64,000 nt of DNA. Origin: a bacterium OL-1 (GTDB lineage: Bacteria > Actinomycetota > Coriobacteriia > Coriobacteriales > Atopobiaceae). Below are positions 1 to 64,000 of this stretch, piece after piece. Each line of letters starts with the position of its first letter. Positions within the stretch are counted from its first letter, which is position 1. Location: NCBI GenBank assembly GCA_000752675.2, contig LM994627.1, positions 492,429 to 556,428 of the forward strand, read 5' to 3'. Under the pieces are notes generated by a model that worked only from the letters and a program-made list of their open reading frames with translations, did not search any database and was not told the DNA's origin. Both the position numbers and the translations under genes were made by a program.

Positions 1-112
1 TTGCATCGAAGTGCACGTAGCCCGCGCCCTCAATGGTGGCAAGCTCATCTGCAAGGTGGCCAAGGTCAGCCGAAAGGATGGAGGGTGCCACCTGCACGTT
101 ATTCTCTAGCAT
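1..112 (-). CDS. rpe: ribulose-phosphate 3-epimerase, 5' part only
   Basis: Rpe interconverts ribulose 5-phosphate and xylulose 5-phosphate in the pentose phosphate pathway. Only about 37 codons are in the window; the gene runs off the left edge. The visible N-terminus reads [17 protein letters not shown] followed by GYVHFDA, matching the first beta strand and conserved Ser of the TIM-barrel epimerase family. The ATG at 112-110 overlaps the gpsA stop codon by 7 bases, so it is translationally coupled to gpsA. Identity rests on this short stretch but the motif is characteristic. Confidence 0.85.
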
Positions 113-1146
113 TGATTCTCCTTTGATGCTTGCTCTCGCTCTTCCATACCATAGAACTCCGTGCGGGGCGCACGGGTGAGAAGTCCTTCCATCGCGTCAT
201 CTATGGGCCTACCCTCGAAGAGTACGGAGTGTACGGCAGCCGTGATGGGTACCTCGATGCCGCGCTCTTGCGCAAGCTCGAGGACCGAGACAGAGGCGGG
301 AACGCCCTCGACCACCATGTGCGTGCGCGTCTGGTAGGACTCGAGCGTCTCGCCTGCCACGAGCGCGCGGCCAAAACTCCTGTTGCGCGAGTGCTCTGAG
401 GTGCAGGTGACCACAAGGTCGCCCATACCGGCAAGGCCCATGCACGTCATGGGGTTGCCACCCAGGGCCGCCACAACACGACCAATCTCGGCGATGCCAC
501 GGGTCATGAGGACTGCCAGGGTGTTGTCCCCCATCCCCATGCCGCTTGCAATGCCGCATGCGATGGCCACCACGTTCTTGACAGCACCGCAGCACTCGAC
601 GCCTCGGACATCATCGCTCACGTAAGCCCTAAAGGTGGGTCCAGCAAGGATGCCCTGGAAGTAGGCAGCGGTGTCTGCGTCCTCAGAGGCAACGACTGCC
701 GCCGAGACCATGCCTCGGCAGATTTCCTCCGCATGGTTTGGGCCCGAGAGTGCGGCGACGCGAGCGGGGTTACCCAGCTCCTGAGCCGCTACTTCGTGCA
801 TGAGGAGGTGAGTACCGCACTCCATGCCCTTGGAAAGGACGAGCACACGTACGTCCTTTCCAAGGTGGGGTGCCAGGTTGCGACAGGTCTCGCGCAGAAA
901 GGCAGAAGGGGTGGCCAGAACCGCAGCATCGACATCGAGTGCAGCCAGGGCAAGGTCGCTTGTGGCGCTCACATTTGCAGCCAGCGTGTAGTCCGGAAGG
1001 TGATTGGGGTTCCTGCGGTCACGGTTCATGGCATTGGCGGCCTGAGACGAACGTGCCCACAGCACGACCTCGTTAACGGCAGGCGCAACGAGGCCCGTCA
1101 TCGCCGTGCCCCAGGAGCCTGCGCCTATGACGGCAACGCGGCTCAC
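106..1146 (-). CDS. gpsA: glycerol-3-phosphate dehydrogenase [NAD(P)+]
   Basis: GpsA reduces dihydroxyacetone phosphate to sn-glycerol 3-phosphate in the cytosol, the first step towards phospholipids. The 346-residue product has the N-terminal Rossmann motif [10 protein letters not shown] (about residues 6-15), the SGPNHAEE segment, the catalytic [12 protein letters not shown] lysine region and the substrate-binding RNRSFGR motif. The frame stays open upstream, but the GTG at 1146-1144 is chosen because it overlaps the plsY stop as GTGA and sits 9 bases after a GAGGAGG ribosome binding site. It pairs functionally with plsY, which uses its product. Length is normal for the family. Confidence 0.95.
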
Positions 1147-1799
1147 TTTGACTTTCCCTCCTCGTGGTGGAACGAGAAGCGCTTCTCCTCGTGGTGCGCG
1201 AGCTTGCGGATGTTCTCGCGGTGCGCCCACACGACGCAGGCGGCTACGATGACCATGGGCAGCACGGCAACCGGGCTGTACCCTAGGACGGCCGTCCAGA
1301 TGGGAAGCGAGACTGCCGCACACGAGCTGCCCAGCGAGACAAAGCGCGTGGGAACGGCAAAGACAAGGAAGACCGCAAGAAGCCCAAAGGCGATGCGCGG
1401 GTCTAGACCCAGTGCCGCACCAAAGCCAACCGAGATGCCCTTGCCGCCATGAAACCCAAGGTAGGGCGAAAAGACGTGACCAAGCACGCATGCCGCGTAG
1501 ACGCAGGTGAGGGCCCAGTCAAATGGCTGCCCGGGACCAAACGCCTTTGCCTCTGCGAAACTTGAGAACGCAAAGGTGGCAAGCCCGGTGCAGAGCCAGC
1601 CCTTGCCGGCGTCAAGAAGAAGGGTGAGACCTGCAGCCCAGGCACCCACGGATCGCCCCACATTGGTGGCGCCAATGTTTCCCGACCCAGTGTGTCGAAC
1701 GTCAACGCCCTTAGACCGAGCGATGAGCATGCCAAACGGGATGCCGCAGACAAAGTAGGCAATGGCGCATGCGATGAGCGTAGGTATGACGAGTCTCAC
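1143..1799 (-). CDS. plsY: acyl-phosphate:glycerol-3-phosphate acyltransferase
   Basis: PlsY is an integral membrane enzyme that transfers the acyl chain from acyl-phosphate to glycerol 3-phosphate, giving lysophosphatidic acid. The 218-residue protein is strongly hydrophobic, with about five membrane segments, and carries the signature GSGNIGATNVGRS near residue 40 and the second conserved loop FHGGKGIS. It starts with GTG overlapping the der stop codon (GTGA) and ends by overlapping gpsA the same way. The der-plsY-gpsA order makes one translationally coupled unit feeding phospholipid synthesis; plsC lies a few genes upstream. Confidence 0.95.
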   Translation of the reverse strand: MRLVIPTLIACAIAYFVCGIPFGMLIARSKGVDVRHTGSGNIGATNVGRSVGAWAAGLTLLLDAGKGWLCTGLATFAFSSFAEAKAFGPGQPFDWALTCVYAACVLGHVFSPYLGFHGGKGISVGFGAALGLDPRIAFGLLAVFLVFAVPTRFVSLGSSCAAVSLPIWTAVLGYSPVAVLPMVIVAACVVWAHRENIRKLAHHEEKRFSFHHEEGKSK

Positions 1800-3124
1800 T
1801 TGTCCCCCTCAGACTTCTTGCGGAAGCGCAGACGGATCGGCGTGCCCACGAGATCGAACCTCTCACGAAGGCGGTTCTCGAAAAAGCGCTTGTAGTTGTC
1901 ATCCACGAGGTCCGGCGCATTGCACCACACGGTGATGACCGGAGGCTTTGAGCCGGTCTGGGTGGCGTACTGCATCTTGAGGCGTCGGCCCTTGTCAGAG
2001 ACCGTGTGGCCACCCTGGCGTATCTCCTCGAGGAGGGTGTTGAGCTCGGAGGTGCGAAGCTGCACCTCGCGGGCATGAGCGGCAGAGACCGCCAGCTGCA
2101 AGACCTTGTCGGTGGCACGGCCTGTGAGGGCGGAGATGTTAACGTAGGGCACCCACGGGGCAAACTGCATGCGCTTGTCGATGGAGGCAACCACGCGGTC
2201 GCGTTGGGCTTCGGTCTCGATGAGGTCCCACTTGTTGAGGCAGAGCACCAGGGCGCACCCACGGTCGATGGCCATGTTGGCCACCTTCTGGTCCTGCTCG
2301 GTAACGCCGTCGGTGGCGTCCACCACAAGCAGACACACGTCGGCACGCTCCATGGCCATAAGGCCGCGGACCATGCTGTAGTACTCGACGTCCTCGTGGA
2401 CCAGGTTCTTCTTGCGCATTCCGGCGGTGTCCACCAGGCGAATCCGCTGCCCCTGCCACTCGATCATGGTGTCGATGGCGTCACGGGTGGTTCCTGCAAC
2501 ATCGGAGACGATGGAGCGCTTCTTTCCGGCAAGGCGGTTGGCAAGAGAGGACTTGCCAACGTTTGGCCGGCCCACGATGGCAAGCGAGAGTACGTCCTCG
2601 TCATTCTTAAGCTCGTCCTCTGAGGGGAGGACTGCCACGACCTCGTCGAGAAGGTCACCCGTGCCATAGCCGTGCGTGGCAGAGAGCGGCATGGGCTCGC
2701 CCACGCCAAGTGAGTAGAAGTCCCAGAGGTTGTCATTCTCGGTGGCGGGGTTGTCCTTCTTGTTGACGACGAGGAACACGGGCTTGTCCTGCTTGCGCAG
2801 AATCTTCGCAACTTCCTCGTCCTCGTCGGTGATGCCGGTTGAGCCGTCCACCACAAAGATGATGGCATCCGCCTCTTCCGCTGCCATAACGGCCTGCTCG
2901 CGGATTCGCGGCGCAAAGGTGTCCTTCGACTTGACGGACTCGATGCCACCGGTGTCGATAATCACAAAGTCGCGGCCGTTCCAGTCTGCCTTGTGGTAGG
3001 AACGGTCGCGCGTGACGCCACGGCTCTCGTGCACGATGGCGTCACGACTCTGGACAATGCGGTTTACAAGGGTGGACTTGCCGACGTTGGGTCGACCGAC
3101 CACGGCGACGACAGGCAATGACAT
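1796..3124 (-). CDS. der: ribosome assembly GTPase Der (EngA)
   Basis: Der is a double-domain GTPase needed for maturation of the 50S ribosomal subunit. The 442-residue product shows two G domains, each with a GRPNVGKS P-loop (about residues 9 and 185), the switch motifs RGVTRD and AGTTRDA, DTGG/DTAG walls, NKKD/NKWD guanine-specificity motifs, and a C-terminal KH-like domain. The frame is open 16 codons further upstream; the ATG at 3124 (protein starting MSLPVVAVVGRP) fits the family N-terminus. The gene is preceded by the radical SAM/DUF512 gene after 79 bases and followed by plsY with a 4-base overlap. Confidence 0.96.
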   Translation of the reverse strand: MSLPVVAVVGRPNVGKSTLVNRIVQSRDAIVHESRGVTRDRSYHKADWNGRDFVIIDTGGIESVKSKDTFAPRIREQAVMAAEEADAIIFVVDGSTGITDEDEEVAKILRKQDKPVFLVVNKKDNPATENDNLWDFYSLGVGEPMPLSATHGYGTGDLLDEVVAVLPSEDELKNDEDVLSLAIVGRPNVGKSSLANRLAGKKRSIVSDVAGTTRDAIDTMIEWQGQRIRLVDTAGMRKKNLVHEDVEYYSMVRGLMAMERADVCLLVVDATDGVTEQDQKVANMAIDRGCALVLCLNKWDLIETEAQRDRVVASIDKRMQFAPWVPYVNISALTGRATDKVLQLAVSAAHAREVQLRTSELNTLLEEIRQGGHTVSDKGRRLKMQYATQTGSKPPVITVWCNAPDLVDDNYKRFFENRLRERFDLVGTPIRLRFRKKSEGDK

Positions 3125-3203
3125 GATGTGCTCACTTTCTCTTAGCGTATTTAGCACACTCGAGCATATCACGACCGCGTGGGCGCCTTGCCGCCGGCGA
3201 GTC

Positions 3204-4580
3204 TCACCCTAAACTCTGCGTTACTGCAGAAACAATTCCCTCGGGGTCGCCGTGGGCTATGACCGCCCTGCCCCCACGACGCTCGATTTCCTCGACAACG
3301 TGGTCCTGGGTATCTCCGTCTAGAGTCACGTGATCAAAATTGAACATAACCTCAGGGAGCACAACTACCTTGCTCGTGAGGTCAGAGGGCAGCTGTGCGA
3401 GAAGGTCCTTCGAGACGATGAGCCCCGTGACGTTGACGTCTCCCCCAAAGTAGTCGTTGCGAATGGGGAACGCCCTCACGCGACCAGAAGGAGACCACAG
3501 ACCACAGAAGAACGAGATGGCCGCTTGGGGTGCCTCGCCGCAGACGAGAAGCACCTCGGCGTCCAAGCGCTTGAGGTCGGCATCGCTTGCGGCAAGCTCC
3601 CCTGCGTGGTCGCGGGCAAAGACCGCTGAGTCGTCGAGGAAGCTCCGCAGCATGCCGATGCCGTCGTAGTACTGTGGGTAGCCGTCATAGGCCTCGGCGG
3701 GAGGAACCGTCACGCCAGCGGCAACGTAAAACTCGTCGGAGAGTTGGAAGCGGGTGGTACCAAGCTCGCGCCTGGCACGCTCCTGGTAGGGCTCAATGAG
3801 CTCGACCACTGCCTTAGCGGCGGCTGGATCATCCGAGAAGGACTTTGAGAACCGACGCGAGAAGCGCGTGTAGCCAAGAGGCACCACGGCAAGAGAGGTG
3901 ATGGCGGGGCGCTCCTCCACCCAATCGAGCGTGCGAGCGAGTTCCGGTCCGTCGTTCACGCCAGGGCAAAGGACGATCTGGGCGTGTATCTCGATGCCCG
4001 CCGCAAGGAGACGCTCGAGGACGTCGATGCCGCGCTGGGCATGTGGGCCGATGAGCGTGCGCCTGACATCGGGCGAAATGGCATGAATCGAGACGTTCAT
4101 GGGCTCGAGCCGGCATGCGATGATCCGCTCGACGTCCTCGTCCGTCACGTTGGTGAGGGTGACGAAATTCCCCTGGAGGAATGAGAGCCGGTAGTCGTCA
4201 TCACGCAACGAGAGGGATGGGCGCGCATCCTCCGGAAGCATGCTCATGAAGCAGAACTGGCAGGCGTTCACGCAGGTACGGATGCCGTCGAAGAGGACGT
4301 CGGTGAAGTCGATGCCCCAGTCCTCGCCAGGCTCCCGCCAGAGCTCGCAGGCATAGGTCCCACCGTCCCTGGGGTCAAAGACCTCGAGGTCGCATGAGGC
4401 TCCGTCGGCCTCCCAGCGCCAGTCGATGAGGTCACGCAGTTTGTGCCCGTTTACGCTCTCGATGCGCATGCCGGACTCGATGCCCGCCTCCCAGGCAGGG
4501 CTCTCCTCCTCGACAGACTGAACCCAGGCGCCAAGTGAGCGCTCGCGTGTGGACGCGTAGTCCGCCCTGTCCCGTGCCAC
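3204..4580 (-). CDS. PDZ / radical SAM / DUF512 protein
   Basis: This 458-residue protein belongs to the DUF512 family of radical SAM proteins found in clostridia and actinobacteria; its reaction is not known. A PDZ-like segment occupies roughly residues 12-75 (AWEAGIESGMRIESVNG). A CVNACQFCF cluster-binding motif of the CX3CX2C type follows near residue 100, next to the DDDYRLSFLQGNFVTLTN hallmark, and the DUF512 region fills the C-terminal half. The GTG start at 4580 has GGGGAG five bases upstream and begins two bases after the ispH stop. It lies between ispH and der, which suggests a housekeeping role but does not define it. Confidence 0.88.
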   Translation of the reverse strand: MARDRADYASTRERSLGAWVQSVEEESPAWEAGIESGMRIESVNGHKLRDLIDWRWEADGASCDLEVFDPRDGGTYACELWREPGEDWGIDFTDVLFDGIRTCVNACQFCFMSMLPEDARPSLSLRDDDYRLSFLQGNFVTLTNVTDEDVERIIACRLEPMNVSIHAISPDVRRTLIGPHAQRGIDVLERLLAAGIEIHAQIVLCPGVNDGPELARTLDWVEERPAITSLAVVPLGYTRFSRRFSKSFSDDPAAAKAVVELIEPYQERARRELGTTRFQLSDEFYVAAGVTVPPAEAYDGYPQYYDGIGMLRSFLDDSAVFARDHAGELAASDADLKRLDAEVLLVCGEAPQAAISFFCGLWSPSGRVRAFPIRNDYFGGDVNVTGLIVSKDLLAQLPSDLTSKVVVLPEVMFNFDHVTLDGDTQDHVVEEIERRGGRAVIAHGDPEGIVSAVTQSLG

Positions 4581-4582
4581 AG

Positions 4583-5425
4583 CTACTCCCCTATCATCGA
4601 CTCAATCGCGGCCACGACGGCACGTATCTGCGAGGCGGGGGTTGAGGCGCCAGCCGTGACGCCCACAAGGCCTGCCCCCTTAAACCAGGTGGCGTTAAGC
4701 TCGTCGGCGCCTTCCACGTGATGCGTGCGTGGGCACGCCATTGAGGCAATCTCGGCCAGGCGCGTGGTGTTGGCAGAGTTCCGACCGCCTATGACCACCA
4801 TCACATCCGCTCGCGCGGCGAGCTCGGCGCAGGCGCCCTGGTGCCCCGAGGTCGCCTCGCAGATGGTGTTGAACACGCGAAGCTCCTCGGTGCGCAACAG
4901 CAGTGCCGAGACGACCTCGGCTAAGCGTGCCGCAGACTGCGTGGTCTGCACCACAACGCCGGTCTTGCGCGCATGCGGGAGTGCAAGCGCCTCCTCGGCC
5001 GTTCCCACAACTACGGCCCCCGGCGCATGGGCAAGGGTAGCGGTGACCTCGGGATGGCCCGCTTCGCCCACGATGACCACGCGATAGCCCTCCGCAGAGA
5101 GCTGCTCGGCTGCACGGTGCACCTTCTTAACAAAGGGACAGGTTGCATCGACCACAGAAGAGCAGAGTTCCCGTGCCTCGGCCTCCTCGGCAGGAGTCAC
5201 CCCGTGCGTGCGGAGGACAAGCGTGCAGCCTGCAGCGTCACGCGGATCCTCGACAACGGCGGCACCACGCTCGGCCAAGCTTGCGACAACTCGCGGGTTA
5301 TGAATCAGGGGCCCCAGCGTACGAACGCGAAACGCACCATCCTTGAGGGCATCCTCGGTCATCTCGAGCGCACGCTCGACGCCATAGCAGGCGCCTGCCT
5401 CGCGGGCCACCTCCACTGATGCCAT
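4583..5425 (-). CDS. ispH: 4-hydroxy-3-methylbut-2-enyl diphosphate reductase
   Basis: IspH (LytB) performs the last step of the MEP pathway, reducing HMBPP to IPP and DMAPP with a [4Fe-4S] cluster. The 280-residue product keeps the three cluster cysteines in GACYGVERA (residue 13), DATCPFVKKVH (about 97) and NTICEATSGHQ (about 190), plus the conserved THG and SxNTxRL-type segments. The gene starts two bases after the plsC stop. Two further MEP enzymes, dxr and ispG, are also in this window, so the organism makes isoprenoids by this route. Confidence 0.95.
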   Translation of the reverse strand: MASVEVAREAGACYGVERALEMTEDALKDGAFRVRTLGPLIHNPRVVASLAERGAAVVEDPRDAAGCTLVLRTHGVTPAEEAEARELCSSVVDATCPFVKKVHRAAEQLSAEGYRVVIVGEAGHPEVTATLAHAPGAVVVGTAEEALALPHARKTGVVVQTTQSAARLAEVVSALLLRTEELRVFNTICEATSGHQGACAELAARADVMVVIGGRNSANTTRLAEIASMACPRTHHVEGADELNATWFKGAGLVGVTAGASTPASQIRAVVAAIESMIGE

Positions 5426-5427
5426 GG

Positions 5428-6183
5428 CTACATCCTTCCCGGGTGCTCTTCGCGAAGCTCGTCTCTCAGCGCATAGACGGCGTCCATGCCCGCCTTCGAC
5501 ATTGCAGCGAGCTGGGCCTTCCTGCCCTTAACGTCCAAGGAGTCCCAGGTGATGGGGTCTCCCGCCTTGAGCCACACGCGGGAAAAGTGGTGCAGGTGGC
5601 TGCCACGCTTCGTGATGTCGCGCGCGCCCACGATGGCCACCGGCTGGACCGGAGCGTGGCCAAGCTGCGCCATGAGGGAGTAGCCCTCGTGGATGGTCAC
5701 GGGCTCGTCGTCGCTCTTGATGCGGGTGCCCTCGGGGAAGATGAGGACGCACTCGCCGCGGTCAAGTGCTGCCTTCGCGCGACGGACGGACTTCATGTCG
5801 GCAGTGCCCCGCTGCACGGGAATGGCGCCCACGCGGGTGAAGAACCAGGTGACCACCGGCGACTTGTCAAACTCGCTCTTGTAGATGGTGCGCACGCGTA
5901 TGCCATGCAGCCAGAGCTGGACGATGATGATCACGGGGTCGAGCATAGAGCCGTGGTTCATGACAATGACGCGCGGGGTCTTGTCGTCGACGAGCTTCTC
6001 CTTGTCCTCAACGCTCCAGCGCCAACGGAACTGCGTCCATGCCATGCAAGCATAGACGGCAATGCCAAGAAACATGCGGGCCGGAAGCGGGAAGTTGCGC
6101 ATACCCGTGTCGAAGTAGTCATCAAAACTGTTGCCGTGGAAGGCGCGCAGGCGCTTCTCGGGCGCCTTCTTCTGCGCGCTCAC
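5428..6183 (-). CDS. plsC: 1-acyl-sn-glycerol-3-phosphate acyltransferase
   Basis: PlsC-type enzymes acylate lysophosphatidic acid to phosphatidic acid at the membrane. The 251-residue product has a hydrophobic N-terminal segment (about 37-52), the HX4D catalytic motif in NHGSMLD, the FPEGTR substrate motif and the downstream PVAIVG segment. The GTG start overlaps the cmk stop (GTGA). A cmk-plsC arrangement is common in actinobacteria and clostridia. Together with gpsA, plsY and cdsA it completes the route from DHAP to CDP-diacylglycerol within this window. A lysophospholipid acyltransferase of other specificity cannot be excluded. Confidence 0.9.
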   Translation of the reverse strand: MSAQKKAPEKRLRAFHGNSFDDYFDTGMRNFPLPARMFLGIAVYACMAWTQFRWRWSVEDKEKLVDDKTPRVIVMNHGSMLDPVIIIVQLWLHGIRVRTIYKSEFDKSPVVTWFFTRVGAIPVQRGTADMKSVRRAKAALDRGECVLIFPEGTRIKSDDEPVTIHEGYSLMAQLGHAPVQPVAIVGARDITKRGSHLHHFSRVWLKAGDPITWDSLDVKGRKAQLAAMSKAGMDAVYALRDELREEHPGRM

Positions 6184-6890
6184 GAACGGCCTCCCGCGAG
6201 CGCGGCCTCAAGCCTGGGATCAAGCGCGCAGATGGCGGCCACGACCTCGTCAACGCTCATCGAGGACGAGTCGATGTGGTGCGCGTCCGGCGCGGGCTTG
6301 AGGGGTGCGGTCTTTCTCGTAGAGTCAAGCTGGTCGCGGCGGTTGAGGTCTGCGAGGATGCGCTCCACCTTAGCAGGATCTGCCGTGGCATTGGCATCCT
6401 TGGCGGCGTCTCCACCCTCGCGCTGCACGGCGCGGCGCAGGGCTCGAGCAGAGGGGTCTGCCGTGAGGAAGACCTTCACGTCTGCATTTGGGAAGACCAC
6501 AGTGCCAATGTCCCTGCCCTCGGCGACGACGTCGCCCGTCTCGCCGTAGGCACGCTGGAGCTCGACCATGGCAGTGCGCACCTCCGGGATGGCCGAGACG
6601 GCAGAGACGTTGCGGTCGACCTCGGGCGTACGAATCTCAGCGGTGACGTCACGGCCGTTGGCGGTGACGGTCTGGCCGGCAGGCGAGGTGCCAAAGGCGA
6701 TGGTGATCGTGCGGGCAACCTGCGTCACGGCAGCCGCGTCAGCGGGGTCGATGCCCTGGCGCAGGCACTCGGCGGTGACGGAGCGATACATGGCACCCGT
6801 ATCGAGGTAGGTGAGGTGGCACCTCTCGGCAATTGCGTGGGCAACGGTAGACTTACCGGACCCTGCGGGCCCGTCGATGGCGACGATCAT
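6180..6890 (-). CDS. cmk: (d)CMP kinase
   Basis: Cmk phosphorylates CMP and dCMP with ATP in the cytosol. The 236-residue product opens with MIVAIDGPAGSGKSTVA (P-loop), followed by YLDTGAMYRSVT, the CMP-binding insert region and the EGRDIGTVVFP motif, all diagnostic. The length is normal. Its ATG overlaps the stop of the preceding phosphatase gene and its stop overlaps plsC. Cmk next to scpA/scpB/rluB and der is a classic Gram-positive and actinobacterial cluster. Confidence 0.95.
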   Translation of the reverse strand: MIVAIDGPAGSGKSTVAHAIAERCHLTYLDTGAMYRSVTAECLRQGIDPADAAAVTQVARTITIAFGTSPAGQTVTANGRDVTAEIRTPEVDRNVSAVSAIPEVRTAMVELQRAYGETGDVVAEGRDIGTVVFPNADVKVFLTADPSARALRRAVQREGGDAAKDANATADPAKVERILADLNRRDQLDSTRKTAPLKPAPDAHHIDSSSMSVDEVVAAICALDPRLEAALAGGRS

Positions 6891-7573
6891 GCGTCCTTCC
6901 TTTCTGCGACGCCCCAGATGTCCCTGAGGTCGTATGGGTTTGGCTTGGTCGAGCGCTCTATGACCTCATCGGGGGTGAGGTTGAACCCGCCAAGGTAGAA
7001 GCTCTTCCCGTTACAGGTGTAGTACGCCGAGCACACGTTTGCCAGATGCACATTCCAGAAGCGGTCATACGGTACATCGTACATGGCGGCGATGAGAATG
7101 CGAGAGAAGCCCCCGTGGGTGACAAGGGCGGTTCTGCCGGCGAGCGGCCTCAGCTCGTCCATAAGATGATTGGCGCGTGCGGTCGCGTGCTCGAAGGACT
7201 CCGCACCGGGCGCGGGAAGCGAGTGCCCGTGCTCGTCAAGCGGCCAGGGGAACTGAGCAGGGCCAGAATTGCTCGCCTCGAAGCGCGTGCCCTCCAGCTC
7301 GCCAAAGTCAAGCTCAACAAGGTCATCGTCAACGCGGACGGGAATGCCCAGGCGCTCCCCTGCCTCCTCGGCAAGGTTGCGACAGCGCGAGAGGGGCGAG
7401 CACCAAATACGCTCGGGGGCAAAAGCCACGAGGGCGTCCACGCCATGCTCGCGCTGCCTCTCGCCACGCGGGGTGAGAGGGACGTCCCTCCTTCCCGAGA
7501 AGAAGTGCTCAGTGTTCGCGGGCGTCTCCGGATGCCTCATGACAAGGATCCGCTGCCTCATGCCAAAGTCCAC
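6887..7573 (-). CDS. histidine phosphatase family protein
   Basis: A 228-residue member of the phosphoglycerate-mutase-like histidine phosphatase superfamily. The phosphorylated histidine lies in LVMRHPETPANT near the N-terminus (RHG is usual; here RHP). The second half has CSPLSRCRNLAE, an acidic ELDFGELEG stretch and the second catalytic histidine in LVTHGGFSR. I chose GTG at 7573 because a GGGGGAGG ribosome binding site ends 9 bases upstream; the internal ATG at 7561 is too far from it. Substrate is unknown; alpha-ribazole phosphatase or a sugar phosphatase are possible. Coupled to rluB and cmk. Confidence 0.82.
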   Translation of the reverse strand: MDFGMRQRILVMRHPETPANTEHFFSGRRDVPLTPRGERQREHGVDALVAFAPERIWCSPLSRCRNLAEEAGERLGIPVRVDDDLVELDFGELEGTRFEASNSGPAQFPWPLDEHGHSLPAPGAESFEHATARANHLMDELRPLAGRTALVTHGGFSRILIAAMYDVPYDRFWNVHLANVCSAYYTCNGKSFYLGGFNLTPDEVIERSTKPNPYDLRDIWGVAERKDA

Positions 7574-7574
7574 G

Positions 7575-8411
7575 CTAGTCGTCCTCCCCCTGGTCGCCGG
7601 CATGCCCGGCGCAAATCTTCTCGATGGCCGCAACCTCCTGAGGTGTGAGCTCGCGCCACGAACCCTCGTCAACTCCCGTGAGCGAAAGCGGCCCAAACGC
7701 ATCGCGATGGAGGCGCAAGACCTTGTGCCCCACCGCCTGCATCATCTTCTTGACCTGGTGCTTCCTGCCCTCGTGGATGGTAAGGCCCACAACCGCGTTG
7801 GGCTCTCCCCCACCCGTGCGTCCGGCTCCGTGCGGGGCAACAACCGAGTAGAGGGGGTCGACCTTCGCAAGGAGCGTTGCCCTGGCAGGAGACGCCGGGC
7901 CGTCCTCGAGCATAACGCCGCGCCTCAGGCGCTCAAGGTCGTGCGCCGAAGGCGTGCCAGAGACCAGTGCAACGTAGTGCTTCTCGACATGGCGCGAGGG
8001 ATGGAGCATCTCCTGCCCCACATTCCCGTTAGTTGTGAAGAGGAGAAGACCCGTCGTGTCCATGTCGAGACGCCCAACCGGAAAGAGCCCAGGGAAGCGG
8101 TCGGTAGGAACAAGCTCTGCTACGGTATGCCTGCCCTGGGGGTCGCTCATTGTGGTGACGTAGCCCGAGGGCTTGTAAAGCATGAGGTAGCAGGGCCGCT
8201 CGAGCATGTGGCACTCGATGCCGTCCACGCTCACCACATCGCTCATAGGGTCAACCTTGCTGCCGAGCTCAGTCACGACCTCGCCGTTCACGCGCACGCG
8301 GCCAGCGGTCATGAGCCGCTCGGCACCGCGCCTGCTGGCGACGCCGGCACGGGCGAGAAATCGCTGGAGGCGCATGGGGTAGAGCCCGTCCTCGCGTACG
8401 GGATCACTCAT
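7575..8411 (-). CDS. rluB: 23S rRNA pseudouridine synthase, RluB type
   Basis: Isomerises uridine to pseudouridine in 23S rRNA. An S4 RNA-binding domain is at the N-terminus (MRLQRFLARAGVASRRGAERLM), followed by the catalytic RsuA/RluB domain with VGRLDMDTTGLLLFT containing the catalytic Asp, and the C-terminal EGRKHQVKKMM motif. The ATG at 8411 (278 residues) overlaps the end of scpB by 8 bases; an ATG at 8375, directly at the S4 domain, is the alternative. The gene follows scpB as in most Firmicutes and actinobacteria. Confidence 0.92.
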   Translation of the reverse strand: MSDPVREDGLYPMRLQRFLARAGVASRRGAERLMTAGRVRVNGEVVTELGSKVDPMSDVVSVDGIECHMLERPCYLMLYKPSGYVTTMSDPQGRHTVAELVPTDRFPGLFPVGRLDMDTTGLLLFTTNGNVGQEMLHPSRHVEKHYVALVSGTPSAHDLERLRRGVMLEDGPASPARATLLAKVDPLYSVVAPHGAGRTGGGEPNAVVGLTIHEGRKHQVKKMMQAVGHKVLRLHRDAFGPLSLTGVDEGSWRELTPQEVAAIEKICAGHAGDQGEDD

Positions 8412-9132
8412 CGTCCGCGTCACCATCCATGGTGTCCTCGGGACCCGGTGCGTCCTCGAGAGCCTCGCCATCCTCGGTACCCTCATCGTCGCCCAAGAGG
8501 TCACGCTCGTCGTCGATATCGTCCGAGGCCTCCTCGAGCGTAGACTCCAGCGAGCGCCCAGAGAGACGCTCGCGGATGAACTGCTTGGACTGCTCGTCCG
8601 GAGCGAAGTCCTCGAGTGGCGGAAGGTCGCAGATGCCCCTCAGGCCAAAGCGCTCAAGGAAGGCGCGCGTGGTGCCAAAGAGCACCGCTTGACCGTGCTC
8701 GGCGTCATGCCCCACCTCGCGCACCAGGCCCTTCTCGCGCAGGGACGCAATGACGCCGTCGGAGTTCACGCCGCGGATGGCCCGCACGCCCTCGCGCGAA
8801 ACAGGCTGGTGGTAAGCAATAACGGCCAGGGTCTCGAGGGCCGCCTGCGAGAGGCGCCGCTGATCCCACGAGAGCACGTAGTCGGCGACCTGGTCGTGGA
8901 AGGCAGGGTGCGTGAAGAGGCGCCACCCTCCAGCGACCTCGCGCAGCTGGAAGCCACGGTTTGCGTCTGCATACTCGGCCGAGAGTTCCGCAAGCGCCGA
9001 GGCAACGTCACCCGGCGCGGCGCCCGTGGCCTTTGCCAGGTCTGTTGCCGAGACGGAGTCATCGGACACGAGGAGCAGGGCCTCCAGGAGCCCCTTGAGC
9101 GAGCCGTCCTCAAGCCTCTCGAGACCTGCCAT
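8404..9132 (-). CDS. scpB: segregation and condensation protein B
   Basis: ScpB is the winged-helix dimer that binds the kleisin ScpA in the bacterial condensin complex with Smc. The 242-residue product has the typical ScpB core (LLEALLLVSDDSVSATDLAKA to the RGIRGVNSD helix and TLAVIAYHQPVSR). A long acidic tail of about 60 residues, rich in Asp and Glu, follows and is probably disordered. ATG at 9132 shares its first base with the scpA stop (TGATG); a GTG one codon upstream is possible. It forms an operon with scpA and rluB. Confidence 0.93.
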   Translation of the reverse strand: MAGLERLEDGSLKGLLEALLLVSDDSVSATDLAKATGAAPGDVASALAELSAEYADANRGFQLREVAGGWRLFTHPAFHDQVADYVLSWDQRRLSQAALETLAVIAYHQPVSREGVRAIRGVNSDGVIASLREKGLVREVGHDAEHGQAVLFGTTRAFLERFGLRGICDLPPLEDFAPDEQSKQFIRERLSGRSLESTLEEASDDIDDERDLLGDDEGTEDGEALEDAPGPEDTMDGDADDE

Positions 9133-10052
9133 CACGCGTCCTTCCCCGTGTCATCCGCCTGCGCAACTTCGTCCTCGCCTGCGCCCAAAACGTCACCAAA
9201 GCCAAGCTCTTCCAGGTCCTGCTCGCCCACGCCCTGCTCCTCCAGCTCGTAGAGCACCGACTCGTCCATCTCGTAGGGGCTCGCACCCTCCACGTGATCA
9301 AGCTCGATCTCGCCAAAGTTCCTCTCCTGGCGCATTCGAAGCTTGTCCCTATGGTAGAGGTCGAGCACGGCAAGGAAGTTTGCCACCACGACCTCGGGCT
9401 CACTTGAGCCGTCGAGAAGCTCGGAGAACGTGAGGTGCCCACGCGAGCGCGCCAGGCGATCGACCGAGGCGACCGTGAGCGCTATGGGCAGCCGTTTGGG
9501 CGCGATGTGCTCGGATTCGAGCAGGAAGGTATCACGGTGGGCGTCGATGTCGGCGCAAATGACGGCAAGGCTTCTCAGCGTTATGCCCTCGAGGTAGTCA
9601 GGCATGAGTCCCAGGAACTCCGGATCCGGTCCCACGGTGCGCGGGACCATGCGGCTCTCGGCCTCCATGCGGCTGCCAAGTGCGGCACCGGCGTTCCTGA
9701 ACTGCTTGTAGGTGATGAGTCGAGCGATAAGCACCTCGCGCGCCTCGTCGGGCGAGAGGCCCGCGAGGTCGTCCTCCTCGTCCAGATCCTCCTCCCCAGC
9801 GTGCTGGGTAAGCGTGACGCCGCCCTCGGGGACAAGCGCCGCAGCCTTCATGTCCAGAAGCGTGGAGGCAACCAGCACAAAGTCGCTCGCAACGTCCAAG
9901 TCCAGGTCGCTCATGCGCTCGACCTCGGCAAGGTATTGGTCTGCCACCTCGGCAACCGAGATGGAGCCAATGGCCACCTTCTGCCTACTTACGAGCTGCA
10001 GAAGGAGGTCGAAGGGACCCGTGTACGCATCTGTCTTCACACGCCATGACAT
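9132..10052 (-). CDS. scpA: segregation and condensation protein A (kleisin)
   Basis: ScpA is the kleisin that bridges Smc heads and recruits ScpB for chromosome condensation. The 306-residue product starts with the family N-terminus (YTGPFDLLLQLVSRQKVAIGSI), followed by a helical Smc-binding region with a long acidic linker around residues 88-100, and a C-terminal winged helix (FSELLDGSSEPEVVVANFLAVLDL). An acidic tail of about 50 residues follows the winged helix and is longer than in most ScpA proteins. It starts 6 bases after the site-2 protease stop and overlaps scpB. Confidence 0.93.
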   Translation of the reverse strand: MSWRVKTDAYTGPFDLLLQLVSRQKVAIGSISVAEVADQYLAEVERMSDLDLDVASDFVLVASTLLDMKAAALVPEGGVTLTQHAGEEDLDEEDDLAGLSPDEAREVLIARLITYKQFRNAGAALGSRMEAESRMVPRTVGPDPEFLGLMPDYLEGITLRSLAVICADIDAHRDTFLLESEHIAPKRLPIALTVASVDRLARSRGHLTFSELLDGSSEPEVVVANFLAVLDLYHRDKLRMRQERNFGEIELDHVEGASPYEMDESVLYELEEQGVGEQDLEELGFGDVLGAGEDEVAQADDTGKDA

Positions 10053-10058
10053 ATGCCG

Positions 10059-10766
10059 CTATGCCCCCATGAGAAGGTCGAAGAGCGAGCCAGCCGTAGA
10101 GTCAAGGACCCAACCCAATGGGTCAACGCCAAAAGCATACGGAATAAGGTAAAGGACCACGATGAGGATGGGCATGGCGTACTGCTGCACGCGGTAGTAG
10201 GCACGACGGGAGCGCTCGCTTCTAAAGAGAGGCGAGATGACCTTGGAGCCGTCAAGCGGGGGAAGCGGTATGAGGTTGAAGCACATGAGCATGAGATTCA
10301 CGTAGACGTAAGTCGAGAGGATTGTGAGCACCCAATACGCCACGTTGTACCAGGGGTCAACGGCAAGCGTCCCGGAGGTGAGCCCCGAGTTGAAGCCCCA
10401 AAACGCGAGACGCCACACGGCAGCGCCGGCGAGCGCCTGGAGCAGGTTGCAGACAGGCCCGGCAAGCGCGACCAGCGCCTCGTCCCGGTTTCTTGTCTTA
10501 GGGTCAAAGTTCATGGGGTTGTAGGGCACGGGCTTTGCGTAGGCAAAGATGGGTCCACCAAATGCCCCCATGATGAGCGGCAGGATGACGGAGCCAAAGG
10601 GGTCGATGTGTGCGGCAGGGTTAAGCGTGAGGCGTCCGGCGCGCTTGGCCGTAGGGTCGCCCAGCCTGTTGGCCATCCAACCGTGGGCCACCTCGTGCGG
10701 AATGGCAGAGAGCATGACAAGCCCAACCGAAATGAGGATCGTGATGATGCGCGAGGTCGAGAACAT
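10059..10766 (-). CDS. site-2 protease family (M50) membrane protease
   Basis: A 235-residue polytopic membrane protein with the zinc-binding HEVAHG motif near residue 24 and a later DPLGW-type segment, placing it in the single-domain M50B site-2 protease family (FpvI/SpoIVFB-like rhomboid-size members without PDZ). About five membrane spans are visible. It lies directly upstream of scpA, a position common in Gram-positive bacteria, where it is annotated only as a site-2 protease. Substrate is unknown. It is distinct from the RseP-like protease at 20.9-22.3 kb, which has a PDZ domain. Confidence 0.88.
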   Translation of the reverse strand: MFSTSRIITILISVGLVMLSAIPHEVAHGWMANRLGDPTAKRAGRLTLNPAAHIDPFGSVILPLIMGAFGGPIFAYAKPVPYNPMNFDPKTRNRDEALVALAGPVCNLLQALAGAAVWRLAFWGFNSGLTSGTLAVDPWYNVAYWVLTILSTYVYVNLMLMCFNLIPLPPLDGSKVISPLFRSERSRRAYYRVQQYAMPILIVVLYLIPYAFGVDPLGWVLDSTAGSLFDLLMGA

Positions 10767-10784
10767 GTCACGCCCCTTTCTGGC

Positions 10785-11084
10785 CTAGATGCGGTAGGCA
10801 GCCCTTGCGAGCAGCCAGTCTATGACAAAGAGTGCAACCGCGACAAGGGCAAAGTCTCCCCTAAAGGCCCCGCCCATGGGCGTACGGAAGACGAGTACCC
10901 CCTGGATGGGCTGGGGAATCGCTCCAGTCGCAAGCCCATTCACACCGAGAAGCGCTGTGTGGAGCGTACCCACGTCAAACGAGTCGACAACCACCAGCAC
11001 GCAGAGCGCCACGGCAAGCACACGCACGACAACTGCAACCGCGTTGAGGGCTGTGCGCACTCCCATGCGCAAGGGGCTAAGCAT
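10785..11084 (-). CDS. small two-span membrane protein, unknown
   Basis: A 99-residue hydrophobic protein with two predicted membrane segments (about residues 13-35 and 77-93) and a polar Gly/Pro/Thr-rich loop between them ([12 protein letters not shown] type). I do not recognise a family. The frame is credible because its ATG lies inside the last codons of the ABC-F gene (8-base overlap), giving translational coupling, and its stop precedes the site-2 protease by only 18 bases. The position suggests a membrane partner of the neighbouring protease, but that is a guess. Confidence 0.6.
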
Positions 11085-13080
11085 CCTGCTCGCCCGCCTC
11101 CATAGCCTCAGAGAGCTCGAGCCATTCCTGCTCGAGGGCAGGAATCTTCTTAGAGAGCGCGTTGTACTCGGTCATGCAGGCATTGAAGCGCTCCGTGTCG
11201 TTGTAGAGCTCCTCGTCCGCCATGAGCGTCACAAGCTCGTTGTAGCGATCGTGCGCGGGACCAAGGGCAGACTCCACCTCTTGCAGGCGCTTCTTGGTCT
11301 TGCGCAGCGCCTTGCTGCGGCGGTTACGCTCCTCGGCCTCGGCACGGCGCTGCTCCTTAGTCTTGACGTTGCGGCCCGAGGTCTGGTCGGGAGCCTCGCT
11401 CGCTACCGGTGCGGCCTTTGCCTGCGCCGCCTTGCTCGTGGGCACATCCTGCCCAGCGGCAGCAGCCTCGAGCTCGGCGCGCTTGAACTGGTAGTACTCG
11501 TAGTCGCCGTCGTAGAGCGTCACCTTGTGGTCGCGCACGTCGACCACCTTGTTGGCCACGGCACGAACCAGGTGCTCGTCGTGGCTGATGAGCACGATGG
11601 TCCCCGGGAAGTGGACGAGGGCCTGCTCGAGGACGTCGACAGAGTCGATATCCAGGTGGTTGGTGGGCTCGTCGAGGCAGAGCAGCGGGTCTGGAGCCAC
11701 GAGCATCTTGGCGAGGGCGAGACGTGCCTTCTCGCCACCGGAGAGCACGGAGATCCGCTTGTCCACGTCATCCCCGTGGAAGAGGAAGGCGCCCAGGAGC
11801 CGGCGCTCCTCGGAGGTGGTCCAGCCAGGGGCCACGGCGTCCATCTCCTGGAGGACGGTGTTTGCGGGGTCGAGCTGCTCCAGCTGGTGCTGGGCGTAGT
11901 AGGCGCAGGTCACGTTCTGGCCAAGCTCGACCGAGCCGGCGTCGGGCGAGAGGTGCCCGTTGATGAGCTTCATGAGCGTGGACTTGCCGGCGCCGTTGGG
12001 GCCCACGAGCGCCACGTGGTCGCCGCGGTAGAGCGTGAGGTCAACGTGGTCGTAGACGTGGTTCTCGCCAAAGGACTTGGCGATGTCCTCGAGCTTCACC
12101 ACCGTGTCGCCGGTGCGGGGCGGGTCGGGGAAGGAGAAGTGCACCTTCTTGGAGCCCTCGGGGAGAATGACAAGCTCGCTCTTGATCTGCTCGATGCGGC
12201 GCATGCGTTCCTGCGCCTGTGCGGCCTTAGTGGGCTTGTAGCGGAACTTATCGACAAAGACCTGCATGTGGGCGATTTCTCGCTCTTGGGCCGCGCGCTT
12301 GGCGCGCATCTGCTCGAGGTTGTCCTCGCGCTGGCGCAGGTAGTCGGAGTAGTTGCCCGTGTAGGTGGTGAGCCGTCGGTTCTCGACTGCCGCCACGTGG
12401 GAGACGCAGGCGTCCATGAAGGAGCGGTCGTGGGAGACGAGAAGCACTGCGCCGTCGTAGGCCGCGAGGAAGTGCTCGAGCCACTGGACGCTCTCGAGGT
12501 CGAGGTGGTTGGTGGGCTCGTCGAGGAGGAGCAGGTCGGGGTGGCGGAGCAGCAGCTTGGAGAGGGCGATGCGCATCTGCCAGCCGCCAGAGAAGTCAGC
12601 GGCAGGCTTTTCGAAGTCCTCGATGGGAAAGCCCAGGCCGCCGAGGATCTGGCGCGCACGGGCGTCGAGCTCGTAGCCGCCCAGGCGCTCGAAGCGGTCT
12701 TGGGCGTGGCCGTAGTCCTCGAGCAGGCGGTCGAGCTCGGGGCCGGGCTTTGTGGTCGAAATCTTTGCCTCGAGCTCGGCAACGCGGCGCTCCCAGCCCT
12801 TGACCTCGTGCGCCGAGTCAACTACCTCCTGGAGGGCGGTCTTCTCGCCGTCGATCTTGGTCTCCTGCTCGAGGTAGCCGACGGTGGTCTCCTTTGCAAA
12901 GGAGACGGTGCCCTCGTCAGGTGACTCCTGCCCCATGATGATCTTCAGGAGCGTTGTCTTGCCGGCCCCGTTGGGGCCGACGAGCGCCCAGCGCTCACCG
13001 GCGTTGAGCTGCAGCGTGGCCTGCGTGTAGAGGACCCTTCCGCCAAAGGACTTGGTAATCTTATCTGCGAGTGCTATCAC
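11077..13080 (-). CDS. ABC-F family ATPase
   Basis: A soluble tandem-ATPase protein of the ABC-F family, which act on ribosomes. The 667-residue product has two ABC domains, each with a P-loop (GPNGAGKTT and GPNGAGKST), signature motifs (LSGGEKAR in the second; a FSGGWQMR-type motif in the first) and LDEPTNHLD Walker B segments. It also has the interdomain P-site linker rich in Arg/Gln and a C-terminal charged coiled coil like YdiF/Uup. No transmembrane region is present. The GTG at 13080 is chosen because GAGGGG lies five bases upstream; the longer frame reaches into repeats. Housekeeping translation factor or antibiotic protection cannot be separated by sequence alone. Confidence 0.93.
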
Positions 13081-13116
13081 GTGAACCCCTCGGGATGCCA
13101 AATTTGCCAAGGGGTG

Positions 13117-13122
13117 AGTATA
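13117..13122 (-). promoter_or_regulatory. -10 element of the ABC-F gene
   Basis: TATACT on the minus strand, about 37 bases upstream of the GTG start. No good -35 hexamer lies 16-18 bases upstream (ACCTCT is at the spot), so transcription may need an activator. The tandem repeats just upstream are candidate sites for it. Confidence 0.45.
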
Positions 13123-13154
13123 CGGTACGCTCGTGCAGAAGAGGTGTGCCTGCA

Positions 13155-13194
13155 GGATCCCATTACCGGGCAACGGGATCCCGTTACCGGGCAA
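13155..13194. repeat. two tandem 19-bp repeats, 21-bp period
   Basis: GGATCCCRTTACCGGGCAA occurs at 13155-13173 and 13176-13194 with one mismatch, offset by 21 bases, i.e. two helical turns. The junction forms a perfect 14-bp palindrome AACGGGATCCCGTT at 13172-13185. It lies between the VOC gene stop and the ABC-F promoter, about 35-75 bases upstream of the likely transcription start. The layout fits a regulator binding site. Confidence 0.7.
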
Positions 13195-13206
13195 ATCAAT
13201 CCCGCG

Positions 13207-13581
13207 CTAGTCGTCTACCGTGATGTGAATGGAGAAGCCCGCAATCTCGTCCTTGAAGTAGATGAGGTGGGTGGAGCCGTCCGGGAACTTGGCGCGGGAG
13301 TCCTCGTTGAACTCGAAGCCGCGGTCCTCGAACCACTTCTGCGCGGCGTCGATGTCATCAACGTGGAAGCCGATGTGGCCCTTCTCGCCGCGACCGGCAC
13401 CCTTCATGATCTCGATGTAGGTGTCAACAAAGTAGGAAGGCGCAAGCTCCGTTGTGCCAAGGCCCAGCAGGGTCGCAAGCTGTCTGGTGATCTTCTCGGC
13501 GTTCTCTGGCGTGCCGCCGTTGATGCCCACGTGCGCAAGCCGCAGGCCAAGCGCCTTCTTGGGATCTTCCTCAGTGTTCAT
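13207..13581 (-). CDS. VOC (glyoxalase-like) family protein
   Basis: A 124-residue protein with a vicinal-oxygen-chelate fold pattern: LRLAHVGINGG at the N-terminus, then GHIGFHVDDIDAAQKWFEDRGFEF and HLIYFKDEIAGFSIHI at the end. The C-terminal part resembles the VOC module attached to some 2-keto-3-deoxy-phosphogluconate aldolases of Gram-positive bacteria. The exact substrate is unknown. ATG at 13581 has GGGAGGG seven bases upstream; the frame is open further but without support. It stands alone between tRNA-Val and the ABC-F gene. Confidence 0.8.
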   Translation of the reverse strand: MNTEEDPKKALGLRLAHVGINGGTPENAEKITRQLATLLGLGTTELAPSYFVDTYIEIMKGAGRGEKGHIGFHVDDIDAAQKWFEDRGFEFNEDSRAKFPDGSTHLIYFKDEIAGFSIHITVDD

Positions 13582-13730
13582 AGAACAGCCCTCCCTTTGC
13601 GTGTGAGTAATGCCGCATGCCGCTTCTTGCTGAGCGCCATGTGCCTCAAGTATATGGGACATTCTAGGCGTCACGCGAACAGGGACATGCTGCAGCACAT
13701 CAACACCTAGCAGAGGAAAATAGGCGGAAA

Positions 13731-13757
13731 TAAAAACGGCACCCAACAGGATGCCGT
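13731..13757 (-). terminator. terminator of tRNA-Val
   Basis: Stem ACGGCATCC / GGGTGCCGT with loop TGTT, followed on the minus strand by TTTTATTT. Nine base pairs with one G-U pair, 14 bases after the tRNA. Confidence 0.85.
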
Positions 13758-13770
13758 CGCTCAGATTCTA

Positions 13771-13845
13771 TGGTGGGCGATGCTGGATTCGAACCAGCGA
13801 CCCCATCCGTGTGAAGGATGTGCTCTACCCCTGAGCCAATCGCCC
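13771..13845 (-). tRNA. tRNA-Val (anticodon CAC)
   Basis: The minus strand folds into a complete cloverleaf: acceptor GGGCGAT/ATCGCCC, D-arm GCTC/GAGC, anticodon stem CATCC/GGATG with loop TTCACAC (anticodon CAC), T-arm GCTGG/CCAGC with TTCGAAT loop. CCA is encoded at 13771-13773. It decodes GUG. It has its own promoter and terminator, so it is a monocistronic unit. Confidence 0.95.
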
Positions 13846-13857
13846 GTGCGAGTTGCT

Positions 13858-13885
13858 ATATTACCAAAACAATCCGGTTTGGCAA
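13858..13885 (-). promoter_or_regulatory. promoter of tRNA-Val
   Basis: Minus-strand TTGCCA (13880-13885), 16-base spacer, TAATAT (13858-13863), 12 bases upstream of the tRNA 5' end. Confidence 0.7.
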
Positions 13886-13895
13886 CCGAGAAATT

Positions 13896-15875
13896 CTACC
13901 TTCCTGTAATTGCCGCGCGAAGCATGAGCACGTAGGCGTCCGCGCCCGCGGGGCGAAGGTGGGTGCCGTCATCCCAGAAGTACTCGTCGTGCCCAGCGCT
14001 TGTCTCGTACCAGTCGATGACCTCGCAGTTGTCATGCTCTGCCGCCACTTGCTTGAACAGGGCGTTGTTGATGTCCTGCAGTGCCAAGGGAACGCGGGCG
14101 GTTACAAGGTAGACGCGCTTGCCCGGGTCTACCGCCTCAATCAGCGCCTTCACCTGGTCCTCGGTTGCAACGCCATTGTCGCCCAGCGACCACACCACGA
14201 TATCGCCATCATGCCCTGCGGCCACGTCCTGGGCATAGACGTCCGGACCGTCGTAGATCTGCCGCCCAACCACGGCGTCGATATAGCCGTTGGGGAAGAT
14301 CGTGTCGAACTGGTTAACAGCGCCGGCGGGCACGGAGTCTCCAATGAGAATGACCTTGGCGTCAGTGGCGCCCGTCTCTGCGTCGACGTCGTAGCTCACA
14401 TTATTGATGGACGAGAAGGCGCCGTCGAAGGCAGTCCCGGCAAAATATGTGCCAGAGTCATCGTAGCTGTCGAGACTCTCGGCCTGTTCCGTGAGGGCAG
14501 ACTCCTGGCCGGCGGCCATAGCCTGCGGGGTGTTTGCCGTCTCGGCATTTAGCGGCACCAGCATGAGCACAAGCACCGACACAACGCCAATGCCCTCCAT
14601 CACAAGCCGAGGGAGCGGCTGAGCGAGAAGCCCACGGGTGAGCCTTGAGTGTGAGACACCCCGCTGGGAGCGCGCATCGCGGCCGCCAACAAACGTGGGA
14701 ATGGGCGAGAGCGGGCGTGCAGGCGCCTTCTCCAGGAACCGATAAGAGAGCTCGGAGAGCACGCCGATGAGGGCAAACTCCAGCACCCACCCCCACCAGG
14801 GCAGAGGCGTGGTATTGCTCGCGGGGTTCAAGATAATGAACAGCGGGTAGTGCCAGAGGTAGAGCGCATAGCCGCGCTTGCCAGCCGAGGCCAGCACAGG
14901 GACGCCAAGAACTCGTCCCGCAATTGTGTGGTTAGGCCGAGAGATGCAGCCAACGAGAAACGCCGTGAGGATGGCCGCTATGAGAATGCCGCCCCGGTAC
15001 ACAAAGTGGCTGTACCCGTTGAAGACAAACATCATGACAAGTATGCCGAGAAGGGAAACAAGCGCAATGACGTCGTACGCGAGTGCGGGAACGCCGTGCT
15101 CGCGCAGGGCGGGAATGAGTCGCTCGAGGCGAAGGCCCCTTCCACTAGTAGCTATGGCGAGCAGCGCCCCAACAAGAAGCTCCGCCGCGCGGGTGTCAGG
15201 CCCGTAGTAAATGCGAGCGGTATCTGCCGCAGGGTCAAAGCCCACCCACATAGCTATCGAGGAAGCGAGAATCAGCACACAGACCGCCAAGCACGCGTTG
15301 CGGCGGCTGGGCAGGAAACGCAGGAGCAGAAGCACCACAAGCGGCCAGACAATGTAGAACTGCATCACGACGCCCAGATACCAGAAGTGCGTGAGCGGCG
15401 AGGGTGCACCTGCTGCGGCAAAATACGACACCTTGCGCACAATGTAGAAGATGTTCTCAAAGAAGAGAAGGGCAGGCAGTGCATCGCTCTGAACCTTGGG
15501 GAGAAGGTAGGGCGCGCGAATTGCTGAGAGTATCACGGTCACACCCACAACGGCTAGCATCGTGGGCCACAAACGCACCGCTCGCTTAAGGATGAGCTTG
15601 CCGTACTCGATGGAGCCCGTACGCGCAACTTCTCGCTGGACGGAAAGGGTGAAGAGGTAGCCTGTGATCACAAAGAAGACCGTGACACCAAAGAAGCCGC
15701 CCGGAATCCAATTGGGATTGGCATGATAGAGCACGATGCCAAGAATGGCAATCACGCGTAGGCCATCAAGGCCGGCAACGCGCCGGGACCCAGCGCGAGG
15801 CGCGGATGGTTGCGAGCCTCTCTCGGTTACGGGCCTCGCCGAGCTGCCGCGCCTGCCTGTTGCCACACTCTCCAC
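13896..15875 (-). CDS. acyltransferase-3 / SGNH fusion, O-acetyltransferase type
   Basis: A 659-residue membrane protein of the OafA/OatA kind, which O-acetylate cell-surface polymers (peptidoglycan, teichoic acid or polysaccharide). Residues about 33-390 form the acyltransferase-3 domain of roughly ten spans, with LDGLRVIAILGIVLYH (catalytic His near 51) and the GFFGVTVFFVITGYLF motif. One more span near 440 leads to an extracellular SGNH domain with VILIGDSVPAG (block I Ser near 514), SLGDNG and DDGTHLRPAG (Asp/His near 636-639). The GTG start has GGGAG nine bases upstream. The acceptor polymer cannot be told from the sequence. No neighbouring envelope genes, so it appears monocistronic. 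Confidence 0.9.
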   Translation of the reverse strand: MESVATGRRGSSARPVTERGSQPSAPRAGSRRVAGLDGLRVIAILGIVLYHANPNWIPGGFFGVTVFFVITGYLFTLSVQREVARTGSIEYGKLILKRAVRLWPTMLAVVGVTVILSAIRAPYLLPKVQSDALPALLFFENIFYIVRKVSYFAAAGAPSPLTHFWYLGVVMQFYIVWPLVVLLLLRFLPSRRNACLAVCVLILASSIAMWVGFDPAADTARIYYGPDTRAAELLVGALLAIATSGRGLRLERLIPALREHGVPALAYDVIALVSLLGILVMMFVFNGYSHFVYRGGILIAAILTAFLVGCISRPNHTIAGRVLGVPVLASAGKRGYALYLWHYPLFIILNPASNTTPLPWWGWVLEFALIGVLSELSYRFLEKAPARPLSPIPTFVGGRDARSQRGVSHSRLTRGLLAQPLPRLVMEGIGVVSVLVLMLVPLNAETANTPQAMAAGQESALTEQAESLDSYDDSGTYFAGTAFDGAFSSINNVSYDVDAETGATDAKVILIGDSVPAGAVNQFDTIFPNGYIDAVVGRQIYDGPDVYAQDVAAGHDGDIVVWSLGDNGVATEDQVKALIEAVDPGKRVYLVTARVPLALQDINNALFKQVAAEHDNCEVIDWYETSAGHDEYFWDDGTHLRPAGADAYVLMLRAAITGR

Positions 15876-16021
15876 GCTTGCCTACTCCCACACGGATGCC
15901 GCTATCGAATCAAAAACCAACGGCAACATTCTATGGCAAAGCGCACGGGACCCTAGGGTACTTTTAAGGTAAGGGATCCTCTGCAGGGAGAATCGCCCAA
16001 GCGCGAGCGACCTATGCTCGA

Positions 16022-16396
16022 CTAGACCTTCTCAACGCTCTTCTTCACGGCAGCCGTGGAAATGGTGACGAGAAGTGCGAGGGCAAACGCGACGACGCCA
16101 ACTACGATGGGAGCCACCTGACCGTTGGCAAACGCAACGTCACCTGCGCACAGCGCGCCAGTGGCAACAGTGGCACCAGCAGAGGGCCCCATGAGCTTTG
16201 GCGCGTTAGAAGGCACATTGGCGACCCTGGCCCCTCTTGCGCCCACGAGCAGAGCAACTACCGAGGCAGCCACAACAAAGAGGTCGGTAATGTCGACGCC
16301 GAGAACCGCAAACACGATTCCCGCAACCACGCAGACACACCCTGCAATGAGCGCAACAATGCCAGAGAGCTTGAGCCTCTTTGCTTCCGGAGACAT
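16022..16396 (-). CDS. four-span membrane protein, unknown
   Basis: A 124-residue hydrophobic protein with four predicted spans (about 12-33, 37-55, 73-92 and 96-117) and a short basic N-terminus (SPEAKRLKL). I do not recognise a family with confidence; it resembles the many small uncharacterised membrane proteins of Coriobacteriia. The ATG at 16396 has AGGGG six bases upstream; a TTG two codons earlier would be too close to it. It lies alone between tRNA-Met/Ile2 and the acyltransferase gene. Confidence 0.65.
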   Translation of the reverse strand: MSPEAKRLKLSGIVALIAGCVCVVAGIVFAVLGVDITDLFVVAASVVALLVGARGARVANVPSNAPKLMGPSAGATVATGALCAGDVAFANGQVAPIVVGVVAFALALLVTISTAAVKKSVEKV

Positions 16397-16502
16397 GGAC
16401 AACCCCTAATCGACGATGCTGACCGCGCAAGTAGCGCGGCAACCAAACGGAAATTGTATACCCAATACGCAGCAAAGGGTTTCTCGCAACGAGGTCTGAC
16501 GT

Positions 16503-16540
16503 AAAGAAACGCTCCCCCACCGGCTGAGGATGGAGGAGCT
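16503..16540 (-). terminator. terminator downstream of tRNA-CAT
   Basis: Stem GCTCCTCCA / TGGGGGAGC (one G-U pair) with an 11-base loop, followed by GTTTCTTT on the minus strand, 10 bases after the tRNA. Confidence 0.7.
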
Positions 16541-16549
16541 TGCAAGGCA

Positions 16550-16625
16550 TGGTGGGCCCAGTAGGATTCGAACCTACAACCCAGGGATTATGAGTCCCCT
16601 GCGCTAACCGTTGCGCCATGAGCCC
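16550..16625 (-). tRNA. tRNA with CAT anticodon (elongator Met or Ile2)
   Basis: Complete cloverleaf on the minus strand: acceptor GGGCTCA/TGGGCCC, anticodon loop CTCATAA (anticodon CAT), T-loop TTCGAAT, encoded CCA at 16550-16552. The acceptor begins with a regular G-C pair, so this is not an initiator tRNA. Elongator Met and lysidine-modified Ile2 tRNAs share this loop and are not separable by eye. Confidence 0.9.
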
Positions 16626-16629
16626 GTAA

Positions 16630-16657
16630 GAAAAAGGCGACGGCAAACGCCGCCGCC
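16630..16657 (-). terminator. terminator between tRNA-Ala and tRNA-CAT
   Basis: Stem GGCGGCGGC / GCCGTCGCC with GTTT loop and a TTTTT tract, placed only 10 bases after tRNA-Ala and 4 bases before the next tRNA. It should stop most transcripts entering the second tRNA. Confidence 0.85.
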
Positions 16658-16666
16658 CTGAATGTA

Positions 16667-16742
16667 TGGTGGAGAATAGGGGGTTCGAACCCCTGACCTC
16701 GTGACTGCCAGTCACGCGCTCTCCCAACTGAGCTAATTCCCC
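16667..16742 (-). tRNA. tRNA-Ala (anticodon GGC)
   Basis: Complete cloverleaf: acceptor GGGGAAT/ATTCTCC with the G3-U70 wobble pair that marks alanine tRNAs, D-arm GCTC/GAGC, anticodon loop CTGGCAG (anticodon GGC), T-arm AGGGG with TTCGAAC loop, encoded CCA at 16667-16669. Decodes GCC and GCU. Confidence 0.95.
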
Positions 16743-16761
16743 GTGGGTTGGTGCGGGAATT

Positions 16762-16789
16762 ACTATACCAGACGAGAATTCTTGGTCAA
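16762..16789 (-). promoter_or_regulatory. promoter of tRNA-Ala
   Basis: Minus-strand TTGACC (16784-16789), 16-base spacer, TATAGT (16762-16767), about 20 bases before the tRNA. An A/T tract (AACTTTTTAAAAAAAGTT, 16790-16808) sits immediately upstream like an UP element, fitting strong stable-RNA transcription. Confidence 0.8.
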
Positions 16790-16923
16790 CAACTTTTTTT
16801 AAAAAGTTGGAACTGATTCCGGACGGACAGGCGGCCACTCCTAGCAACGTGTCCCTGATCCCCTCGCAAAGAATTGCTCCTATTCATAGAACGCGCCGCG
16901 GTTTGGCGTTACCCCCCAGATGC

Positions 16924-17955
16924 CTACCAGCTCACCAGGTCGTCTGTGATGTCCGATACAGTCTCGGCGCCGCACATCTCCATGGTGTCCCCAAGCTCGC
17001 CCTGCAGCTGGGCGAGAAGGTCCATCACGCCTTGCTCTCCCCCACCGTACATCGCAACCACGAACGGCCGGCACATGAGGACCGCGTTCGCACCAAGCGC
17101 AATGGCCCGGAAGACGTCGACGCCAGACCTGATGCCGCCATCAACCAGAACGACAAGGTCGTCGCCAACGGCCCGGGAAATTTCCGGAAGGACCGTCGCC
17201 GTGGCCTCCACGCCGTCCTGCACGCGTCCGCCGTGGTTGGAGACCACAATGCCGTCGGCACCGGCCTTCATGGCCTTCTCGGCGCCTCGCTCGGTCATGA
17301 TGCCCTTGAGGACAAAGGGCGTGTCCGCCGCGTGGCAGGCCTTAGCGATCTCGCGCAGCTGCGAGACGTCCTTGGCACCTGCTGGTGGCTGCTGCCCCCT
17401 GAGGAAGGGAAGCCCTGCGCCATCGATATCCATGGCAACGGCAACGGGATGTGCCGCCAGGGCAATTCTCAGCTTGTCTCGCACCACGTCCTTGGACCAA
17501 GGCTTTATGGTGCAGATGCCACAGCCATCCAAGCCCGAAATGGCGCGACAGGCTCCCTCGTGGAGCGAGGCGGCGAGGCCGTCACCCGTCCACCCCAGCG
17601 ACCCTGCCCCTGCAGCTGCACGGAGCATCACGTCGTTGTAGGTCTCCATGTCGTACTTGGGGCCGTAGTGGCGGTTCACGTCACCCAGCGGGCCAACCAT
17701 CACGGGCAACGAGAGCTTGCGCCCAAAGACCGTCACGGAAGTGTCCGGCACATACGGCTCGTGGATGGTGTCCATGTGAATCATCACAGACTGCCAGGCC
17801 TCATAGTTGCGAATGGCCACCGTCCCCGTGCCCTTTGCGCCCGGGCCAGGAATGCGGTTGCGGCAGGCCCTTCCATCGCAGACAGGACACGCCTTGCAGT
17901 TGCCCATCTGTCCCCGAGCGGCCTCTGCCAGCTCCGCGTAGCTCATGCGTCCCAT
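16924..17955 (-). CDS. FMN-dependent alpha-hydroxy acid oxidase/dehydrogenase family
   Basis: A 343-residue member of the lactate oxidase / glycolate oxidase family (FMN TIM barrel) that oxidises 2-hydroxy acids. The active-site motif SNHGGRVQDG (catalytic His and Arg) and the FMN-phosphate segment DGGIRSGVDVFRAIALGANAV are clear. The N-terminus is unusual: cysteines at about 20, 23, 26 and 31 (CKACPVCDGRAC) before IPGPGAKGTG. This form occurs in anaerobic Gram-positives and suggests a bound Fe-S cluster or metal. ATG at 17955 follows a GGGGGG stretch by five bases. The frame also stays open backwards into proS, without support. Substrate unknown. Confidence 0.85.
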   Translation of the reverse strand: MGRMSYAELAEAARGQMGNCKACPVCDGRACRNRIPGPGAKGTGTVAIRNYEAWQSVMIHMDTIHEPYVPDTSVTVFGRKLSLPVMVGPLGDVNRHYGPKYDMETYNDVMLRAAAGAGSLGWTGDGLAASLHEGACRAISGLDGCGICTIKPWSKDVVRDKLRIALAAHPVAVAMDIDGAGLPFLRGQQPPAGAKDVSQLREIAKACHAADTPFVLKGIMTERGAEKAMKAGADGIVVSNHGGRVQDGVEATATVLPEISRAVGDDLVVLVDGGIRSGVDVFRAIALGANAVLMCRPFVVAMYGGGEQGVMDLLAQLQGELGDTMEMCGAETVSDITDDLVSW

Positions 17956-17968
17956 GAAATCCCCCCAT

Positions 17969-17998
17969 ACGAAAAGGGCCGCGGAAGTCCCGCGGCCC
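17969..17998 (-). terminator. terminator between proS and the FMN enzyme gene
   Basis: Stem GGGCCGCGG / CCGCGGCCC with a five-base loop, followed by TTTTCG on the minus strand. It closes the pyrH-to-proS transcription unit, 43 bases after the proS stop and just before the next ribosome binding site. Confidence 0.85.
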
Positions 17999-18014
17999 AC
18001 CTCCACCCAGTGAA

Positions 18015-18043
18015 TGGGACAAAGGGAAACTCCCTTTGTCTCA
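18015..18043. repeat. 29-bp palindromic repeat, copy 1 (at proS stop)
   Basis: On the minus strand TGAGACAAAGGGA, loop GTT, then TCCCTTTGTCCCA: a 10-bp perfect stem plus two outer pairs. The first TGA is the proS stop codon. It matches copy 2 at 50378-50406 in 28 of 29 positions. It is not followed by a T tract, so it is not a normal terminator; a true terminator lies 17 bases on. Confidence 0.85.
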
Positions 18044-19756
18044 CGCGCGCTCGGAGACGACCCGTGCCGAGAGGAGCGAGGCCACCTCGTCGATGGCAAC
18101 CTCGGTGCGCTCGCCGGTCGCACGGACCTTGAGTTCCACGTTACCGTTCTTGATGGCCTTCTTGCCGCAGACCACCTGGTACGGGAAGCCCATGAGGTCC
18201 GCGTCGGCAAACTTGACGCCCGGGCGCTCCTTGCGATCGTCCACGATAACCTCGACGCCTGCCGCGAGAAGCTCCTCGGCCACACGCGCGGCAACGGGCC
18301 ACACCACGTCATCGTTCACGTCGAGAGGGACGACCTCGACCTCGTAGGGTGCTACCGCCACGGGGAACGAGATGCCGTGCTCGTCGTGGTGCTGCTCGAC
18401 AACGGCGGCAAGCATGCGAGAGACGCCTATGCCGTAGCAGCCCATCTGGAAGGGCTTCTCGACGCCGTCGGGATCTGCGAAGGTTGCGCTCATGGTCTCG
18501 GAGTACTTGGTTCCCAGCTGGAAGACCTGGCCAACCTCGATGCCACGGGCAGCCTTGAGGGGTGCCCCGCACTTGGGGCATATGTCGCCAGCCTTGGCGG
18601 TGATGACGTCCACCCAGCGACCAATCGTGAAGTCGCGGCATTGCTTCGCGTGCACGTAGTGGTAGCCAGCATCGTTGGCGCCGATTGCCCACCACGCGGA
18701 GTCGCGCAGCGACTCATCGGCGCAGGAGCCCACGCCCTCGGGAAGGTCGATGGGTCCGATGAAGCCCTTGACAAGACCGTACTGCGCAAGCTCCTCGTCG
18801 CTCATCATGTGGTAGGCGCCAAAGGCGTGCTCGGCCTTGACGTCGTTCATCTCGTGGTCGCCGGGGACAAAGCACACCCAGGGCTTGCCGTCGCCGTCGA
18901 CAAGCGCGAGCGCCTTCCTCGTTGCGGCCTCGGGCACCTTGAGGAAGGCCGCGAGGTCGGCGATAGTCCCGCAACCAGGTGTCTCGAGCTTCTGGAGGTC
19001 TCCCTCCTCGCCCTCGACGAGGTTGATGGGGGCCGTAGCGGCCTCGGTGTCTGCCGCAAAGCCACAGCCGTCACAGTAGACAATCTCGGCTTCGCCGGCG
19101 TCCGCCAGTGCCATGAACTCGACGGAGGTGTCGCCACCAATCTGGCCGGAGTCCGCAACCACGGGAAGCGCACGCAGGCCCACGCGCTCGCAGATGCGCG
19201 TGTAGGCGCCCTTCTCGTCGTTGTAGGACTTCTGCATGCCCTCGACATCGGCGTCGAAGGAGTAGCCGTCCTTCATGATGAACTCGCGGCCGCGCATGAG
19301 GCCAAAGCGGGGGCGCAGCTCGTCGCGGAACTTGTCCTGGATCTGATAAAGCGTCACCGGCAGCTGCTTGTATGAGCGGAGCTCGTTGCGGACAAGGTCG
19401 GTGAAGGACTCCTCGTGCGTGGGGCCAAGGGCAAACTCGCGCTCGTGGCGGTCCTTGAGGCGCATGAGCTCCGGGCCGTAGGCGCTCCAGCGGCCGGACT
19501 GGCGCCAGAGCTCGCCGTCAGTGAGGATGGGCACGAGCATCTCCTGCGCACCAATGCCCTCCATCTCGTCGCGAATGACAGCCTCGATCTTCATGAGCGA
19601 GCGCCACGCAAGTGGCAGGTAGCTGTAGAGACCAGAGGCGGACTTGCGGATCATGCCCGCACGGAGCAAAAGCCTATGGCTTGCAAGCTCCGCCTCAGCG
19701 GGATCCTCCTTGAGCGTAGGCGCATAGAGCCCGGTCATCCTTGCATACGTTCTCAC
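18041..19756 (-). CDS. proS: prolyl-tRNA synthetase (bacterial type)
   Basis: ProRS charges tRNA-Pro. The 571-residue product is the long bacterial class II form: N-terminal LLLRAGMIRKSASGLYSYLPLAWRSL, motif 2 region with LGPTHEESFTDLVRNEL and FRDELRPRFGLMRGREFIMKDGYSF, a central editing (INS) domain, motif 3 (GCYGIGVSRMLAA) and a C-terminal anticodon-binding domain (VNDDVVWPVAARVAEELLAAG). GTG at 19756 is chosen because GAGAGG ends nine bases upstream; ATG at 19738 is the alternative. A CCCGGC/GCCGGG hairpin at 19773-19790 abuts the ribosome binding site and could tune translation. It is the last gene of the pyrH-to-proS chain. Confidence 0.95.
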   Translation of the reverse strand: MRTYARMTGLYAPTLKEDPAEAELASHRLLLRAGMIRKSASGLYSYLPLAWRSLMKIEAVIRDEMEGIGAQEMLVPILTDGELWRQSGRWSAYGPELMRLKDRHEREFALGPTHEESFTDLVRNELRSYKQLPVTLYQIQDKFRDELRPRFGLMRGREFIMKDGYSFDADVEGMQKSYNDEKGAYTRICERVGLRALPVVADSGQIGGDTSVEFMALADAGEAEIVYCDGCGFAADTEAATAPINLVEGEEGDLQKLETPGCGTIADLAAFLKVPEAATRKALALVDGDGKPWVCFVPGDHEMNDVKAEHAFGAYHMMSDEELAQYGLVKGFIGPIDLPEGVGSCADESLRDSAWWAIGANDAGYHYVHAKQCRDFTIGRWVDVITAKAGDICPKCGAPLKAARGIEVGQVFQLGTKYSETMSATFADPDGVEKPFQMGCYGIGVSRMLAAVVEQHHDEHGISFPVAVAPYEVEVVPLDVNDDVVWPVAARVAEELLAAGVEVIVDDRKERPGVKFADADLMGFPYQVVCGKKAIKNGNVELKVRATGERTEVAIDEVASLLSARVVSERA

Positions 19757-19831
19757 GGTGAAAGTCCTCTCCCCCGGCAAACTGGCCGGGCGTCATGCGC
19801 CGAAACCGACGCTATGCAATTCTACGGCCGA

Positions 19832-20926
19832 TTAGGCACCAAGGGCGCCTGGGAAGCGCCGCTCGATCTCGGCCATGAGTTCGTCCACGATCATGTCAGC
19901 AGGAACCTTGCGCAGGGGCTTGCCACCCTCGAAGAGCATGGCCTGCCCGTGACCGCACGCCACGCCAAGGTCTGCGTCGGAGGCCTCGCCGGGCCCGTTC
20001 ACCACGCACCCCATGACGGCAACGGTGATGGGCGCCTTTACGGCAGAGAGGCGCTTGCCCACCTCCTCGGCAATGGGAATCATGTCAACCTGGCAACGGC
20101 CGCAGGTGGGGCAGCTCACGAGCTCGGGCGAGCGGCGGCGCATGCCAAGCGCCGAGAGGAGTTCCCAGGCAGCCGCAACCTCCTCGACGGGGTCTGCGGT
20201 TAGCGAGAGACGCATGGTATCGCCAATGCCCTCCTCGAGGAGAATCCCTACGCCGGCGGCGTTTTTGACCGTCCCCTGTCGAAGCGTTCCCGCCTCGGTG
20301 ACGCCCACATGAAGCGGGACCTCGGGCAGAGCCTTCGAGAGTGCGCGGTAGGTCGCAAGTGTGGTGGGCACGCTGTGCGCCTTGGCCGAGAGCACCACGT
20401 CGAGAAAGCCGCGGTCACGGAAGTGCTCGACGAAGCCCTCGGCGGAGGCCACGAGCTTCTCCGGAAGCGTGAGGTCCTGCCTGGCGGCGACCTTCTCGTC
20501 AAGCGAACCCGCATTGACGCCAATGCGGATGGGGATGCCCGCCTCGCCGCAGGCGTCTATCACGGCGTCCACGCGATCCCAAGAGCCGATGTTGCCCGGG
20601 TTCACGCGCAGGGCCGCTGCACCGCGGGCGGCAGCACCCAAGGCAAGCCGGTAGTCGAAGTGGATGTCCGCGATTACAGGCAGCGGCGACTCCGCGCAGA
20701 TGCGCTCGAAGCCGTCGAGCGACTCAGCGTTGGGAACTGCCACGCGGATGATCTCGCAGCCGGCGTCTGCAAGGCGTCTGATCTGCGCAAGGGTGGCCGC
20801 AGCTTCTGCCGTCTTGGTGGTACACATCGACTGCACCGAGACGGGAGCTCCGCCGCCCACGGCGACGTTACCAACCATGACGCGCCTAGTTAGCTCGCGA
20901 GGAAGTTTCTGAGTGCTGGTATCCAT
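19832..20926 (-). CDS. ispG: 4-hydroxy-3-methylbut-2-en-1-yl diphosphate synthase
   Basis: IspG converts methylerythritol cyclodiphosphate to HMBPP in the MEP pathway with a [4Fe-4S] cluster. The 364-residue product has the TIM-barrel start VMVGNVAVGGGAPVSVQSM, GCEIIRVAVP, IADIHFDYRLAL, RVNPGNIG, and the C-terminal cluster ligands in CPTCGRC and CVVNGPGEA. The ATG at 20926 lies one base after the rseP stop; a TTG four codons earlier would overlap rseP. The dxr-rseP-ispG order is standard in actinobacteria. Confidence 0.95.
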   Translation of the reverse strand: MDTSTQKLPRELTRRVMVGNVAVGGGAPVSVQSMCTTKTAEAAATLAQIRRLADAGCEIIRVAVPNAESLDGFERICAESPLPVIADIHFDYRLALGAAARGAAALRVNPGNIGSWDRVDAVIDACGEAGIPIRIGVNAGSLDEKVAARQDLTLPEKLVASAEGFVEHFRDRGFLDVVLSAKAHSVPTTLATYRALSKALPEVPLHVGVTEAGTLRQGTVKNAAGVGILLEEGIGDTMRLSLTADPVEEVAAAWELLSALGMRRRSPELVSCPTCGRCQVDMIPIAEEVGKRLSAVKAPITVAVMGCVVNGPGEASDADLGVACGHGQAMLFEGGKPLRKVPADMIVDELMAEIERRFPGALGA

Positions 20927-20927
20927 G

Positions 20928-22307
20928 TCAGCCGCCAATCACAAAGGTCACGATGTCATTTCTCATGGCCACGACAAAGACGAAGAGGAAAAAGGCAAGC
21001 CCAGCGTAGCTCACGATGGTCTGCGCACGCGCGGAGACCTGACGCCTGGAGATAGCCTGGATTATCTCGATGAGAATTTTGCCGCCGTCAAGCGGTGGAA
21101 TTGGCAGCAGGTTCATAAAGCCGAGCGACATCGAGATGGCACCAATGAAGAAGGCGAGCGTGGGAACGCCAGCCGAGGCCGCCTCGGAGGCCATGACCGA
21201 GATGCCCACGACGGAGCTTGACTGGTCGAGGACCTCCATGGTGTGAGTGGGCACGATGAGCTTCACGGCATACTCCGCTACCAGTCCACCGTACGCCACA
21301 GACCCGCGAAGTGCCTGGCCAAGTGAGGGATAGTACGTGTAGGCCTGATTGGTGATGCCCAGGTACTCCGCCGCCTGGCCATCAACCAGATTGACGGTGG
21401 TCTCGAACGTCGAGCCGTCTCTCTCGTAGTCGAGCGTAAAGTCGGTTCCAGACTCCAGATAGGGCTTGATTGCGGCAACAAGGTCATCGTAGGTGGAGAT
21501 GGCCTCCCCATCCACGGCCGTGATGCGGTCGCCCGCCTCAATGCCAGCCGCCTCGGCAAAGGACCCCGGGGAGACGCTGCCAATTACTGGCTCATTCGAT
21601 GCAGCCTGCACGCCCATGACCATGAAGGAAGCCGTGACAACCACGAGCGCCACAAGGAGGTTGACCGCAGGGCCCGCAAGGAGCATCGCGCACCGACGCC
21701 AGAAGCCGCACCCAAGGTAGGTGCGCCCACGCTCGCGCGCAAGAAACTCGTCCACACTCATGCCGGGATCACGTGGCTCACCGTAGTTGGTGGTTCCTGC
21801 CTGTGAGAAGTCGTGCCCACGGTCGTACTCGGTGCGCAGGCTGGCGTCACGTCGGAGTGTCTCAAAGCTCGCAGGCCAGTCCGACTGGCCCTCGTGCTCG
21901 CCAAGCGCCGGATCATAGTAGGGCCTCACGGTGGCCCAGTCAGCGAGCGTTGCGAGAAGCCCGTATGCCCTATCGACGTCGCACCCCAGCTGGGAGGCCA
22001 GATCGCTCACGGCAATCCTGCCGGCACGCTGCACGACCATAAGTGCCGCACCGAGAAGCTCGTCGGTGGAGTTCTCCATGCCGCAAATGCGCGTGTAGCC
22101 GCCAAGCAGGATGGGGGTTACACCGATCTCGGTACCGTGGTCTTTGCTCTTGTGCGAGAGCTTGACCCGGCAGGGCATGCCCAGGAAGAACTCGGTCACG
22201 CGGACGCCACACGCACGGGCAGCCAGGTAGTGACCACCCTCATGCACAAAGACGAGAAGCGAGAGAACGACAACGCCCCAGAAGATAGCGGATACGACCC
22301 CCGTCAT
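20928..22307 (-). CDS. rseP: RseP/RasP-like site-2 protease with inserted domain
   Basis: An intramembrane zinc metalloprotease of the M50B family that cuts membrane-bound anti-sigma factors or remnant signal peptides. The 459-residue product has HEGGH at residues 22-26, the LLGGYTRICG strand, one PDZ domain (about 235-310), an AGPAVNLLVAL span and the second zinc-ligand motif LLPIPPLDGGK near 410. Between residues about 77 and 195 there is an insertion of roughly 110 residues, absent from E. coli and Bacillus homologues, with a helix-turn-helix-like pattern (DLASQLGCDVDRAYGLLATLAD). The start overlaps dxr by 4 bases. The real substrate is unknown. Confidence 0.92.
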   Translation of the reverse strand: MTGVVSAIFWGVVVLSLLVFVHEGGHYLAARACGVRVTEFFLGMPCRVKLSHKSKDHGTEIGVTPILLGGYTRICGMENSTDELLGAALMVVQRAGRIAVSDLASQLGCDVDRAYGLLATLADWATVRPYYDPALGEHEGQSDWPASFETLRRDASLRTEYDRGHDFSQAGTTNYGEPRDPGMSVDEFLARERGRTYLGCGFWRRCAMLLAGPAVNLLVALVVVTASFMVMGVQAASNEPVIGSVSPGSFAEAAGIEAGDRITAVDGEAISTYDDLVAAIKPYLESGTDFTLDYERDGSTFETTVNLVDGQAAEYLGITNQAYTYYPSLGQALRGSVAYGGLVAEYAVKLIVPTHTMEVLDQSSSVVGISVMASEAASAGVPTLAFFIGAISMSLGFMNLLPIPPLDGGKILIEIIQAISRRQVSARAQTIVSYAGLAFFLFVFVVAMRNDIVTFVIGG

Positions 22308-23503
22308 ACGCGGATTTCCCTGATGAAGGAGCGCGCAAGCTGCCGCGACCTGGCGTCCACCTCAGCGAGCTGTGCCAGGTTGTCGACAGGCACCGCCTTC
22401 GTGGCATTCATTACGGAAGAGATGATGCGCTCGATGTCCAGGAAGCCGCACTCGCCAGCGCGGAACGCAGCGTTGGCAACCTCGTTGGCAGCGTTTGCGG
22501 CACACGGCATGGTTCCGGCGATGCGACCCGCCTCCTTGATGAGGGCAAGGCACCCAAAGGTCTTCTCGTCTGCCTCGCCAAAGGTAACCGGCGCCTCGCG
22601 GCACCAGTCGACCGGAACTGTGGGGGCAGACCAGCGCTCGGGATAGCTCAGCGCGTACTGAATGGGAATGCGCATGTCGGAAGGACCCAGCTGAGCCTTC
22701 ACCGATCCGTCTGCAAACTCGACCATCGAGTGGATGCGGCTCTGACGCTGCACGAGCACGTGGATATCGTCGATGCCAACGTTAAAGAGGTGATGCGCCT
22801 CGATGACCTCGAGTCCCTTATTGGTAAGAGTTGCGCAATCGATGGTTATCTTGGGTCCCATAGTCCAGGTTGGATGTGCAAGAGCGTCACCCGGAGTCAC
22901 GTGAGAGAGCTGCTCTCTGGTCATGCCGTAGAAGGGACCGCCCGAGCAGGTTAGCCAGATGCGTGCCAGATCCGCGTCCCTCTCGCCAACCAGACACTGG
23001 TAGATGGCACTGTGCTCGGAGTCAACGGGAATGAGCTTGCCGGGCTTGGCAAGCGGCATGAGAAGGTCACCGGCCACAACAATTGACTCTTTGTTAGCGT
23101 AGGCAAGGATCTTATCTGCTTTGAGCGCTGCATAGCCAGCAGCCATGCCTGCCTCACCAACAACGGCGTTTACCACACAGTCGACGTCTGGCAGCTCCGC
23201 AAGCTCCATCACGGCATCGGGACCAAAGCCAATCTCGCACCCAGACGGAATCTCCTCAAGGGCAACGTCATCCTTACGTGAGGCATCGGCAACCGCAAGG
23301 TGAGTTGCGCCAAACTCGCGCGCAACCTCAACCAGCCGCTCGCAGGACGAGTTTACAGAAAGGGCAACAACCTTCAAGCGATCTGTGTGCTGACGACATA
23401 CGTCGAGCGTCTGCATCCCGATGGAGCCCGAGCAGCCCAAGACCGCGACGCGAAGAACATGCGTACGTGGGGAGCGCGCCCCAGGGCGCTCAAACAAACT
23501 CAT
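22304..23503 (-). CDS. dxr: 1-deoxy-D-xylulose 5-phosphate reductoisomerase
   Basis: Dxr makes 2-C-methylerythritol 4-phosphate with NADPH, the committed MEP step. The 399-residue product shows VAVLGCSGSIGMQTLDV (NADPH binding), ILAYANKESIVVAG, the metal-binding IPVDSEHSAIYQCL, and the substrate loop GGPFYGMTREQL followed by HPTWTMGPKITIDCATL. The ATG at 23503 overlaps the cdsA stop, and the stop overlaps rseP. Length and motifs are normal. Confidence 0.96.
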   Translation of the reverse strand: MSLFERPGARSPRTHVLRVAVLGCSGSIGMQTLDVCRQHTDRLKVVALSVNSSCERLVEVAREFGATHLAVADASRKDDVALEEIPSGCEIGFGPDAVMELAELPDVDCVVNAVVGEAGMAAGYAALKADKILAYANKESIVVAGDLLMPLAKPGKLIPVDSEHSAIYQCLVGERDADLARIWLTCSGGPFYGMTREQLSHVTPGDALAHPTWTMGPKITIDCATLTNKGLEVIEAHHLFNVGIDDIHVLVQRQSRIHSMVEFADGSVKAQLGPSDMRIPIQYALSYPERWSAPTVPVDWCREAPVTFGEADEKTFGCLALIKEAGRIAGTMPCAANAANEVANAAFRAGECGFLDIERIISSVMNATKAVPVDNLAQLAEVDARSRQLARSFIREIRV

Positions 23504-24453
23504 AGAATTCCCCCAAAGAAGAGTACGAAGTAGGCAGCCATGCTGCCAAAGAGCATAGAGTCGGACCTGTCAAGAAGCCCGCCGTGACCGGGCATGAGGT
23601 TGCCGGAGTCCTTGACCCCCACGCCGCGCTTTAGACGCGACTCAAACAGATCGCCCACAACGCCGGCAATACCTACGAGAAGCCCGCCCAAGATGGCAAG
23701 GGGCATCTCGAGGCCGGCAACGCCAAAGGCTGCCATGGCCGCCCAAATGATCACGGATGCAACAATGCCTCCGTAGAAGCCCTCCCAGCTCTTGTGCGGG
23801 GAGATGCGTGGGGCAAGCTTATGGACGCCGAACCTCGAGCCTATGGCGTAGGCCATGGCATCGTTTGCCCAGACGGAGAGCATGACGCCAAAGGTGAGGG
23901 TTGCGCCAACGAGCCCCTTGTCGACTACGCGGACAAGCACCAGGCTCGAGAAGGTGAGCGACGTGTAGAGCGGGCCAAAAACCGTTATGGCAACGTCGCC
24001 CACGTTGGCACGGGGTGTGAATACGTACCAGGCCGCGCAGGCGGCAAGGAGCAAGAACAAAATGATGACAAGGCCCCTCAGGCCATACCCATAGGCCGCG
24101 AGCGGGAACAATACCGCAGCGGCAAGCCCTACACCCTCGTTGGGCATGCGACCGCCCATGCGCGCGATTCGGAAGAACTCGGAGCAGCAGAGCCACCCCA
24201 TGGCGCTGATCATAAGCGTTGTTGCGATGGGCCCTATGTAGAGGCAGACGAGAACCACAATGGCGTAGATGGCGCCCGACGTGGTGCGCGTGAGGAGGCG
24301 CTCCGTCCACCCGCGGGCTCGCTGGCCTGCAAGAGCACCAGCAGTACGCTGCGCCTCCTTGGCATTGCGCCTGTTTTCGAGCTTGTCTATGTGGCGGTCG
24401 ATGCCAACGCTTTCGCGCTTGTCCTGCCGTCTCTCGGGGCCCTTCTCACTCAA
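23500..24453 (-). CDS. cdsA: phosphatidate cytidylyltransferase
   Basis: CdsA makes CDP-diacylglycerol from phosphatidic acid and CTP in the membrane. The product has about eight spans and ends with the family signature DLFESRLKRGVGVKDSGNLMPGHGGLLDRSDS. The N-terminus is a charged cytosolic stretch of about 50 residues. The start is uncertain: TTG at 24453 (317 residues) overlaps the uppS stop as TTGA and fits the coupling seen throughout this operon; a GTG further in is possible. The coding frame is also open upstream through uppS, which I do not accept. Confidence 0.93.
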   Translation of the reverse strand: MSEKGPERRQDKRESVGIDRHIDKLENRRNAKEAQRTAGALAGQRARGWTERLLTRTTSGAIYAIVVLVCLYIGPIATTLMISAMGWLCCSEFFRIARMGGRMPNEGVGLAAAVLFPLAAYGYGLRGLVIILFLLLAACAAWYVFTPRANVGDVAITVFGPLYTSLTFSSLVLVRVVDKGLVGATLTFGVMLSVWANDAMAYAIGSRFGVHKLAPRISPHKSWEGFYGGIVASVIIWAAMAAFGVAGLEMPLAILGGLLVGIAGVVGDLFESRLKRGVGVKDSGNLMPGHGGLLDRSDSMLFGSMAAYFVLFFGGIL

Positions 24454-25235
24454 CGCTCGGTGACACCCCCAAACCGACGATGCCTGCCCTGAAATGCCTT
24501 GACAGCGCGGAGGAAGTCCCAGCGCGAGAAGTCTGGCCACAGGGTGGGTGTCACATAAAACTCAGTATAGGCAAGCTGCCAGAGCAGGTAGTTGGAGAGG
24601 CGCATCTCGCCCGACGTACGGATGAGAAGCTCGGGGTCTGGCAGGCCAGCGGTATACAGACGAGAGGAGACACCCTGCTCGTCTATGTCGTCGGGACGCA
24701 GCGTACCTGCCGCGACCTCGTCCGCAAGCTCGCGAGCAGCGCGTGCTATCTCAGCGCGGGAACCATAGTTCACGGCCAGCGCAAAGACCATGCCCGTATG
24801 GTCTGCGGTCTGGTCAAGCCCCTCACGGAAGACGTCTGCCGTCTCCTTGGGAAGGGAGTCGATGTCACCAAAGAAGCGAAGGCGCACGTTCTCCTGGTGG
24901 AAGAGCGGAAGCTCGTTCAGGAGCGTGGTCGCAAAGAGATGCATGAGCAGGTCCACCTCATGCTGAGGCCTCTTCCAGTTCTCGGTCGAAAACGCATAGA
25001 CCGAGAGCACGTCGAGCCCGAGCCTCACGCTGGTGGTAACAGCCTCCCGCAGCGAGTCAACGCCCGCCACGTGTCCCTCGGAACGGTCAAGGCCACGGGC
25101 CTGCGCCCAGCGCCCGTTGCCATCCATGATGATGGAAACGTGGCGAGGAATGCGACTGAGGTCGACGTCGGCAAGGCATATGTCCACGGGGGGATTGGCG
25201 TAGTACTCCCCGAGCTTCTTCTCGTCTATTTGCAC
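24450..25235 (-). CDS. uppS: undecaprenyl diphosphate synthase
   Basis: UppS condenses IPP units onto farnesyl diphosphate to form the C55 lipid carrier for cell wall synthesis. The 261-residue product carries HVSIIMDGNGRWAQ (catalytic Asp), GHVAGVDSLREAV, SVYAFSTENWKRP, and the C-terminal RTSGEMRLSNYLLWQLAYTEFY with the conserved TLWPDF. Its start directly adjoins the frr stop and its stop overlaps cdsA. It uses the product of the MEP enzymes encoded nearby. Confidence 0.96.
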   Translation of the reverse strand: MQIDEKKLGEYYANPPVDICLADVDLSRIPRHVSIIMDGNGRWAQARGLDRSEGHVAGVDSLREAVTTSVRLGLDVLSVYAFSTENWKRPQHEVDLLMHLFATTLLNELPLFHQENVRLRFFGDIDSLPKETADVFREGLDQTADHTGMVFALAVNYGSRAEIARAARELADEVAAGTLRPDDIDEQGVSSRLYTAGLPDPELLIRTSGEMRLSNYLLWQLAYTEFYVTPTLWPDFSRWDFLRAVKAFQGRHRRFGGVTER

Positions 25236-25781
25236 CTAGATCTCCATGACCTCTGCGGTCTTCTCCTTGAGCATGGCGTCGACGCGCTTGACATAATCAT
25301 CGGTGAGCTTCTGGACGGCCTTCTTCTCGCGGGAGACCTCGTCCTCCGAGAGCCCCTCGTCGCGGTCGAGCTTATTGTTTGTGTCGCGGCGGACATTGCG
25401 GATAGAAACGCGCGCCTCCTCGGCAATGTCCTTGCACTCGCGGGCAAGCTCGCGACGACGCTCCTCGGTGGGCTTGGGGAACGGGAGACGGATGCTCACG
25501 CCATCGTTTGAGGGCGTGATACCAAGGTCAGACGCCTCGATGGCCTTCTCGATGCTCCTGAGCGCGGTCTTGTCCCACGGCTCGATGACCATCATAGAGG
25601 CCTCGGGTACCTTCACGCCGGCAAGCTGCGTGATGGGCGTGGGCTGCCCGTAGTAGTCGACCTTGATGGGATCGAGGATGTGGGGGTTCGCACGGCCGGT
25701 GCGGACGCGGGAGAAGTTCGCCTGGAGGGCCTCCAGGCACTTGTCCATGTGCTGCTTTGCCTTGTCGGTGTACTGGCTCAT
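25236..25781 (-). CDS. frr: ribosome recycling factor
   Basis: Frr, with EF-G, splits post-termination ribosomes. The 181-residue product has the family features: [23 protein letters not shown], a small beta domain, [16 protein letters not shown] and the helical C-terminus [22 protein letters not shown]. The ATG overlaps the pyrH stop by 4 bases; the stop adjoins uppS. The pyrH-frr-uppS order is nearly universal in Gram-positive bacteria. Confidence 0.97.
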
Positions 25782-26506
25782 GCTTGCTCCTCCTCGATGA
25801 CGGTGGTTCCAACGTTCTCGCCTGTAAGTGCGCTCATGAAGACGCCGTCCTGGCCCATGTCAAAGACCATGATGGGCATCTTGTTGTCATGGCAGAGAGC
25901 CGTGGCAGTGGCGTCCATAACCTTGAGGTCCCGGGCGAGAACCTCCTTGTAGGTGATGGTATCGAACTTGGTGGCCTCGGGATGGGTGACAGGATCAGCG
26001 TCGTAGATGCCATCGACCTTGGTTGCCTTCATGAGGACCTCGGCATCAATCTCGCAGGCACGCAGGGCCGCTGCGGTGTCCGTGGTGAAGTACGGGTTAC
26101 CCGTGCCGGCAGCAAAGATGACGATGCGGCCCTTCTCGAGGTGCCTGATGGCGCGACGACGGATGTAGGTCTCGCACACCTGGTGCATCTCGATGGCGCT
26201 CATGACGCGGCAGTCCATGCCGTTGCGCTCGAAGCAGTCCTGCAGGGAGAGGGCATTGATAACCGTTGCGAGCATGCCCATGTTGTCGCCCTGCGCGCGG
26301 TCCATGCCAGCGGCAGCACCCTGGATGCCACGGAAGATGTTGCCACCGCCAACCACAACGGCAACCTGGACGCCGTCCTCCCACACGGGCTTAATCTCCT
26401 CGGCAAGCCTCTGCGGAACCTTGGGATCGATGCCAAAGGCCTGGTCGCCCATGAGGGCCTCACCAGAAAGCTTCAGAAGAACGCGCTGGTACTTGTAGGT
26501 CGACAA
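25778..26506 (-). CDS. pyrH: UMP kinase
   Basis: PyrH phosphorylates UMP to UDP. The 242-residue product belongs to the amino-acid-kinase fold: [46 protein letters not shown] and [14 protein letters not shown] take TTG at 26506 because GGAGG lies five bases upstream; ATG at 26518 lacks such a site, though it would add only four residues. Usual length is about 240. First gene of the chain running to proS; a terminator separates it from tsf. Confidence 0.94.
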
Positions 26507-26565
26507 GCCATCCTCCATTCGTCGGGACGTCGCGGCCGCCATATGTCACAGCCGTAACCCCACCG

Positions 26566-26571
26566 ATTCTA
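26566..26571 (-). promoter_or_regulatory. possible extended -10 promoter for pyrH
   Basis: Minus-strand TGATAGAAT: a TAGAAT hexamer with the TGN extension and no good -35. It lies 60 bases upstream of pyrH and after the tsf terminator, so a promoter is expected in this gap. Confidence 0.45.
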
Positions 26572-26661
26572 TCAGAGCGCCAAGGTGACGCCGCCGCGTC
26601 CTCGGCGAGTGTAAGGTCTCTGCATACGGAGGACACGGCAAAGGCCAAAACCTGTCCACAA

Positions 26662-26701
26662 GACAAGAAGAAGCCCCGGCGGGCAACGTGCCAGCCGGGG
26701 C
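26662..26701 (-). terminator. terminator of rpsB-tsf
   Basis: Stem GCCCCGGCTGGC / GCCCGCCGGGGC (12 positions, one mismatch) with loop ACGTT, followed by TTCTTCTTGTCTT on the minus strand; 33 bases after the tsf stop. Confidence 0.8.
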
Positions 26702-26733
26702 AAAAAAGATGACTTCTTATGAGGCCGCGAGGG

Positions 26734-27603
26734 TTACTCGCCGAAGTTGAAGCGCACGAAGGTGACAACCTTGATGTCGTCGCCAAGGGACTTGGAGACC
26801 TTCTTGGCAAGGGAGGAGATGGTCTCGTTGGAGTCCTTCACAAAGACCTGCTCGGTGAGGACGTTCTCCTTGTAGAACTTCTCAAGCTTGCCAAGAGCAA
26901 TCTTCTCCTGAATGGCCTCAGGCTTGCCAGACTCGGCTGCCTGCGCCTTGTAGATGCCCATCTCGTGGTCGATGACGTCCTGGGGGACATCCTCACGCAC
27001 GGCGGAGACAGGGTTGCTAGCAACGACCTGCATGGCAACGTCGTGTGCGAAGGTCTTGAACTCGTCGGCAGCTGCGGTCTCGGGCTTGGAGAAGGAGAAG
27101 CTCACCATGTCGGCGTGCTTGCCGTCGTGGTGGATGTAGCAGCCGATGGCACCGTTGTCGGCAGTGAGGCGTGCGAAGCGGTTGATCTTCATGTTCTCGC
27201 CGATGACGTGGATCATCTCGGTGAGCTCGGACTCAACGGTGCCCTCCCCCATGGCGCAAGCCTTGAGGGCGTCGACATCGGCGGGGTCGTTCTTGGCGAC
27301 AACCTCGGCAACGGCGTGCGCATAATCCTTGAACTTGCCGTTGGTGCCCACGAAGTCAGTCTCGCAGGTGAGCTCGACCATGGCGGCAACCTTGGCGTCA
27401 TCGGAAACGTAGACGGCGATGGTGCCCTCGTTGGTCTCGCGACCAGCGCGCTTGACAGCCTTGGCGAGGCCCATCTTACGGAGGACGTCGACGGCCTTGT
27501 CGAGGTCGCCATCAGCCTCGACGAGGGCCTTCTTGCACTCCATCATGGGAGAGTCGGTCATCTCGCGGAGCTGCTTGACAAGAGCGGCGGTAATCTGTGC
27601 CAT
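26734..27603 (-). CDS. tsf: elongation factor Ts
   Basis: EF-Ts exchanges GDP for GTP on EF-Tu. The 289-residue product has the N-terminal UBA-like domain and motif LREMTDSPMMECKKALVEADGDLDKAV, then the core with ETDFVGTN and a C-terminal EF-Tu-binding module. GGAGG precedes the ATG by six bases. It lies 42 bases downstream of rpsB, the conserved rpsB-tsf operon, and is followed by a strong terminator. Confidence 0.97.
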   Translation of the reverse strand: MAQITAALVKQLREMTDSPMMECKKALVEADGDLDKAVDVLRKMGLAKAVKRAGRETNEGTIAVYVSDDAKVAAMVELTCETDFVGTNGKFKDYAHAVAEVVAKNDPADVDALKACAMGEGTVESELTEMIHVIGENMKINRFARLTADNGAIGCYIHHDGKHADMVSFSFSKPETAAADEFKTFAHDVAMQVVASNPVSAVREDVPQDVIDHEMGIYKAQAAESGKPEAIQEKIALGKLEKFYKENVLTEQVFVKDSNETISSLAKKVSKSLGDDIKVVTFVRFNFGE

Positions 27604-27645
27604 GTGAACCTCCTAAAGGGGTTGGTTGGTGAGAGAAAACGAGGA

Positions 27646-28431
27646 CTACTCAGCCGCGGGAGCCTCGGTGGCAGGAGCGGCGGCCTCCTCGGTTGCGACG
27701 GGGGCAGAAGCCTCGCCAGTCTGCATCTCCTCGGCGGTCACCTGGGTCTCGCCAGTGCCAGCAAGGACGGCGTCGGCAGCAAGCTCGCACATAAGAGAGA
27801 CGGAGCGGATAGCGTCGTCGTTGGCGGGCACGCCGTAGTCGATGACGTCGGGGTCGGAGTTGGTGTCGAGCAGACCAACAACGGGGATGTGCAGGCGGTT
27901 GGCCTCGCGGACGGCGATCTCCTCGCGCTTGGTGTCAACAACGAAGATGGCCTGCGGCAGGGCGGTCATGTCGCGGACACCGCCGAGGTTCTTCTGGAGC
28001 TTGTCAAGCTCCTTGGTGAGCAGAGCCTGCTCCTTCTTGGGCAGCGCGTTCATGCGGCCGTCCTCGACCATGGCCTCGAGCTCCTCCATGCGGGCGATAC
28101 GGGAGCGCATGGTCACGAAGTTGGTGAGCATGCCGCCAAGCCAGCGCTGGTTGATGTAGGGCATGTTGGCGCGCTCGGCCTGGGTCTGGATGGGCTCCTG
28201 GGCCTGCTTCTTGGTACCCACGAAGAGGACCTTGCCGCCCTTGGCAGCGGTCTCACGCAGGAAAGTGTAGGCCTTGTCAGCGTCAACGAGGGTCTGCTTG
28301 AGGTCGAGGATGTAGATGCCGTTGCGCTCGCCAAAGATGTACGGCTTCATCTTGGGGTTCCAGCGGCGGGTCTGGTGACCGTAGTGGCAGCCTGCGTCGA
28401 GAAGGGTCTGAATAGTAACCTTAGCAGCCAT
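27646..28431 (-). CDS. rpsB: 30S ribosomal protein S2
   Basis: S2 is a late-assembling 30S subunit protein. The 261-residue product begins [34 protein letters not shown] and keeps [10 protein letters not shown] and [10 protein letters not shown]-like regions. The C-terminus is an extra acidic, Ala/Pro/Thr-rich tail of about 35 residues. ATG at 28431 has GGAGG six bases upstream; the open frame 5' of it is the leader. Transcribed from the promoter at about 28.6 kb together with tsf. Confidence 0.97.
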
Positions 28432-28583
28432 GTTTGACCTCCATTGGTTGGTCCTCCGCGCGATGTCATCCCCGAAGTACCACCCCTGGCCTGGCTTAGA
28501 GCCTGGGGCACCACGGCCTTTGAGTCGTCGCGCGTGTGTGATGTTGCCGCCTGGTAGCGACATGCTGGGCATCTGCACAGCGA
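28432..28583 (-). promoter_or_regulatory. structured rpsB leader
   Basis: About 150 bases of 5' UTR between the promoter and rpsB. CGCGCGA (28528-28534) and TCGCGCG (28457-28463) can pair to close a domain that contains a CCCC/GGGG stem with an inner GGC/GCC hairpin, ending just before the GGAGG site. This shape fits autogenous control by S2, as known for rpsB leaders elsewhere; I cannot match it to a named RNA family. Confidence 0.5.
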
Positions 28584-28589
28584 TTGAAG

Positions 28590-28619
28590 AGTATAGCAGG
28601 TAAAAGTCAACGCGGGCAA
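28590..28619 (-). promoter_or_regulatory. promoter of rpsB-tsf
   Basis: Minus-strand TTGCCC (28614-28619), 18-base spacer, TATACT (28590-28595). A TTGACT also occurs only 9 bases upstream of the -10 and is wrongly spaced. Confidence 0.65.
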
Positions 28620-28680
28620 GCTGCGTGCAAGACCTGCCCGTGTTCACCGTTTCACCTTGATTTTGGCTCGTCTCGTCTCC

Positions 28681-29661
28681 TTACTGCGCCCTTGGGTGTG
28701 CCTGCCGCGCCGCGTCTTTGAGCCTCTCCACAGAGAGGTGCGTGTAGACCTGCGTGGTTGAGAGGCTCTCGTGGCCCAGAAGCTCCTGAACGCTTCGCAG
28801 GTCGGCACCGCCTGAGACGAGCTCGGTGGCATAGGTGTGCCGCATGGCGTGGGGCGTGAGCGTTGGGTCAAGCCGCGCGAGACGCACGTGGGTCTCGAAA
28901 ACGGTTCGCAGGGCATCGGCACTCATGCGCCTGCCTCGGGTGGAGAGGAAGAGAGCGCCATCTGGGCGCTCTGCCTTCTCCCCCTTGGCGGCGGAGGCCA
29001 GCAAGGGGCGCGCCTTGTCGAGATAGCGCCTCACCCAGTCGAGCGCCACCTCGTAGAGGGGAACGATCCGCTCCTTCGAGCCCTTACCAAAGAGCGTAAC
29101 CTGGCACCTGCCAAAGTCCACCGACCCAACGTCGAGGCGCGAAACCTCGGAGATGCGGGCACCGGAGGCGTAGAGCAGCTCCAAGAACGCTCGGTCCCTC
29201 ACGCCCGTGGCATCGCCCGTGTCGCAGGTGGAAAGGAGCCTCCGTACGTCCTCGTCGGACATGGTCTTGGGGAGGCGTCGGGCCCCTTTGGGCGTGGCGA
29301 GCGCGGCCGCGGGGTCCACCGAGCAGATTCCCTCTCGGAGCATCCACCCATAGAAGTCGCGAACCGCAGAGAGACGCCTGTCAACCGTGCGCACCGTGTA
29401 GCCTGCGCGATTGAGGTCGGCGAGAAAACCGCGCAGGTCTCGGTGGGTCGCATGGAGGGGGTCCACGCGAGAGCGCTCTGCCCACGAGGCAAAGGACGCC
29501 AAATCCGCCCTATATGCTTTCACGGTGTTATCGGAGAGGCCTCGAACCTGTCCAAGGTACGCGAGGAAGGCCCGGCGCTCGCCAGGCAAAATGCTTGACC
29601 CAAGCGGGTCGAACTTTGCAGGAATCTTAACGGGGTTCTCGCTGTCACTGTGTAGACTCAT
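28681..29661 (-). CDS. xerC: tyrosine recombinase XerC/XerD family
   Basis: A site-specific tyrosine recombinase, most likely one of the chromosome-dimer-resolution pair acting at dif. The 326-residue product has an N-terminal SAM-like core-binding domain (about 25-115) and a catalytic domain with Arg169 (SGARISE), Lys196 (GKGSKER), His271 and Arg274 (HAMRH), His297 (LGHES) and nucleophile Tyr306 (QVYTHLS). Position after trmFO and dprA matches xerC in Firmicutes and actinobacteria; XerD cannot be excluded. ATG overlaps the trmFO stop. No integrated element is next to it, so a phage integrase is unlikely. Confidence 0.88.
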   Translation of the reverse strand: MSLHSDSENPVKIPAKFDPLGSSILPGERRAFLAYLGQVRGLSDNTVKAYRADLASFASWAERSRVDPLHATHRDLRGFLADLNRAGYTVRTVDRRLSAVRDFYGWMLREGICSVDPAAALATPKGARRLPKTMSDEDVRRLLSTCDTGDATGVRDRAFLELLYASGARISEVSRLDVGSVDFGRCQVTLFGKGSKERIVPLYEVALDWVRRYLDKARPLLASAAKGEKAERPDGALFLSTRGRRMSADALRTVFETHVRLARLDPTLTPHAMRHTYATELVSGGADLRSVQELLGHESLSTTQVYTHLSVERLKDAARQAHPRAQ

Positions 29662-31001
29662 GACACGGATTCCTGGCGGGCCGCTGCAAAGAGGTCTTGT
29701 CTCTCCTCCACAAACGTCGTCATGTCGGTGCGTGCGCGCTCGGCCATGAGACGACGGCGGTCGTCCTTTCGCCTTGGTGCGTCCTCCAGAGGCGGGACCA
29801 GCCCAAAGTTCACGTGCATGGGCTGGTATCCCACGGTTGCCGGATTTGTGGCATATGCAACGAGCGAACCCAGGGCGCCAGTCTGGGGTAGCGACGGATA
29901 GGGCAGCCCAAAGAGCTCCGCGTACGTGTTGAGCGCAGCGAGAAGGCCCGACGCTATGGCCTCGACATAACCCTCCGTCCCCGTGATCTGCCCCGCAAGC
30001 CGCGTATGGGAGCCGGGAATGGCGAAGGTTGCGTCGAGGGCGTGCGGCGAGTCAACAAACGAGTTGCGGTGCATGACGCCATAGCGGAGAAACTCCGCCT
30101 GAGCTAGACCCGGGATCATCCTAAAGACACGCCGCTGCTCGGGCCAGGTGAGGTTGGTCTGGAAGCCCACGAGGTTGTAGGCAGTGCGCAGGGCGTTCTC
30201 GGCTCGGAGCTGCACCGCAGCCCAGGGACGACGGCCAGTCCTTGGGTCGGTAAGGCCCACGGGCTTGAGCGCGCCAAAGCGGATGGAATCGTGCCCCGTG
30301 CGGGCAACCTCCTCTATTGGCTGACATGCGCAGAAGAGGTCTTTCTGCTCGAACTCGCGCGAGATAACGCGCTCGGCGGAGAGCAGCGCATCCATGAAGG
30401 CGTCGTACTCGTCTCGCTCCATGGGGCAGTTGAGGTAGTCACCGGCCCCGCCCTCCTCGTAGCGAGACTGCGAGAACGCGATGGAACGGTCTATACTTTC
30501 GGCAGAGACAATGGGGGCGGCCGCATCGAAGAACGACATCGATCCCTCCCCCACTGCCTGCGAAACCGCCTCAAAGAGCGCGTCCGAGCAAAGCGGGCCG
30601 GCAGCGATGACCGAGGGCCCCTCAGGTATCCGCGTGACCTCCTCCCTCACGACCTCAATGAGCGGGTGCGACATGACGGCATTGGTCACGGCGTCCGAGA
30701 ACTTCTCCCGATCGACCGCCAGGGCTCCTCCCGCAGGCACGGAGCAATCCTGAGCAATGGGCAGAAGGCGGCATCCCATTGCGCCAAGCTCCCACTTGAG
30801 GACACCAGCTGCCGTTTCCGGCTTGGTCGATTTAAGCGAGTTGGAGCACACGAGCTCCGCGAAGCGGTCGGTATGGTGTGCGGGCGACATCCGGACAGGG
30901 CGCTGTTCGTGAAGTCGGACCCTCACGCCCCTGTCCGCAAGTTGCAGCGCGCACTCGCTTCCCGCAAGGCCCGCCCCCACCACGTCAACTGTCTTCTGCA
31001 T
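29658..31001 (-). CDS. trmFO: FADH2-folate tRNA uracil-54 methyltransferase
   Basis: TrmFO makes ribothymidine at position 54 of tRNAs using methylenetetrahydrofolate and FAD. The 447-residue product begins with the FAD motif VDVVGAGLAGSECALQLA, followed by CSNSLKSTKPETAAGVLKWE, GGALAVDREKFS and the C-terminal PMHVNFGLVPPL. ATG at 31001 lies inside the 3' end of dprA (17-base overlap) with GGAGG just upstream; longer starts are not supported. The dprA-trmFO-xerC order is typical of Gram-positive bacteria. Confidence 0.95.
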   Translation of the reverse strand: MQKTVDVVGAGLAGSECALQLADRGVRVRLHEQRPVRMSPAHHTDRFAELVCSNSLKSTKPETAAGVLKWELGAMGCRLLPIAQDCSVPAGGALAVDREKFSDAVTNAVMSHPLIEVVREEVTRIPEGPSVIAAGPLCSDALFEAVSQAVGEGSMSFFDAAAPIVSAESIDRSIAFSQSRYEEGGAGDYLNCPMERDEYDAFMDALLSAERVISREFEQKDLFCACQPIEEVARTGHDSIRFGALKPVGLTDPRTGRRPWAAVQLRAENALRTAYNLVGFQTNLTWPEQRRVFRMIPGLAQAEFLRYGVMHRNSFVDSPHALDATFAIPGSHTRLAGQITGTEGYVEAIASGLLAALNTYAELFGLPYPSLPQTGALGSLVAYATNPATVGYQPMHVNFGLVPPLEDAPRRKDDRRRLMAERARTDMTTFVEERQDLFAAARQESVS

Positions 31002-31950
31002 GCTCCTCCTTCTCTCCGGCCGGTGACGCCTTAGTCCCAGCCAGACCATTGTGCGACAAATAGAACGTGCTCGTGGGCGCGTATCGCCCATCCGAAAGCT
31101 TGGTTATCACTCCTGCAGCCTCATAGTCGGAAAGTGCGCTCAGGACGGTGATGATGTTCTCGCCCAGACGGGCAGCGAGGTCATCTGCCCGCGAAGGCGA
31201 TGCGACAAGGGCAGAGAGTACCCGGCCAAGGTCCTCACGACGTCCCGGGGCATCGGAGAAGCGAAGACGACCATAGTCCAGGGATATGGCCGCTTCAAGC
31301 GAGGCCTCGTCGCAGATGACCCGCGCCCCCTCCGAGATGAGCCAGTTGGTTCCCGCCGAGAGAGGCGAGAAGATGGAGCCCGGAATGCCATAGACCTTGC
31401 GCCCAAGCTCCACGGCAACGTCCGCCGTGCTCATGGTACCCGAACGCATGCCCGCCTCCGTGACGAAGAGACAGGTGGAGAGAGCAGCGATGATGGCGTT
31501 CCTCTTGGGAAAGGCATAGCGCCTTGGTGGTGACCCCCACCTCTCGAGCGATATCACGGCGCCGCCTGCTGCCACCGCGCCGGCATAGACGTCAGCCGAG
31601 CTTGCGGGATAGACCATGTCGGCACCACATCCGGAGACGACAACTGTCCTCCCCCCTGCCTCGAGAGCTGCGCGCCCTGCGGCGCAGTCGCACCCCATGG
31701 CGCCGCCAGAGACCACCACGATGCCGCTCTCTGCGGCAACTCTCCCCGCCATCTCCGCCACGGCAATCCCATAGGGGGTCGCCCTTCTGGCACCAATAAC
31801 CGACAGGCATGGCCCCTGGAGCACCTTGGGGTCTCCCCTCCCGTAGAGCACCTCAGGTACAGGTTCAAGGTCATGCAGCGATTGAGGGAACTCCTCATCA
31901 TCCGGACTAATCTCCCAACACTTACCCTTGCGAGTGTCATCAAGGCTCAT
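30985..31950 (-). CDS. dprA: DNA-processing protein DprA (Smf)
   Basis: DprA binds incoming single-stranded DNA in natural transformation and loads RecA. The 321-residue product has the extended Rossmann fold with VIGARRATPYG, VVSGGAMGCDCAAGRAAL, AFPKRNAIIAALS and EAGMRSGTMSTADVAVELGRKVYGIPGSIFSPLSAGTNWLI, and a C-terminal winged-helix-like segment. Its start overlaps comM. With comM this is a competence-related pair, though both genes are also widespread in non-competent bacteria. Confidence 0.94.
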   Translation of the reverse strand: MSLDDTRKGKCWEISPDDEEFPQSLHDLEPVPEVLYGRGDPKVLQGPCLSVIGARRATPYGIAVAEMAGRVAAESGIVVVSGGAMGCDCAAGRAALEAGGRTVVVSGCGADMVYPASSADVYAGAVAAGGAVISLERWGSPPRRYAFPKRNAIIAALSTCLFVTEAGMRSGTMSTADVAVELGRKVYGIPGSIFSPLSAGTNWLISEGARVICDEASLEAAISLDYGRLRFSDAPGRREDLGRVLSALVASPSRADDLAARLGENIITVLSALSDYEAAGVITKLSDGRYAPTSTFYLSHNGLAGTKASPAGEKEEHAEDS

Positions 31951-33455
31951 AGCTGCCTCCTCGACCGGTACTGTAGGGCCTCTCCTACGTCATCGCGCGA
32001 GACTAGCTCGTGACCTCCCATATCAGCGATGGTTCGCGCAACACGCCCCACACGCGCTATCGCCCGCCCTCCCAGGGCAAGCCTCTCGGCAGAGACCTCG
32101 AAGAACGCGCGGGCGCTTGGCTCGAAGCCTAGCCTCGAGACACCGCGCAACCCACTGCCAAGTCGCGCCTCATCGCGTGCCTCGCGCCAAGCCGAGAACT
32201 CTCGCGCGGCCATGACCTGATCGAGCATCTCGGCAGAGCCCGCCCCCTCCGAGCCGCGTATCACATCCGTCGATGCCGGCCGGTGGACATCGACAACCAC
32301 ATCGATGCGGTCCATGAGCGGTCCACCAATGCGACCCTGGTAGGCGGCCACACGGGCAGGCGCGCACGTGCATTCGTGAGCATCGTCGCCAAGGTGCCCG
32401 CAAGGACAGGGGTTTGCTGCGGCCACAAGCTGGAAATCGCAGGGAAAGACGTATACGCCATCGACTCGCACGATCCTGACCTCGTGGTCCTCGAGCGGCT
32501 GACGCAGCGACTGCAGTGCATTTGTCGCGAACTCCGGAAGCTCGTCCAGGAAGAGCACGCCGCCATGCGCCAGCGAGACCTCCCCAGGCATGACGGGCCT
32601 GCCTCCCCCAACAAGACCGCCAACGGAAATTGAGTGATGGGGTGCCCTGAATGGACGCTCGCCACGCTCAAGAGAATCTATTGGCTGCCCCGCAACGGAA
32701 TGGATGAGCAACGCCTCGGACTTCTCGGCATCGGCAAGCGGAGGCAGTATGGTAGGCATCCGGCGTGCAAGCATAGTCTTGCCGGAGCCCGGTGGCCCCA
32801 CCATGAGCATGCCGTGGCGTCCCGCCGCAGCGATGACCATTGCGCGTTTGGGGATGTCCTGGTCCACAACATCAGAGAAGTCGAGACCGCAGGTGCCGTC
32901 ATCGGCGTCCGTACCATCGTCACACGGCCCCGTTGCGAGCAGAGGCAAATCTCCTACCCCGGTCTTCAGCCGTGAGATGGCCGAAATGCCATACGCGTCA
33001 GTAGAGAGCGCAAGCGGCAGCCTCGTCTGGTCGGAGCAGACAAGCGAGAGCCCCTCACGCTCGGCGAGAGCCGCATAGGCAACGGCTCCTCGCGGCGGGC
33101 ACACGCTCCCATCAAGGGCAAGCTCACCAACAAAGAGCAGCTTGGAAAGGCTCTCATGTGGAATCTGGCCCGTGGCGGCAAGCACGGCCACGGCAATGGG
33201 AAGGTCGAAGGCGGTGCCCGTCTTTCGAATCTCCGCAGGCGCAAGGTTCACCGTCACGTGAAGCCTGGGTATCTTGTAGCCGCACGCCTTCATGGCGCAG
33301 CGCACCCTCGATCGAGCCTCGAGCACCGAGGTATCTGGCATGCCCACAATGGAGAGACCCGGGATCCCCCCAGAGACGCTCACCTCGACCGTCACGGGCA
33401 CCGCCTCCACTCCCCTAAGCGTTGCCGTGGGGATGCGAACATCCGGGCTTCCCAT
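31947..33455 (-). CDS. comM: YifB/ComM family Mg-chelatase-like AAA+ ATPase
   Basis: ComM (YifB) is a hexameric AAA+ helicase that helps integrate homeologous DNA during transformation. The 502-residue product has the N-terminal Lon-protease-like domain (VSVSGGIPGLSIVGMPD), the P-loop GPPGSGKTMLARR, FRAPHHSIS, Walker B GGVLFLDELPEF and the C-terminal Mg_chelatase_C domain. A small zinc-like CPCGHLGDDAHECTC loop is visible near residue 350. The ATG shares one base with the yraN stop (TGATG) and the stop overlaps dprA. Confidence 0.93.
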   Translation of the reverse strand: MGSPDVRIPTATLRGVEAVPVTVEVSVSGGIPGLSIVGMPDTSVLEARSRVRCAMKACGYKIPRLHVTVNLAPAEIRKTGTAFDLPIAVAVLAATGQIPHESLSKLLFVGELALDGSVCPPRGAVAYAALAEREGLSLVCSDQTRLPLALSTDAYGISAISRLKTGVGDLPLLATGPCDDGTDADDGTCGLDFSDVVDQDIPKRAMVIAAAGRHGMLMVGPPGSGKTMLARRMPTILPPLADAEKSEALLIHSVAGQPIDSLERGERPFRAPHHSISVGGLVGGGRPVMPGEVSLAHGGVLFLDELPEFATNALQSLRQPLEDHEVRIVRVDGVYVFPCDFQLVAAANPCPCGHLGDDAHECTCAPARVAAYQGRIGGPLMDRIDVVVDVHRPASTDVIRGSEGAGSAEMLDQVMAAREFSAWREARDEARLGSGLRGVSRLGFEPSARAFFEVSAERLALGGRAIARVGRVARTIADMGGHELVSRDDVGEALQYRSRRQL

Positions 33456-34069
33456 CAGTCATCCCAGCTAAAGGCGCAGACGAGATGGCGAAGCTTTGCA
33501 TGGCCATGGCCCACCACATTAACGGCAACCACGTCAAAGCGAACTGAGTCGACATTGGTGTGCTCAACCAAGTAGAGAAGGCCAAGAAGCCGGTAGCGCT
33601 CCTGCTTCTTGGGATCGACGGCGATCTCTGGCATGTATTCTGCCTCGTCACCCAGGGCAAGCCTCGTCTTCACCTCAACAAGCACCACGCTGTGATGCAT
33701 CTCTTCGTCCGGCTCGTCCTCGGTGGCAACGATATCCACCTCGCCCGCCCGGCATCTCCAGTTCATGTCAAGGATGCGATAGCCGTTATCTGCAAGGTAG
33801 TTGGCCGCAAGGCGCTCGCCCTCGGCACCAAGCTCCTTAGTGGTGTACTCGTCCAATGGCTTACGATCCGCGTCGGGACCGTCGGGACCGTATCCCAACC
33901 CCTCATCCTCGTCGAAGTCGACACACCTGGACTCCCCTGGGACGCCAAGCCCCATGCCATACCCGTCAAACTCATGACCAAGGTGTCCAAAGCAGAACTC
34001 GCTGTGCGAACGGCCACCCCCAACAGCCCAGTCCGAACCGCCGCGTGACCCAAACGTCGTCTCGCTCAT
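33455..34069 (-). CDS. YraN/UPF0102 family protein with long N-terminal extension
   Basis: UPF0102 proteins have an endonuclease-like (Holliday-junction-resolvase) fold of unknown function. The core starts near residue 76 (TTKELGAEGERLAANYLADNGYRILDMNWRC) and keeps GEVDIVA (Glu110, Asp112) and VEVKTR, the putative catalytic residues. The first 75 residues are an unusual Gly/Asp/His/Phe-rich stretch; most family members are only about 120 residues. ATG at 34069 follows a GGAGAG site by 4-6 bases, itself in a hairpin. It leads the yraN-comM-dprA-trmFO-xerC unit. Confidence 0.85.
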   Translation of the reverse strand: MSETTFGSRGGSDWAVGGGRSHSEFCFGHLGHEFDGYGMGLGVPGESRCVDFDEDEGLGYGPDGPDADRKPLDEYTTKELGAEGERLAANYLADNGYRILDMNWRCRAGEVDIVATEDEPDEEMHHSVVLVEVKTRLALGDEAEYMPEIAVDPKKQERYRLLGLLYLVEHTNVDSVRFDVVAVNVVGHGHAKLRHLVCAFSWDD

Positions 34070-34071
34070 AG

Positions 34072-34104
34072 CGCTCTCCTCTCTCGTTACCAAACGGGAG
34101 AGCG
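34072..34104 (-). promoter_or_regulatory. hairpin covering the yraN ribosome binding site
   Basis: On the minus strand CGCTCTCC (34104-34097) pairs perfectly with GGAGAGCG (34079-34072), and the second arm is the Shine-Dalgarno region, two bases before the ATG. Loop about 17 bases. It could keep translation of the operon low. Confidence 0.6.
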
Positions 34105-34183
34105 ATGATGTCACCATGGGCTTGCACGACGCCGACAAAACGCGAGCACCTGGCTGGCAGGCAGCCGACGGTTCAAAAGGCAT

Positions 34184-34227
34184 AGAAAGAAATTGGCAGC
34201 TCTGGATTTGCAAGCACCCAGAGCCGC
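34184..34227 (-). terminator. terminator of rnhB
   Basis: Stem GCGGCTCTGG / CCAGAGCTGC (10 pairs, one G-U) with a 12-base loop, followed by CAATTTCTTTCT on the minus strand, about 80 bases after rnhB. Confidence 0.65.
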
Positions 34228-34303
34228 TGAAGTCTTTCAAAACCAAAACTGTGTGACGAGAATTTCTCGCAAGCCAAACGGAGCAGCGATAACCCGAGGA
34301 AAA

Positions 34304-35086
34304 CTAGAAGAGCGGCGGTGTCTCGAGGAAGTTTCCGCAGAAGGATACGCGGTGTATGGGCGAAAGGCCATGCTCTCGTATGGCGGCGATGTGCTCCGGA
34401 GAGCCGTAGCCTTTGCATTCCGCTAGGTGATACTCTGGGTACTCCTCGGCCAGCGACACCATGAGCGCATCCCTCGTCACCTTGGCAACAATGGAGGCAG
34501 CAGCGATGCACGAGACGCGCGCATCGCCCTTGACGAGCGTGACCTCCTTGGGGCTCACGTGCACGGGATTCCCGTCGATGAGGACGGCATCCGCATCGAC
34601 TCCGGCATCGTCGATGGCGCGCTTCATGGCCATGCGAAGTGCCACCCCCATCCCCACGGCATCGATGGATGCGGGCTCCACGTGGGCGATGCCCACCGCA
34701 AGGGCAACGTCTGCGATGCGAGCGGCGAGGACCTCGCGCTGAGCTGGCGTGAGCTGCTTTGAGTCGTTGATGCCCCAGACAATGGGCTCATCGGGGAGCG
34801 CTACCGCGGCCACGGTGAGCGGACCGGCAAGTGCGCCGCGGCCCACCTCGTCGACACCAAGTACTAGGCCGGGGCCACCAAGCTCTCTGGCCTTGGCATA
34901 CATCGCCAGGACGCGCTCGTGCTCGCCCCGCTCGCGCGCCAGGCGCCTTTTGGCCACCTCGCGCGCATGCTGCACCTGCTTGCGGGGGTCGTCTGCGTAG
35001 CGCTCCTCAAGGCGAGCAAACTCGTCCTCGTTGGCACAGGCGAAGAGCGCCGCCACTTCGTGGGCTGTTGCCGAAGACCGCGCCAA
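34304..35086 (-). CDS. rnhB: ribonuclease HII
   Basis: RNase HII removes single ribonucleotides and RNA of RNA-DNA hybrids. The catalytic domain starts near residue 75: GLVLGVDEVGRGALAGPLTVAAV (GRG plus acidic residues), INDSKQLTPAQRE, ILIDGNPV-type strand and VTRDALM. It has an N-terminal extension of about 70 charged helical residues, common in actinobacterial and clostridial RNase HII. The TTG start at 35086 has GGGGGGAG four bases upstream; total 260 residues. It follows rplS across a terminator. Confidence 0.94.
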   Translation of the reverse strand: MARSSATAHEVAALFACANEDEFARLEERYADDPRKQVQHAREVAKRRLARERGEHERVLAMYAKARELGGPGLVLGVDEVGRGALAGPLTVAAVALPDEPIVWGINDSKQLTPAQREVLAARIADVALAVGIAHVEPASIDAVGMGVALRMAMKRAIDDAGVDADAVLIDGNPVHVSPKEVTLVKGDARVSCIAAASIVAKVTRDALMVSLAEEYPEYHLAECKGYGSPEHIAAIREHGLSPIHRVSFCGNFLETPPLF

Positions 35087-35142
35087 TGGACTCCCCCCAA
35101 ACTGGCGTCCGACATACTGGCGAAGGACGCGTCATGACTACA

Positions 35143-35177
35143 TAGTAAAGAGGGGCCACCCATGCGGGCGGCCCCTC
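35143..35177 (-). terminator. terminator of rplS
   Basis: Stem GAGGGGCCGCCC / GGGTGGCCCCTC with loop GCAT (one G-U pair), followed by TTTACT, 22 bases after the rplS stop. Confidence 0.8.
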
Positions 35178-35198
35178 CAGACATAACAATAAGATGCT

Positions 35199-35540
35199 CT
35201 AGCGCTTCTCAGGAATGCGAGCGGCCTTGCCCACGCGATCGCGGAGGTAGTAGAGCTTCGCGCGACGAACGTCGCCATGACGGACAACCTCGAGCTTGGC
35301 GATCTTGGGGCTGTGCAGGGGGAACGTACGCTCCACGCCAACGCCAAAGCTGATCTTGCGGACGGTGAAGGTCTCGCGGGAACCAGCACCGCTCATGCGG
35401 ATGACGTCACCCTGGAAGACCTGCTCACGAGAGCGGTCGCCCTCGATGATGCGGTAGTGAACCTTGACGTTGTCGCCAACCAGGACCGTGGGGATGTCCT
35501 CACGAATCTGCTGACGCTCGATGGCGCGAATGTAATCCAT
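35199..35540 (-). CDS. rplS: 50S ribosomal protein L19
   Basis: L19 sits at the 30S-50S interface. The 113-residue product reads [25 protein letters not shown] and continues through [25 protein letters not shown] and [16 protein letters not shown], all canonical. ATG at 35540 has GAGG six bases upstream; an ATG four codons earlier is possible. It has its own promoter and terminator and so is a single-gene unit, apart from its usual partner trmD, which here is at 45 kb. Confidence 0.97.
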
Positions 35541-35607
35541 GCTTTTCCTCATCTCTAGACTAGAGGTGCCGACGCGTGTGCGAACGACACATAGGCTTAC
35601 ACACAAG
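35541..35607 (-). promoter_or_regulatory. rplS leader with two small hairpins
   Basis: About 65 bases between the promoter and rplS. TGTG/CACA and CTCTAG/TAGAG pairings are visible, the latter right before the GAGG site. It may be an L19-type autoregulatory leader; the evidence is only the position and folding. Confidence 0.35.
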
Positions 35608-35612
35608 GGAGA

Positions 35613-35641
35613 ATTATAGAGCACTGCGAGCGGCCGGACAA
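35613..35641 (-). promoter_or_regulatory. promoter of rplS
   Basis: Minus-strand TTGTCC (35636-35641), 17-base spacer, TATAAT (35613-35618): a near-ideal housekeeping sigma promoter. Confidence 0.85.
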
Positions 35642-35686
35642 GAACTACATAACTTGATGGATAGGTCCCAGCAACTGACTACGGAC

Positions 35687-36721
35687 TTACAGGCAAAACC
35701 CCGCGACTACGCCAGACGCCGCATCTGCCTGGCCCACCGAGGACGGGAAGCCCGTCTCGCTCGCTCGGAAGAAGTACGAGCTAGAGCTGGTATCAGCGTA
35801 GTTCAGCGGATATGCGGAACGGTACCACCACGGACGAGAGGAGCCACGGTACGTGAGCGCCAGTGCGCCCGACTGCCCACCGGTCTCCCCAGTCACGCCA
35901 GCTGCCGAGAAGTACGCGTACTGCGTCCCCTCGGCGTTGAGCACAGCGTCCAGGCCAGCAGTGTAGGAAATCTCTGTAGCAAACTCATCCTCAAACCACG
36001 TGATGTTGCCGCAGACCTCGACTGCTGAGAAGGCCCACAGCCCATCGGCCGTCTGGGTGACCGACGCGACATCCGAGGTAACCCCCACGTTGTTGGTGGC
36101 CTTGGAAACGCTCACGATATGCGTCGCAAGGTCATCTGGGAGGAGCGCCATGCCGTCACTTGCAAGCCATGCCCTGAGCGAGGAGGACTCCCACCCGCCC
36201 TGGTTGGTGTTAGAGGTTTCCATGGGCTGCTCGGAGAGCATGGACACCATGAGCGTCATGCCCGCAACGCCAGAGCCGTCGGCACGCTGGTCGTGCCTGA
36301 ACCCCACGATGCGCGCATACGCCAAGGTGTTGTCATCGAGAACCACCTCACGCGTCTCGTTGACGGGCACCCCGGCGGCATCTGCCAGGTTGTACTCTTG
36401 TGCAATAGCCAGGCCCTCATCATCTGTGGCAGCAGTAGCGATCCTGGCGGAAATCTGGGAGAGCTCGTCCCAGCTATAGTCGGAGAAGGCCTTGGGCTCA
36501 AGCGTCTGCGCAGTCTCAGCACCTTGCCCCTCGGTCTCTTGGCCCGTCTGCTGAGCAGGCTCACCCGCAAGCCCGGGAGCCACGCTCTCTGCCAGCGGAC
36601 ACAGCTGGCCCGTCATAGCAAGCGCGAGCACCCCCACGGCAAGCGCAACGAACACGCAGGCAAAGACGAGCAGCCCGCGTCCTGTGCTCCCGCTGTCTCT
36701 GCGACTGTGCTTTGGAGCCAT
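35687..36721 (-). CDS. membrane-anchored DUF6273 protein
   Basis: A 344-residue protein with a short basic N-terminus, one membrane anchor (about 17-37), a low-complexity Gln/Glu/Thr linker (55-80) and an extracellular domain. The domain shows the DUF6273 pattern: GWESSSLRAWLASDGMALLP, a central YAYFSAAGVTG and a C-terminal SSRPWWYRSAYPLNY. These are seen in many Coriobacteriia and Clostridia surface proteins of unknown function. It is monocistronic; GGGGAGGG precedes the ATG by three bases. No catalytic residues can be assigned. Confidence 0.78.
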   Translation of the reverse strand: MAPKHSRRDSGSTGRGLLVFACVFVALAVGVLALAMTGQLCPLAESVAPGLAGEPAQQTGQETEGQGAETAQTLEPKAFSDYSWDELSQISARIATAATDDEGLAIAQEYNLADAAGVPVNETREVVLDDNTLAYARIVGFRHDQRADGSGVAGMTLMVSMLSEQPMETSNTNQGGWESSSLRAWLASDGMALLPDDLATHIVSVSKATNNVGVTSDVASVTQTADGLWAFSAVEVCGNITWFEDEFATEISYTAGLDAVLNAEGTQYAYFSAAGVTGETGGQSGALALTYRGSSRPWWYRSAYPLNYADTSSSSYFFRASETGFPSSVGQADAASGVVAGFCL

Positions 36722-36742
36722 GCACCCTCCCCAATCGTATTG

Positions 36743-36754
36743 CTAGACGTCTAG
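36743..36754. promoter_or_regulatory. 12-bp perfect palindrome upstream of the DUF6273 gene
   Basis: CTAGACGTCTAG lies 21 bases upstream of the start codon, between the dGTPase and DUF6273 genes. It could be an operator; only the symmetry supports this. Confidence 0.35.
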
Positions 36755-36790
36755 AGCCTACCAAAGATGCGTGTGAATGAGGTGCCACCA

Positions 36791-37852
36791 TCACCTTTCG
36801 TGCGACATGACGCCCTTCCACGAGCGTGGAACAGTGAGGTCTTCGAAGACCCTCACGGCATAGCGGTCAGTCATACCCGAGACGTAATCCGCCACCTGTA
36901 CGTCTGGGTGGTTCGAGTCGTGCTTAAGGTACTCCTCGGGCACCTCGTCCATGTGGGTCACCAGGTGATCAAAGAGAAGCTCAATCATGTGCGTGGCCTT
37001 GGGCTCCTCCTCCTTGGCATCGCCCTTGGTGTAGAGCGACTCGAAGAGGAACGAGCGGAGCTCCATCATCGCGTCCCAGACGTCTTCGGACATGCGAATG
37101 TCGCCAGCCGCTGCGCTTCCCGCACAGATATCACGGACCATGACGTCAATGCGTTCCGAGGAGCTGCTGCCGAGAAGCTCGCGAGGACGCTGCGGAAGGT
37201 CGTCCTCGGTGAGAAGGCCCGCGCGCTCGGCATCGTCGATGTCGTGGCACACGTAAGCAATGCGGTCCGCGCAGGCAACAACCCTGCCCTCAAGCGTCTG
37301 CGCGCGTTGCGAGCCGGTGTGGCAGAGGATGCCGTCGCGCACCTCCCAGGTGAGGTTGAGGCCGTGCCCGTCCTTCTCCAGGCACTCGACCAGCCTCACG
37401 CTCTGCCTGTTGTGTCGGAAGATGTAGCGGCCCTCCTGGGAGTCTGAATCGATGCCGCGATAACGAGCCATGGCACGCGAGAGGGCGCGTTCCCCGCAGT
37501 GCCCAAAGGGCGTGTGGCCAAGGTCGTGCCCCAGTGCGATTGCCTCGGTGAGATCCTCGTTGAGTCCAAGCGTGCGAGAGATGCTCCGAGCAATCTGCGC
37601 TACTTCAAGCGTGTGTGTAAGCCGTGTACGGTAGTGGTCACCCTCGGGTGCGAGGAAGACCTGCGTCTTGTTGGCCAGGCGCCTAAAGCTCTTGCAGTGG
37701 AGGATGCGGTCACGGTCGCGCTGATAGCAAGGCCTGAGGAAATCTTCCTCCTCGGGCATGTCCCGGCCCTTTGACTGCGAGCTCTTTGCTGCCTGCGCAG
37801 AGAGGAGCTCCTCCTCACGAGCTATCTGGTCCTCCCTGTCGTGAACCCTCAT
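36791..37852 (-). CDS. dgt: dGTPase-like HD phosphohydrolase
   Basis: Triphosphohydrolases of this family cut dGTP (or other dNTPs) to the nucleoside and tripolyphosphate, tuning the dNTP pool. The 353-residue product has the RDRDRILHCKSFRRLANKTQVF start, LTHTLEVAQIARSI, the HD motif in ALGHDLGHTPFGHCGE, and DRIAYVCHDIDDA. This is the 'dGTPase-like type 2' architecture common in Gram-positive bacteria and often located before dnaG. ATG at 37852 has GGAGG five bases upstream. It follows ppdK across a terminator. Confidence 0.9.
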   Translation of the reverse strand: MRVHDREDQIAREEELLSAQAAKSSQSKGRDMPEEEDFLRPCYQRDRDRILHCKSFRRLANKTQVFLAPEGDHYRTRLTHTLEVAQIARSISRTLGLNEDLTEAIALGHDLGHTPFGHCGERALSRAMARYRGIDSDSQEGRYIFRHNRQSVRLVECLEKDGHGLNLTWEVRDGILCHTGSQRAQTLEGRVVACADRIAYVCHDIDDAERAGLLTEDDLPQRPRELLGSSSSERIDVMVRDICAGSAAAGDIRMSEDVWDAMMELRSFLFESLYTKGDAKEEEPKATHMIELLFDHLVTHMDEVPEEYLKHDSNHPDVQVADYVSGMTDRYAVRVFEDLTVPRSWKGVMSHER

Positions 37853-37882
37853 GGGCGCCTCCAACATACCGGATGCTCTGAT

Positions 37883-37920
37883 AAAGAACAGGGGGAGAGG
37901 CACTAGGCCCCTCCCCCTTT
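37883..37920 (-). terminator. terminator of ppdK
   Basis: Stem AGGGGGAGGGGC / GCCTCTCCCCCT with loop CTAGT, followed by GTTCTTTATC on the minus strand, about 30 bases after ppdK. Confidence 0.8.
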
Positions 37921-37950
37921 GTGTGCTACACGTGCATCAACGCCAGGATG

Positions 37951-40707
37951 CTAGGCGACCTTGGCAGGACCGCCGTTGGAGTTGATCTTGGCCTGCGCTG
38001 CCGCAAGACGAGCGATAGGCACGCGGTACGGCGAGCAGGACACGTAGTCGAGGCCGAGGTCATAGTAGACCTGGATGGACTCGGGGTCGCCACCAGTCTC
38101 GCCGCAGACGCCGCAGACGATGTCCGGGTTGGCCTTGTGGCCACCCTCGACGCCCATCTGGACGAGCTTGGCGACGCCGGGGTCGACGGTCGCGAAGGGG
38201 TTCCGCTTGACGATCTTCTTGTCGAGGTAGAGCGGCATGAACGCGGACTCGACGTCGTCGCGGGAGAACCCGAGGCAGGTCTGGGTGAGGTCGTTAGTGC
38301 CGAAGGAGAAGAAGTCGGCGTGCTTGCCGATCTCGTCGGCGGTAATGGCAGCGCGGGGAAGCTCGATCATGGTGCCGATGGGGATCTCGAGCTTGACGCC
38401 CGTCTCCTCCTCGACCTCCTTCAGGGTCTTCTCGGCGCCGGCGCGGACGAGCTCAATCTCGGACTCGAAGGCAACGAGCGGAATCATGATCTCGGGCTTG
38501 GGGTCGAAGCCCTCCTTCTTGAGCTCGGCAGCGGCGCCCGCGATAGCGCGGACCTGCATGACGTTGAGCTCGGGGTAGACGATGCCCAGACGGCAACCAC
38601 GAAGGCCGAGCATGGGGTTGGCCTCCTGGAAGGAGTCGAGCTTGGCGAGCAGGGCGCGCTTCTCGGTGCAGTCCTTGCCGGCACACTCCTCCTTGGTGAT
38701 CTCGACCTCAAGGTCGCGCGGGTTGTCGAGGAACTCGTGCAGAGGGGGATCGAGCAGGCGCACGATGACGGTCTTGCCGTCCATGGCCTTGAACATGCCA
38801 AGGAAGTCACCCTTCTGGGCCTCGCCCAGCTTCTTGAGGGACTCCTGCTTGACGTCGTCGGACTCGGCGAGGATGAAGTTCTGGATGAGCTGCTTGCGCT
38901 CGCCAAGGAACATGTGCTCGGTGCGGTCCAGGCCGATGCCCTCGGCGCCGTTGTCAGCGGAGAGCTGCGCGTCGGCGGGGTTGTCGGCGTTGGCGCGGAC
39001 GCCAATCACGCGGCCGCGAGCGGGATCCTTGCGGACCTCGTCTGCCCAGTCGAGGATGGTCTCGAGGTCGCCGCCGAGCTGCGGACGAACCAGGGGCACC
39101 TCACCCAGGATGACGTCACCCGTGGTGCCGTCGATGGAGATGATGTCACCTTCGTGGAGGACAACGTCGGTGCCAGCAACCTTGCACTCCTTGTTAGGAG
39201 CGTCAATGTGGAGCGCCTCGACGCCGCAGACGCAGGGGGCACCCATGCCACGGGCAATGACGGCCGCGTGGGACGTCTTGCCGCCGTGAGAGGTGAGGAT
39301 GCCCTCAGCAGCAACCATGCCCTTGAGGTCATCGGGCGTGGTCTCCCAACGCACGAGGATGGAGGGCTTGCCGGCCTCCTTGAAGGCCTCGGCGTCAGCA
39401 GAGGAGAACACCACGGCACCGGTAGCAGCACCGGGGGAGGCGTTCAGGCCCTTGGCGAGGACCTCATACTTGGCCTTGGGGTCAAACTGCGGGTGCAGGA
39501 GCTGGTCGAGCTGCTCGGGAGCAACGCGCATGACGGCGGTCTCCCTGGAGATGCGACCCTCCTCGTACATCTGGATGGCAACCTTGAGCGCGGAGAGGGC
39601 GGTACGCTTGCCCACGCGGGTCTGGAGCATCCAGAGCTTGCCCTCCTGGATGGTGAACTCGAGGTCCATCATGTCGGCATAGTGATCCTCGAGGATCTCG
39701 AAGACGTGATAGAGCTCCTTGCCAGCCTCCTCGAGGCCCGGGGTCTTGGGCAGGTCGGAGATGGGCTCGGTGTTGCGGATGCCGGCCACGACGTCCTCGC
39801 CCTGGGCGTTGACCAGGAAGTCGCCGTAGCGCTCGTTGGTGCCGTCGGCGGGGTTGCGCGTGAACGCGACGCCGGTCGCCGAAGTGTCGCCCATGTTGCC
39901 GAAGACCATGCACTGGACGTTGACAGCGGTACCCAGGTCATCAGGGATCTTGTTCTGCTTGCGGTACAGAATGGCGCGCGGGGTATTCCAGGATCCGAAG
40001 ACCGCCTGCTCGGCAAGGCGCAGCTGGAGGTACGGGTCGTGCGGGAACACGGGCTTGCCGTCAACGACAACCTCGGGGTACTTCTCGGGGTCGACGTTGT
40101 CGGAGAAGATCTGCTTGAAGGTGGCGACGAGGTCCTTGAGGTCATCGGCGTTGAGCTCGGTGTCGAGCTTCACACCGCGCTCGGCCTTCTTGGCGTTGAT
40201 GGCATCCTCGAAGAGCTGGCCGTCGACGCCCATGACGACGTCCGAGAACATCTGGACGAAGCGGCGGTAGGAGTCGTAGCCAAAGCGGGGGTTGCCGGTC
40301 TTCTTGATGAGACCCTGGACAGAGTCGTCGTTGAGGCCAAGGTTAAGGACGGTGTCCATCATGCCGGGCATGGAGAAGGGGGCGCCGGAGCGAACGGAGA
40401 CGAGTAGCGGGTCGTCCTTGTCGCCGAGCTTCTTGCCCATGCGCTTCTCGAGGTCCTTGCGGTAGACGTCAATCTCGTCAAGAACGCCGTCGGGCCAGAC
40501 GTTACCAGCGGACGAGTAAGCGACGCAGGTCTGGCAGGTGATGGAGAATCCCGGAGGAACGGGAAGGCCGATGTTGGCCATCTCCGCCAGGTTGGCGCCC
40601 TTGCCGCCGGTGATCCACTTCGCCTCGTCGACGGTAGCGCCGGCAACTTCGGTCACGTTGTTGCCGTTCTCGTCCTTTCCGAAGCGGTACACGTGCTTCT
40701 CAGACAT
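37951..40707 (-). CDS. ppdK: pyruvate, phosphate dikinase
   Basis: PPDK interconverts pyruvate + ATP + Pi and PEP + AMP + PPi; in anaerobes it often runs glycolytically to make ATP. The 918-residue product has the ATP-grasp domain (GGKGANLAEMANIGLPVPPGF, SGAPFSMPGMMDTVLNLG), the phosphohistidine domain with GGKTSHAAVIARGMG (catalytic His, with the Thr two residues before it that is the regulatory phosphorylation site) and the C-terminal PEP-binding barrel (LRGCRLGI, GTNDLTQT, CGETGGDPE). ATG at 40707 has GGGGAG just upstream. A structured leader and a terminator separate it from the upstream truncated regulator gene. Confidence 0.97.
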   Translation of the reverse strand: MSEKHVYRFGKDENGNNVTEVAGATVDEAKWITGGKGANLAEMANIGLPVPPGFSITCQTCVAYSSAGNVWPDGVLDEIDVYRKDLEKRMGKKLGDKDDPLLVSVRSGAPFSMPGMMDTVLNLGLNDDSVQGLIKKTGNPRFGYDSYRRFVQMFSDVVMGVDGQLFEDAINAKKAERGVKLDTELNADDLKDLVATFKQIFSDNVDPEKYPEVVVDGKPVFPHDPYLQLRLAEQAVFGSWNTPRAILYRKQNKIPDDLGTAVNVQCMVFGNMGDTSATGVAFTRNPADGTNERYGDFLVNAQGEDVVAGIRNTEPISDLPKTPGLEEAGKELYHVFEILEDHYADMMDLEFTIQEGKLWMLQTRVGKRTALSALKVAIQMYEEGRISRETAVMRVAPEQLDQLLHPQFDPKAKYEVLAKGLNASPGAATGAVVFSSADAEAFKEAGKPSILVRWETTPDDLKGMVAAEGILTSHGGKTSHAAVIARGMGAPCVCGVEALHIDAPNKECKVAGTDVVLHEGDIISIDGTTGDVILGEVPLVRPQLGGDLETILDWADEVRKDPARGRVIGVRANADNPADAQLSADNGAEGIGLDRTEHMFLGERKQLIQNFILAESDDVKQESLKKLGEAQKGDFLGMFKAMDGKTVIVRLLDPPLHEFLDNPRDLEVEITKEECAGKDCTEKRALLAKLDSFQEANPMLGLRGCRLGIVYPELNVMQVRAIAGAAAELKKEGFDPKPEIMIPLVAFESEIELVRAGAEKTLKEVEEETGVKLEIPIGTMIELPRAAITADEIGKHADFFSFGTNDLTQTCLGFSRDDVESAFMPLYLDKKIVKRNPFATVDPGVAKLVQMGVEGGHKANPDIVCGVCGETGGDPESIQVYYDLGLDYVSCSPYRVPIARLAAAQAKINSNGGPAKVA

Positions 40708-40726
40708 TTCACTCCCCTGTTCGAAC

Positions 40727-40772
40727 AACCTGACACGCCTTGCGGCGCGCACTCACATCGCGGCGCCAGGTT
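40727..40772 (-). promoter_or_regulatory. leader hairpin before ppdK
   Basis: AACCTG (minus strand, 40772-40767) pairs with CAGGTT (40732-40727), extended by GGCG/CGCC pairs across a small bulge. It ends about 20 bases before the ppdK start, in an otherwise untranslated gap. Possible regulatory structure; no known riboswitch family recognised. Confidence 0.4.
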
Positions 40773-40868
40773 CAGGACACCGCAACGCCCAATTCTAGAC
40801 AGACCCATTTATTGGAGATGCCAAAATCAAGCGGTAACCGGTAGACGGAAAAATACGCCGGCGAACGT

Positions 40869-40902
40869 AACAAAATGGGGGCCAGACGTGAGTCTAGCCC
40901 CC
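40869..40902 (-). terminator. terminator after the truncated PPDK regulator gene
   Basis: Stem GGGGGCTAGAC / GTCTGGCCCCC with loop TCAC (11 pairs, one U-G), followed by ATTTTGTT. It ends the rpsP-to-glyS transcription unit and isolates ppdK. Confidence 0.88.
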
Positions 40903-40931
40903 TGAACGGACAAAAGAGTTGAACCTATGAG

Positions 40932-41336
40932 CTACTCGTTCGAAGCCGGGTGCTCCGAGAAAGTGGCGCCAATGGCGTGGCTCGGCTCCTCGCCAGTGAG
41001 CGTGGAGATGACCGTCACGGCAGGCCCGAGCAGGTCGATGGAGGGAATGCCCCTCCTGTCGAGCTCGCGGCGAATCTCGCGGCGGAGCTGGCCGTTGGCA
41101 AACGTGTGGAAGACGGCGCTTGGCCTCTCTGGGTCGAAGTTCTTGTCGAAATAGTCTCTTACCTGCTCGACGCTCTCGACACCAGACACACGAATGATCT
41201 CGACGGAGCCATCGCCAAACTGCGCGGCGGCAGCCTCCACAACGGCCTTTGCGGTCTCACCACGGGCATCAGAGAGCACGTAGATGGCAGGGACAACGTG
41301 GCCGAAAACATCATCGTCCAGATCAAGTTTCCTCAT
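40932..41336 (-). CDS. half-length PPDK regulatory protein (PSRP/DUF299) homologue
   Basis: PSRP is a bifunctional kinase/pyrophosphorylase that inactivates and reactivates PPDK by threonine phosphorylation. This 134-residue product aligns with only the N-terminal half: IYVLSDARGETAKAVVEAAAAQFG and later SIDLLGPAVTVISTLTGEEPS, as in Bacillus YqfL. The usual C-terminal half with the GVSRTSKTP nucleotide-binding loop is missing. The stop codon is followed at once by a terminator, so no frameshifted remainder exists here. It lies 63 bases after glyS and directly upstream of ppdK. It may be a decayed gene or a non-catalytic PPDK-binding domain. ATG at 41336 fits the homologues. Confidence 0.72.
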   Translation of the reverse strand: MRKLDLDDDVFGHVVPAIYVLSDARGETAKAVVEAAAAQFGDGSVEIIRVSGVESVEQVRDYFDKNFDPERPSAVFHTFANGQLRREIRRELDRRGIPSIDLLGPAVTVISTLTGEEPSHAIGATFSEHPASNE

Positions 41337-41399
41337 AGTCGATCCTCCCAAGTGACCCAATCGTGCGGGGACGTTGCAGCAAGTGTAACCGCTCTTACC

Positions 41400-43496
41400 C
41401 TACTTTCGCTTCGAAAGTGCGCCAATATCGGCGACGTCACCAAAGACGCCAGCGAAACGGTTGAGAAGGCGCAGCCTGTTGTCCCTCACGGTCGGGTCGG
41501 GGTCCATGACAAGAACATCAGTGAAGAAGCGGTCGATGGGGCCGCGGAGGCCAGCCAGGGCCTCGCAGGCGGCGTCGAAGTCACCAGCGGCCAGGGCAGC
41601 CGAGACGGCCTTCTCGCCCTTCTCGCAGGCGGCGAGAAGGGCCTTCTCCGCATCCCCAAGGACACTTGAGTCGACGTTGGTGCCGAGCGACGCGTTGGCA
41701 AGGTGGGCGGCGCGGGCATAGGCCGTGGCTAGGTCCTCGAAGAGCTCCGGGCTCTCGGAGCGAGCGCGGTCCAGGGCTGCGGCGCGACGGACGAACTCAT
41801 CGGGGTCGATGACGCCTACGGCGCCCACGGCCTCGATGGCGTCGGGCGCGATGCCCTCGTCCTTGGCGATGGCAGCAAGACGACCCTGGAAGAAGGCGGC
41901 CACGGAAGAGGCAGCCTTCTGGGCGTCAAACTCGATGCCCCGCTCGGCGTAGGACGCAAGGGCAAGCTCGATGAGCGGAAGCAGGTGCACGGCAGGAAGC
42001 GTGCGCAGCATGGCAATCATGCCAATGGCAGCGCGTCGAACGGCAAATGGGTCTGAGGAGCCGGTGGGCGGCTCGTCGATGGCGAAGATGCCGCACACGG
42101 TGTCAAGCTTATCCGCAATGGCAACGCACTTGCCCACGATGCCAGAGGGGAGCTCGTCGCCGGCAAAGCGCGGACGGTAGTGCTCGCGGATGGCGTCACA
42201 GACCTCCTGGTCCTCGCCGGCTGCCTTGGCGTAGTAGCCGCCCATGACGCCCTGCTGGTTGGTGAACTCGACCACCGCCTGGCTCACGAGGTCTGCCTTA
42301 GCGAGGTGTGCTGCGCGCTTGGCAAGACCGCAGGTGCGCTCGTCGGCGCCGGCCGCCTTTGCCACGGCCTCGGAAAGCACCTCCATACGCGTGACCTTCT
42401 GGCGAACAGTGCCGAGCTTCTCCTGGAAGACAACGGTACCCAGGCGCTCAACGAACTCGTCCATGGGGACCTTCAGATCCTCCTCATAGAAGAACTTGGC
42501 GTCATCGAGGCGGGCGCGCACGACGCGCTCGTTGCCGTCGACCACGGTTGCGGAGACCTTGGGGTCTGCGTTCGAGACCACAACGAACTCTCGCGTGAGG
42601 TTGCCCTCAGCGTCATAGACGGGGAAGTAGCGCTGGTTGGAGAGCATGGACTCGCAGATGATCTCGTGCGGGACCTTGAGGAACTCCTCGTCGAAGGTGC
42701 CAACCAGGACCGTGGGCCACTCGCAGAGGTTCACGACCTCGTCAAGCGTGCGCTTGGGGGTGTCCACGCGACAACCGGGGCGCTCGGCCTCAACCTGATG
42801 GATGCCCTCGAGGATGGTGGCACGGCGCTCGTCCTCGAGCAGCACGCCGTTCTCGCGCAGCACGTCGGCATAGGCGGCAGGGCTCTTGACCGCGTGGTCG
42901 CCAGCGCCAAGTACGCGGTGCCCGCGCGTGGTGCCGGCGCTCGTGACGTCGGCGTAGCTCGCAGGCACAACGTCAGACCCGAGAAGGGCGCAGATCCAGC
43001 GGATGGGACGCACGAAGGTCTGGTGCTCGGAACCCCAGCGCTGGCTTCTGTAGTTGGGCCACTCGATGGACCCGATGACCTGCTCGGAGAGGGTGGAGAG
43101 GATCGGCGTTGCAGGGCGCGCGTCAACGTGCTTCTCGGCAAAGACGTACTCGCGGCCGTCGGAGTCCACTCGGCGCGCAAGCTGGGAGGCATCGACGCCA
43201 AACTTGCGGGCAAAGCCCTGGGCCGCCTTGGTGGGGGCGCCGTTGGCGTCAAAGGCGATGCTGGCCGCGGGGCCGCGCTTGACCTCGTTGAGCTCCTCGG
43301 TTGCAAGGGCAACGTCATGGACGTAGGCAACGAGCCTTCTCGGCGTCTGGTGTGTCTCCACCTTGCCGTGAGCTAGGCCGGCCTCGTCCAGCCCCTTGCG
43401 AACCAGCTCTCCGAGCTGCACCACAGCGTGGTTGAGAGGTGCGGACGGCATCTCCTCGCAGCCAATCTCGAGCAGGAAGTCCTTGGTCTCGGCCAT
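41400..43496 (-). CDS. glyS: glycyl-tRNA synthetase beta subunit
   Basis: The beta subunit of the tetrameric bacterial GlyRS holds the tRNA-binding and editing-like domains. The 698-residue product begins with FLLEIGCEEMPSAPLNHAV, has the B3/B4-like region TPRRLVAYVHDVA, the HD-like domain (RAAHLAKADLVSQAVVEFTNQQGVMGGYYA) and a C-terminal anticodon-binding domain (FFTDVLVMDPDPTVRDNRLRLL). It starts directly after glyQ, the two genes being adjoining without a gap. Length is normal. Confidence 0.97.
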   Translation of the reverse strand: MAETKDFLLEIGCEEMPSAPLNHAVVQLGELVRKGLDEAGLAHGKVETHQTPRRLVAYVHDVALATEELNEVKRGPAASIAFDANGAPTKAAQGFARKFGVDASQLARRVDSDGREYVFAEKHVDARPATPILSTLSEQVIGSIEWPNYRSQRWGSEHQTFVRPIRWICALLGSDVVPASYADVTSAGTTRGHRVLGAGDHAVKSPAAYADVLRENGVLLEDERRATILEGIHQVEAERPGCRVDTPKRTLDEVVNLCEWPTVLVGTFDEEFLKVPHEIICESMLSNQRYFPVYDAEGNLTREFVVVSNADPKVSATVVDGNERVVRARLDDAKFFYEEDLKVPMDEFVERLGTVVFQEKLGTVRQKVTRMEVLSEAVAKAAGADERTCGLAKRAAHLAKADLVSQAVVEFTNQQGVMGGYYAKAAGEDQEVCDAIREHYRPRFAGDELPSGIVGKCVAIADKLDTVCGIFAIDEPPTGSSDPFAVRRAAIGMIAMLRTLPAVHLLPLIELALASYAERGIEFDAQKAASSVAAFFQGRLAAIAKDEGIAPDAIEAVGAVGVIDPDEFVRRAAALDRARSESPELFEDLATAYARAAHLANASLGTNVDSSVLGDAEKALLAACEKGEKAVSAALAAGDFDAACEALAGLRGPIDRFFTDVLVMDPDPTVRDNRLRLLNRFAGVFGDVADIGALSKRK

Positions 43497-44408
43497 CTAG
43501 GCCACCTCCCCCTTCGTGGATGCGTCATCCTTCTCGCCAGCCACCTCGGCGAGGTAGGCCTCGCAGCAGTCCTTGGCAACGGTACGGACGCGCAGGATGT
43601 AGTTGGCACGCTCCGTGGCGGAGATTGCCCCACGGGAGTCGAGCAGGTTGAACGCGTGGCTGCACTTCATCACGCAATCATAGGCGGGAAGCGGCAGGTG
43701 CGCGTCGAGGCAGGAGTGGCACTCAGCCTCGTACTCGTCGAACTTCTCGCGCATGAGGTCGACGTTGGCAACCTCGAAGTTGTACGCAGAGAACTCACGC
43801 TCGTTCTCGAGGAAGACGTCGCCATAGGTCATGGGCGTGCCGTCGGGCAGGTAGCTCCACACGATGTCATAGACCGAGTTCACGCCCTGCGCGTACATGG
43901 CAATGCGCTCGAGGCCGTAGGTGATCTCGACGGGCACCGGGTCGACCTCAATGCCGCCAACCTGCTGGAAGTAGGTGAACTGCGTGACCTCCATGCCGTC
44001 CATCCACACCTCCCAGCCAAGGCCCCAGGCACCAAGCGTGGGGCTCTCCCAGTCGTCCTCGACAAAGCGGACGTCATGCTCGGCAGGGTCAAGGCCAATG
44101 GCGGCAAGAGAGCCAAGGTAGAGGTCCTGCGAGTCGACGGGCGAGGGCTTGAGGAGCACCTGGAACTGGTAGTAGTGCTGCAGGCGGTTGGGGTTCTCCC
44201 CATAGCGGCCGTCCGTCGGGCGACGGCACGGCTGCGGATAGCAGGTGCGCCAGGCAGCGGGGCCAAGCGAGCGCAGAAGGGTAGCCGTGTGGAACGTGCC
44301 CGCGCCCACCTCGGAGTCGTACGGCTGCATCACGGTGCAGCCCTTGTCGGCCCAATAGTGCTCAAGGGCAAGAATCATATCTTGGAACGTAAGCGGGCTT
44401 TCGCTCAT
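43497..44408 (-). CDS. glyQ: glycyl-tRNA synthetase alpha subunit
   Basis: The alpha subunit carries the class II catalytic core that forms glycyl-adenylate. The 303-residue product shows [80 protein letters not shown] and [27 protein letters not shown] precedes the ATG. Only 38 bases separate it from lepB, so there is no room for a T-box leader; it is transcribed with the rpsP operon. Confidence 0.97.
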
Positions 44409-44446
44409 ATCCGTCCTTCCTCCGGGAGGAGACGCCGACGCGGCCG

Positions 44447-45007
44447 CTAGAGGGCCTTGACGTCAGAAATCGGCCAATAGATGCAGAGTATCTTCGACGT
44501 CACCGAGCTCACCCTCACTGGCCCAAAGTAGCGCGAGTCGAGAGAGTTGGTGCGGTTGTCGCCCATAACCCAGATGTAGCCGTCCGGGATGGTGTATGGA
44601 TAGCTAATGCCTGCCGAGCCAGCCTGGTCCGAAAGCGAGTAGCTGGGCTTGCCAAGGGTGTAGGAGGACTCGTCGAGCTGGACCCCATCCACGTAGACGT
44701 TGCCGTCACGCAGGTCGACAGTCTGGTCGGCAACGGCTATCACACGCTTCACGAGCGTGGTTCCGGGCTCGCGCGGGCTCTCGAAGGTCACAACATCGCC
44801 AGCTTTGGGGGACTCCCAGTTGAGCGTGACCTTCTCGCCAAGGAGCAGATCGCCCTCCTGGATGGTCTCAAGCATGGAGCCTGAGGGGACCTCGTAAACC
44901 CCCACCACAAAGGTGCGCAGGAGCAGAGCCACGCCGAGCGCAACGAGGATGGTCACGACAACGTCGAGAAAGCCGCCCTTCTTCTCCTTTGCCTTGCCCT
45001 TGGCCAC
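44447..45007 (-). CDS. lepB: signal peptidase I
   Basis: Cleaves signal peptides of exported proteins outside the membrane. The 186-residue product has one N-terminal membrane anchor (about 12-34), the nucleophile Ser in [14 protein letters not shown], the general-base Lys in [12 protein letters not shown], and the [14 protein letters not shown] box. This is the short Gram-positive type. The GTG start has GGGGAG six bases upstream and lies one base after the trmD stop. Position within the rpsP-trmD-lepB cluster is typical of actinobacteria. Confidence 0.95.
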
Positions 45008-45008
45008 T

Positions 45009-45788
45009 CTACTCCCCTTCTACTACAGAACCGTCGTTGCCGGGCCGTTGTGAATCATGGCCCTCCCCCATTGCCTGGTGCGCCAGCTCCCACTCTTCCG
45101 CAGAGAGACCGGCACCGTCAAGCAAGTCGGGACGCCAGCGGGCAGTGCGCTCGATGGCGCTTTTCCTACGCCAGGCGTTCACCGCTCCGTGGTCGCCGGA
45201 GAGAAGGACCTCTGGCACGCGCTGCCCATCATAGTCCGCCGGGCGCGTGTACTGAGCGTACTCGAGCAGTCCATCCGAGAATGACTCGTCACGAGCGCTC
45301 ATCTCGTCCCCAAGAGCACCAGGCAACAGGCGCACCACGGCGTCGATAACGACAAGCGCGGGAAGCTCCCCGCCCGTGAGGACATAATCTCCCAACGACA
45401 GGACGTCGTCAGCGAGGCTGTAGGCGCGCTCATCCATACCCTCGTAGCGACCGCAGACAAAAAGTAGGCGCTTCTCGTGGGAGAGACGCTCTGCCACAGC
45501 CTCGTCAAAGCGACGGCCGCAGGGCGAGAAGAACACCACGTGCGGAGCACACTCTCCGCGAGAAGAAATGTCGCGAACCGCCTCGAAGATAGGCGCAGGC
45601 TTCATCAGCATGCCCTGGCCCCCGCCAAAAGGCGCATCGTCAACCGTGCGATGCCGGTCATGGGTCCAGTCCCTGAGGTCGTACGCCTCAAACGAGAAGA
45701 TGCCCTTAGCCTGCGCACGCCCCATGATCGAGGCATCCAGGTAGGGCGAGAAGACGCCCGGAAAGACAGAGAGGGTCTCAATAATCAC
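45009..45788 (-). CDS. trmD: tRNA (guanine-N1)-methyltransferase
   Basis: TrmD methylates G37 of tRNAs and prevents frameshifting. The 259-residue product has the SPOUT knot features: IIETLSVFPGVFSPYLDASIMGRAQ, DDAPFGGGQGMLMKP, CGRYEGMDERAYSLADDVLSLGDYVLTGGELPALVVIDAVVRLLPG. The C-terminus is a helical TrmD domain ending in an acidic stretch. The ATG overlaps rimM by 4 bases. In the canonical rpsP-rimM-trmD cluster rplS would follow, but here lepB and glyQS do. Confidence 0.96.
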   Translation of the reverse strand: MIIETLSVFPGVFSPYLDASIMGRAQAKGIFSFEAYDLRDWTHDRHRTVDDAPFGGGQGMLMKPAPIFEAVRDISSRGECAPHVVFFSPCGRRFDEAVAERLSHEKRLLFVCGRYEGMDERAYSLADDVLSLGDYVLTGGELPALVVIDAVVRLLPGALGDEMSARDESFSDGLLEYAQYTRPADYDGQRVPEVLLSGDHGAVNAWRRKSAIERTARWRPDLLDGAGLSAEEWELAHQAMGEGHDSQRPGNDGSVVEGE

Positions 45789-46309
45789 TGGACGTCACCG
45801 CCGTCGACAAGGCCAGAAGGCACGCGGACCCGAATGGCGCCTGTATCCGGAACCTCCAAGACAACGTCTTCCACAACGGGCACAAGCACCTCGCCAAACG
45901 GACCCTCGATAACCCAGACATCATTGGCGGGCCCCACCATGACCTCCTCGATGGTGCCGAGAAAGCCAAGGCTCTCGTCAGTGACCTCGCGGCCAAAGAG
46001 CGCCTCGGCGTCGTGAAGCGCAACGTCATCCGGCAGGTCTTTCTCGCGTGCGAGGAGGTAGCGACCGCGAAGGCCGTCAGCCTCATTGATGCCCGTCACG
46101 CCCGAAAGCGAGACAAGTTGGCCATGCGCGCCTTCGGAGACGCGCTTCACCACGTAGGACCTTGGTCCCTTGAGACGAGGGGGCACCACGAAGACCTCAA
46201 GGCTCTCGCGAACAAGAGAGGGAAGGCCGTGAACGGCAACCGTCACGACCTCCCCCGTTCTACCGTGTGACTTCTCGACACGGGCTATGACTCTGTAGCG
46301 ATCCCGCAA
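45785..46309 (-). CDS. rimM: 16S rRNA processing protein RimM
   Basis: RimM binds S19 and assists 30S head maturation. The 174-residue product has the N-terminal RimM barrel (YRVIARVEKSHGRTGEVVTVAVHGLP, SLSGVTGINEADGLRGRYLLAREKDLP) and the C-terminal PRC barrel (LFGREVTDESLGFLGTIEEVMVGPANDVWVIEG, EVLVPVVEDVV). The start is TTG at 46309, six bases after the khpA stop, with only a weak AGG site, so it probably depends on coupling to khpA. Confidence 0.93.
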   Translation of the reverse strand: MRDRYRVIARVEKSHGRTGEVVTVAVHGLPSLVRESLEVFVVPPRLKGPRSYVVKRVSEGAHGQLVSLSGVTGINEADGLRGRYLLAREKDLPDDVALHDAEALFGREVTDESLGFLGTIEEVMVGPANDVWVIEGPFGEVLVPVVEDVVLEVPDTGAIRVRVPSGLVDGGDVQ

Positions 46310-46315
46310 GGTTGC

Positions 46316-46603
46316 CTAGCCTACGACCTCGACCTCGACAGAGGTCCCCACGCGCTGTCCAAGGGCGCGCGCGAGGGTACGTATGGCCTTGATCGTGCGG
46401 CCCTTGCGACCAATCACGCGGCCAGCGTCCTCCTCGGCACACGTAACCTCGATGAGGGAACCCTCGTCGCTGTCCGTGACGTCAAGCGAGACGGCACCCT
46501 CGTCGTCGACAAGGCCACAAACAATGTACTCCACAAGGTCCGCAACCTTGTCGGAGGGCATCTCCTGCTCCTCGTCGACCTCGTCGTTGATGGTGTCTTC
46601 CAT
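46316..46603 (-). CDS. khpA: KH-domain RNA-binding protein (KhpA)
   Basis: KhpA is a small RNA chaperone that works with KhpB/Jag in Gram-positive bacteria. The 95-residue product has an acidic N-terminus and one KH domain with the GRVIGRKGRTIKAIRTLARAL loop (GxxG is GRKG). ATG at 46603 has AGGGG seven bases upstream; the upstream extension in the same frame overlaps rpsP and is not accepted. The rpsP-khpA-rimM-trmD order is canonical. Confidence 0.94.
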   Translation of the reverse strand: MEDTINDEVDEEQEMPSDKVADLVEYIVCGLVDDEGAVSLDVTDSDEGSLIEVTCAEEDAGRVIGRKGRTIKAIRTLARALGQRVGTSVEVEVVG

Positions 46604-46613
46604 GGAGGCGCCC

Positions 46614-46949
46614 CTACTCGGCAGCAGCCTCAGCAGCCTCCTCGGCTGCCTTGGCGGCCTTGGCAGCGGCCTTCTTGGAGATCTTGGCCTTCTTCTCGAC
46701 AACAGGCTGACCGTTACGGACAACGTCGATGAGATGAGAGACGGTGTTGGTGGGCTGGGCGCCCTTGGAGATCCAGGTGTCAACCTTCTCGAGGTCAATC
46801 TCGATGGTCTTGGGGTTGGTCAGGGGGTTGTAGCGGCCCACCTGCTCGATGTAACGGCCATCGCGAGGCATGCGGCTGTCGGCGATGACGATGCGATAGT
46901 ACGGACGCTTCTTGGCACCGTGACGGGCCAGACGAATCTTAACTGCCAA
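46614..46949 (-). CDS. rpsP: 30S ribosomal protein S16
   Basis: S16 is an early 30S assembly protein. The 111-residue product reads [25 protein letters not shown] and continues [15 protein letters not shown] Lys/Ala-rich tail of about 27 residues follows the core, longer than in E. coli. The start is TTG at 46949, six bases after GGAGGAG; upstream ATGs in the frame lack a site. It is the first gene of the operon that runs to glyS. Confidence 0.95.
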
Positions 46950-47023
46950 TGAAAACTCCTCCATACGAGCGGTGCCCTGGTGTAGTGTCATGGCTGCACC
47001 GCATAGCCACATAGCAACTAGAC

Positions 47024-47051
47024 ATTCTACGCCCAACCAGCAGGTACGCAA
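47024..47051 (-). promoter_or_regulatory. promoter of the rpsP operon
   Basis: Minus-strand TTGCGT (47046-47051), 16-base spacer, TAGAAT (47024-47029), 74 bases upstream of rpsP. It diverges from the response-regulator gene. Confidence 0.65.
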
Positions 47052-47099
47052 GTTGCAGATTTTGTGAACCATATGCTTACGGGGCGCATCGACTTAGCG

Positions 47100-47117
47100 T
47101 TTAAGTGGGATTTAAGT
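47100..47117 (+). promoter_or_regulatory. 11-bp-spaced direct repeats before the response regulator gene
   Basis: TTTAAGT occurs at 47100-47106 and 47111-47117, an 11-base period, the classic spacing for head-to-tail binding of OmpR/PhoB-family regulators. A GATTAT -10-like hexamer follows at 47130 with no -35, fitting activation by the bound regulator, perhaps by its own product. Confidence 0.6.
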
Positions 47118-47167
47118 CTCACAACGTACGATTATCCCGGCAAGACGCAAATTAAGGAGGAACCCTC

Positions 47168-47845
47168 ATGAACGTACTCGTTGTCGAAGACGAGCGAAAC
47201 CTCGCTGATGCCATTGTCCGCATTCTGTCTGACGCAGAATACAACGCCGAGGCCGTCTACGACGGCACGTCTGGTCTCACGAGCGCGAAGAGCGGTCTCT
47301 ATGACGCGATCGTCCTTGACGTAATGCTTCCCGGCATGAACGGCTACGACGTGGTTCACGAGCTGCGTCATGCCGGCATCTCGACGCCCGTCCTCATGCT
47401 CACGGCACTCAACTCCACCGAGGACAAGGTCGAAGGCCTTGACTCCGGCGCCGACGACTACATGACCAAGCCCTTTGAGGCCCAGGAGCTTCTCGCACGC
47501 CTGCGCGCCATCACGCGCCGCAAGGGCGAGGTCATGATCGACGAAATCAAGTTCGGCGACCTCACGCTCGACCTTACCACCCACGACCTCTCGTGCGGCG
47601 AGAAGAAGATCCACCTCTCCGGCAAGGAGTTCGAGCTCATGCGCATGCTCATGAGCGCATCCTCGCGCGTAATCTCCAAGCAGGACCTCCTCACGAGGGT
47701 CTGGGGCGCAGACGTCGAGGCCTCCGAGAACTCCGTCGAGGCCTACATCTCGTTCCTGCGCAAGAAGCTTGCCCACGTGGGGTCCAAAGTTCAGATCACC
47801 ACGCTCAGGATGCTTGGTTACAGGCTGGAGCTCTTCGAGGACTAG
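47168..47845 (+). CDS. OmpR/PhoB-family response regulator
   Basis: A two-component transcription factor of 225 residues. The receiver domain has acidic Glu/Asp at 7-8 (VVEDE), phosphoacceptor Asp51 (LDVMLPGMNG), Thr79 and Lys101 (MTKPF). The C-terminal winged helix has the KIHLSGKEFELMRMLM and VEAYISFLRKKL segments of OmpR/PhoB proteins. GGAGG lies seven bases before the ATG. It is the first gene of the only plus-strand block and is followed after 35 bases by its kinase. Tandem repeats in its promoter suggest autoregulation. The stimulus is unknown. Confidence 0.93.
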   Translation: MNVLVVEDERNLADAIVRILSDAEYNAEAVYDGTSGLTSAKSGLYDAIVLDVMLPGMNGYDVVHELRHAGISTPVLMLTALNSTEDKVEGLDSGADDYMTKPFEAQELLARLRAITRRKGEVMIDEIKFGDLTLDLTTHDLSCGEKKIHLSGKEFELMRMLMSASSRVISKQDLLTRVWGADVEASENSVEAYISFLRKKLAHVGSKVQITTLRMLGYRLELFED

Positions 47846-47880
47846 CAGGAGGCCGTCGGACCTTTTAGGAGGTGCCCCGG

Positions 47881-49110
47881 ATGCTGCAGAAGCTTCGCAG
47901 GGAATTCGTCGTCATTACTATGGCCCTTGTGGGACTGGTTCTTGTTGTTGCCCTTGGATCTGCCCTGGTGAGCAGCTACATGAACCAGTCCAGCATGGTT
48001 TATTCGGCACTGACCCATGGGCTCAGGGAAGACCTCGACTTCACGCCGCGCTTTGGCGACCAAGGAGACGGTGACGAGCCCCATGGCCCCAACTGGCTCA
48101 CGCTCTCCGCTGACGTCTCGACCGACGGCACCATCATTGCAAAGAGCTCCTACTACATAGACCCCGACGTCCTCACACAAGTGATCGCCGAGGTCCTTTC
48201 TTCAAGCGAAGAATCCGGACACGACGCGAACCTGCACCTCTCATGGATGCGCACACAGAACCATACTGGCTGGCGCATCTCCATCGTCGACACGCAGTCC
48301 GTTGACGCCGCCCTCGCTCGTCAGACCGCAACCGACGTCGTGATTGTCCTTGTCGCCATGGCGGTGCTCTTTGCCATTGTCTGGGTTCTCTCGGCATGGA
48401 TCATGAAGCCCATCCAAAAGTCGTGGGACTCTCAGCGGCGCTTTGTGTCCGATGCATCGCACGAACTCAAGACCCCACTTGCCGTCATCCTTGCCAACAC
48501 TCAGATACTGCTCGACGACCCCCAAATGCCCGAGGAGACCCGCACATGGGTCGAGAGCACAAACGACGAGGCAAGTCACATGAAGGCGCTCGTGGAGGAC
48601 TTGCTCACGCTGGCCCGCACGGACGAGGCGCAGGCAGACGGTGCCAAGCACGTCCTTGCCTTTGAGGACGTTGACCTCTCCGAGGTGGTCGACGAGTGCG
48701 CCATCGAGTTCGATGGCGTGGCCTACGAACGAGGCTGCTCAATCGAGAGCGACATCGAGCCAAACATCCACATCCAGGCAGATCGCACGCAGATTGCACG
48801 GGCCGTGCGGACGCTCGTCGACAACGCAACCAAATACGCGACGAAGGGAACGGCAGTAAGCGTTCGCCTCAAGAAGGCCGACAAGCGTGTGGTGCTCACC
48901 GTGAACAACGCAAGCGCCCCCATGGACCCCGACGACCTCGAGCACATCTTCGACCGCTTCTACCGCTCCGACAAGGCGCGCAGCCGTGAGGAGACCGGTG
49001 GCTTTGGCCTTGGGCTTGCCATTTGCAAGGGCATCGTCGACGCCCACGGCGGCTCCATCACCGCAACGAGCACCGCCGAGGAGGGCACCACCTTCACCAT
49101 CACCCTATAA
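47881..49110 (+). CDS. sensor histidine kinase without HAMP domain
   Basis: A 409-residue membrane kinase paired with the upstream response regulator. Spans at about 10-32 and 151-174 enclose an extracytoplasmic sensor region of about 118 residues. The H-box SHELKTPLAVILANTQ (His194) follows span 2 after fewer than 20 residues, so the usual 50-residue HAMP linker is missing. N-box VDNATKYA, the F-box region FDRFYRSDKA and G-box GGFGLGLAICKGI are intact. ATG at 47881 is eight bases after AGGAGG; a GTG three codons earlier overlaps that site. Signal unknown. Confidence 0.92.
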   Translation: MLQKLRREFVVITMALVGLVLVVALGSALVSSYMNQSSMVYSALTHGLREDLDFTPRFGDQGDGDEPHGPNWLTLSADVSTDGTIIAKSSYYIDPDVLTQVIAEVLSSSEESGHDANLHLSWMRTQNHTGWRISIVDTQSVDAALARQTATDVVIVLVAMAVLFAIVWVLSAWIMKPIQKSWDSQRRFVSDASHELKTPLAVILANTQILLDDPQMPEETRTWVESTNDEASHMKALVEDLLTLARTDEAQADGAKHVLAFEDVDLSEVVDECAIEFDGVAYERGCSIESDIEPNIHIQADRTQIARAVRTLVDNATKYATKGTAVSVRLKKADKRVVLTVNNASAPMDPDDLEHIFDRFYRSDKARSREETGGFGLGLAICKGIVDAHGGSITATSTAEEGTTFTITL

Positions 49111-49117
49111 TCGGGAC

Positions 49118-50380
49118 ATGGCAGAGAGAGCACAAGACATCCTCGAATGGAACGGGCCGGCCATTGGCCTTCTCGACCTCGACGCGTTCTTCGCGTCAGT
49201 CGAGCAGCTCGACCATCTCGAATGGCGGGGGCTCCCCGTGATTGTAGGCGGCTCTGCCGACCATCGTGGCGTTGTCTCGACGGCATCATACGAGGCAAGG
49301 CGCTACGGCATCCACTCCGCCATGCCGTCTGCGCAGGCCAGGAGACTCTGTCCCAACGCCATATGGACGCAGGGTAACTTCACCCGCTATCGCGAGGTAA
49401 GCGCTGCCGTCATGAACATCCTCACTTCCGAGACACCGCTCGTAGAGCAGGTCTCCATCGACGAGGCGTTCTTCGACGTGACCCCGGGGCGTTTCTCGCG
49501 CGAGAACCCCATAGAGATTTGCCGACGCGTACAGACTCGCGTTGCCAGACTTGGGGTGAGCTGCTCGATTGGCCTTGGCGTGAATAAGACCGTCGCCAAG
49601 ATAGCCTCCGAGAGGGACAAGCCACGCGGGCTCACGATCGTCTTCCCCGGCACCGAGGGCACATTCCTGGCTCCCCTACCCACCGGAGCCATGAGCGGCG
49701 TGGGCCCTGCCACTGAGCGGCGCCTTGCCACCATGGGAATTCACACGCTTGGAGACCTGGCACGCGCGGACGCCAAAGAGCTGCGCGCGACATTTGGCGT
49801 GACGGGTCCACGGCTGGTAGAGCGCGCGGCAGGCCTCGAGAGGAGCCGCGTGGCGGAGCGTGCCATGCCCGAGGAGGTAAAGTCCGTCTCGAACGAGCGG
49901 ACGTTCGACCATGACCTTACGACCAGCGACGAGGTGCGCGCGGCCGTGCTCCACATAGCCGCGATGACGGGGAGAAGGCTGCGCCGAAAGGGACTTGCTG
50001 GCAGCACCGTCACCCTCAAGCTTCGCTATGCAGACCTTCACGTGCGCACGGCACAGCGGCAGGTTTCCTCCCCCACCAACGACGAGCATGTCTTTGGTCC
50101 TGTTGCCGTTGACCTCCTTGGTGGGCTCTGGCGCGAGGGAACGCCGGTGCGCCTTGTGGGCGTGGGGATTTCGGACTTCTCGGACGGCCAAGGCCAGCAG
50201 ATGGGCCTCTTTGAAGAGACAACCGAATCCGCCGGCGCCCATCGCGACCAGGCAACCCTCTCGAAGCTCACCGACGCCCTACGCGACCGCTTTGGCGACG
50301 ACGCGGTGAGCTATGGGAGAGACCTTCGCTTCCGCGACCATACCACGGGCACCGCCCCCATGGGAAAGAACGACGGATGA
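49118..50380 (+). CDS. dinB: DNA polymerase IV
   Basis: A Y-family polymerase for translesion synthesis. The 420-residue product has the catalytic motifs GLLDLDAFFASVEQLD and QVSIDEAFFDVT, the SIGLGVNKTVAKIASERDKPRG region, helix-hairpin-helix MSGVGPATERRLATMGIHTLGDLA, the little-finger domain, and a sliding-clamp-binding motif QQMGLF near residue 384. It starts seven bases after the kinase stop, so it is probably cotranscribed with the two-component genes. No LexA-type box is visible in front of it. Its stop codon lies inside the palindromic repeat copy 2. Confidence 0.93.
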   Translation: MAERAQDILEWNGPAIGLLDLDAFFASVEQLDHLEWRGLPVIVGGSADHRGVVSTASYEARRYGIHSAMPSAQARRLCPNAIWTQGNFTRYREVSAAVMNILTSETPLVEQVSIDEAFFDVTPGRFSRENPIEICRRVQTRVARLGVSCSIGLGVNKTVAKIASERDKPRGLTIVFPGTEGTFLAPLPTGAMSGVGPATERRLATMGIHTLGDLARADAKELRATFGVTGPRLVERAAGLERSRVAERAMPEEVKSVSNERTFDHDLTTSDEVRAAVLHIAAMTGRRLRRKGLAGSTVTLKLRYADLHVRTAQRQVSSPTNDEHVFGPVAVDLLGGLWREGTPVRLVGVGISDFSDGQGQQMGLFEETTESAGAHRDQATLSKLTDALRDRFGDDAVSYGRDLRFRDHTTGTAPMGKNDG

Positions 50381-50406
50381 GACAAAGGGAGTTTCCCTTT
50401 GTCTCA
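50378..50406. repeat. 29-bp palindromic repeat, copy 2 (at dinB stop)
   Basis: TGAGACAAAGGGA, loop GTT, TCCCTTTGTCTCA: a perfect 13-bp inverted repeat. The first TGA is the dinB stop codon. It is the same element as at 18015-18043, one mismatch in 29. It lies in a 34-base gap between convergent genes and could act as a bidirectional RNA hairpin. Confidence 0.88.
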
Positions 50407-50414
50407 CCCAAGTG

Positions 50415-51269
50415 CTAACGGTCTTCTCGGAAGTAGGGCAAGCCCAGGCTTTCCGGAGGTTGGTTCTCTCGTTTGTTGCGCACGCTCGTAATGACAAGCA
50501 CCACAATGGTGACAACGTAGGGAAGCATCTTGTAGAGCTTCTTTATGGCAAGGTCCGTGCCCGTGCAGATGAAGAGGTACAGGATGTAGAGGCCGCCAAG
50601 GCCAGCGATCATGCAGCCAAGACAGGTTGCCACATACTTGTAGCGCGTGATGTCGAAGCCTGCCGCGTCTGCCGTGGCCGGGTCCTCTCCCACAGCCCTC
50701 AGCTGCAGGCCAATGCGGGTCTTTGTGAGCACGTGCGACGAGACAAGCGCGATCACGATGGCAACGTAGACAAGGAAGCCAAACGAGAGGAACATCTGAC
50801 CAAAGACACCGAAGGAACCCGCAAAGGGAAGCGTTGTCCTAAAGAGGCTCGATGTGGTCGAGAGCGAGATGGAGGGGACGTCAGCGCCCGCAAGCTTAAT
50901 AAGAGAGCCACCAAAGAAATTGCCAAAGCCAACGCCAAAGGTGGTCATGGCAAGGCCGGTAACGTTCTGGTTGACACGCAGCGTGACGGTGAGGAAGCAG
51001 TACAGAAGTCCCATGAGAAGCGAGCCCGCCAGGCAGCAAACCAGTGGTATGAGGATGCCTAGGGCCGCATTCATCTGCGATGGGTCCTCGAAACTATGCT
51101 CATAGAGGAACGAACCAATCACGCCGCAGATGCCGCCCACGTACATGACGCCAGGAATGCCGAGGTTGAGGTTACCGGACTTCTCGGTGATGATCTCGCC
51201 CGTGCTGCCAAAGAGAAGGGGAATGCTCTGGGCAATGGCCCTTGGTATGAACGAGACAAAATCAAACAT
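50415..51269 (-). CDS. nucleoside-type ABC transporter permease (NupQ/YufQ-like)
   Basis: An inner-membrane permease of the BPD_transp_2 family (284 residues, about eight to nine spans), the second permease of a BMP-type nucleoside importer. Visible family segments are AQSIPLLFGSTGEIITEKSG, NLGIPGVMYVGG and GLQLRAVGEDPATADAAGFD. The ATG at 51269 overlaps the end of the other permease by 8 bases. Last gene of the BMP transporter operon, convergent with dinB. The gene itself is intact although two genes upstream in the operon are frameshifted. Confidence 0.88.
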   Translation of the reverse strand: MFDFVSFIPRAIAQSIPLLFGSTGEIITEKSGNLNLGIPGVMYVGGICGVIGSFLYEHSFEDPSQMNAALGILIPLVCCLAGSLLMGLLYCFLTVTLRVNQNVTGLAMTTFGVGFGNFFGGSLIKLAGADVPSISLSTTSSLFRTTLPFAGSFGVFGQMFLSFGFLVYVAIVIALVSSHVLTKTRIGLQLRAVGEDPATADAAGFDITRYKYVATCLGCMIAGLGGLYILYLFICTGTDLAIKKLYKMLPYVVTIVVLVITSVRNKRENQPPESLGLPYFREDR

Positions 51270-52350
51270 CTGCCTTCTCGACCTCCTCTGACTTCTTGGT
51301 GAAGTAGACCCTGTAGGTGATGAAGAACTCGCTACCAATGATGAAGAACAGGATGATACCGGTGAGAATGTCAGCGAAGCTCTGGTTAAGAGCATAGATG
51401 GTCGAAATCTCGCTGGCGCCCCGCTCCATGAAGACCAGGAGGAACGAGCTGGCGATCATCGAAAAGGGGTTGAACTTGGCGAGCCACGCCACCATGACGC
51501 CCGTGAAGCCACGGCTGTTCGCGATGGTGGTAGCGAGAGTGTGGTCAGTTCCTCCCACCAAAAGAAGGCCGGCAAACCCGCAGATGGCGCCCGAGAGGAG
51601 CATGGTGCGAATGATCACCTTGGGGACGTCGATGCCAACATAGCGCGCGGTGTTGGTCGACTCGCCAACCACAGAGATCTCGTACCCGTGCTTGGTGTAT
51701 TTGAGATAGACGTACATCAGCACGGTGATGATAGCCACCAAGATGATGTTGAGCAGGTACTTGTAGTCACCGATCTGCGGGAGCCAGCCTGCTTCGGTTG
51801 ACTGGTTGATGATGCCGATCTTGCCCGAGCCCTTGGGTACCTCCCACACAATGATGAAATAAGCAACGAGCTGCGCGGCCACGTAGTTCATCATAAGCGT
51901 GAACAGCGTCTCGTTTGTGTTCCACTTGGCCTTGAAGAGCGCGGGAATAAGGCCCCAGACCGCACCAGCAACAATCGAATAGACGACCATGCATGCAATG
52001 AGCAGGGCGTTTGGAATCTTGTCGCCAAGAAGAATCATACAGGCGGCCGTTGCAAGGGCGCCCATAAGAACCTGTCCTTCTCCGCCCAGGTTCCAGAACT
52101 TCATCTTGAAGGCAGGCGCGAGGGCAAGCGAGACGCACAGCAGGATGGCAATCTCCTGCAGCAGAATCCAAATCTTTCGCGCGGAGCCAAAGGCACCGCT
52201 AAAGAACGTCACGTAGACGTCGATTGGGTTGAGACCGGTGAGAATCGTTGTGATAACGCCGCAGATGACAAGTGCGAGGACGACCGAAAGCCCCCTAATG
52301 GCCATCGATTGCAAGAGTGGCATCTCTTTGCGCTTCGCGATGTGTATCAT
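51262..52350 (-). CDS. nucleoside-type ABC transporter permease (NupP/YufP-like)
   Basis: A 362-residue membrane protein of about ten spans in the BPD_transp_2 family. Segments such as KMKFWNLGGEGQVLMGALATA, NETLFTLMMNYVA and GYEISVVGESTNTARYVGID match the first permease of BMP-type nucleoside importers. The ATG overlaps the ATPase gene end by 4 bases. It works with the partner permease at 50.4-51.3 kb, the ATPase and the BMP lipoprotein. Intact. Confidence 0.88.
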   Translation of the reverse strand: MIHIAKRKEMPLLQSMAIRGLSVVLALVICGVITTILTGLNPIDVYVTFFSGAFGSARKIWILLQEIAILLCVSLALAPAFKMKFWNLGGEGQVLMGALATAACMILLGDKIPNALLIACMVVYSIVAGAVWGLIPALFKAKWNTNETLFTLMMNYVAAQLVAYFIIVWEVPKGSGKIGIINQSTEAGWLPQIGDYKYLLNIILVAIITVLMYVYLKYTKHGYEISVVGESTNTARYVGIDVPKVIIRTMLLSGAICGFAGLLLVGGTDHTLATTIANSRGFTGVMVAWLAKFNPFSMIASSFLLVFMERGASEISTIYALNQSFADILTGIILFFIIGSEFFITYRVYFTKKSEEVEKADV

Positions 52351-53893
52351 GCCGCCTCACCTTCCTTGAGCCTCGTCATCATGAGACCAACCTCGTTCTT
52401 CGTGGTGGAGCGCGCGTCCACGATGCCGCTCACTTTGCCGCTGCACAGAACCAGAATCTTGTCGCACAGCTCGAGCAAGACGTCGAGGTCCTCGCCCACG
52501 TACACCACGGCCACGCCAGACTGTTTCTGCTTGTTGATGAGGTCGTAGATGAGGCAGGAGGAATTCACGTCGAGGCCGCGTACGGCATAGGCGCAGAGAA
52601 GGACGCTTGGGAGGAGGAAATTTCGCGCCCAACCAGGACCTTCTGGACATTTCCTCCCGAAAGGCGCCGTACGGGGGTGTCGACGCCCGGAGTGTCGACC
52701 TCAAGCTCGTCGACTACCTTCTCGGCAAGCTCTCGCGGGGCCTTCCTATCGGCAAAGATGGACTTCCCATCGCGAAAGGAGCGGAGCAGCATGTTGTCGG
52801 TGAGGCTCATGCTGCCAACCAGCCCCATACCCAGACGGTCCTCAGGGACAAACGAGAGCGCCACCCCCATGGAGGAAATCTGGTATGGGTCCTTGCCCGC
52901 AAGCTCTTGGACCTGTCCATCATCGCCAACGTACTGGATGCTTCCGGACTCGATGCTCTGCAGGCCAGCGATGGCCTCGAGCAGCTCTCTCTGCCCACTG
53001 TTCGAGACTCCCGCAATCCCCAGTACCTCTCCGCCAAAGGCCGAGAAAGACACGTTGTCGAGCTTAGGGACCCCCTCGTCATCCCTCACGGTGAGGTCAT
53101 TCACAAAGATGCGCTCGACGGGGTCCACTGGCGTGGGCCGCTCGATGTTGAGCGTCACCTGATGGCCAACCATCATGTTGGTCATCTGCTGGGTAGTAGA
53201 CTTGGCGGTGACCATCTCGCCCACGTTCTCTCCCTTGCGAAGCACCACCACGCGGTCGCTGATTTCCTGCACCTCGTGGAGCTTGTGGGTGATGATGACG
53301 ATGGCCTTGCCGTCGTTACGCATATTGCGAAGAACGGCAAAGAGCTTCTCGGTCTCCTGCGGGGTGAGCACGGCCGTGGGCTCGTCAAGGATGAGGATGT
53401 CCACGCCACGGTATATGAGCTTGACAATCTCTACCGTCTGCTTCTGGGAGACGCTCATCTCGTAGACCTTCTGGTTGGGGTCGACGTCGAAGCCATAGGC
53501 CTCACAGATAGCATGGATCTTCTCGGAGGCTGCCTTTAGGTTGAAGCCCTCGCTCTCGTCAAGCCCCAAGACGATGTTCTCCGTGGCAGAGAACACGTTC
53601 ACGAGCCTGAAGTGTTGGTGGACCATACCTATTCCATGCTCGAAAGCGTCCCTGGGCGAAGCAATGGTCACCGGTTTGCCCTGGATCTCGATGCTGCCAG
53701 CATCGGGGAAGTAGATGCCGGAGAGCATGTTCATGAGGATGGTCTTGCCACTGCCGTTCTCACCGAGAAGGGCCAAGATCTCGCCGCCGTAGATGTCAAG
53801 GTCAACATTGTGGTTGGCCTTGACTTGGCCAAACGACTTGCTGATATGCCTCATCCGCACGGCTGGTTGCTTTTCTGCCACGAGATTTCCCAT
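52347..53893 (-). pseudogene. ABC transporter ATP-binding protein (nucleoside importer), frameshifted
   Basis: A double-domain ATPase of the sugar/nucleoside importer class, interrupted near its 3' end. The first frame runs from ATG 53893 and contains GENGSGKTI (Walker A), a degenerate signature (MSVSQKQTVEI), ILDEPTAVLT, and in the second half RRLSGGNVQKVLVGREISSS. It then leaves frame. The remaining C-terminus (VLLCAYAVRGLDVNSS onwards, with the H-loop region) continues in another frame to the stop at 52347. One missing C in the CCC run at 52609-52611 explains it. Real loss of function or a homopolymer sequencing error are both possible. Confidence 0.85.
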
Positions 53894-53914
53894 CACTCGA
53901 AGGTGATACCTGAC

Positions 53915-53950
53915 TAATGAAAGACGGCCTCCGCGCTACCGGAGGCCGTC
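53915..53950 (-). terminator. terminator or attenuator between BMP and ATPase genes
   Basis: Stem GACGGCCTCCG / CGGAGGCCGTC (11 pairs) with a six-base loop and a weak CTTTCATT tract. It follows the lipoprotein gene, a usual place for a partial terminator that keeps the binding protein more abundant than the transporter. Confidence 0.7.
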
Positions 53951-53969
53951 CACTCATGGCTGTGCCCGA

Positions 53970-55235
53970 TTAGAAGGCGGTATCGAGAAGCTCGATGCCG
54001 TCAATCTGGACGTCGAAGTACGGCGCAGAACGGTACTCGGACTCGTGGAAGTAGCCGTCAGAAACGACTTCGTTATCGGGCGTGTAGTCGGCATCGGTGT
54101 CGACGTCAGCCTCGTAGGAGTCAAGCTTCGCGCCCTTTACCGTGAAGGTGGAGGTGTCAAAGACGTGCAGGCTGCCGTCCTCGAGCTTGCTATTTACCTC
54201 TTCAAGCTTGTCCTGGGTGCCGTCTGCGGCAACGGAGGAGTTGAGGTCGGTGAGCTCGACAGAGCCCGTGGACAGGGTGCCCGTCCAATCTGTGTCGATG
54301 ATAGAGCCGTCCATCACGGCCTGGATTGCGTACTTGTAGTACGGGACCCAGTTGATGCGAGACGAAATAATGTAGGTGTTGGGGCATGCATCCTGCGTGC
54401 TGCCCTTGTAGGAGACGTCGGGAACGCCGGCATTTTCACAGGCGGTAGGGGCACCCATGGAGTCTGCGTGCTGGGAAATGAGGACGCGCCGTCGTTGATG
54501 AGCTTGGTCGCGCCCTCCTTCTCGGCCGTCTCGTCGTACCAGGAGCCCGTGAAGGTGACTTCCATGGTGGCCGACGGGCAGACTGACTTGGCGCCCAGGT
54601 AGAACGAGGTGTAATCAGAGATGACCTCAGCGTACGTGTAGGCGCCCACGTATCCCATCTTTGCCTGGTCGGCGGTGATCTTTCCGGAGTCGATCATCTC
54701 GTTGAGCTTCATGCCTGCAGCAACACCCGCAAGATAACGGCCCTCATAGATGGACGCGAAAGCGTTGTGGTAGTTATCCAGGCCCTCCGTGTGTGCCTTA
54801 GTGCCAGTGGAGTGGCAAAACTGGATGTCGGGGAACTCTTTAGCAGCCTGGATCATGTAGTCCTCATGGCCAAAAAGAGTCGGCGAAGATAATGTTGCAG
54901 CCGGCGTCGGCAAGCTCGGCGGCGGCGTTGTAGCACTCCTGCCCCTCGGGGACGTTGGTCTTCAGCATGTACGTGTCCTCGCTGATGCCCAGCTCCTGGC
55001 ACGCCTCCTTAGCGGCGTTGATGAAGTTGAGGTCATATGTGGAGCTCTCGTCATGCAGCGTAATGAAGCCCGGCTTGATTGACGTGGCGCTAGAGGAACT
55101 GTCACTCGCGCTGGAATCGGAACCGGTGCTGCTGCCGCCGCTGGCACAACCGGCAAGGACAAGCGCTACGGCGCTGCCACCTCCCAGCTTGACAAACTGA
55201 CGGCGGCTGAAGGCGTGCTCGTTGAAGCTCTTCAT
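53970..55235 (-). pseudogene. BMP-family nucleoside-binding lipoprotein, two frameshifts
   Basis: A substrate-binding lipoprotein of the Bmp/Med family, the receptor of the importer encoded downstream. The N-terminus has a Tat-like SRRQFVKLGGG and lipobox VLAGC (Cys30) followed by a Ser/Gly linker. Three frames are needed: the first ends at FADSF, the second resumes at FGHEDYMIQAAKEF and ends near INDGA, the third continues LISQHADSMGAPTACENAG to the stop at 53970. An extra T in the five-T run (54872-54876) and one missing base near 54484-54488 account for this. ATG 55235 has GGGA eight bases upstream. Decay or sequencing error. Confidence 0.85.
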
Positions 55236-55480
55236 GGTACCCATCCCTTCGCATTAGAACCGTGCTCCGTGCCGGACACCGACAACGCGGTAATGGGAAT
55301 ACCGCGCCTGCGGTTTCTCGGAAAAAAGCACAGACGTTCAAACGAGTTGGGATGGTGAGCGCAGCGAACACACGCCGGACCCAGGCGTTAACGCTTATGA
55401 AATGATGCCATCGAGGTCCTTGCAAGGAAGCCGGGCACCCGTGTTTTCGCAACAAGGGCACCCAGCCTTACCCAACATAG

Positions 55481-55867
55481 CTACTCGTTGGTATCCACGT
55501 TGGCATCCGCGTCATCAAGGCCCATGTCGACCTCGGGAGCATCGCCCCAGAGCTTCTCAAGGCGGTAGAAGTCACGAGTCTCGGGCTTGAAGACATGCAC
55601 CACGACACTGCCAAAGTCGATGAGCACCCAGTTCCTGCCCTCGCGTCCCTCCGTCGAGATGGCAGTGACGCCACAGTTGGTACGGACTTTCTCGCGGACT
55701 TCGTCGACGATGGCATCGGTCTGCGGGTTGCTGGTTGCCGAGCAGATCACAAAGTAGTCGCAGACATCCGTCTTGGCAGTGAGGTCGAGGACAACGATGT
55801 CCTGGGCCTTCTTGGAGTCTACCGCCATGCTTGCAACTCGTGCGATGTCATAAGGTGTGATTGCCAT
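55481..55867 (-). CDS. rsfS: ribosome silencing factor RsfS
   Basis: RsfS binds L14 and blocks subunit joining under nutrient limitation. The 128-residue product has the DUF143 fold: AVDSKKAQDIVVLDLTAKTDVCDYFVICSATSNPQTDAI and EGREGRNWVLIDFGSVVVHVFKPETRDFYRLEKLWGDAP. A short acidic tail follows. Starts eight bases after the yqeK stop. It closes the obgE-proB-proA-nadD-yqeK-rsfS cluster. Confidence 0.95.
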   Translation of the reverse strand: MAITPYDIARVASMAVDSKKAQDIVVLDLTAKTDVCDYFVICSATSNPQTDAIVDEVREKVRTNCGVTAISTEGREGRNWVLIDFGSVVVHVFKPETRDFYRLEKLWGDAPEVDMGLDDADANVDTNE

Positions 55868-55875
55868 GTTCTCCC

Positions 55876-56529
55876 CTATCGGGCCCCGGCGCGCTCACGC
55901 GCCGCAGCCAGTCTGTTGTACGTATCGATGGTACCCGGCCAGAGGTACCTTGAGCCTTTGAGCACGTAGATAATGCCACCGACAAAAGATTCCCAGAAGA
56001 GGTCGGCAAGCGCGGTGCTCCCCACGAGCGCGCGGGAGGCCTCGATGCCAGGCGTCTTGGGACGGAGCGGCTCGATGCCGTCTGCAACAAAGAGCACCAT
56101 GTCAAGCGGGCTCATCTGGGGAGCAGCCGTGGTGTGGACCTTAACGGCGTGCCACACCTCTGGTGGGACCTCCGGGTAGCGGGCAGGCAGCTCGCGTGCG
56201 GCCACGATGCCGTGGAGCAACGGGGCAACCAGCTCGAGGTCAACGCCCATGTCAATCCCAAGCTCACGAGCACGCGCAACGATCTTCTCGCCGGTGAGGG
56301 CCTTCTCCCAGTCGTGGAGGATGCCAGCCAGGCGCGCCTTGTAGGGGTCAACCCCATAGAGGAGCGCTAGCCCCTCGGCGCATGAGGCAACCGAGAGCGA
56401 GTGTGCAAGGCGATGTTGCTTGTGAGCCAACTGAACCCTGAGGTCTTGCTCGAGCCGCGCGATGAGCTCGCGCTGCTCGGCGCAATAGTCCGGCTCGGCA
56501 TGACTCATCACGTCCTTGTAGCCCGTCAC
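55876..56529 (-). CDS. yqeK: HD-domain bis(5'-nucleosyl)-tetraphosphatase YqeK
   Basis: YqeK-type HD hydrolases split Ap4A symmetrically. The 217-residue product has HRLAHSLSVASCAEGLALLYG (first His), LAGILHDWEKAL (HD pair), PLLHGIVAARELPAR, and VHTTAAPQMSPLDMVLFVADGIEP, the family's metal ligands. The GTG start overlaps the nadD stop and has GAGGTGG four bases upstream; an ATG seven codons on is possible. The nadD-yqeK-rsfS trio is highly conserved. Confidence 0.92.
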   Translation of the reverse strand: MTGYKDVMSHAEPDYCAEQRELIARLEQDLRVQLAHKQHRLAHSLSVASCAEGLALLYGVDPYKARLAGILHDWEKALTGEKIVARARELGIDMGVDLELVAPLLHGIVAARELPARYPEVPPEVWHAVKVHTTAAPQMSPLDMVLFVADGIEPLRPKTPGIEASRALVGSTALADLFWESFVGGIIYVLKGSRYLWPGTIDTYNRLAAARERAGAR

Positions 56530-57233
56530 GCGACCACCTCGGACGTGTGCCCGTAACGGTTGGTCGACATGCCATAGAGACCGTGCTTGTGGAGGTAGCC
56601 AGTCACGGGGTCTGGCGTGAGGTAGCGCAGGCTCTGCCCCGCCTTGACCCGCTCCCTCAGGTGGCTCGACGAGATGGCAAGCGCCGGAACGGAGAGGTAT
56701 GTGACGTCGAAGGCAAGGCCTGAGGCATCAATGGCATCCCACGCGCGGTCAAGGTCATAGCCCGGCCGCGTTGCAGCGACAAGGTGCGCAAGGCGCGCAA
56801 TGTCTTGCGCATCGCGCCACTTGACAATCTCGGTAATGGCATCCGCCCCGGTGATGAAATAAAACTCAACGTTCTCGGGGTAGAGCGAACGGAGAAGGCG
56901 CAGCGTGTCTGCCGTGTAGGTGATACCCTCCCGATCCACCTCAAAGCGGGAAGCAACAAAGTGGGGGTTGTCTGCCGTAGCCAGAAGCGTCATGGCATAG
57001 CGGTCCTCGCCGGAGCTCACGTTGCGGTCTTGCTTGAAGGCAGGACGTCCTGCAGGCATAAAGACAACGAGGTCGAGGCTGAGGTCATCGAAGGCCTGCT
57101 CGGCGGCAACGAGGTGCCCGTTATGTATGGGATCAAAGGTTCCGCCCATGATGCCCAGCCTGTAGGTCCGGCTGTCATCGGTGCCAAGCACCGGCAGGTC
57201 ACGCTCCCTGAGCGCAGCAGCATCGACGCTCAT
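56526..57233 (-). CDS. nadD: nicotinate-nucleotide adenylyltransferase
   Basis: NadD makes nicotinate adenine dinucleotide from NaMN and ATP, an essential NAD step. The 235-residue product has the nucleotidyltransferase motif GIMGGTFDPIHNGHLVAAE near residue 27, FYFITGADAITEIVKW and the second motif ISSSHLRER. A non-conserved N-terminal stretch of about 25 residues precedes the core, so translation could begin further in. The ATG at 57233 overlaps the proA stop. Confidence 0.94.
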   Translation of the reverse strand: MSVDAAALRERDLPVLGTDDSRTYRLGIMGGTFDPIHNGHLVAAEQAFDDLSLDLVVFMPAGRPAFKQDRNVSSGEDRYAMTLLATADNPHFVASRFEVDREGITYTADTLRLLRSLYPENVEFYFITGADAITEIVKWRDAQDIARLAHLVAATRPGYDLDRAWDAIDASGLAFDVTYLSVPALAISSSHLRERVKAGQSLRYLTPDPVTGYLHKHGLYGMSTNRYGHTSEVVA

Positions 57234-58489
57234 CGCACCTGACCATCCCCACGAACTACGTACTTGGTGGTGGTGAGCGCAGATGCGCCCATGGGTCCAC
57301 GGGCGTGAAGCTTCTGCGTGGAGATGCCAATCTCGCCGCCCAGGCCAAAGACACCGCCATCTGTGAAGCGGGTCGAAGCGTTGGCGTAAACCACAGCAGC
57401 GTCAACCCCGGCGAGAAACGCCTCGCACGCCTCGTAGGAGTCGCTCACGATGGCCTCAGAGTGACCAGTGCCGTAGCGGTTGACGTGCTCGATTGCCTGA
57501 ACCACGTCCTCGACGCACTTCACGCTCATCTTGAGGTCCAAGTACTCCCTGCCCCAATCGTCCTCGGTCGCAACTCCCATAGGAACCTGGGTCTCTGCAG
57601 CAACCCTGCGTGAAAGCTCGTCTCCCACCAGTTCCACGCCGTGTGCGTGGAGGGCGCAGAGCACGGGTGGCAGGAGCTTCTCAGCAGCACATGCGTCAAC
57701 GAGGAGCGACTCCGCGGCGTTGCAGACGCCCGGCCTCGAGCACTTGGCGTTGACGACGATGTTCACGGTCTTTTCGACGTTGGCATCGCGATGGAGGTAT
57801 ATGTGGCAGTTGCCGGTACCGGTCTCGATGACGGGGACCGTCGCGTTCTCCACGCAGTAGCGGATGAGCGAGGCACCACCGCGCGGGATCAGCACGTCCA
57901 CCAGACCCGTGGCATGCACGAGCTCGGAGGTCTGAGTGTGCTCGACGTCATCGTCAACGTACTGAACGGCATCCGCAGGGAGGCCTACCTCGACAAGAGC
58001 ATCCCTGCAGCAGGCGACAAGCGCCAAGCAGGACTCACGGGCCGCCGAGCCGCCCTTAAGGACGCAAGCGTTGCCAGAGCGCACGCAGAGGCCAAAGGCA
58101 TCGGCCGTTACGTTGGGCCTGGCCTCGTAGATCATCGCTACGACGCCCATGGGTACAGAGACGCGTTCAACGCGCACGCCGGAGTCGAGAGTGCGACCCC
58201 AGCTCACGCAGCCGAGAGGATCATCCTGACGAGATATCTCTTCAAGCGAGGACGCAATGCCGTCAAGCCGCTTGGCGTCGAGCATGAGCCTGTCGAGAAG
58301 GGGGGCAGGCATGCCCGCCTTGCGCGAGCGCTCCATGTCGCGAGCGTTAGCGGCCACGATAGCGTCCGTACGCTCGCGGATGAGTCGAGCAGCAACAGCG
58401 ATGGCAGCAGACCTCTTGGCTGCAGCAGCCCGTCCCAACGCATGCGAGGCGGCTCTTGCGAGCCCGGCCTTGGTACGTGCCTCAGACAT
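57230..58489 (-). CDS. proA: glutamate-5-semialdehyde dehydrogenase
   Basis: ProA reduces gamma-glutamyl phosphate with NADPH, the second step of proline synthesis. The 419-residue product has the aldehyde-dehydrogenase fold with VSVPMGVVAMIYEARPNVTADAFGLC, KGGSAARES, the IPRGGASLIRY segment, the active-site Cys in AKCSRPGVCNAAE and TKYVVRGDGQVR at the end. ATG at 58489 with AAGGGGG upstream. It follows proB after 77 bases, completing glutamate-to-proline synthesis together. Confidence 0.96.
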   Translation of the reverse strand: MSEARTKAGLARAASHALGRAAAAKRSAAIAVAARLIRERTDAIVAANARDMERSRKAGMPAPLLDRLMLDAKRLDGIASSLEEISRQDDPLGCVSWGRTLDSGVRVERVSVPMGVVAMIYEARPNVTADAFGLCVRSGNACVLKGGSAARESCLALVACCRDALVEVGLPADAVQYVDDDVEHTQTSELVHATGLVDVLIPRGGASLIRYCVENATVPVIETGTGNCHIYLHRDANVEKTVNIVVNAKCSRPGVCNAAESLLVDACAAEKLLPPVLCALHAHGVELVGDELSRRVAAETQVPMGVATEDDWGREYLDLKMSVKCVEDVVQAIEHVNRYGTGHSEAIVSDSYEACEAFLAGVDAAVVYANASTRFTDGGVFGLGGEIGISTQKLHARGPMGASALTTTKYVVRGDGQVR

Positions 58490-58566
58490 TGGTTGCCCCC
58501 TTCGAAGACCAGTCAAGTACGCCTATCCTAGCAGCCCACGGTTAGTTTGTGACAACCCGTAACCAG

Positions 58567-59684
58567 CTAGAAGACCAACAACTCATCACGGTGTATGGCG
58601 GGCTGAGCCGCATCCTCGCCCAGGAAGCGGGCGATTACGTCCAGCTTGAGGCCGCGCACGCGGGACATGTCATCCGAGGAGTAGCGCACGGCCCCTCTCC
58701 CCAAGAGGGTGCCGGCAAGGTCGCGGACGTCCACCACGTCTCCAGCGGCGTAGGTGCCGCGGGTCTCCACAACGCCAACAGGAAGCACCGAAGCGCCGCG
58801 CTCGGTGACGGCACGCGCCGCCCCGTCATCCACAACGAGCGCGCCGCGCACAACCTCGGCAAGGCCAATCCAAAGCTTACGCCCCAGCTCGTGCGGGGTC
58901 TCCTTTGCGCTTGCCTCAAAGCGCGTGCCAACGCCCACACCATGTGCGGCGTCCACGAGCGCCCGCTCTCGCCTACCCCGGCAGATGACCGTGGGGATGC
59001 CAGCGGCAAGCATGGCACGGGCGGCACGCACCTTCGATGCCATCCCTCCCGTGCCAAAGCTGGTCCCCGCGCCTCCTGCCATGGAAGAGACGCGTCCGTC
59101 AACCTCGCTCACACGGTCAATGAGCTTTGCGCTGGGGTCAGTCTGCGGATTAGTCGTGTAGAGCCCGTCCACGTCCGAGAGGATCACGTACAGGTCTGCC
59201 GAGACGAGCCCGGCCACAATGGCGCCAAGCATGTCGTTGTCTCCAAAGGCGAACTCGGCCACGGAGACGGTGTCGTTCTCGTTGACAACAGGCATGGCAC
59301 CGAGCTCGATGAGACGCATCAGGGTGTTGCGCGCGTTGAGGTACGCCTCGCGATCCACAACGTCGCGGCGCGTGAGCAGGACCTGTCCGCAGGGGATGCC
59401 GCGCTCGGCAAGGACGTCTGCGTAGGCCTCGGTGAGCTTTGCCTGACCCGCGGCCGCACAGGCCTGGAGCGTCATGATGTCAGAGGGACGCTCGGAAAGC
59501 CCCAGCTCGTCCCGGCCTGCCGCTGCGGCACCCGAGGAGACGAGAACCACGTGCGTACCCTCGTGCGCAAGCTCGACAACCTGGTCGCAGAGCGAGCGGA
59601 TAAAAGTGCGGTCGAGCGCGCCGTTCTCGTCCACAAGGGTGGACGATCCCACCTTGGCAACGATGAGCGAAGGAGCCTTCGCCA

Positions 59685-59685
<1 letters not shown>
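58567..59685 (-). CDS. proB: glutamate 5-kinase with PUA domain
   Basis: ProB phosphorylates glutamate as the first, feedback-regulated step of proline synthesis. The 372-residue product has the amino-acid-kinase domain (IVAKVGSSTLVDENG, VVLVSSGAAAAGRDELG, VVNENDTVSVAEFAFGDNDMLGAIVA, GTGGMASKVRAARAM) and a C-terminal PUA domain from about residue 280. Its ATG shares a base with the obgE stop (TAATG). The fusion length is normal. Confidence 0.96.
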
Positions 59686-61112
<1,427 letters not shown>

Positions 61113-61140
61113 TCACAGGGGACGTGCGCATGGCGCGATA

Positions 61141-61168
61141 TGAAACGGGCCCCGCCGAAGCAGGGCCC
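61141..61168 (-). terminator. terminator between rpmA and obgE
   Basis: Stem GGGCCCTGC / GCGGGGCCC with a TTCG tetraloop (nine pairs, one U-G), followed by GTTTCATAT on the minus strand. The weak T tract may allow read-through into obgE. Confidence 0.75.
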
Positions 61169-61193
61169 ACCAAAATACGTATGACGCGCGCAG

Positions 61194-61442
61194 CTACTCC
61201 GTGACGACATTAACGACGTGCTTCGTGCCCTTCTTGAACTGCACGACGCCGTCGGCGAGTGCAAACAGGGTGTCGTCCTTGCCACGGCCAACGTTATCGC
61301 CGGGGGTGATATGGGTGCCGCGCTGACGAACGATGATCTGGCCGGTCTTGATTGCCTGACCGCCGTAAATCTTCACGCCAAGACGCTGGGCGTGGGAATC
61401 GCGGCCGTTACGAGACGAGCCGAGGCCTTTCTTGTGTGCCAT
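61194..61442 (-). CDS. rpmA: 50S ribosomal protein L27
   Basis: L27 reaches into the peptidyl-transferase centre with its N-terminus. The 82-residue product is [29 protein letters not shown] and so on, complete. It starts directly with MAHKKG and lacks the cleavable N-terminal extension found in many Firmicutes. AGGTAG precedes the ATG. It follows rplU by 40 bases. Confidence 0.97.
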
Positions 61443-61482
61443 AGTGCTACCTGCCTATCTGAAGTGGACGGAGTGGGTGAGG

Positions 61483-61794
61483 CTACGCGGTGGGGAGCTC
61501 GGAGATCCTCAGCTTGGTGAGGTTCTGACGATGACCCTTGGTGCGGTGGTAGCGCTTACGCTTCTTGAACTTGAAGACAAGAACCTTCTCGCCCTTGTGC
61601 TGGTCGACGACCTCGGCGGTGACCTTCTTGTCCTCGAGGGCGGCAGGGTCAACGATGGTCTTCTCGCCGTCGTTCAGGAGGAGAACGTCGAGCTGGACCG
61701 AATCGCCAGGCTGCGCGTCGAGCTTCTCGACGTCGAGGACGTCGCCCTTGGCAACCTTATACTGCTTGCCACCAGTTGCTACGATTGCGTACAT
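61483..61794 (-). CDS. rplU: 50S ribosomal protein L21
   Basis: L21 binds 23S rRNA domain near L20. The 103-residue product opens MYAIVATGGKQYKVAKGDVLDVEKL and ends with KVLVFKFKKRKRYHRTKGHRQNLTKLRI, both canonical. AAGGG lies eight bases before the ATG. A strong promoter precedes it, so the rplU-rpmA pair forms its own unit downstream of the radical SAM genes. Confidence 0.97.
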   Translation of the reverse strand: MYAIVATGGKQYKVAKGDVLDVEKLDAQPGDSVQLDVLLLNDGEKTIVDPAALEDKKVTAEVVDQHKGEKVLVFKFKKRKRYHRTKGHRQNLTKLRISELPTA

Positions 61795-61836
61795 GTGTGT
61801 AACCCTTCATTGCTGGCGTGAGTGCAACAGTAAGTT

Positions 61837-61865
61837 ATCTTACTAGCCGCGCGGAGAACCGTCAA
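61837..61865 (-). promoter_or_regulatory. promoter of rplU-rpmA
   Basis: Minus-strand TTGACG (61860-61865), 17-base spacer, TAAGAT (61837-61842), 42 bases upstream of rplU. Close to the housekeeping consensus. Confidence 0.85.
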
Positions 61866-61983
61866 CGAAAAATCGCCTTGACCTGCGGTGCCGCAAGGGA
61901 AACTGAATCGGGTGGCCGAGGCCTGACGCTTTTCCGCACAACCTTGATAAGTCTAGCCTGCTATGAGCCCAAGGAAAGACCCA

Positions 61984-62691
61984 CTACAATGGCTCCACAA
62001 GACTCCCATCTTCATCCTCGTGCCACTGCGCGACCCTGCACACGGAAAGCACCGGCATGTCAAGCCCCGCCTCCCGAGCGGCGGCACCAATCAGAATAGC
62101 CGGCCTGAGCGAACCCGCCTCGGTGGAACGGCAGTCGAGAAGAAAGCCGTTACCACTGGGGCGCACCTCGCACGAGACGAGCGTGCGCCCAAGGTCAACG
62201 TGCTTTTCCTTCTCGCCGCGCAAATATGTGAGGTTTCCCTTTGCGCGTGCGGCTTCTACCCCCAGGACAAGCGCCTCTACGCTGGTCTCGTCAATCACAT
62301 TCACGCTCCATGTGGAGCGCGTGAGCCATGCCTCAAGGGCAGGCAGGCCATAGGGAACATAGGCCGCCGCCGTTGGTGCCAAGAGCGTGGGGCTCGACGC
62401 GACAAGCCGGTTGAGCGCCACCTTGGGGTCCACCTCCTCGGTCAGGAAGAGGTCGAAGTACTCCCCCATCGACGCCGCCCCCACGGGAAGGGCCTGCGTG
62501 AACTGCAGGCGCATGCGACGCGCGAAGCCGTTGCCAACCGCAAAGGGAAGCTGCGAGCGACGCACGCTTCGGTTGATGGTGTTAATGACCTCGAGGTGCC
62601 CCAGATGCGCGAGCCGGCCGTCCTTGCGGTAGCGCACGCGCAGCCGGTACTGGTTGAGCTTGCTGTTGGTGATTGCGACGGTGTTGATCAT
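61984..62691 (-). CDS. TIGR03936 family radical-SAM-associated protein (DUF2344)
   Basis: A 235-residue protein of the DUF2344 family, which accompanies or is fused to the TIGR03960 radical SAM protein in Gram-positive bacteria; function unknown. The family start QYRLRVRYRKDGRLAHLGHLEVINTINRSVRRSQLPFAVGNGF and LPVGAASMGEYFDLFLTEE are clear. ATG at 62691 overlaps the partner's stop (ATGA), so the two are translated together. No cysteine cluster of its own. Located just upstream of rplU, a conserved position suggesting a role in ribosome or RNA maturation. Confidence 0.87.
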   Translation of the reverse strand: MINTVAITNSKLNQYRLRVRYRKDGRLAHLGHLEVINTINRSVRRSQLPFAVGNGFARRMRLQFTQALPVGAASMGEYFDLFLTEEVDPKVALNRLVASSPTLLAPTAAAYVPYGLPALEAWLTRSTWSVNVIDETSVEALVLGVEAARAKGNLTYLRGEKEKHVDLGRTLVSCEVRPSGNGFLLDCRSTEAGSLRPAILIGAAAREAGLDMPVLSVCRVAQWHEDEDGSLVEPL

Positions 62692-64000
62692 GCGCGCTCG
62701 CCCCAAACCACGTTGGCCACACCAAGCGTGGGACACACACCGCAGCCCACGCAGGAGTCGCGCGTGCAATCCGGTGTGGTGACGCCCTGGGCCGCACGTC
62801 GCCACTCGCGCTGAAGGAAGCCCTTAGAGACGCCGGGCGAAGTGTGGTCCCACGGGAGCCTCGCGTCAAGCGGGAAGCCCTCAGACGCAATGGAAGGAAG
62901 GTCGTAGCCAAGCTCATGCGCGGCGGCATCCCAGGCGTCATAGTCGAACTCGTTCGTCCATGCGTCAAAGCGGCATCCACGGCGCCATGCGGCAAGCACC
63001 AAGTCAAAGCCCGCGCGTCCCATCTTGGAGAGCGCCCCCTCCACAAGCGAGGTCCTGGGGTCGTGATAGGAGATCTTCACGTCGCGGTCGGTGTTGGCGC
63101 CCAGTAGCAGTCTGGCGCGGCGCTCCACCTCTCCCACCTCGAGCTGCCCCGCCCACTGGAAGGGGGTGTACGCCTTGGGCACAAAGACGGCAACAGAGGC
63201 AGAGACTTGTACCTTGCTCTTCTTGCCACGCCCCACGACCTCGCGGCCTATCTCGAGGACACGATGCGTGGCGGCGGGTATTGCCAGGATGTCCTCGTCT
63301 GTCTCGGTGGGAAGGCCCATCATGAAGTAGAGCTTGACGCGACGCCAGCCGTGCTCGAAGGCGTTTCTCGCAGCGCGCTCGAGGTCCTCCTCGGTCACGT
63401 TCTTGTTGATGACATCACGTAGACGCTGGGTGCCCGCCTCGGGCGCAAAGGTGAGACCGCCGCGCTTGGAGCCAGAGGCGGCGTTTGCCATGTCAACGCC
63501 AAACGAGTCAAGGCGCTGAGAGGGAATCGAGACGCGGATGCCACGACCAGAGAGGCGCTCGTCGAGCTCGTTCAGCATGGGTGCGCACTGCGAGTGGTCC
63601 GTTGTCGAGAGAGACGTGAGGGATAGCTCGTCATAGCCCGTCTCGGCAAGGCCGCGCTCGCTTGCCTCCACCACCTGGTCCATGGGACGCTCTCGCACGG
63701 GACGGTAGGTCATGCCCGCCTGGCAGAAGCGGCACCCACGCGCGCAGCCGCGCAGGACCTCGATGGCAAGGCGGTCCTGGACAATCCCCATGTATGGCAC
63801 GATGTGCTCGGCGCAGGCGGGCGTTGACGCAAAGTCCGCGACGCAGCGCTTGAGTACGACCTCTGGTGCACCGGATCCAGGCTTGGGCACGGCGTAGCCC
63901 CAACGCGTCGACGTGCTGTCCACGACCACGTCGTAGAGCGAGGGCACGTAGACGCCCTGGATGCGCGAAAGCGCAAGGAGGATGTTCTCGCGCGATGCCC
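62688..64000 (-). CDS. TIGR03960 family B12-binding/radical SAM protein, 3' part
   Basis: The C-terminal 437 codons of a radical SAM protein; the gene enters from beyond the right edge. The visible part starts in the linker before the catalytic domain (ILLALSRIQGVYVPSLYDV). The cluster-binding CARGCRFCQAGMTYRPVRERP (CX3CX2C) follows, then LSTTDHSQC, LTFAPEAGTQRLRDVINKN, MGLPTETDEDI and a C-terminal cysteine-containing SCVGCGVCPTLG that may bind a second cluster. The cobalamin-binding-like N-terminal domain would lie outside. It overlaps the DUF2344 partner. Reaction unknown. Confidence 0.88.
   Translation of the reverse strand, partial: ASRENILLALSRIQGVYVPSLYDVVVDSTSTRWGYAVPKPGSGAPEVVLKRCVADFASTPACAEHIVPYMGIVQDRLAIEVLRGCARGCRFCQAGMTYRPVRERPMDQVVEASERGLAETGYDELSLTSLSTTDHSQCAPMLNELDERLSGRGIRVSIPSQRLDSFGVDMANAASGSKRGGLTFAPEAGTQRLRDVINKNVTEEDLERAARNAFEHGWRRVKLYFMMGLPTETDEDILAIPAATHRVLEIGREVVGRGKKSKVQVSASVAVFVPKAYTPFQWAGQLEVGEVERRARLLLGANTDRDVKISYHDPRTSLVEGALSKMGRAGFDLVLAAWRRGCRFDAWTNEFDYDAWDAAAHELGYDLPSIASEGFPLDARLPWDHTSPGVSKGFLQREWRRAAQGVTTPDCTRDSCVGCGVCPTLGVANVVWGERA

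Follow-up and report, generated by a model that had tools for sequence, protein, structure and literature searches.

The window, i.e. the whole stretch of 64,000 nucleotides analysed here, encodes between glyS and ppdK a short protein that corresponds to the N-terminal half of PSRP/PDRP, a regulator of pyruvate phosphate dikinase (PPDK). Hereafter, this protein and its relatives of the same form are referred to as halves. The features of the locus are as follows.

41400–43496, minus strand: glyS (glycyl-tRNA synthetase beta subunit), co-directional, 63 bp upstream of the half
41250–41273, minus strand: phosphate-loop-like motif SDARGETA, residues 22–29 of the half, with Arg25 typical of halves
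40932–41336, minus strand: stand-alone N-terminal half of PSRP/PDRP, 134 aa, Pfam PF03618 positions 1–106 of 256
40877–40902, minus strand: terminator-like hairpin 3′ of the half, with 11 pairs (eight GC) and the tail ATTTTGTTAC
39268–39276, minus strand: T-S-H of PPDK (PSRP-modified Thr and catalytic His), within GGKTSHAAV
37951–40707, minus strand: ppdK, pyruvate phosphate dikinase, likely ATG at 40707 (listed ORF from GTG 40752)

The open reading frame of the half starts with an ATG at 41336, and the sequence GGGAGG, located 7 nt upstream (41344–41349), resembles a ribosome-binding site. As proposed in the original prediction, the product is the first half of PSRP, matching the PF03618 profile of Pfam with an E-value of 1.5e-18. 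The genome (2.46 Mb, 99% complete) has no second match to PF03618. The prediction had also placed the half beside ppdK. Indeed, ppdK is the next gene downstream, but glyS is closer: about 224 bp, terminator included, separate the half from the ATG of ppdK, versus 63 bp to glyS. Judging by this spacing, the half looks like the last gene of a glyS unit. The hairpin begins 29 bases beyond the stop codon and is one of two terminator-like sites in the region, compared to a mean of 0.6 in shuffled sequences; the other site is on the plus strand and has 7 pairs. An 828-codon open frame antisense to ppdK (window positions 37921–40407, plus strand) is probably a by-product of GC-rich codon use rather than a gene.

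PSRP/PDRP proteins (PF03618, DUF299) include E. coli PpsR, maize PDRP1 and Bacillus YqfL. The half shares with them a homologous N-domain and occupies the same glyS-PSRP-ppdK locus as its full-length relatives, and the genome encodes the target enzyme with a threonine two residues before the catalytic histidine (His 495, counting from the GTG of the ORF), as had been predicted. Unlike PSRP, it lacks the catalytic C-domain with a P-loop of the GVSR(T/S)SKTP type, none of which was found in its genome, and it scores 63.1 bits on NCBIfam NF003742, for which the curated cut-off is 225. Because the catalytic domain is absent, the kinase/pyrophosphorylase activity of PSRP is expected to be absent as well; since the defining feature is missing, the half is, on the basis of its sequence, homologous to PSRP yet not classed as one. 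The T-x-H motif is catalytic and common to PEP-utilising enzymes in general, which weakens any argument from the retained threonine. GGKTSH is kept in the PPDKs of all scored loci with halves (113/113) and with full-length genes (17/17), counts which include duplicates and to which 23 half-locus and 16 full-locus PPDKs, being cut or mis-started fragments, do not contribute. Thus, retention of the motif is no demonstration of regulation, and we dropped it as proof, since it is invariant in every scored PPDK whether the neighbour is full-length or a half.

Distribution of halves and the missing catalytic domain

Among 140 Atopobiaceae genomes, 131 match PF03618, 15 over the full model and 116 at the half level only, whereas nine have no match. 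The half-level matches fall within about positions 1–133 of 256 among the matches listed; two of the 116 genomes are outside that list, namely G075, which has a half according to another search, and G083, with an E-value of 3.5e-7. The figure of 116 refers to genomes and not to halves at the glyS locus, because the inspected matches of G129 and G037 are paralogues. By genus code, half-only genomes occur in 22 genera and full-length genes in 10. The half is found in named strains of Olsenella, Thermophilibacter, Parafannyhessea, Lancefieldella and Tractidigestivibacter. Judging by such named relatives, the window belongs to Atopobiaceae and is close to Tractidigestivibacter, its half being 98% identical to those of T. 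scatoligenes and T. montrealensis. G072, one of the nine genomes without PF03618, has a weak match to the paralogue profile (E 5.1e-9). G030, also of this family (1.0 Mb, 94% complete), encodes PPDK and has no PF03618 match. Outside Atopobiaceae, matches in the 396 genomes of the class cover the full model or nearly so, among those listed. In the phylum set (396 genomes), 53 match, eight of them with halves, all from Atopobiaceae, and 45 at full or nearly full length. All seven congeners of the window genome are half-only, and the full-length matches came from other genera only. A local lesion next to intact orthologues in close relatives is therefore not what we found, and a local deletion or assembly gap is ruled out by the recurrence of the same form in 7/7 congeners and, by match, in 116/140 family genomes.

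Halves at the main locus are 125–137 aa long and all end after the same LTG-x-x-P...G stretch (these counts, too, contain duplicates, some genomes appearing under two ids). The exceptions are L183, whose 159 aa are counted from a possible start further upstream, and L171, truncated at the end of its contig. Most half loci and the full-length loci of the family have the order glyS-PSRP-ppdK, and in other families of the class (L106–L111) a full-length gene likewise lies between glyS and ppdK. At L042, L045 and L046 the half stays at glyS, with ppdK elsewhere in the genome. G059 and G060 have a full-length gene and ppdK elsewhere; in L105 (G007), there is no ppdK within the 9 kb examined. The full-length PSRPs of G059 and G060 (L101, L102) contain the catalytic P-loop GLSGSAKTPLAMYL instead of GVSRTSKTPLSMYL and have a shorter C-half. 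A further full-length PSRP, with the loop ADHTGDT, is found between glyS and ppdK in G005 (L011/L103) and groups with half-bearing species. Its contig has 3956 bp and comes from an assembly with 6% contamination, and its placement inside the half clade may reflect misbinning, transfer or retention.

Two-domain enzymes occur in split versions in general, and the C-half could in principle be encoded elsewhere or be reached through a frameshift or stop read-through. We searched six-frame translations of the 140 family genomes with a C-half profile. Significant matches (E 5.0e-79 to 5.5e-57) were obtained in exactly the 15 full-length genomes, whereas every other match had an E-value of at least 0.087 and the window genome (G000) yielded none at E≤1. 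Consequently, no split partner was found, and a split gene is ruled out by this profile over the 140 genomes; together with the terminator right after the stop of the half, this leaves a split enzyme with practically zero probability. The same results uphold three statements of the original prediction, namely that the nucleotide-binding C-terminal half is missing, that a terminator follows the stop codon and that no shifted remainder is present.

Is the PF03618 family linked to PPDK? It is absent from 62 of the 396 class genomes, 20 of which were examined for PPDK. In fourteen, the only PPDK matches are weak (E 1.2e-24 to 6.3e-21) and, in our reading, due to PTS enzyme I; another lacks any match, four encode a full-length PPDK and one a piece at a contig end. 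Since 15 of the 20 listed genomes are without a clear PPDK, the family appears mostly to follow PPDK across the class, with exceptions; since the remaining five have PPDK, the PF03618 regulator is not obligatory. PPDK without PF03618 is found in G030, G276, G289 and G292. Among 13 genomes with no PPDK match, PF03618 is present in G068, G242, G384 and G403, all fragmented assemblies. Within PPDK itself, 28 columns separate the main half clade (71 rows) from six Atopobiaceae full-length rows, with 21 of them in the 430 columns of the N-terminal part and seven in the following 503; seven separating columns cluster at residues 178–196 (counted from GTG 40752). Co-evolution of PPDK with the half is a lead only, because clade and function are inseparable in this comparison and regional variability is uncontrolled, so a clade effect may explain the pattern.

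Selection, conserved residues and the number of truncations

The half is under strong purifying selection. Within the genus, its median dN/dS is 0.032, compared to 0.014 for ppdK, 0.057 for glyS and 0.049 for dgt (21 pairs each, 14 for dgt). In the wider clade, the medians are 0.141, 0.136, 0.288 and 0.146, respectively (91 pairs each). The values were calculated by the simple Nei-Gojobori method, so their ranking weighs more than the figures. An alignment of 62 rows, four of them full-length N-domains, has 24 invariant columns, S22, D23, G26, H77, T78, D101, G104 and P105 among others. In the 93 halves tabulated by residue, S22, D23, G26, T28, H77, T78, R85, R89, D101, G104 and P105 are invariant. 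Thus, the SDxxGxT phosphate-loop motif after strand 1 (S22, D23, G26, T28) is present in 93/93 aligned halves, a set for which Thr or Ser was required at position 28 and which, like the N-domain tree, omits L134 with its Met28. This conservation argues against a decaying remnant, in which the catalytic half would be gone, the rest on its way out and PPDK simply unregulated. Such decay would fit the lack of a detectable C-half in half-only genomes and the few PPDK genomes devoid of PF03618, but with a frame of 125–137 aa in all main-locus halves except two, and with half-only genomes in 22 genera, we consider it very improbable.

Some positions distinguish halves from the Atopobiaceae full-length rows, although the rows are related and the figures are counts, not independent events. 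Position 25, within the phosphate loop, is Arg in 87/93 halves, with Glu in L040 and L041 and four further halves also lacking Arg, whereas the full-length rows have Leu (12/13) or Thr (1/13) and never Arg. Arg25 may go back to a single ancestral change. Arg is also found at position 86 in 91/93 halves versus 4/13 full-length rows. Lys27 occurs in 20/93 halves (e.g. RGKT, CGKT) and in 0/13 full-length N-domains of the family; because it recalls the SKT of the catalytic-domain loop, one could imagine that halves regained phosphotransfer through this residue and act as one-domain kinases or phosphorylases. This appears improbable, since Lys27 is a minority state, the window protein has Glu27 and the catalytic residues named for maize PDRP are in the C-domain, the part missing here. 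In favour of the idea, both domains of maize PDRP are described as sharing one fold and containing P-loops in a review (PMC9138534).

To trace the loss of the C-half, we used a set of 94 distinct halves adjoining a glyS of at least 450 aa, deduplicated by half and glyS sequence. In a 113-row tree of glyS and PPDK, with 94 half loci and 19 full-length loci, the state requires four changes and the starred branches force three. Forcing all halves into a single clade worsens the fit of a quick tree of 46 rows (p-AU 0.012), and still does so once L042, with its long branch, and the doubtful L011 are removed (43 rows, two changes, p-AU 0.034). These AU tests are based on quick LG+G4 trees of 46 and 43 rows chosen out of the 113 after the full tree had been seen. 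Halves are thus likely of more than one origin, as judged from these trees, and the loss of the C-half in L040 and L041 (genus code g9) was probably an event separate from that in the main clade, because a single half clade fits worse. The N-domain gene tree (110 columns, 22/124 inner branches starred) can nevertheless be reconciled with a single origin for the main halves, and the number of truncations is therefore uncertain.

Paralogous halves in other operons

Second-copy halves form two sets. Group 3 comprises 15 loci in 15 genomes (L057, L071, L075, L087, L090, L192, L194–L201, L203). In all of them a glycyl-radical-enzyme (GRE) activase gene precedes the half by no more than about 100 bp, with a divergent glycyl radical enzyme gene nearby (15/15) and a fructose-6-phosphate-aldolase-like gene in 13/15, the other two loci being cut by contig ends. 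NCBIfam models identified these three neighbours on L075 (PFLE_PFLC, PFL2-3 and fsa/talC), and those at the other loci were assigned by similarity. Group 2 has five distinct loci (L022/L208, which are one locus, L043, L049, L053 and L060), all in clusters with deoC, a gene named by NCBIfam on L049. The half is within about 170 bp after deoC in four of them; at L049, it is located across a divergent GntR-type gene from deoC. A GntR-type regulator is found in 4/5 clusters, some of which also contain a transaldolase-like or DUF218-like gene. In G019, the main locus encodes a full-length PSRP and the genome also contains a group 2 half; a stand-alone half and the intact regulator can thus occur together.

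Because many Atopobiaceae keep the half and its relatives adjoin other metabolic enzymes, the half probably functions as a small independent regulator rather than being a broken gene. The original prediction had left a choice between a truncated regulator with PPDK unregulated and a half that is non-catalytic and has taken on a new role. The conservation, the low dN/dS, the likely multiple origins and the paralogues in other operons favour the second option over the first.

Predicted structure and possible roles

Modelled on its own, the half forms one alpha/beta domain of four strands, each followed by a helix (AlphaFold2, 62 rows; pLDDT 87.8, pTM 0.78). The SDARGETA loop follows the strand of residues 17–22, and according to the secondary structure of the model, strands 1, 3 and 4 have the invariant residues at their ends and in the loops or helix starts that follow. 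In such folds, strand ends and the loops after them are the usual phosphate or nucleotide site. The only PDB match with a Foldseek E-value below 0.001 is 5d0n, entitled 'maize PDRP bound with AMP' (E 2.4e-6). Residues 126–264 of 5d0n, the N-domain region, are also the best fold match of the half, with a VIA Z of 14.3 over 124 residues and an rmsd of 5.1; the next row has a Z of 8.6. The lower matches (Z 6–8.6) include SGNH esterases, Argonaute MID regions and receiver domains, and may reflect a mere common arrangement. Jiang et al. in 2016 are said to have located the AMP in the N-domain of maize PDRP. According to a review (PMC9138534), the C-domain of maize PDRP has a single active site for both activities and an allosteric role is proposed for the N-domain. 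By analogy with maize PDRP as described there, SDARGETA may serve as a phosphate loop. 'New' is too strong a word for the role of the half at the glyS-ppdK locus. Because the N-domain of maize PDRP has itself been proposed to be allosteric (PMC9138534), the half may equally well have retained an ancestral role after the kinase was lost.

We suggest, at roughly even chances, that the half has no catalytic activity and tunes PPDK by binding, in response to a nucleotide or phosphate. A PSRP/PDRP ancestor would have lost its catalytic C-terminal half and given rise to a functional one-domain protein. The retained N-domain would have, as in maize PDRP, the fold and P-loop of the catalytic domain while lying outside the active site. 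It could bind an adenine nucleotide, AMP being the ligand in the title of 5d0n, or phosphate, and the bound form might then attach to PPDK and adjust its activity with no covalent modification. Small stand-alone nucleotide-binding proteins that regulate metabolism allosterically include PII proteins and c-di-AMP receptors such as DarB. The half would resemble these only in its manner of working (small, single-domain, nucleotide-responsive, target-binding), with no kinship implied. The computed support for this view comprises the conservation of the half, the lack of a C-half match in half-only genomes, the purifying selection, the predicted fold, the conserved loop with its Arg25, the linkage to ppdK in most loci and the paralogues in operons of other enzymes. 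Against it stand the terminator before ppdK and the short distance to glyS, the location of ppdK elsewhere in the genomes of L042, L045 and L046, the PPDK genomes without PF03618, the four fragmented assemblies with PF03618 and no PPDK match, and the paralogues beside other enzymes, which allow a role unrelated to PPDK.

The main rival is a partner other than PPDK, which we regard as possible though on the doubtful side. Here, the half might, for example, belong functionally to the glyS unit or respond to metabolites in general; its proximity to ppdK would be inherited from the full-length ancestor. The half is nearer glyS than ppdK, with the terminator in between, it remains at glyS in the three loci with ppdK elsewhere, and paralogues adjoin the GRE activase or sit in deoC clusters, as this alternative would have it. 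However, the family mostly follows PPDK, given that 15/20 listed PF03618-less class genomes are also without a clear PPDK, and the maize N-domain belongs to a PPDK regulator.

Whether the half tunes PPDK or another partner, phosphorylation of the PPDK threonine in the manner of PSRP should be impossible in half-only genomes, because the catalytic domain is gone, unless an unrelated kinase has taken it over. In half-only Atopobiaceae, the PF03618 homologue thus cannot be the known kinase/phosphorylase and the textbook control of PPDK should be absent, while PPDK stays. Evolution has in effect dissected the domains of PSRP, probably more than once. Among the titles listed from the open-licence PMC literature, none has a stand-alone PSRP N-half as its subject. 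The halves of named strains, proteins of about 130 residues, are suited to measuring the binding of nucleotides and PPDK. More tentatively, the N-domain of PSRP could be a self-sufficient nucleotide-responsive regulator, with a one-domain family in Atopobiaceae that acts non-covalently on different enzymes, namely on PPDK from the glyS-ppdK locus, on a glycyl radical enzyme or the corresponding activase in group 3 and on the deoxyribose-phosphate aldolase cluster in group 2; the paralogues beside the glycyl radical enzyme and deoC yield specific and testable predictions of partners. The 17 strongest matches to the paralogue groups in the 396 class genomes (E <1e-47) are all from Atopobiaceae. 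Divergent halves with other neighbours occur at L089 (6491–6883), L205 (about 6493–6879) and L206 (about 6648–7058), and at L089 a Y_phosphatase3 gene is located within 2 kb of the half.
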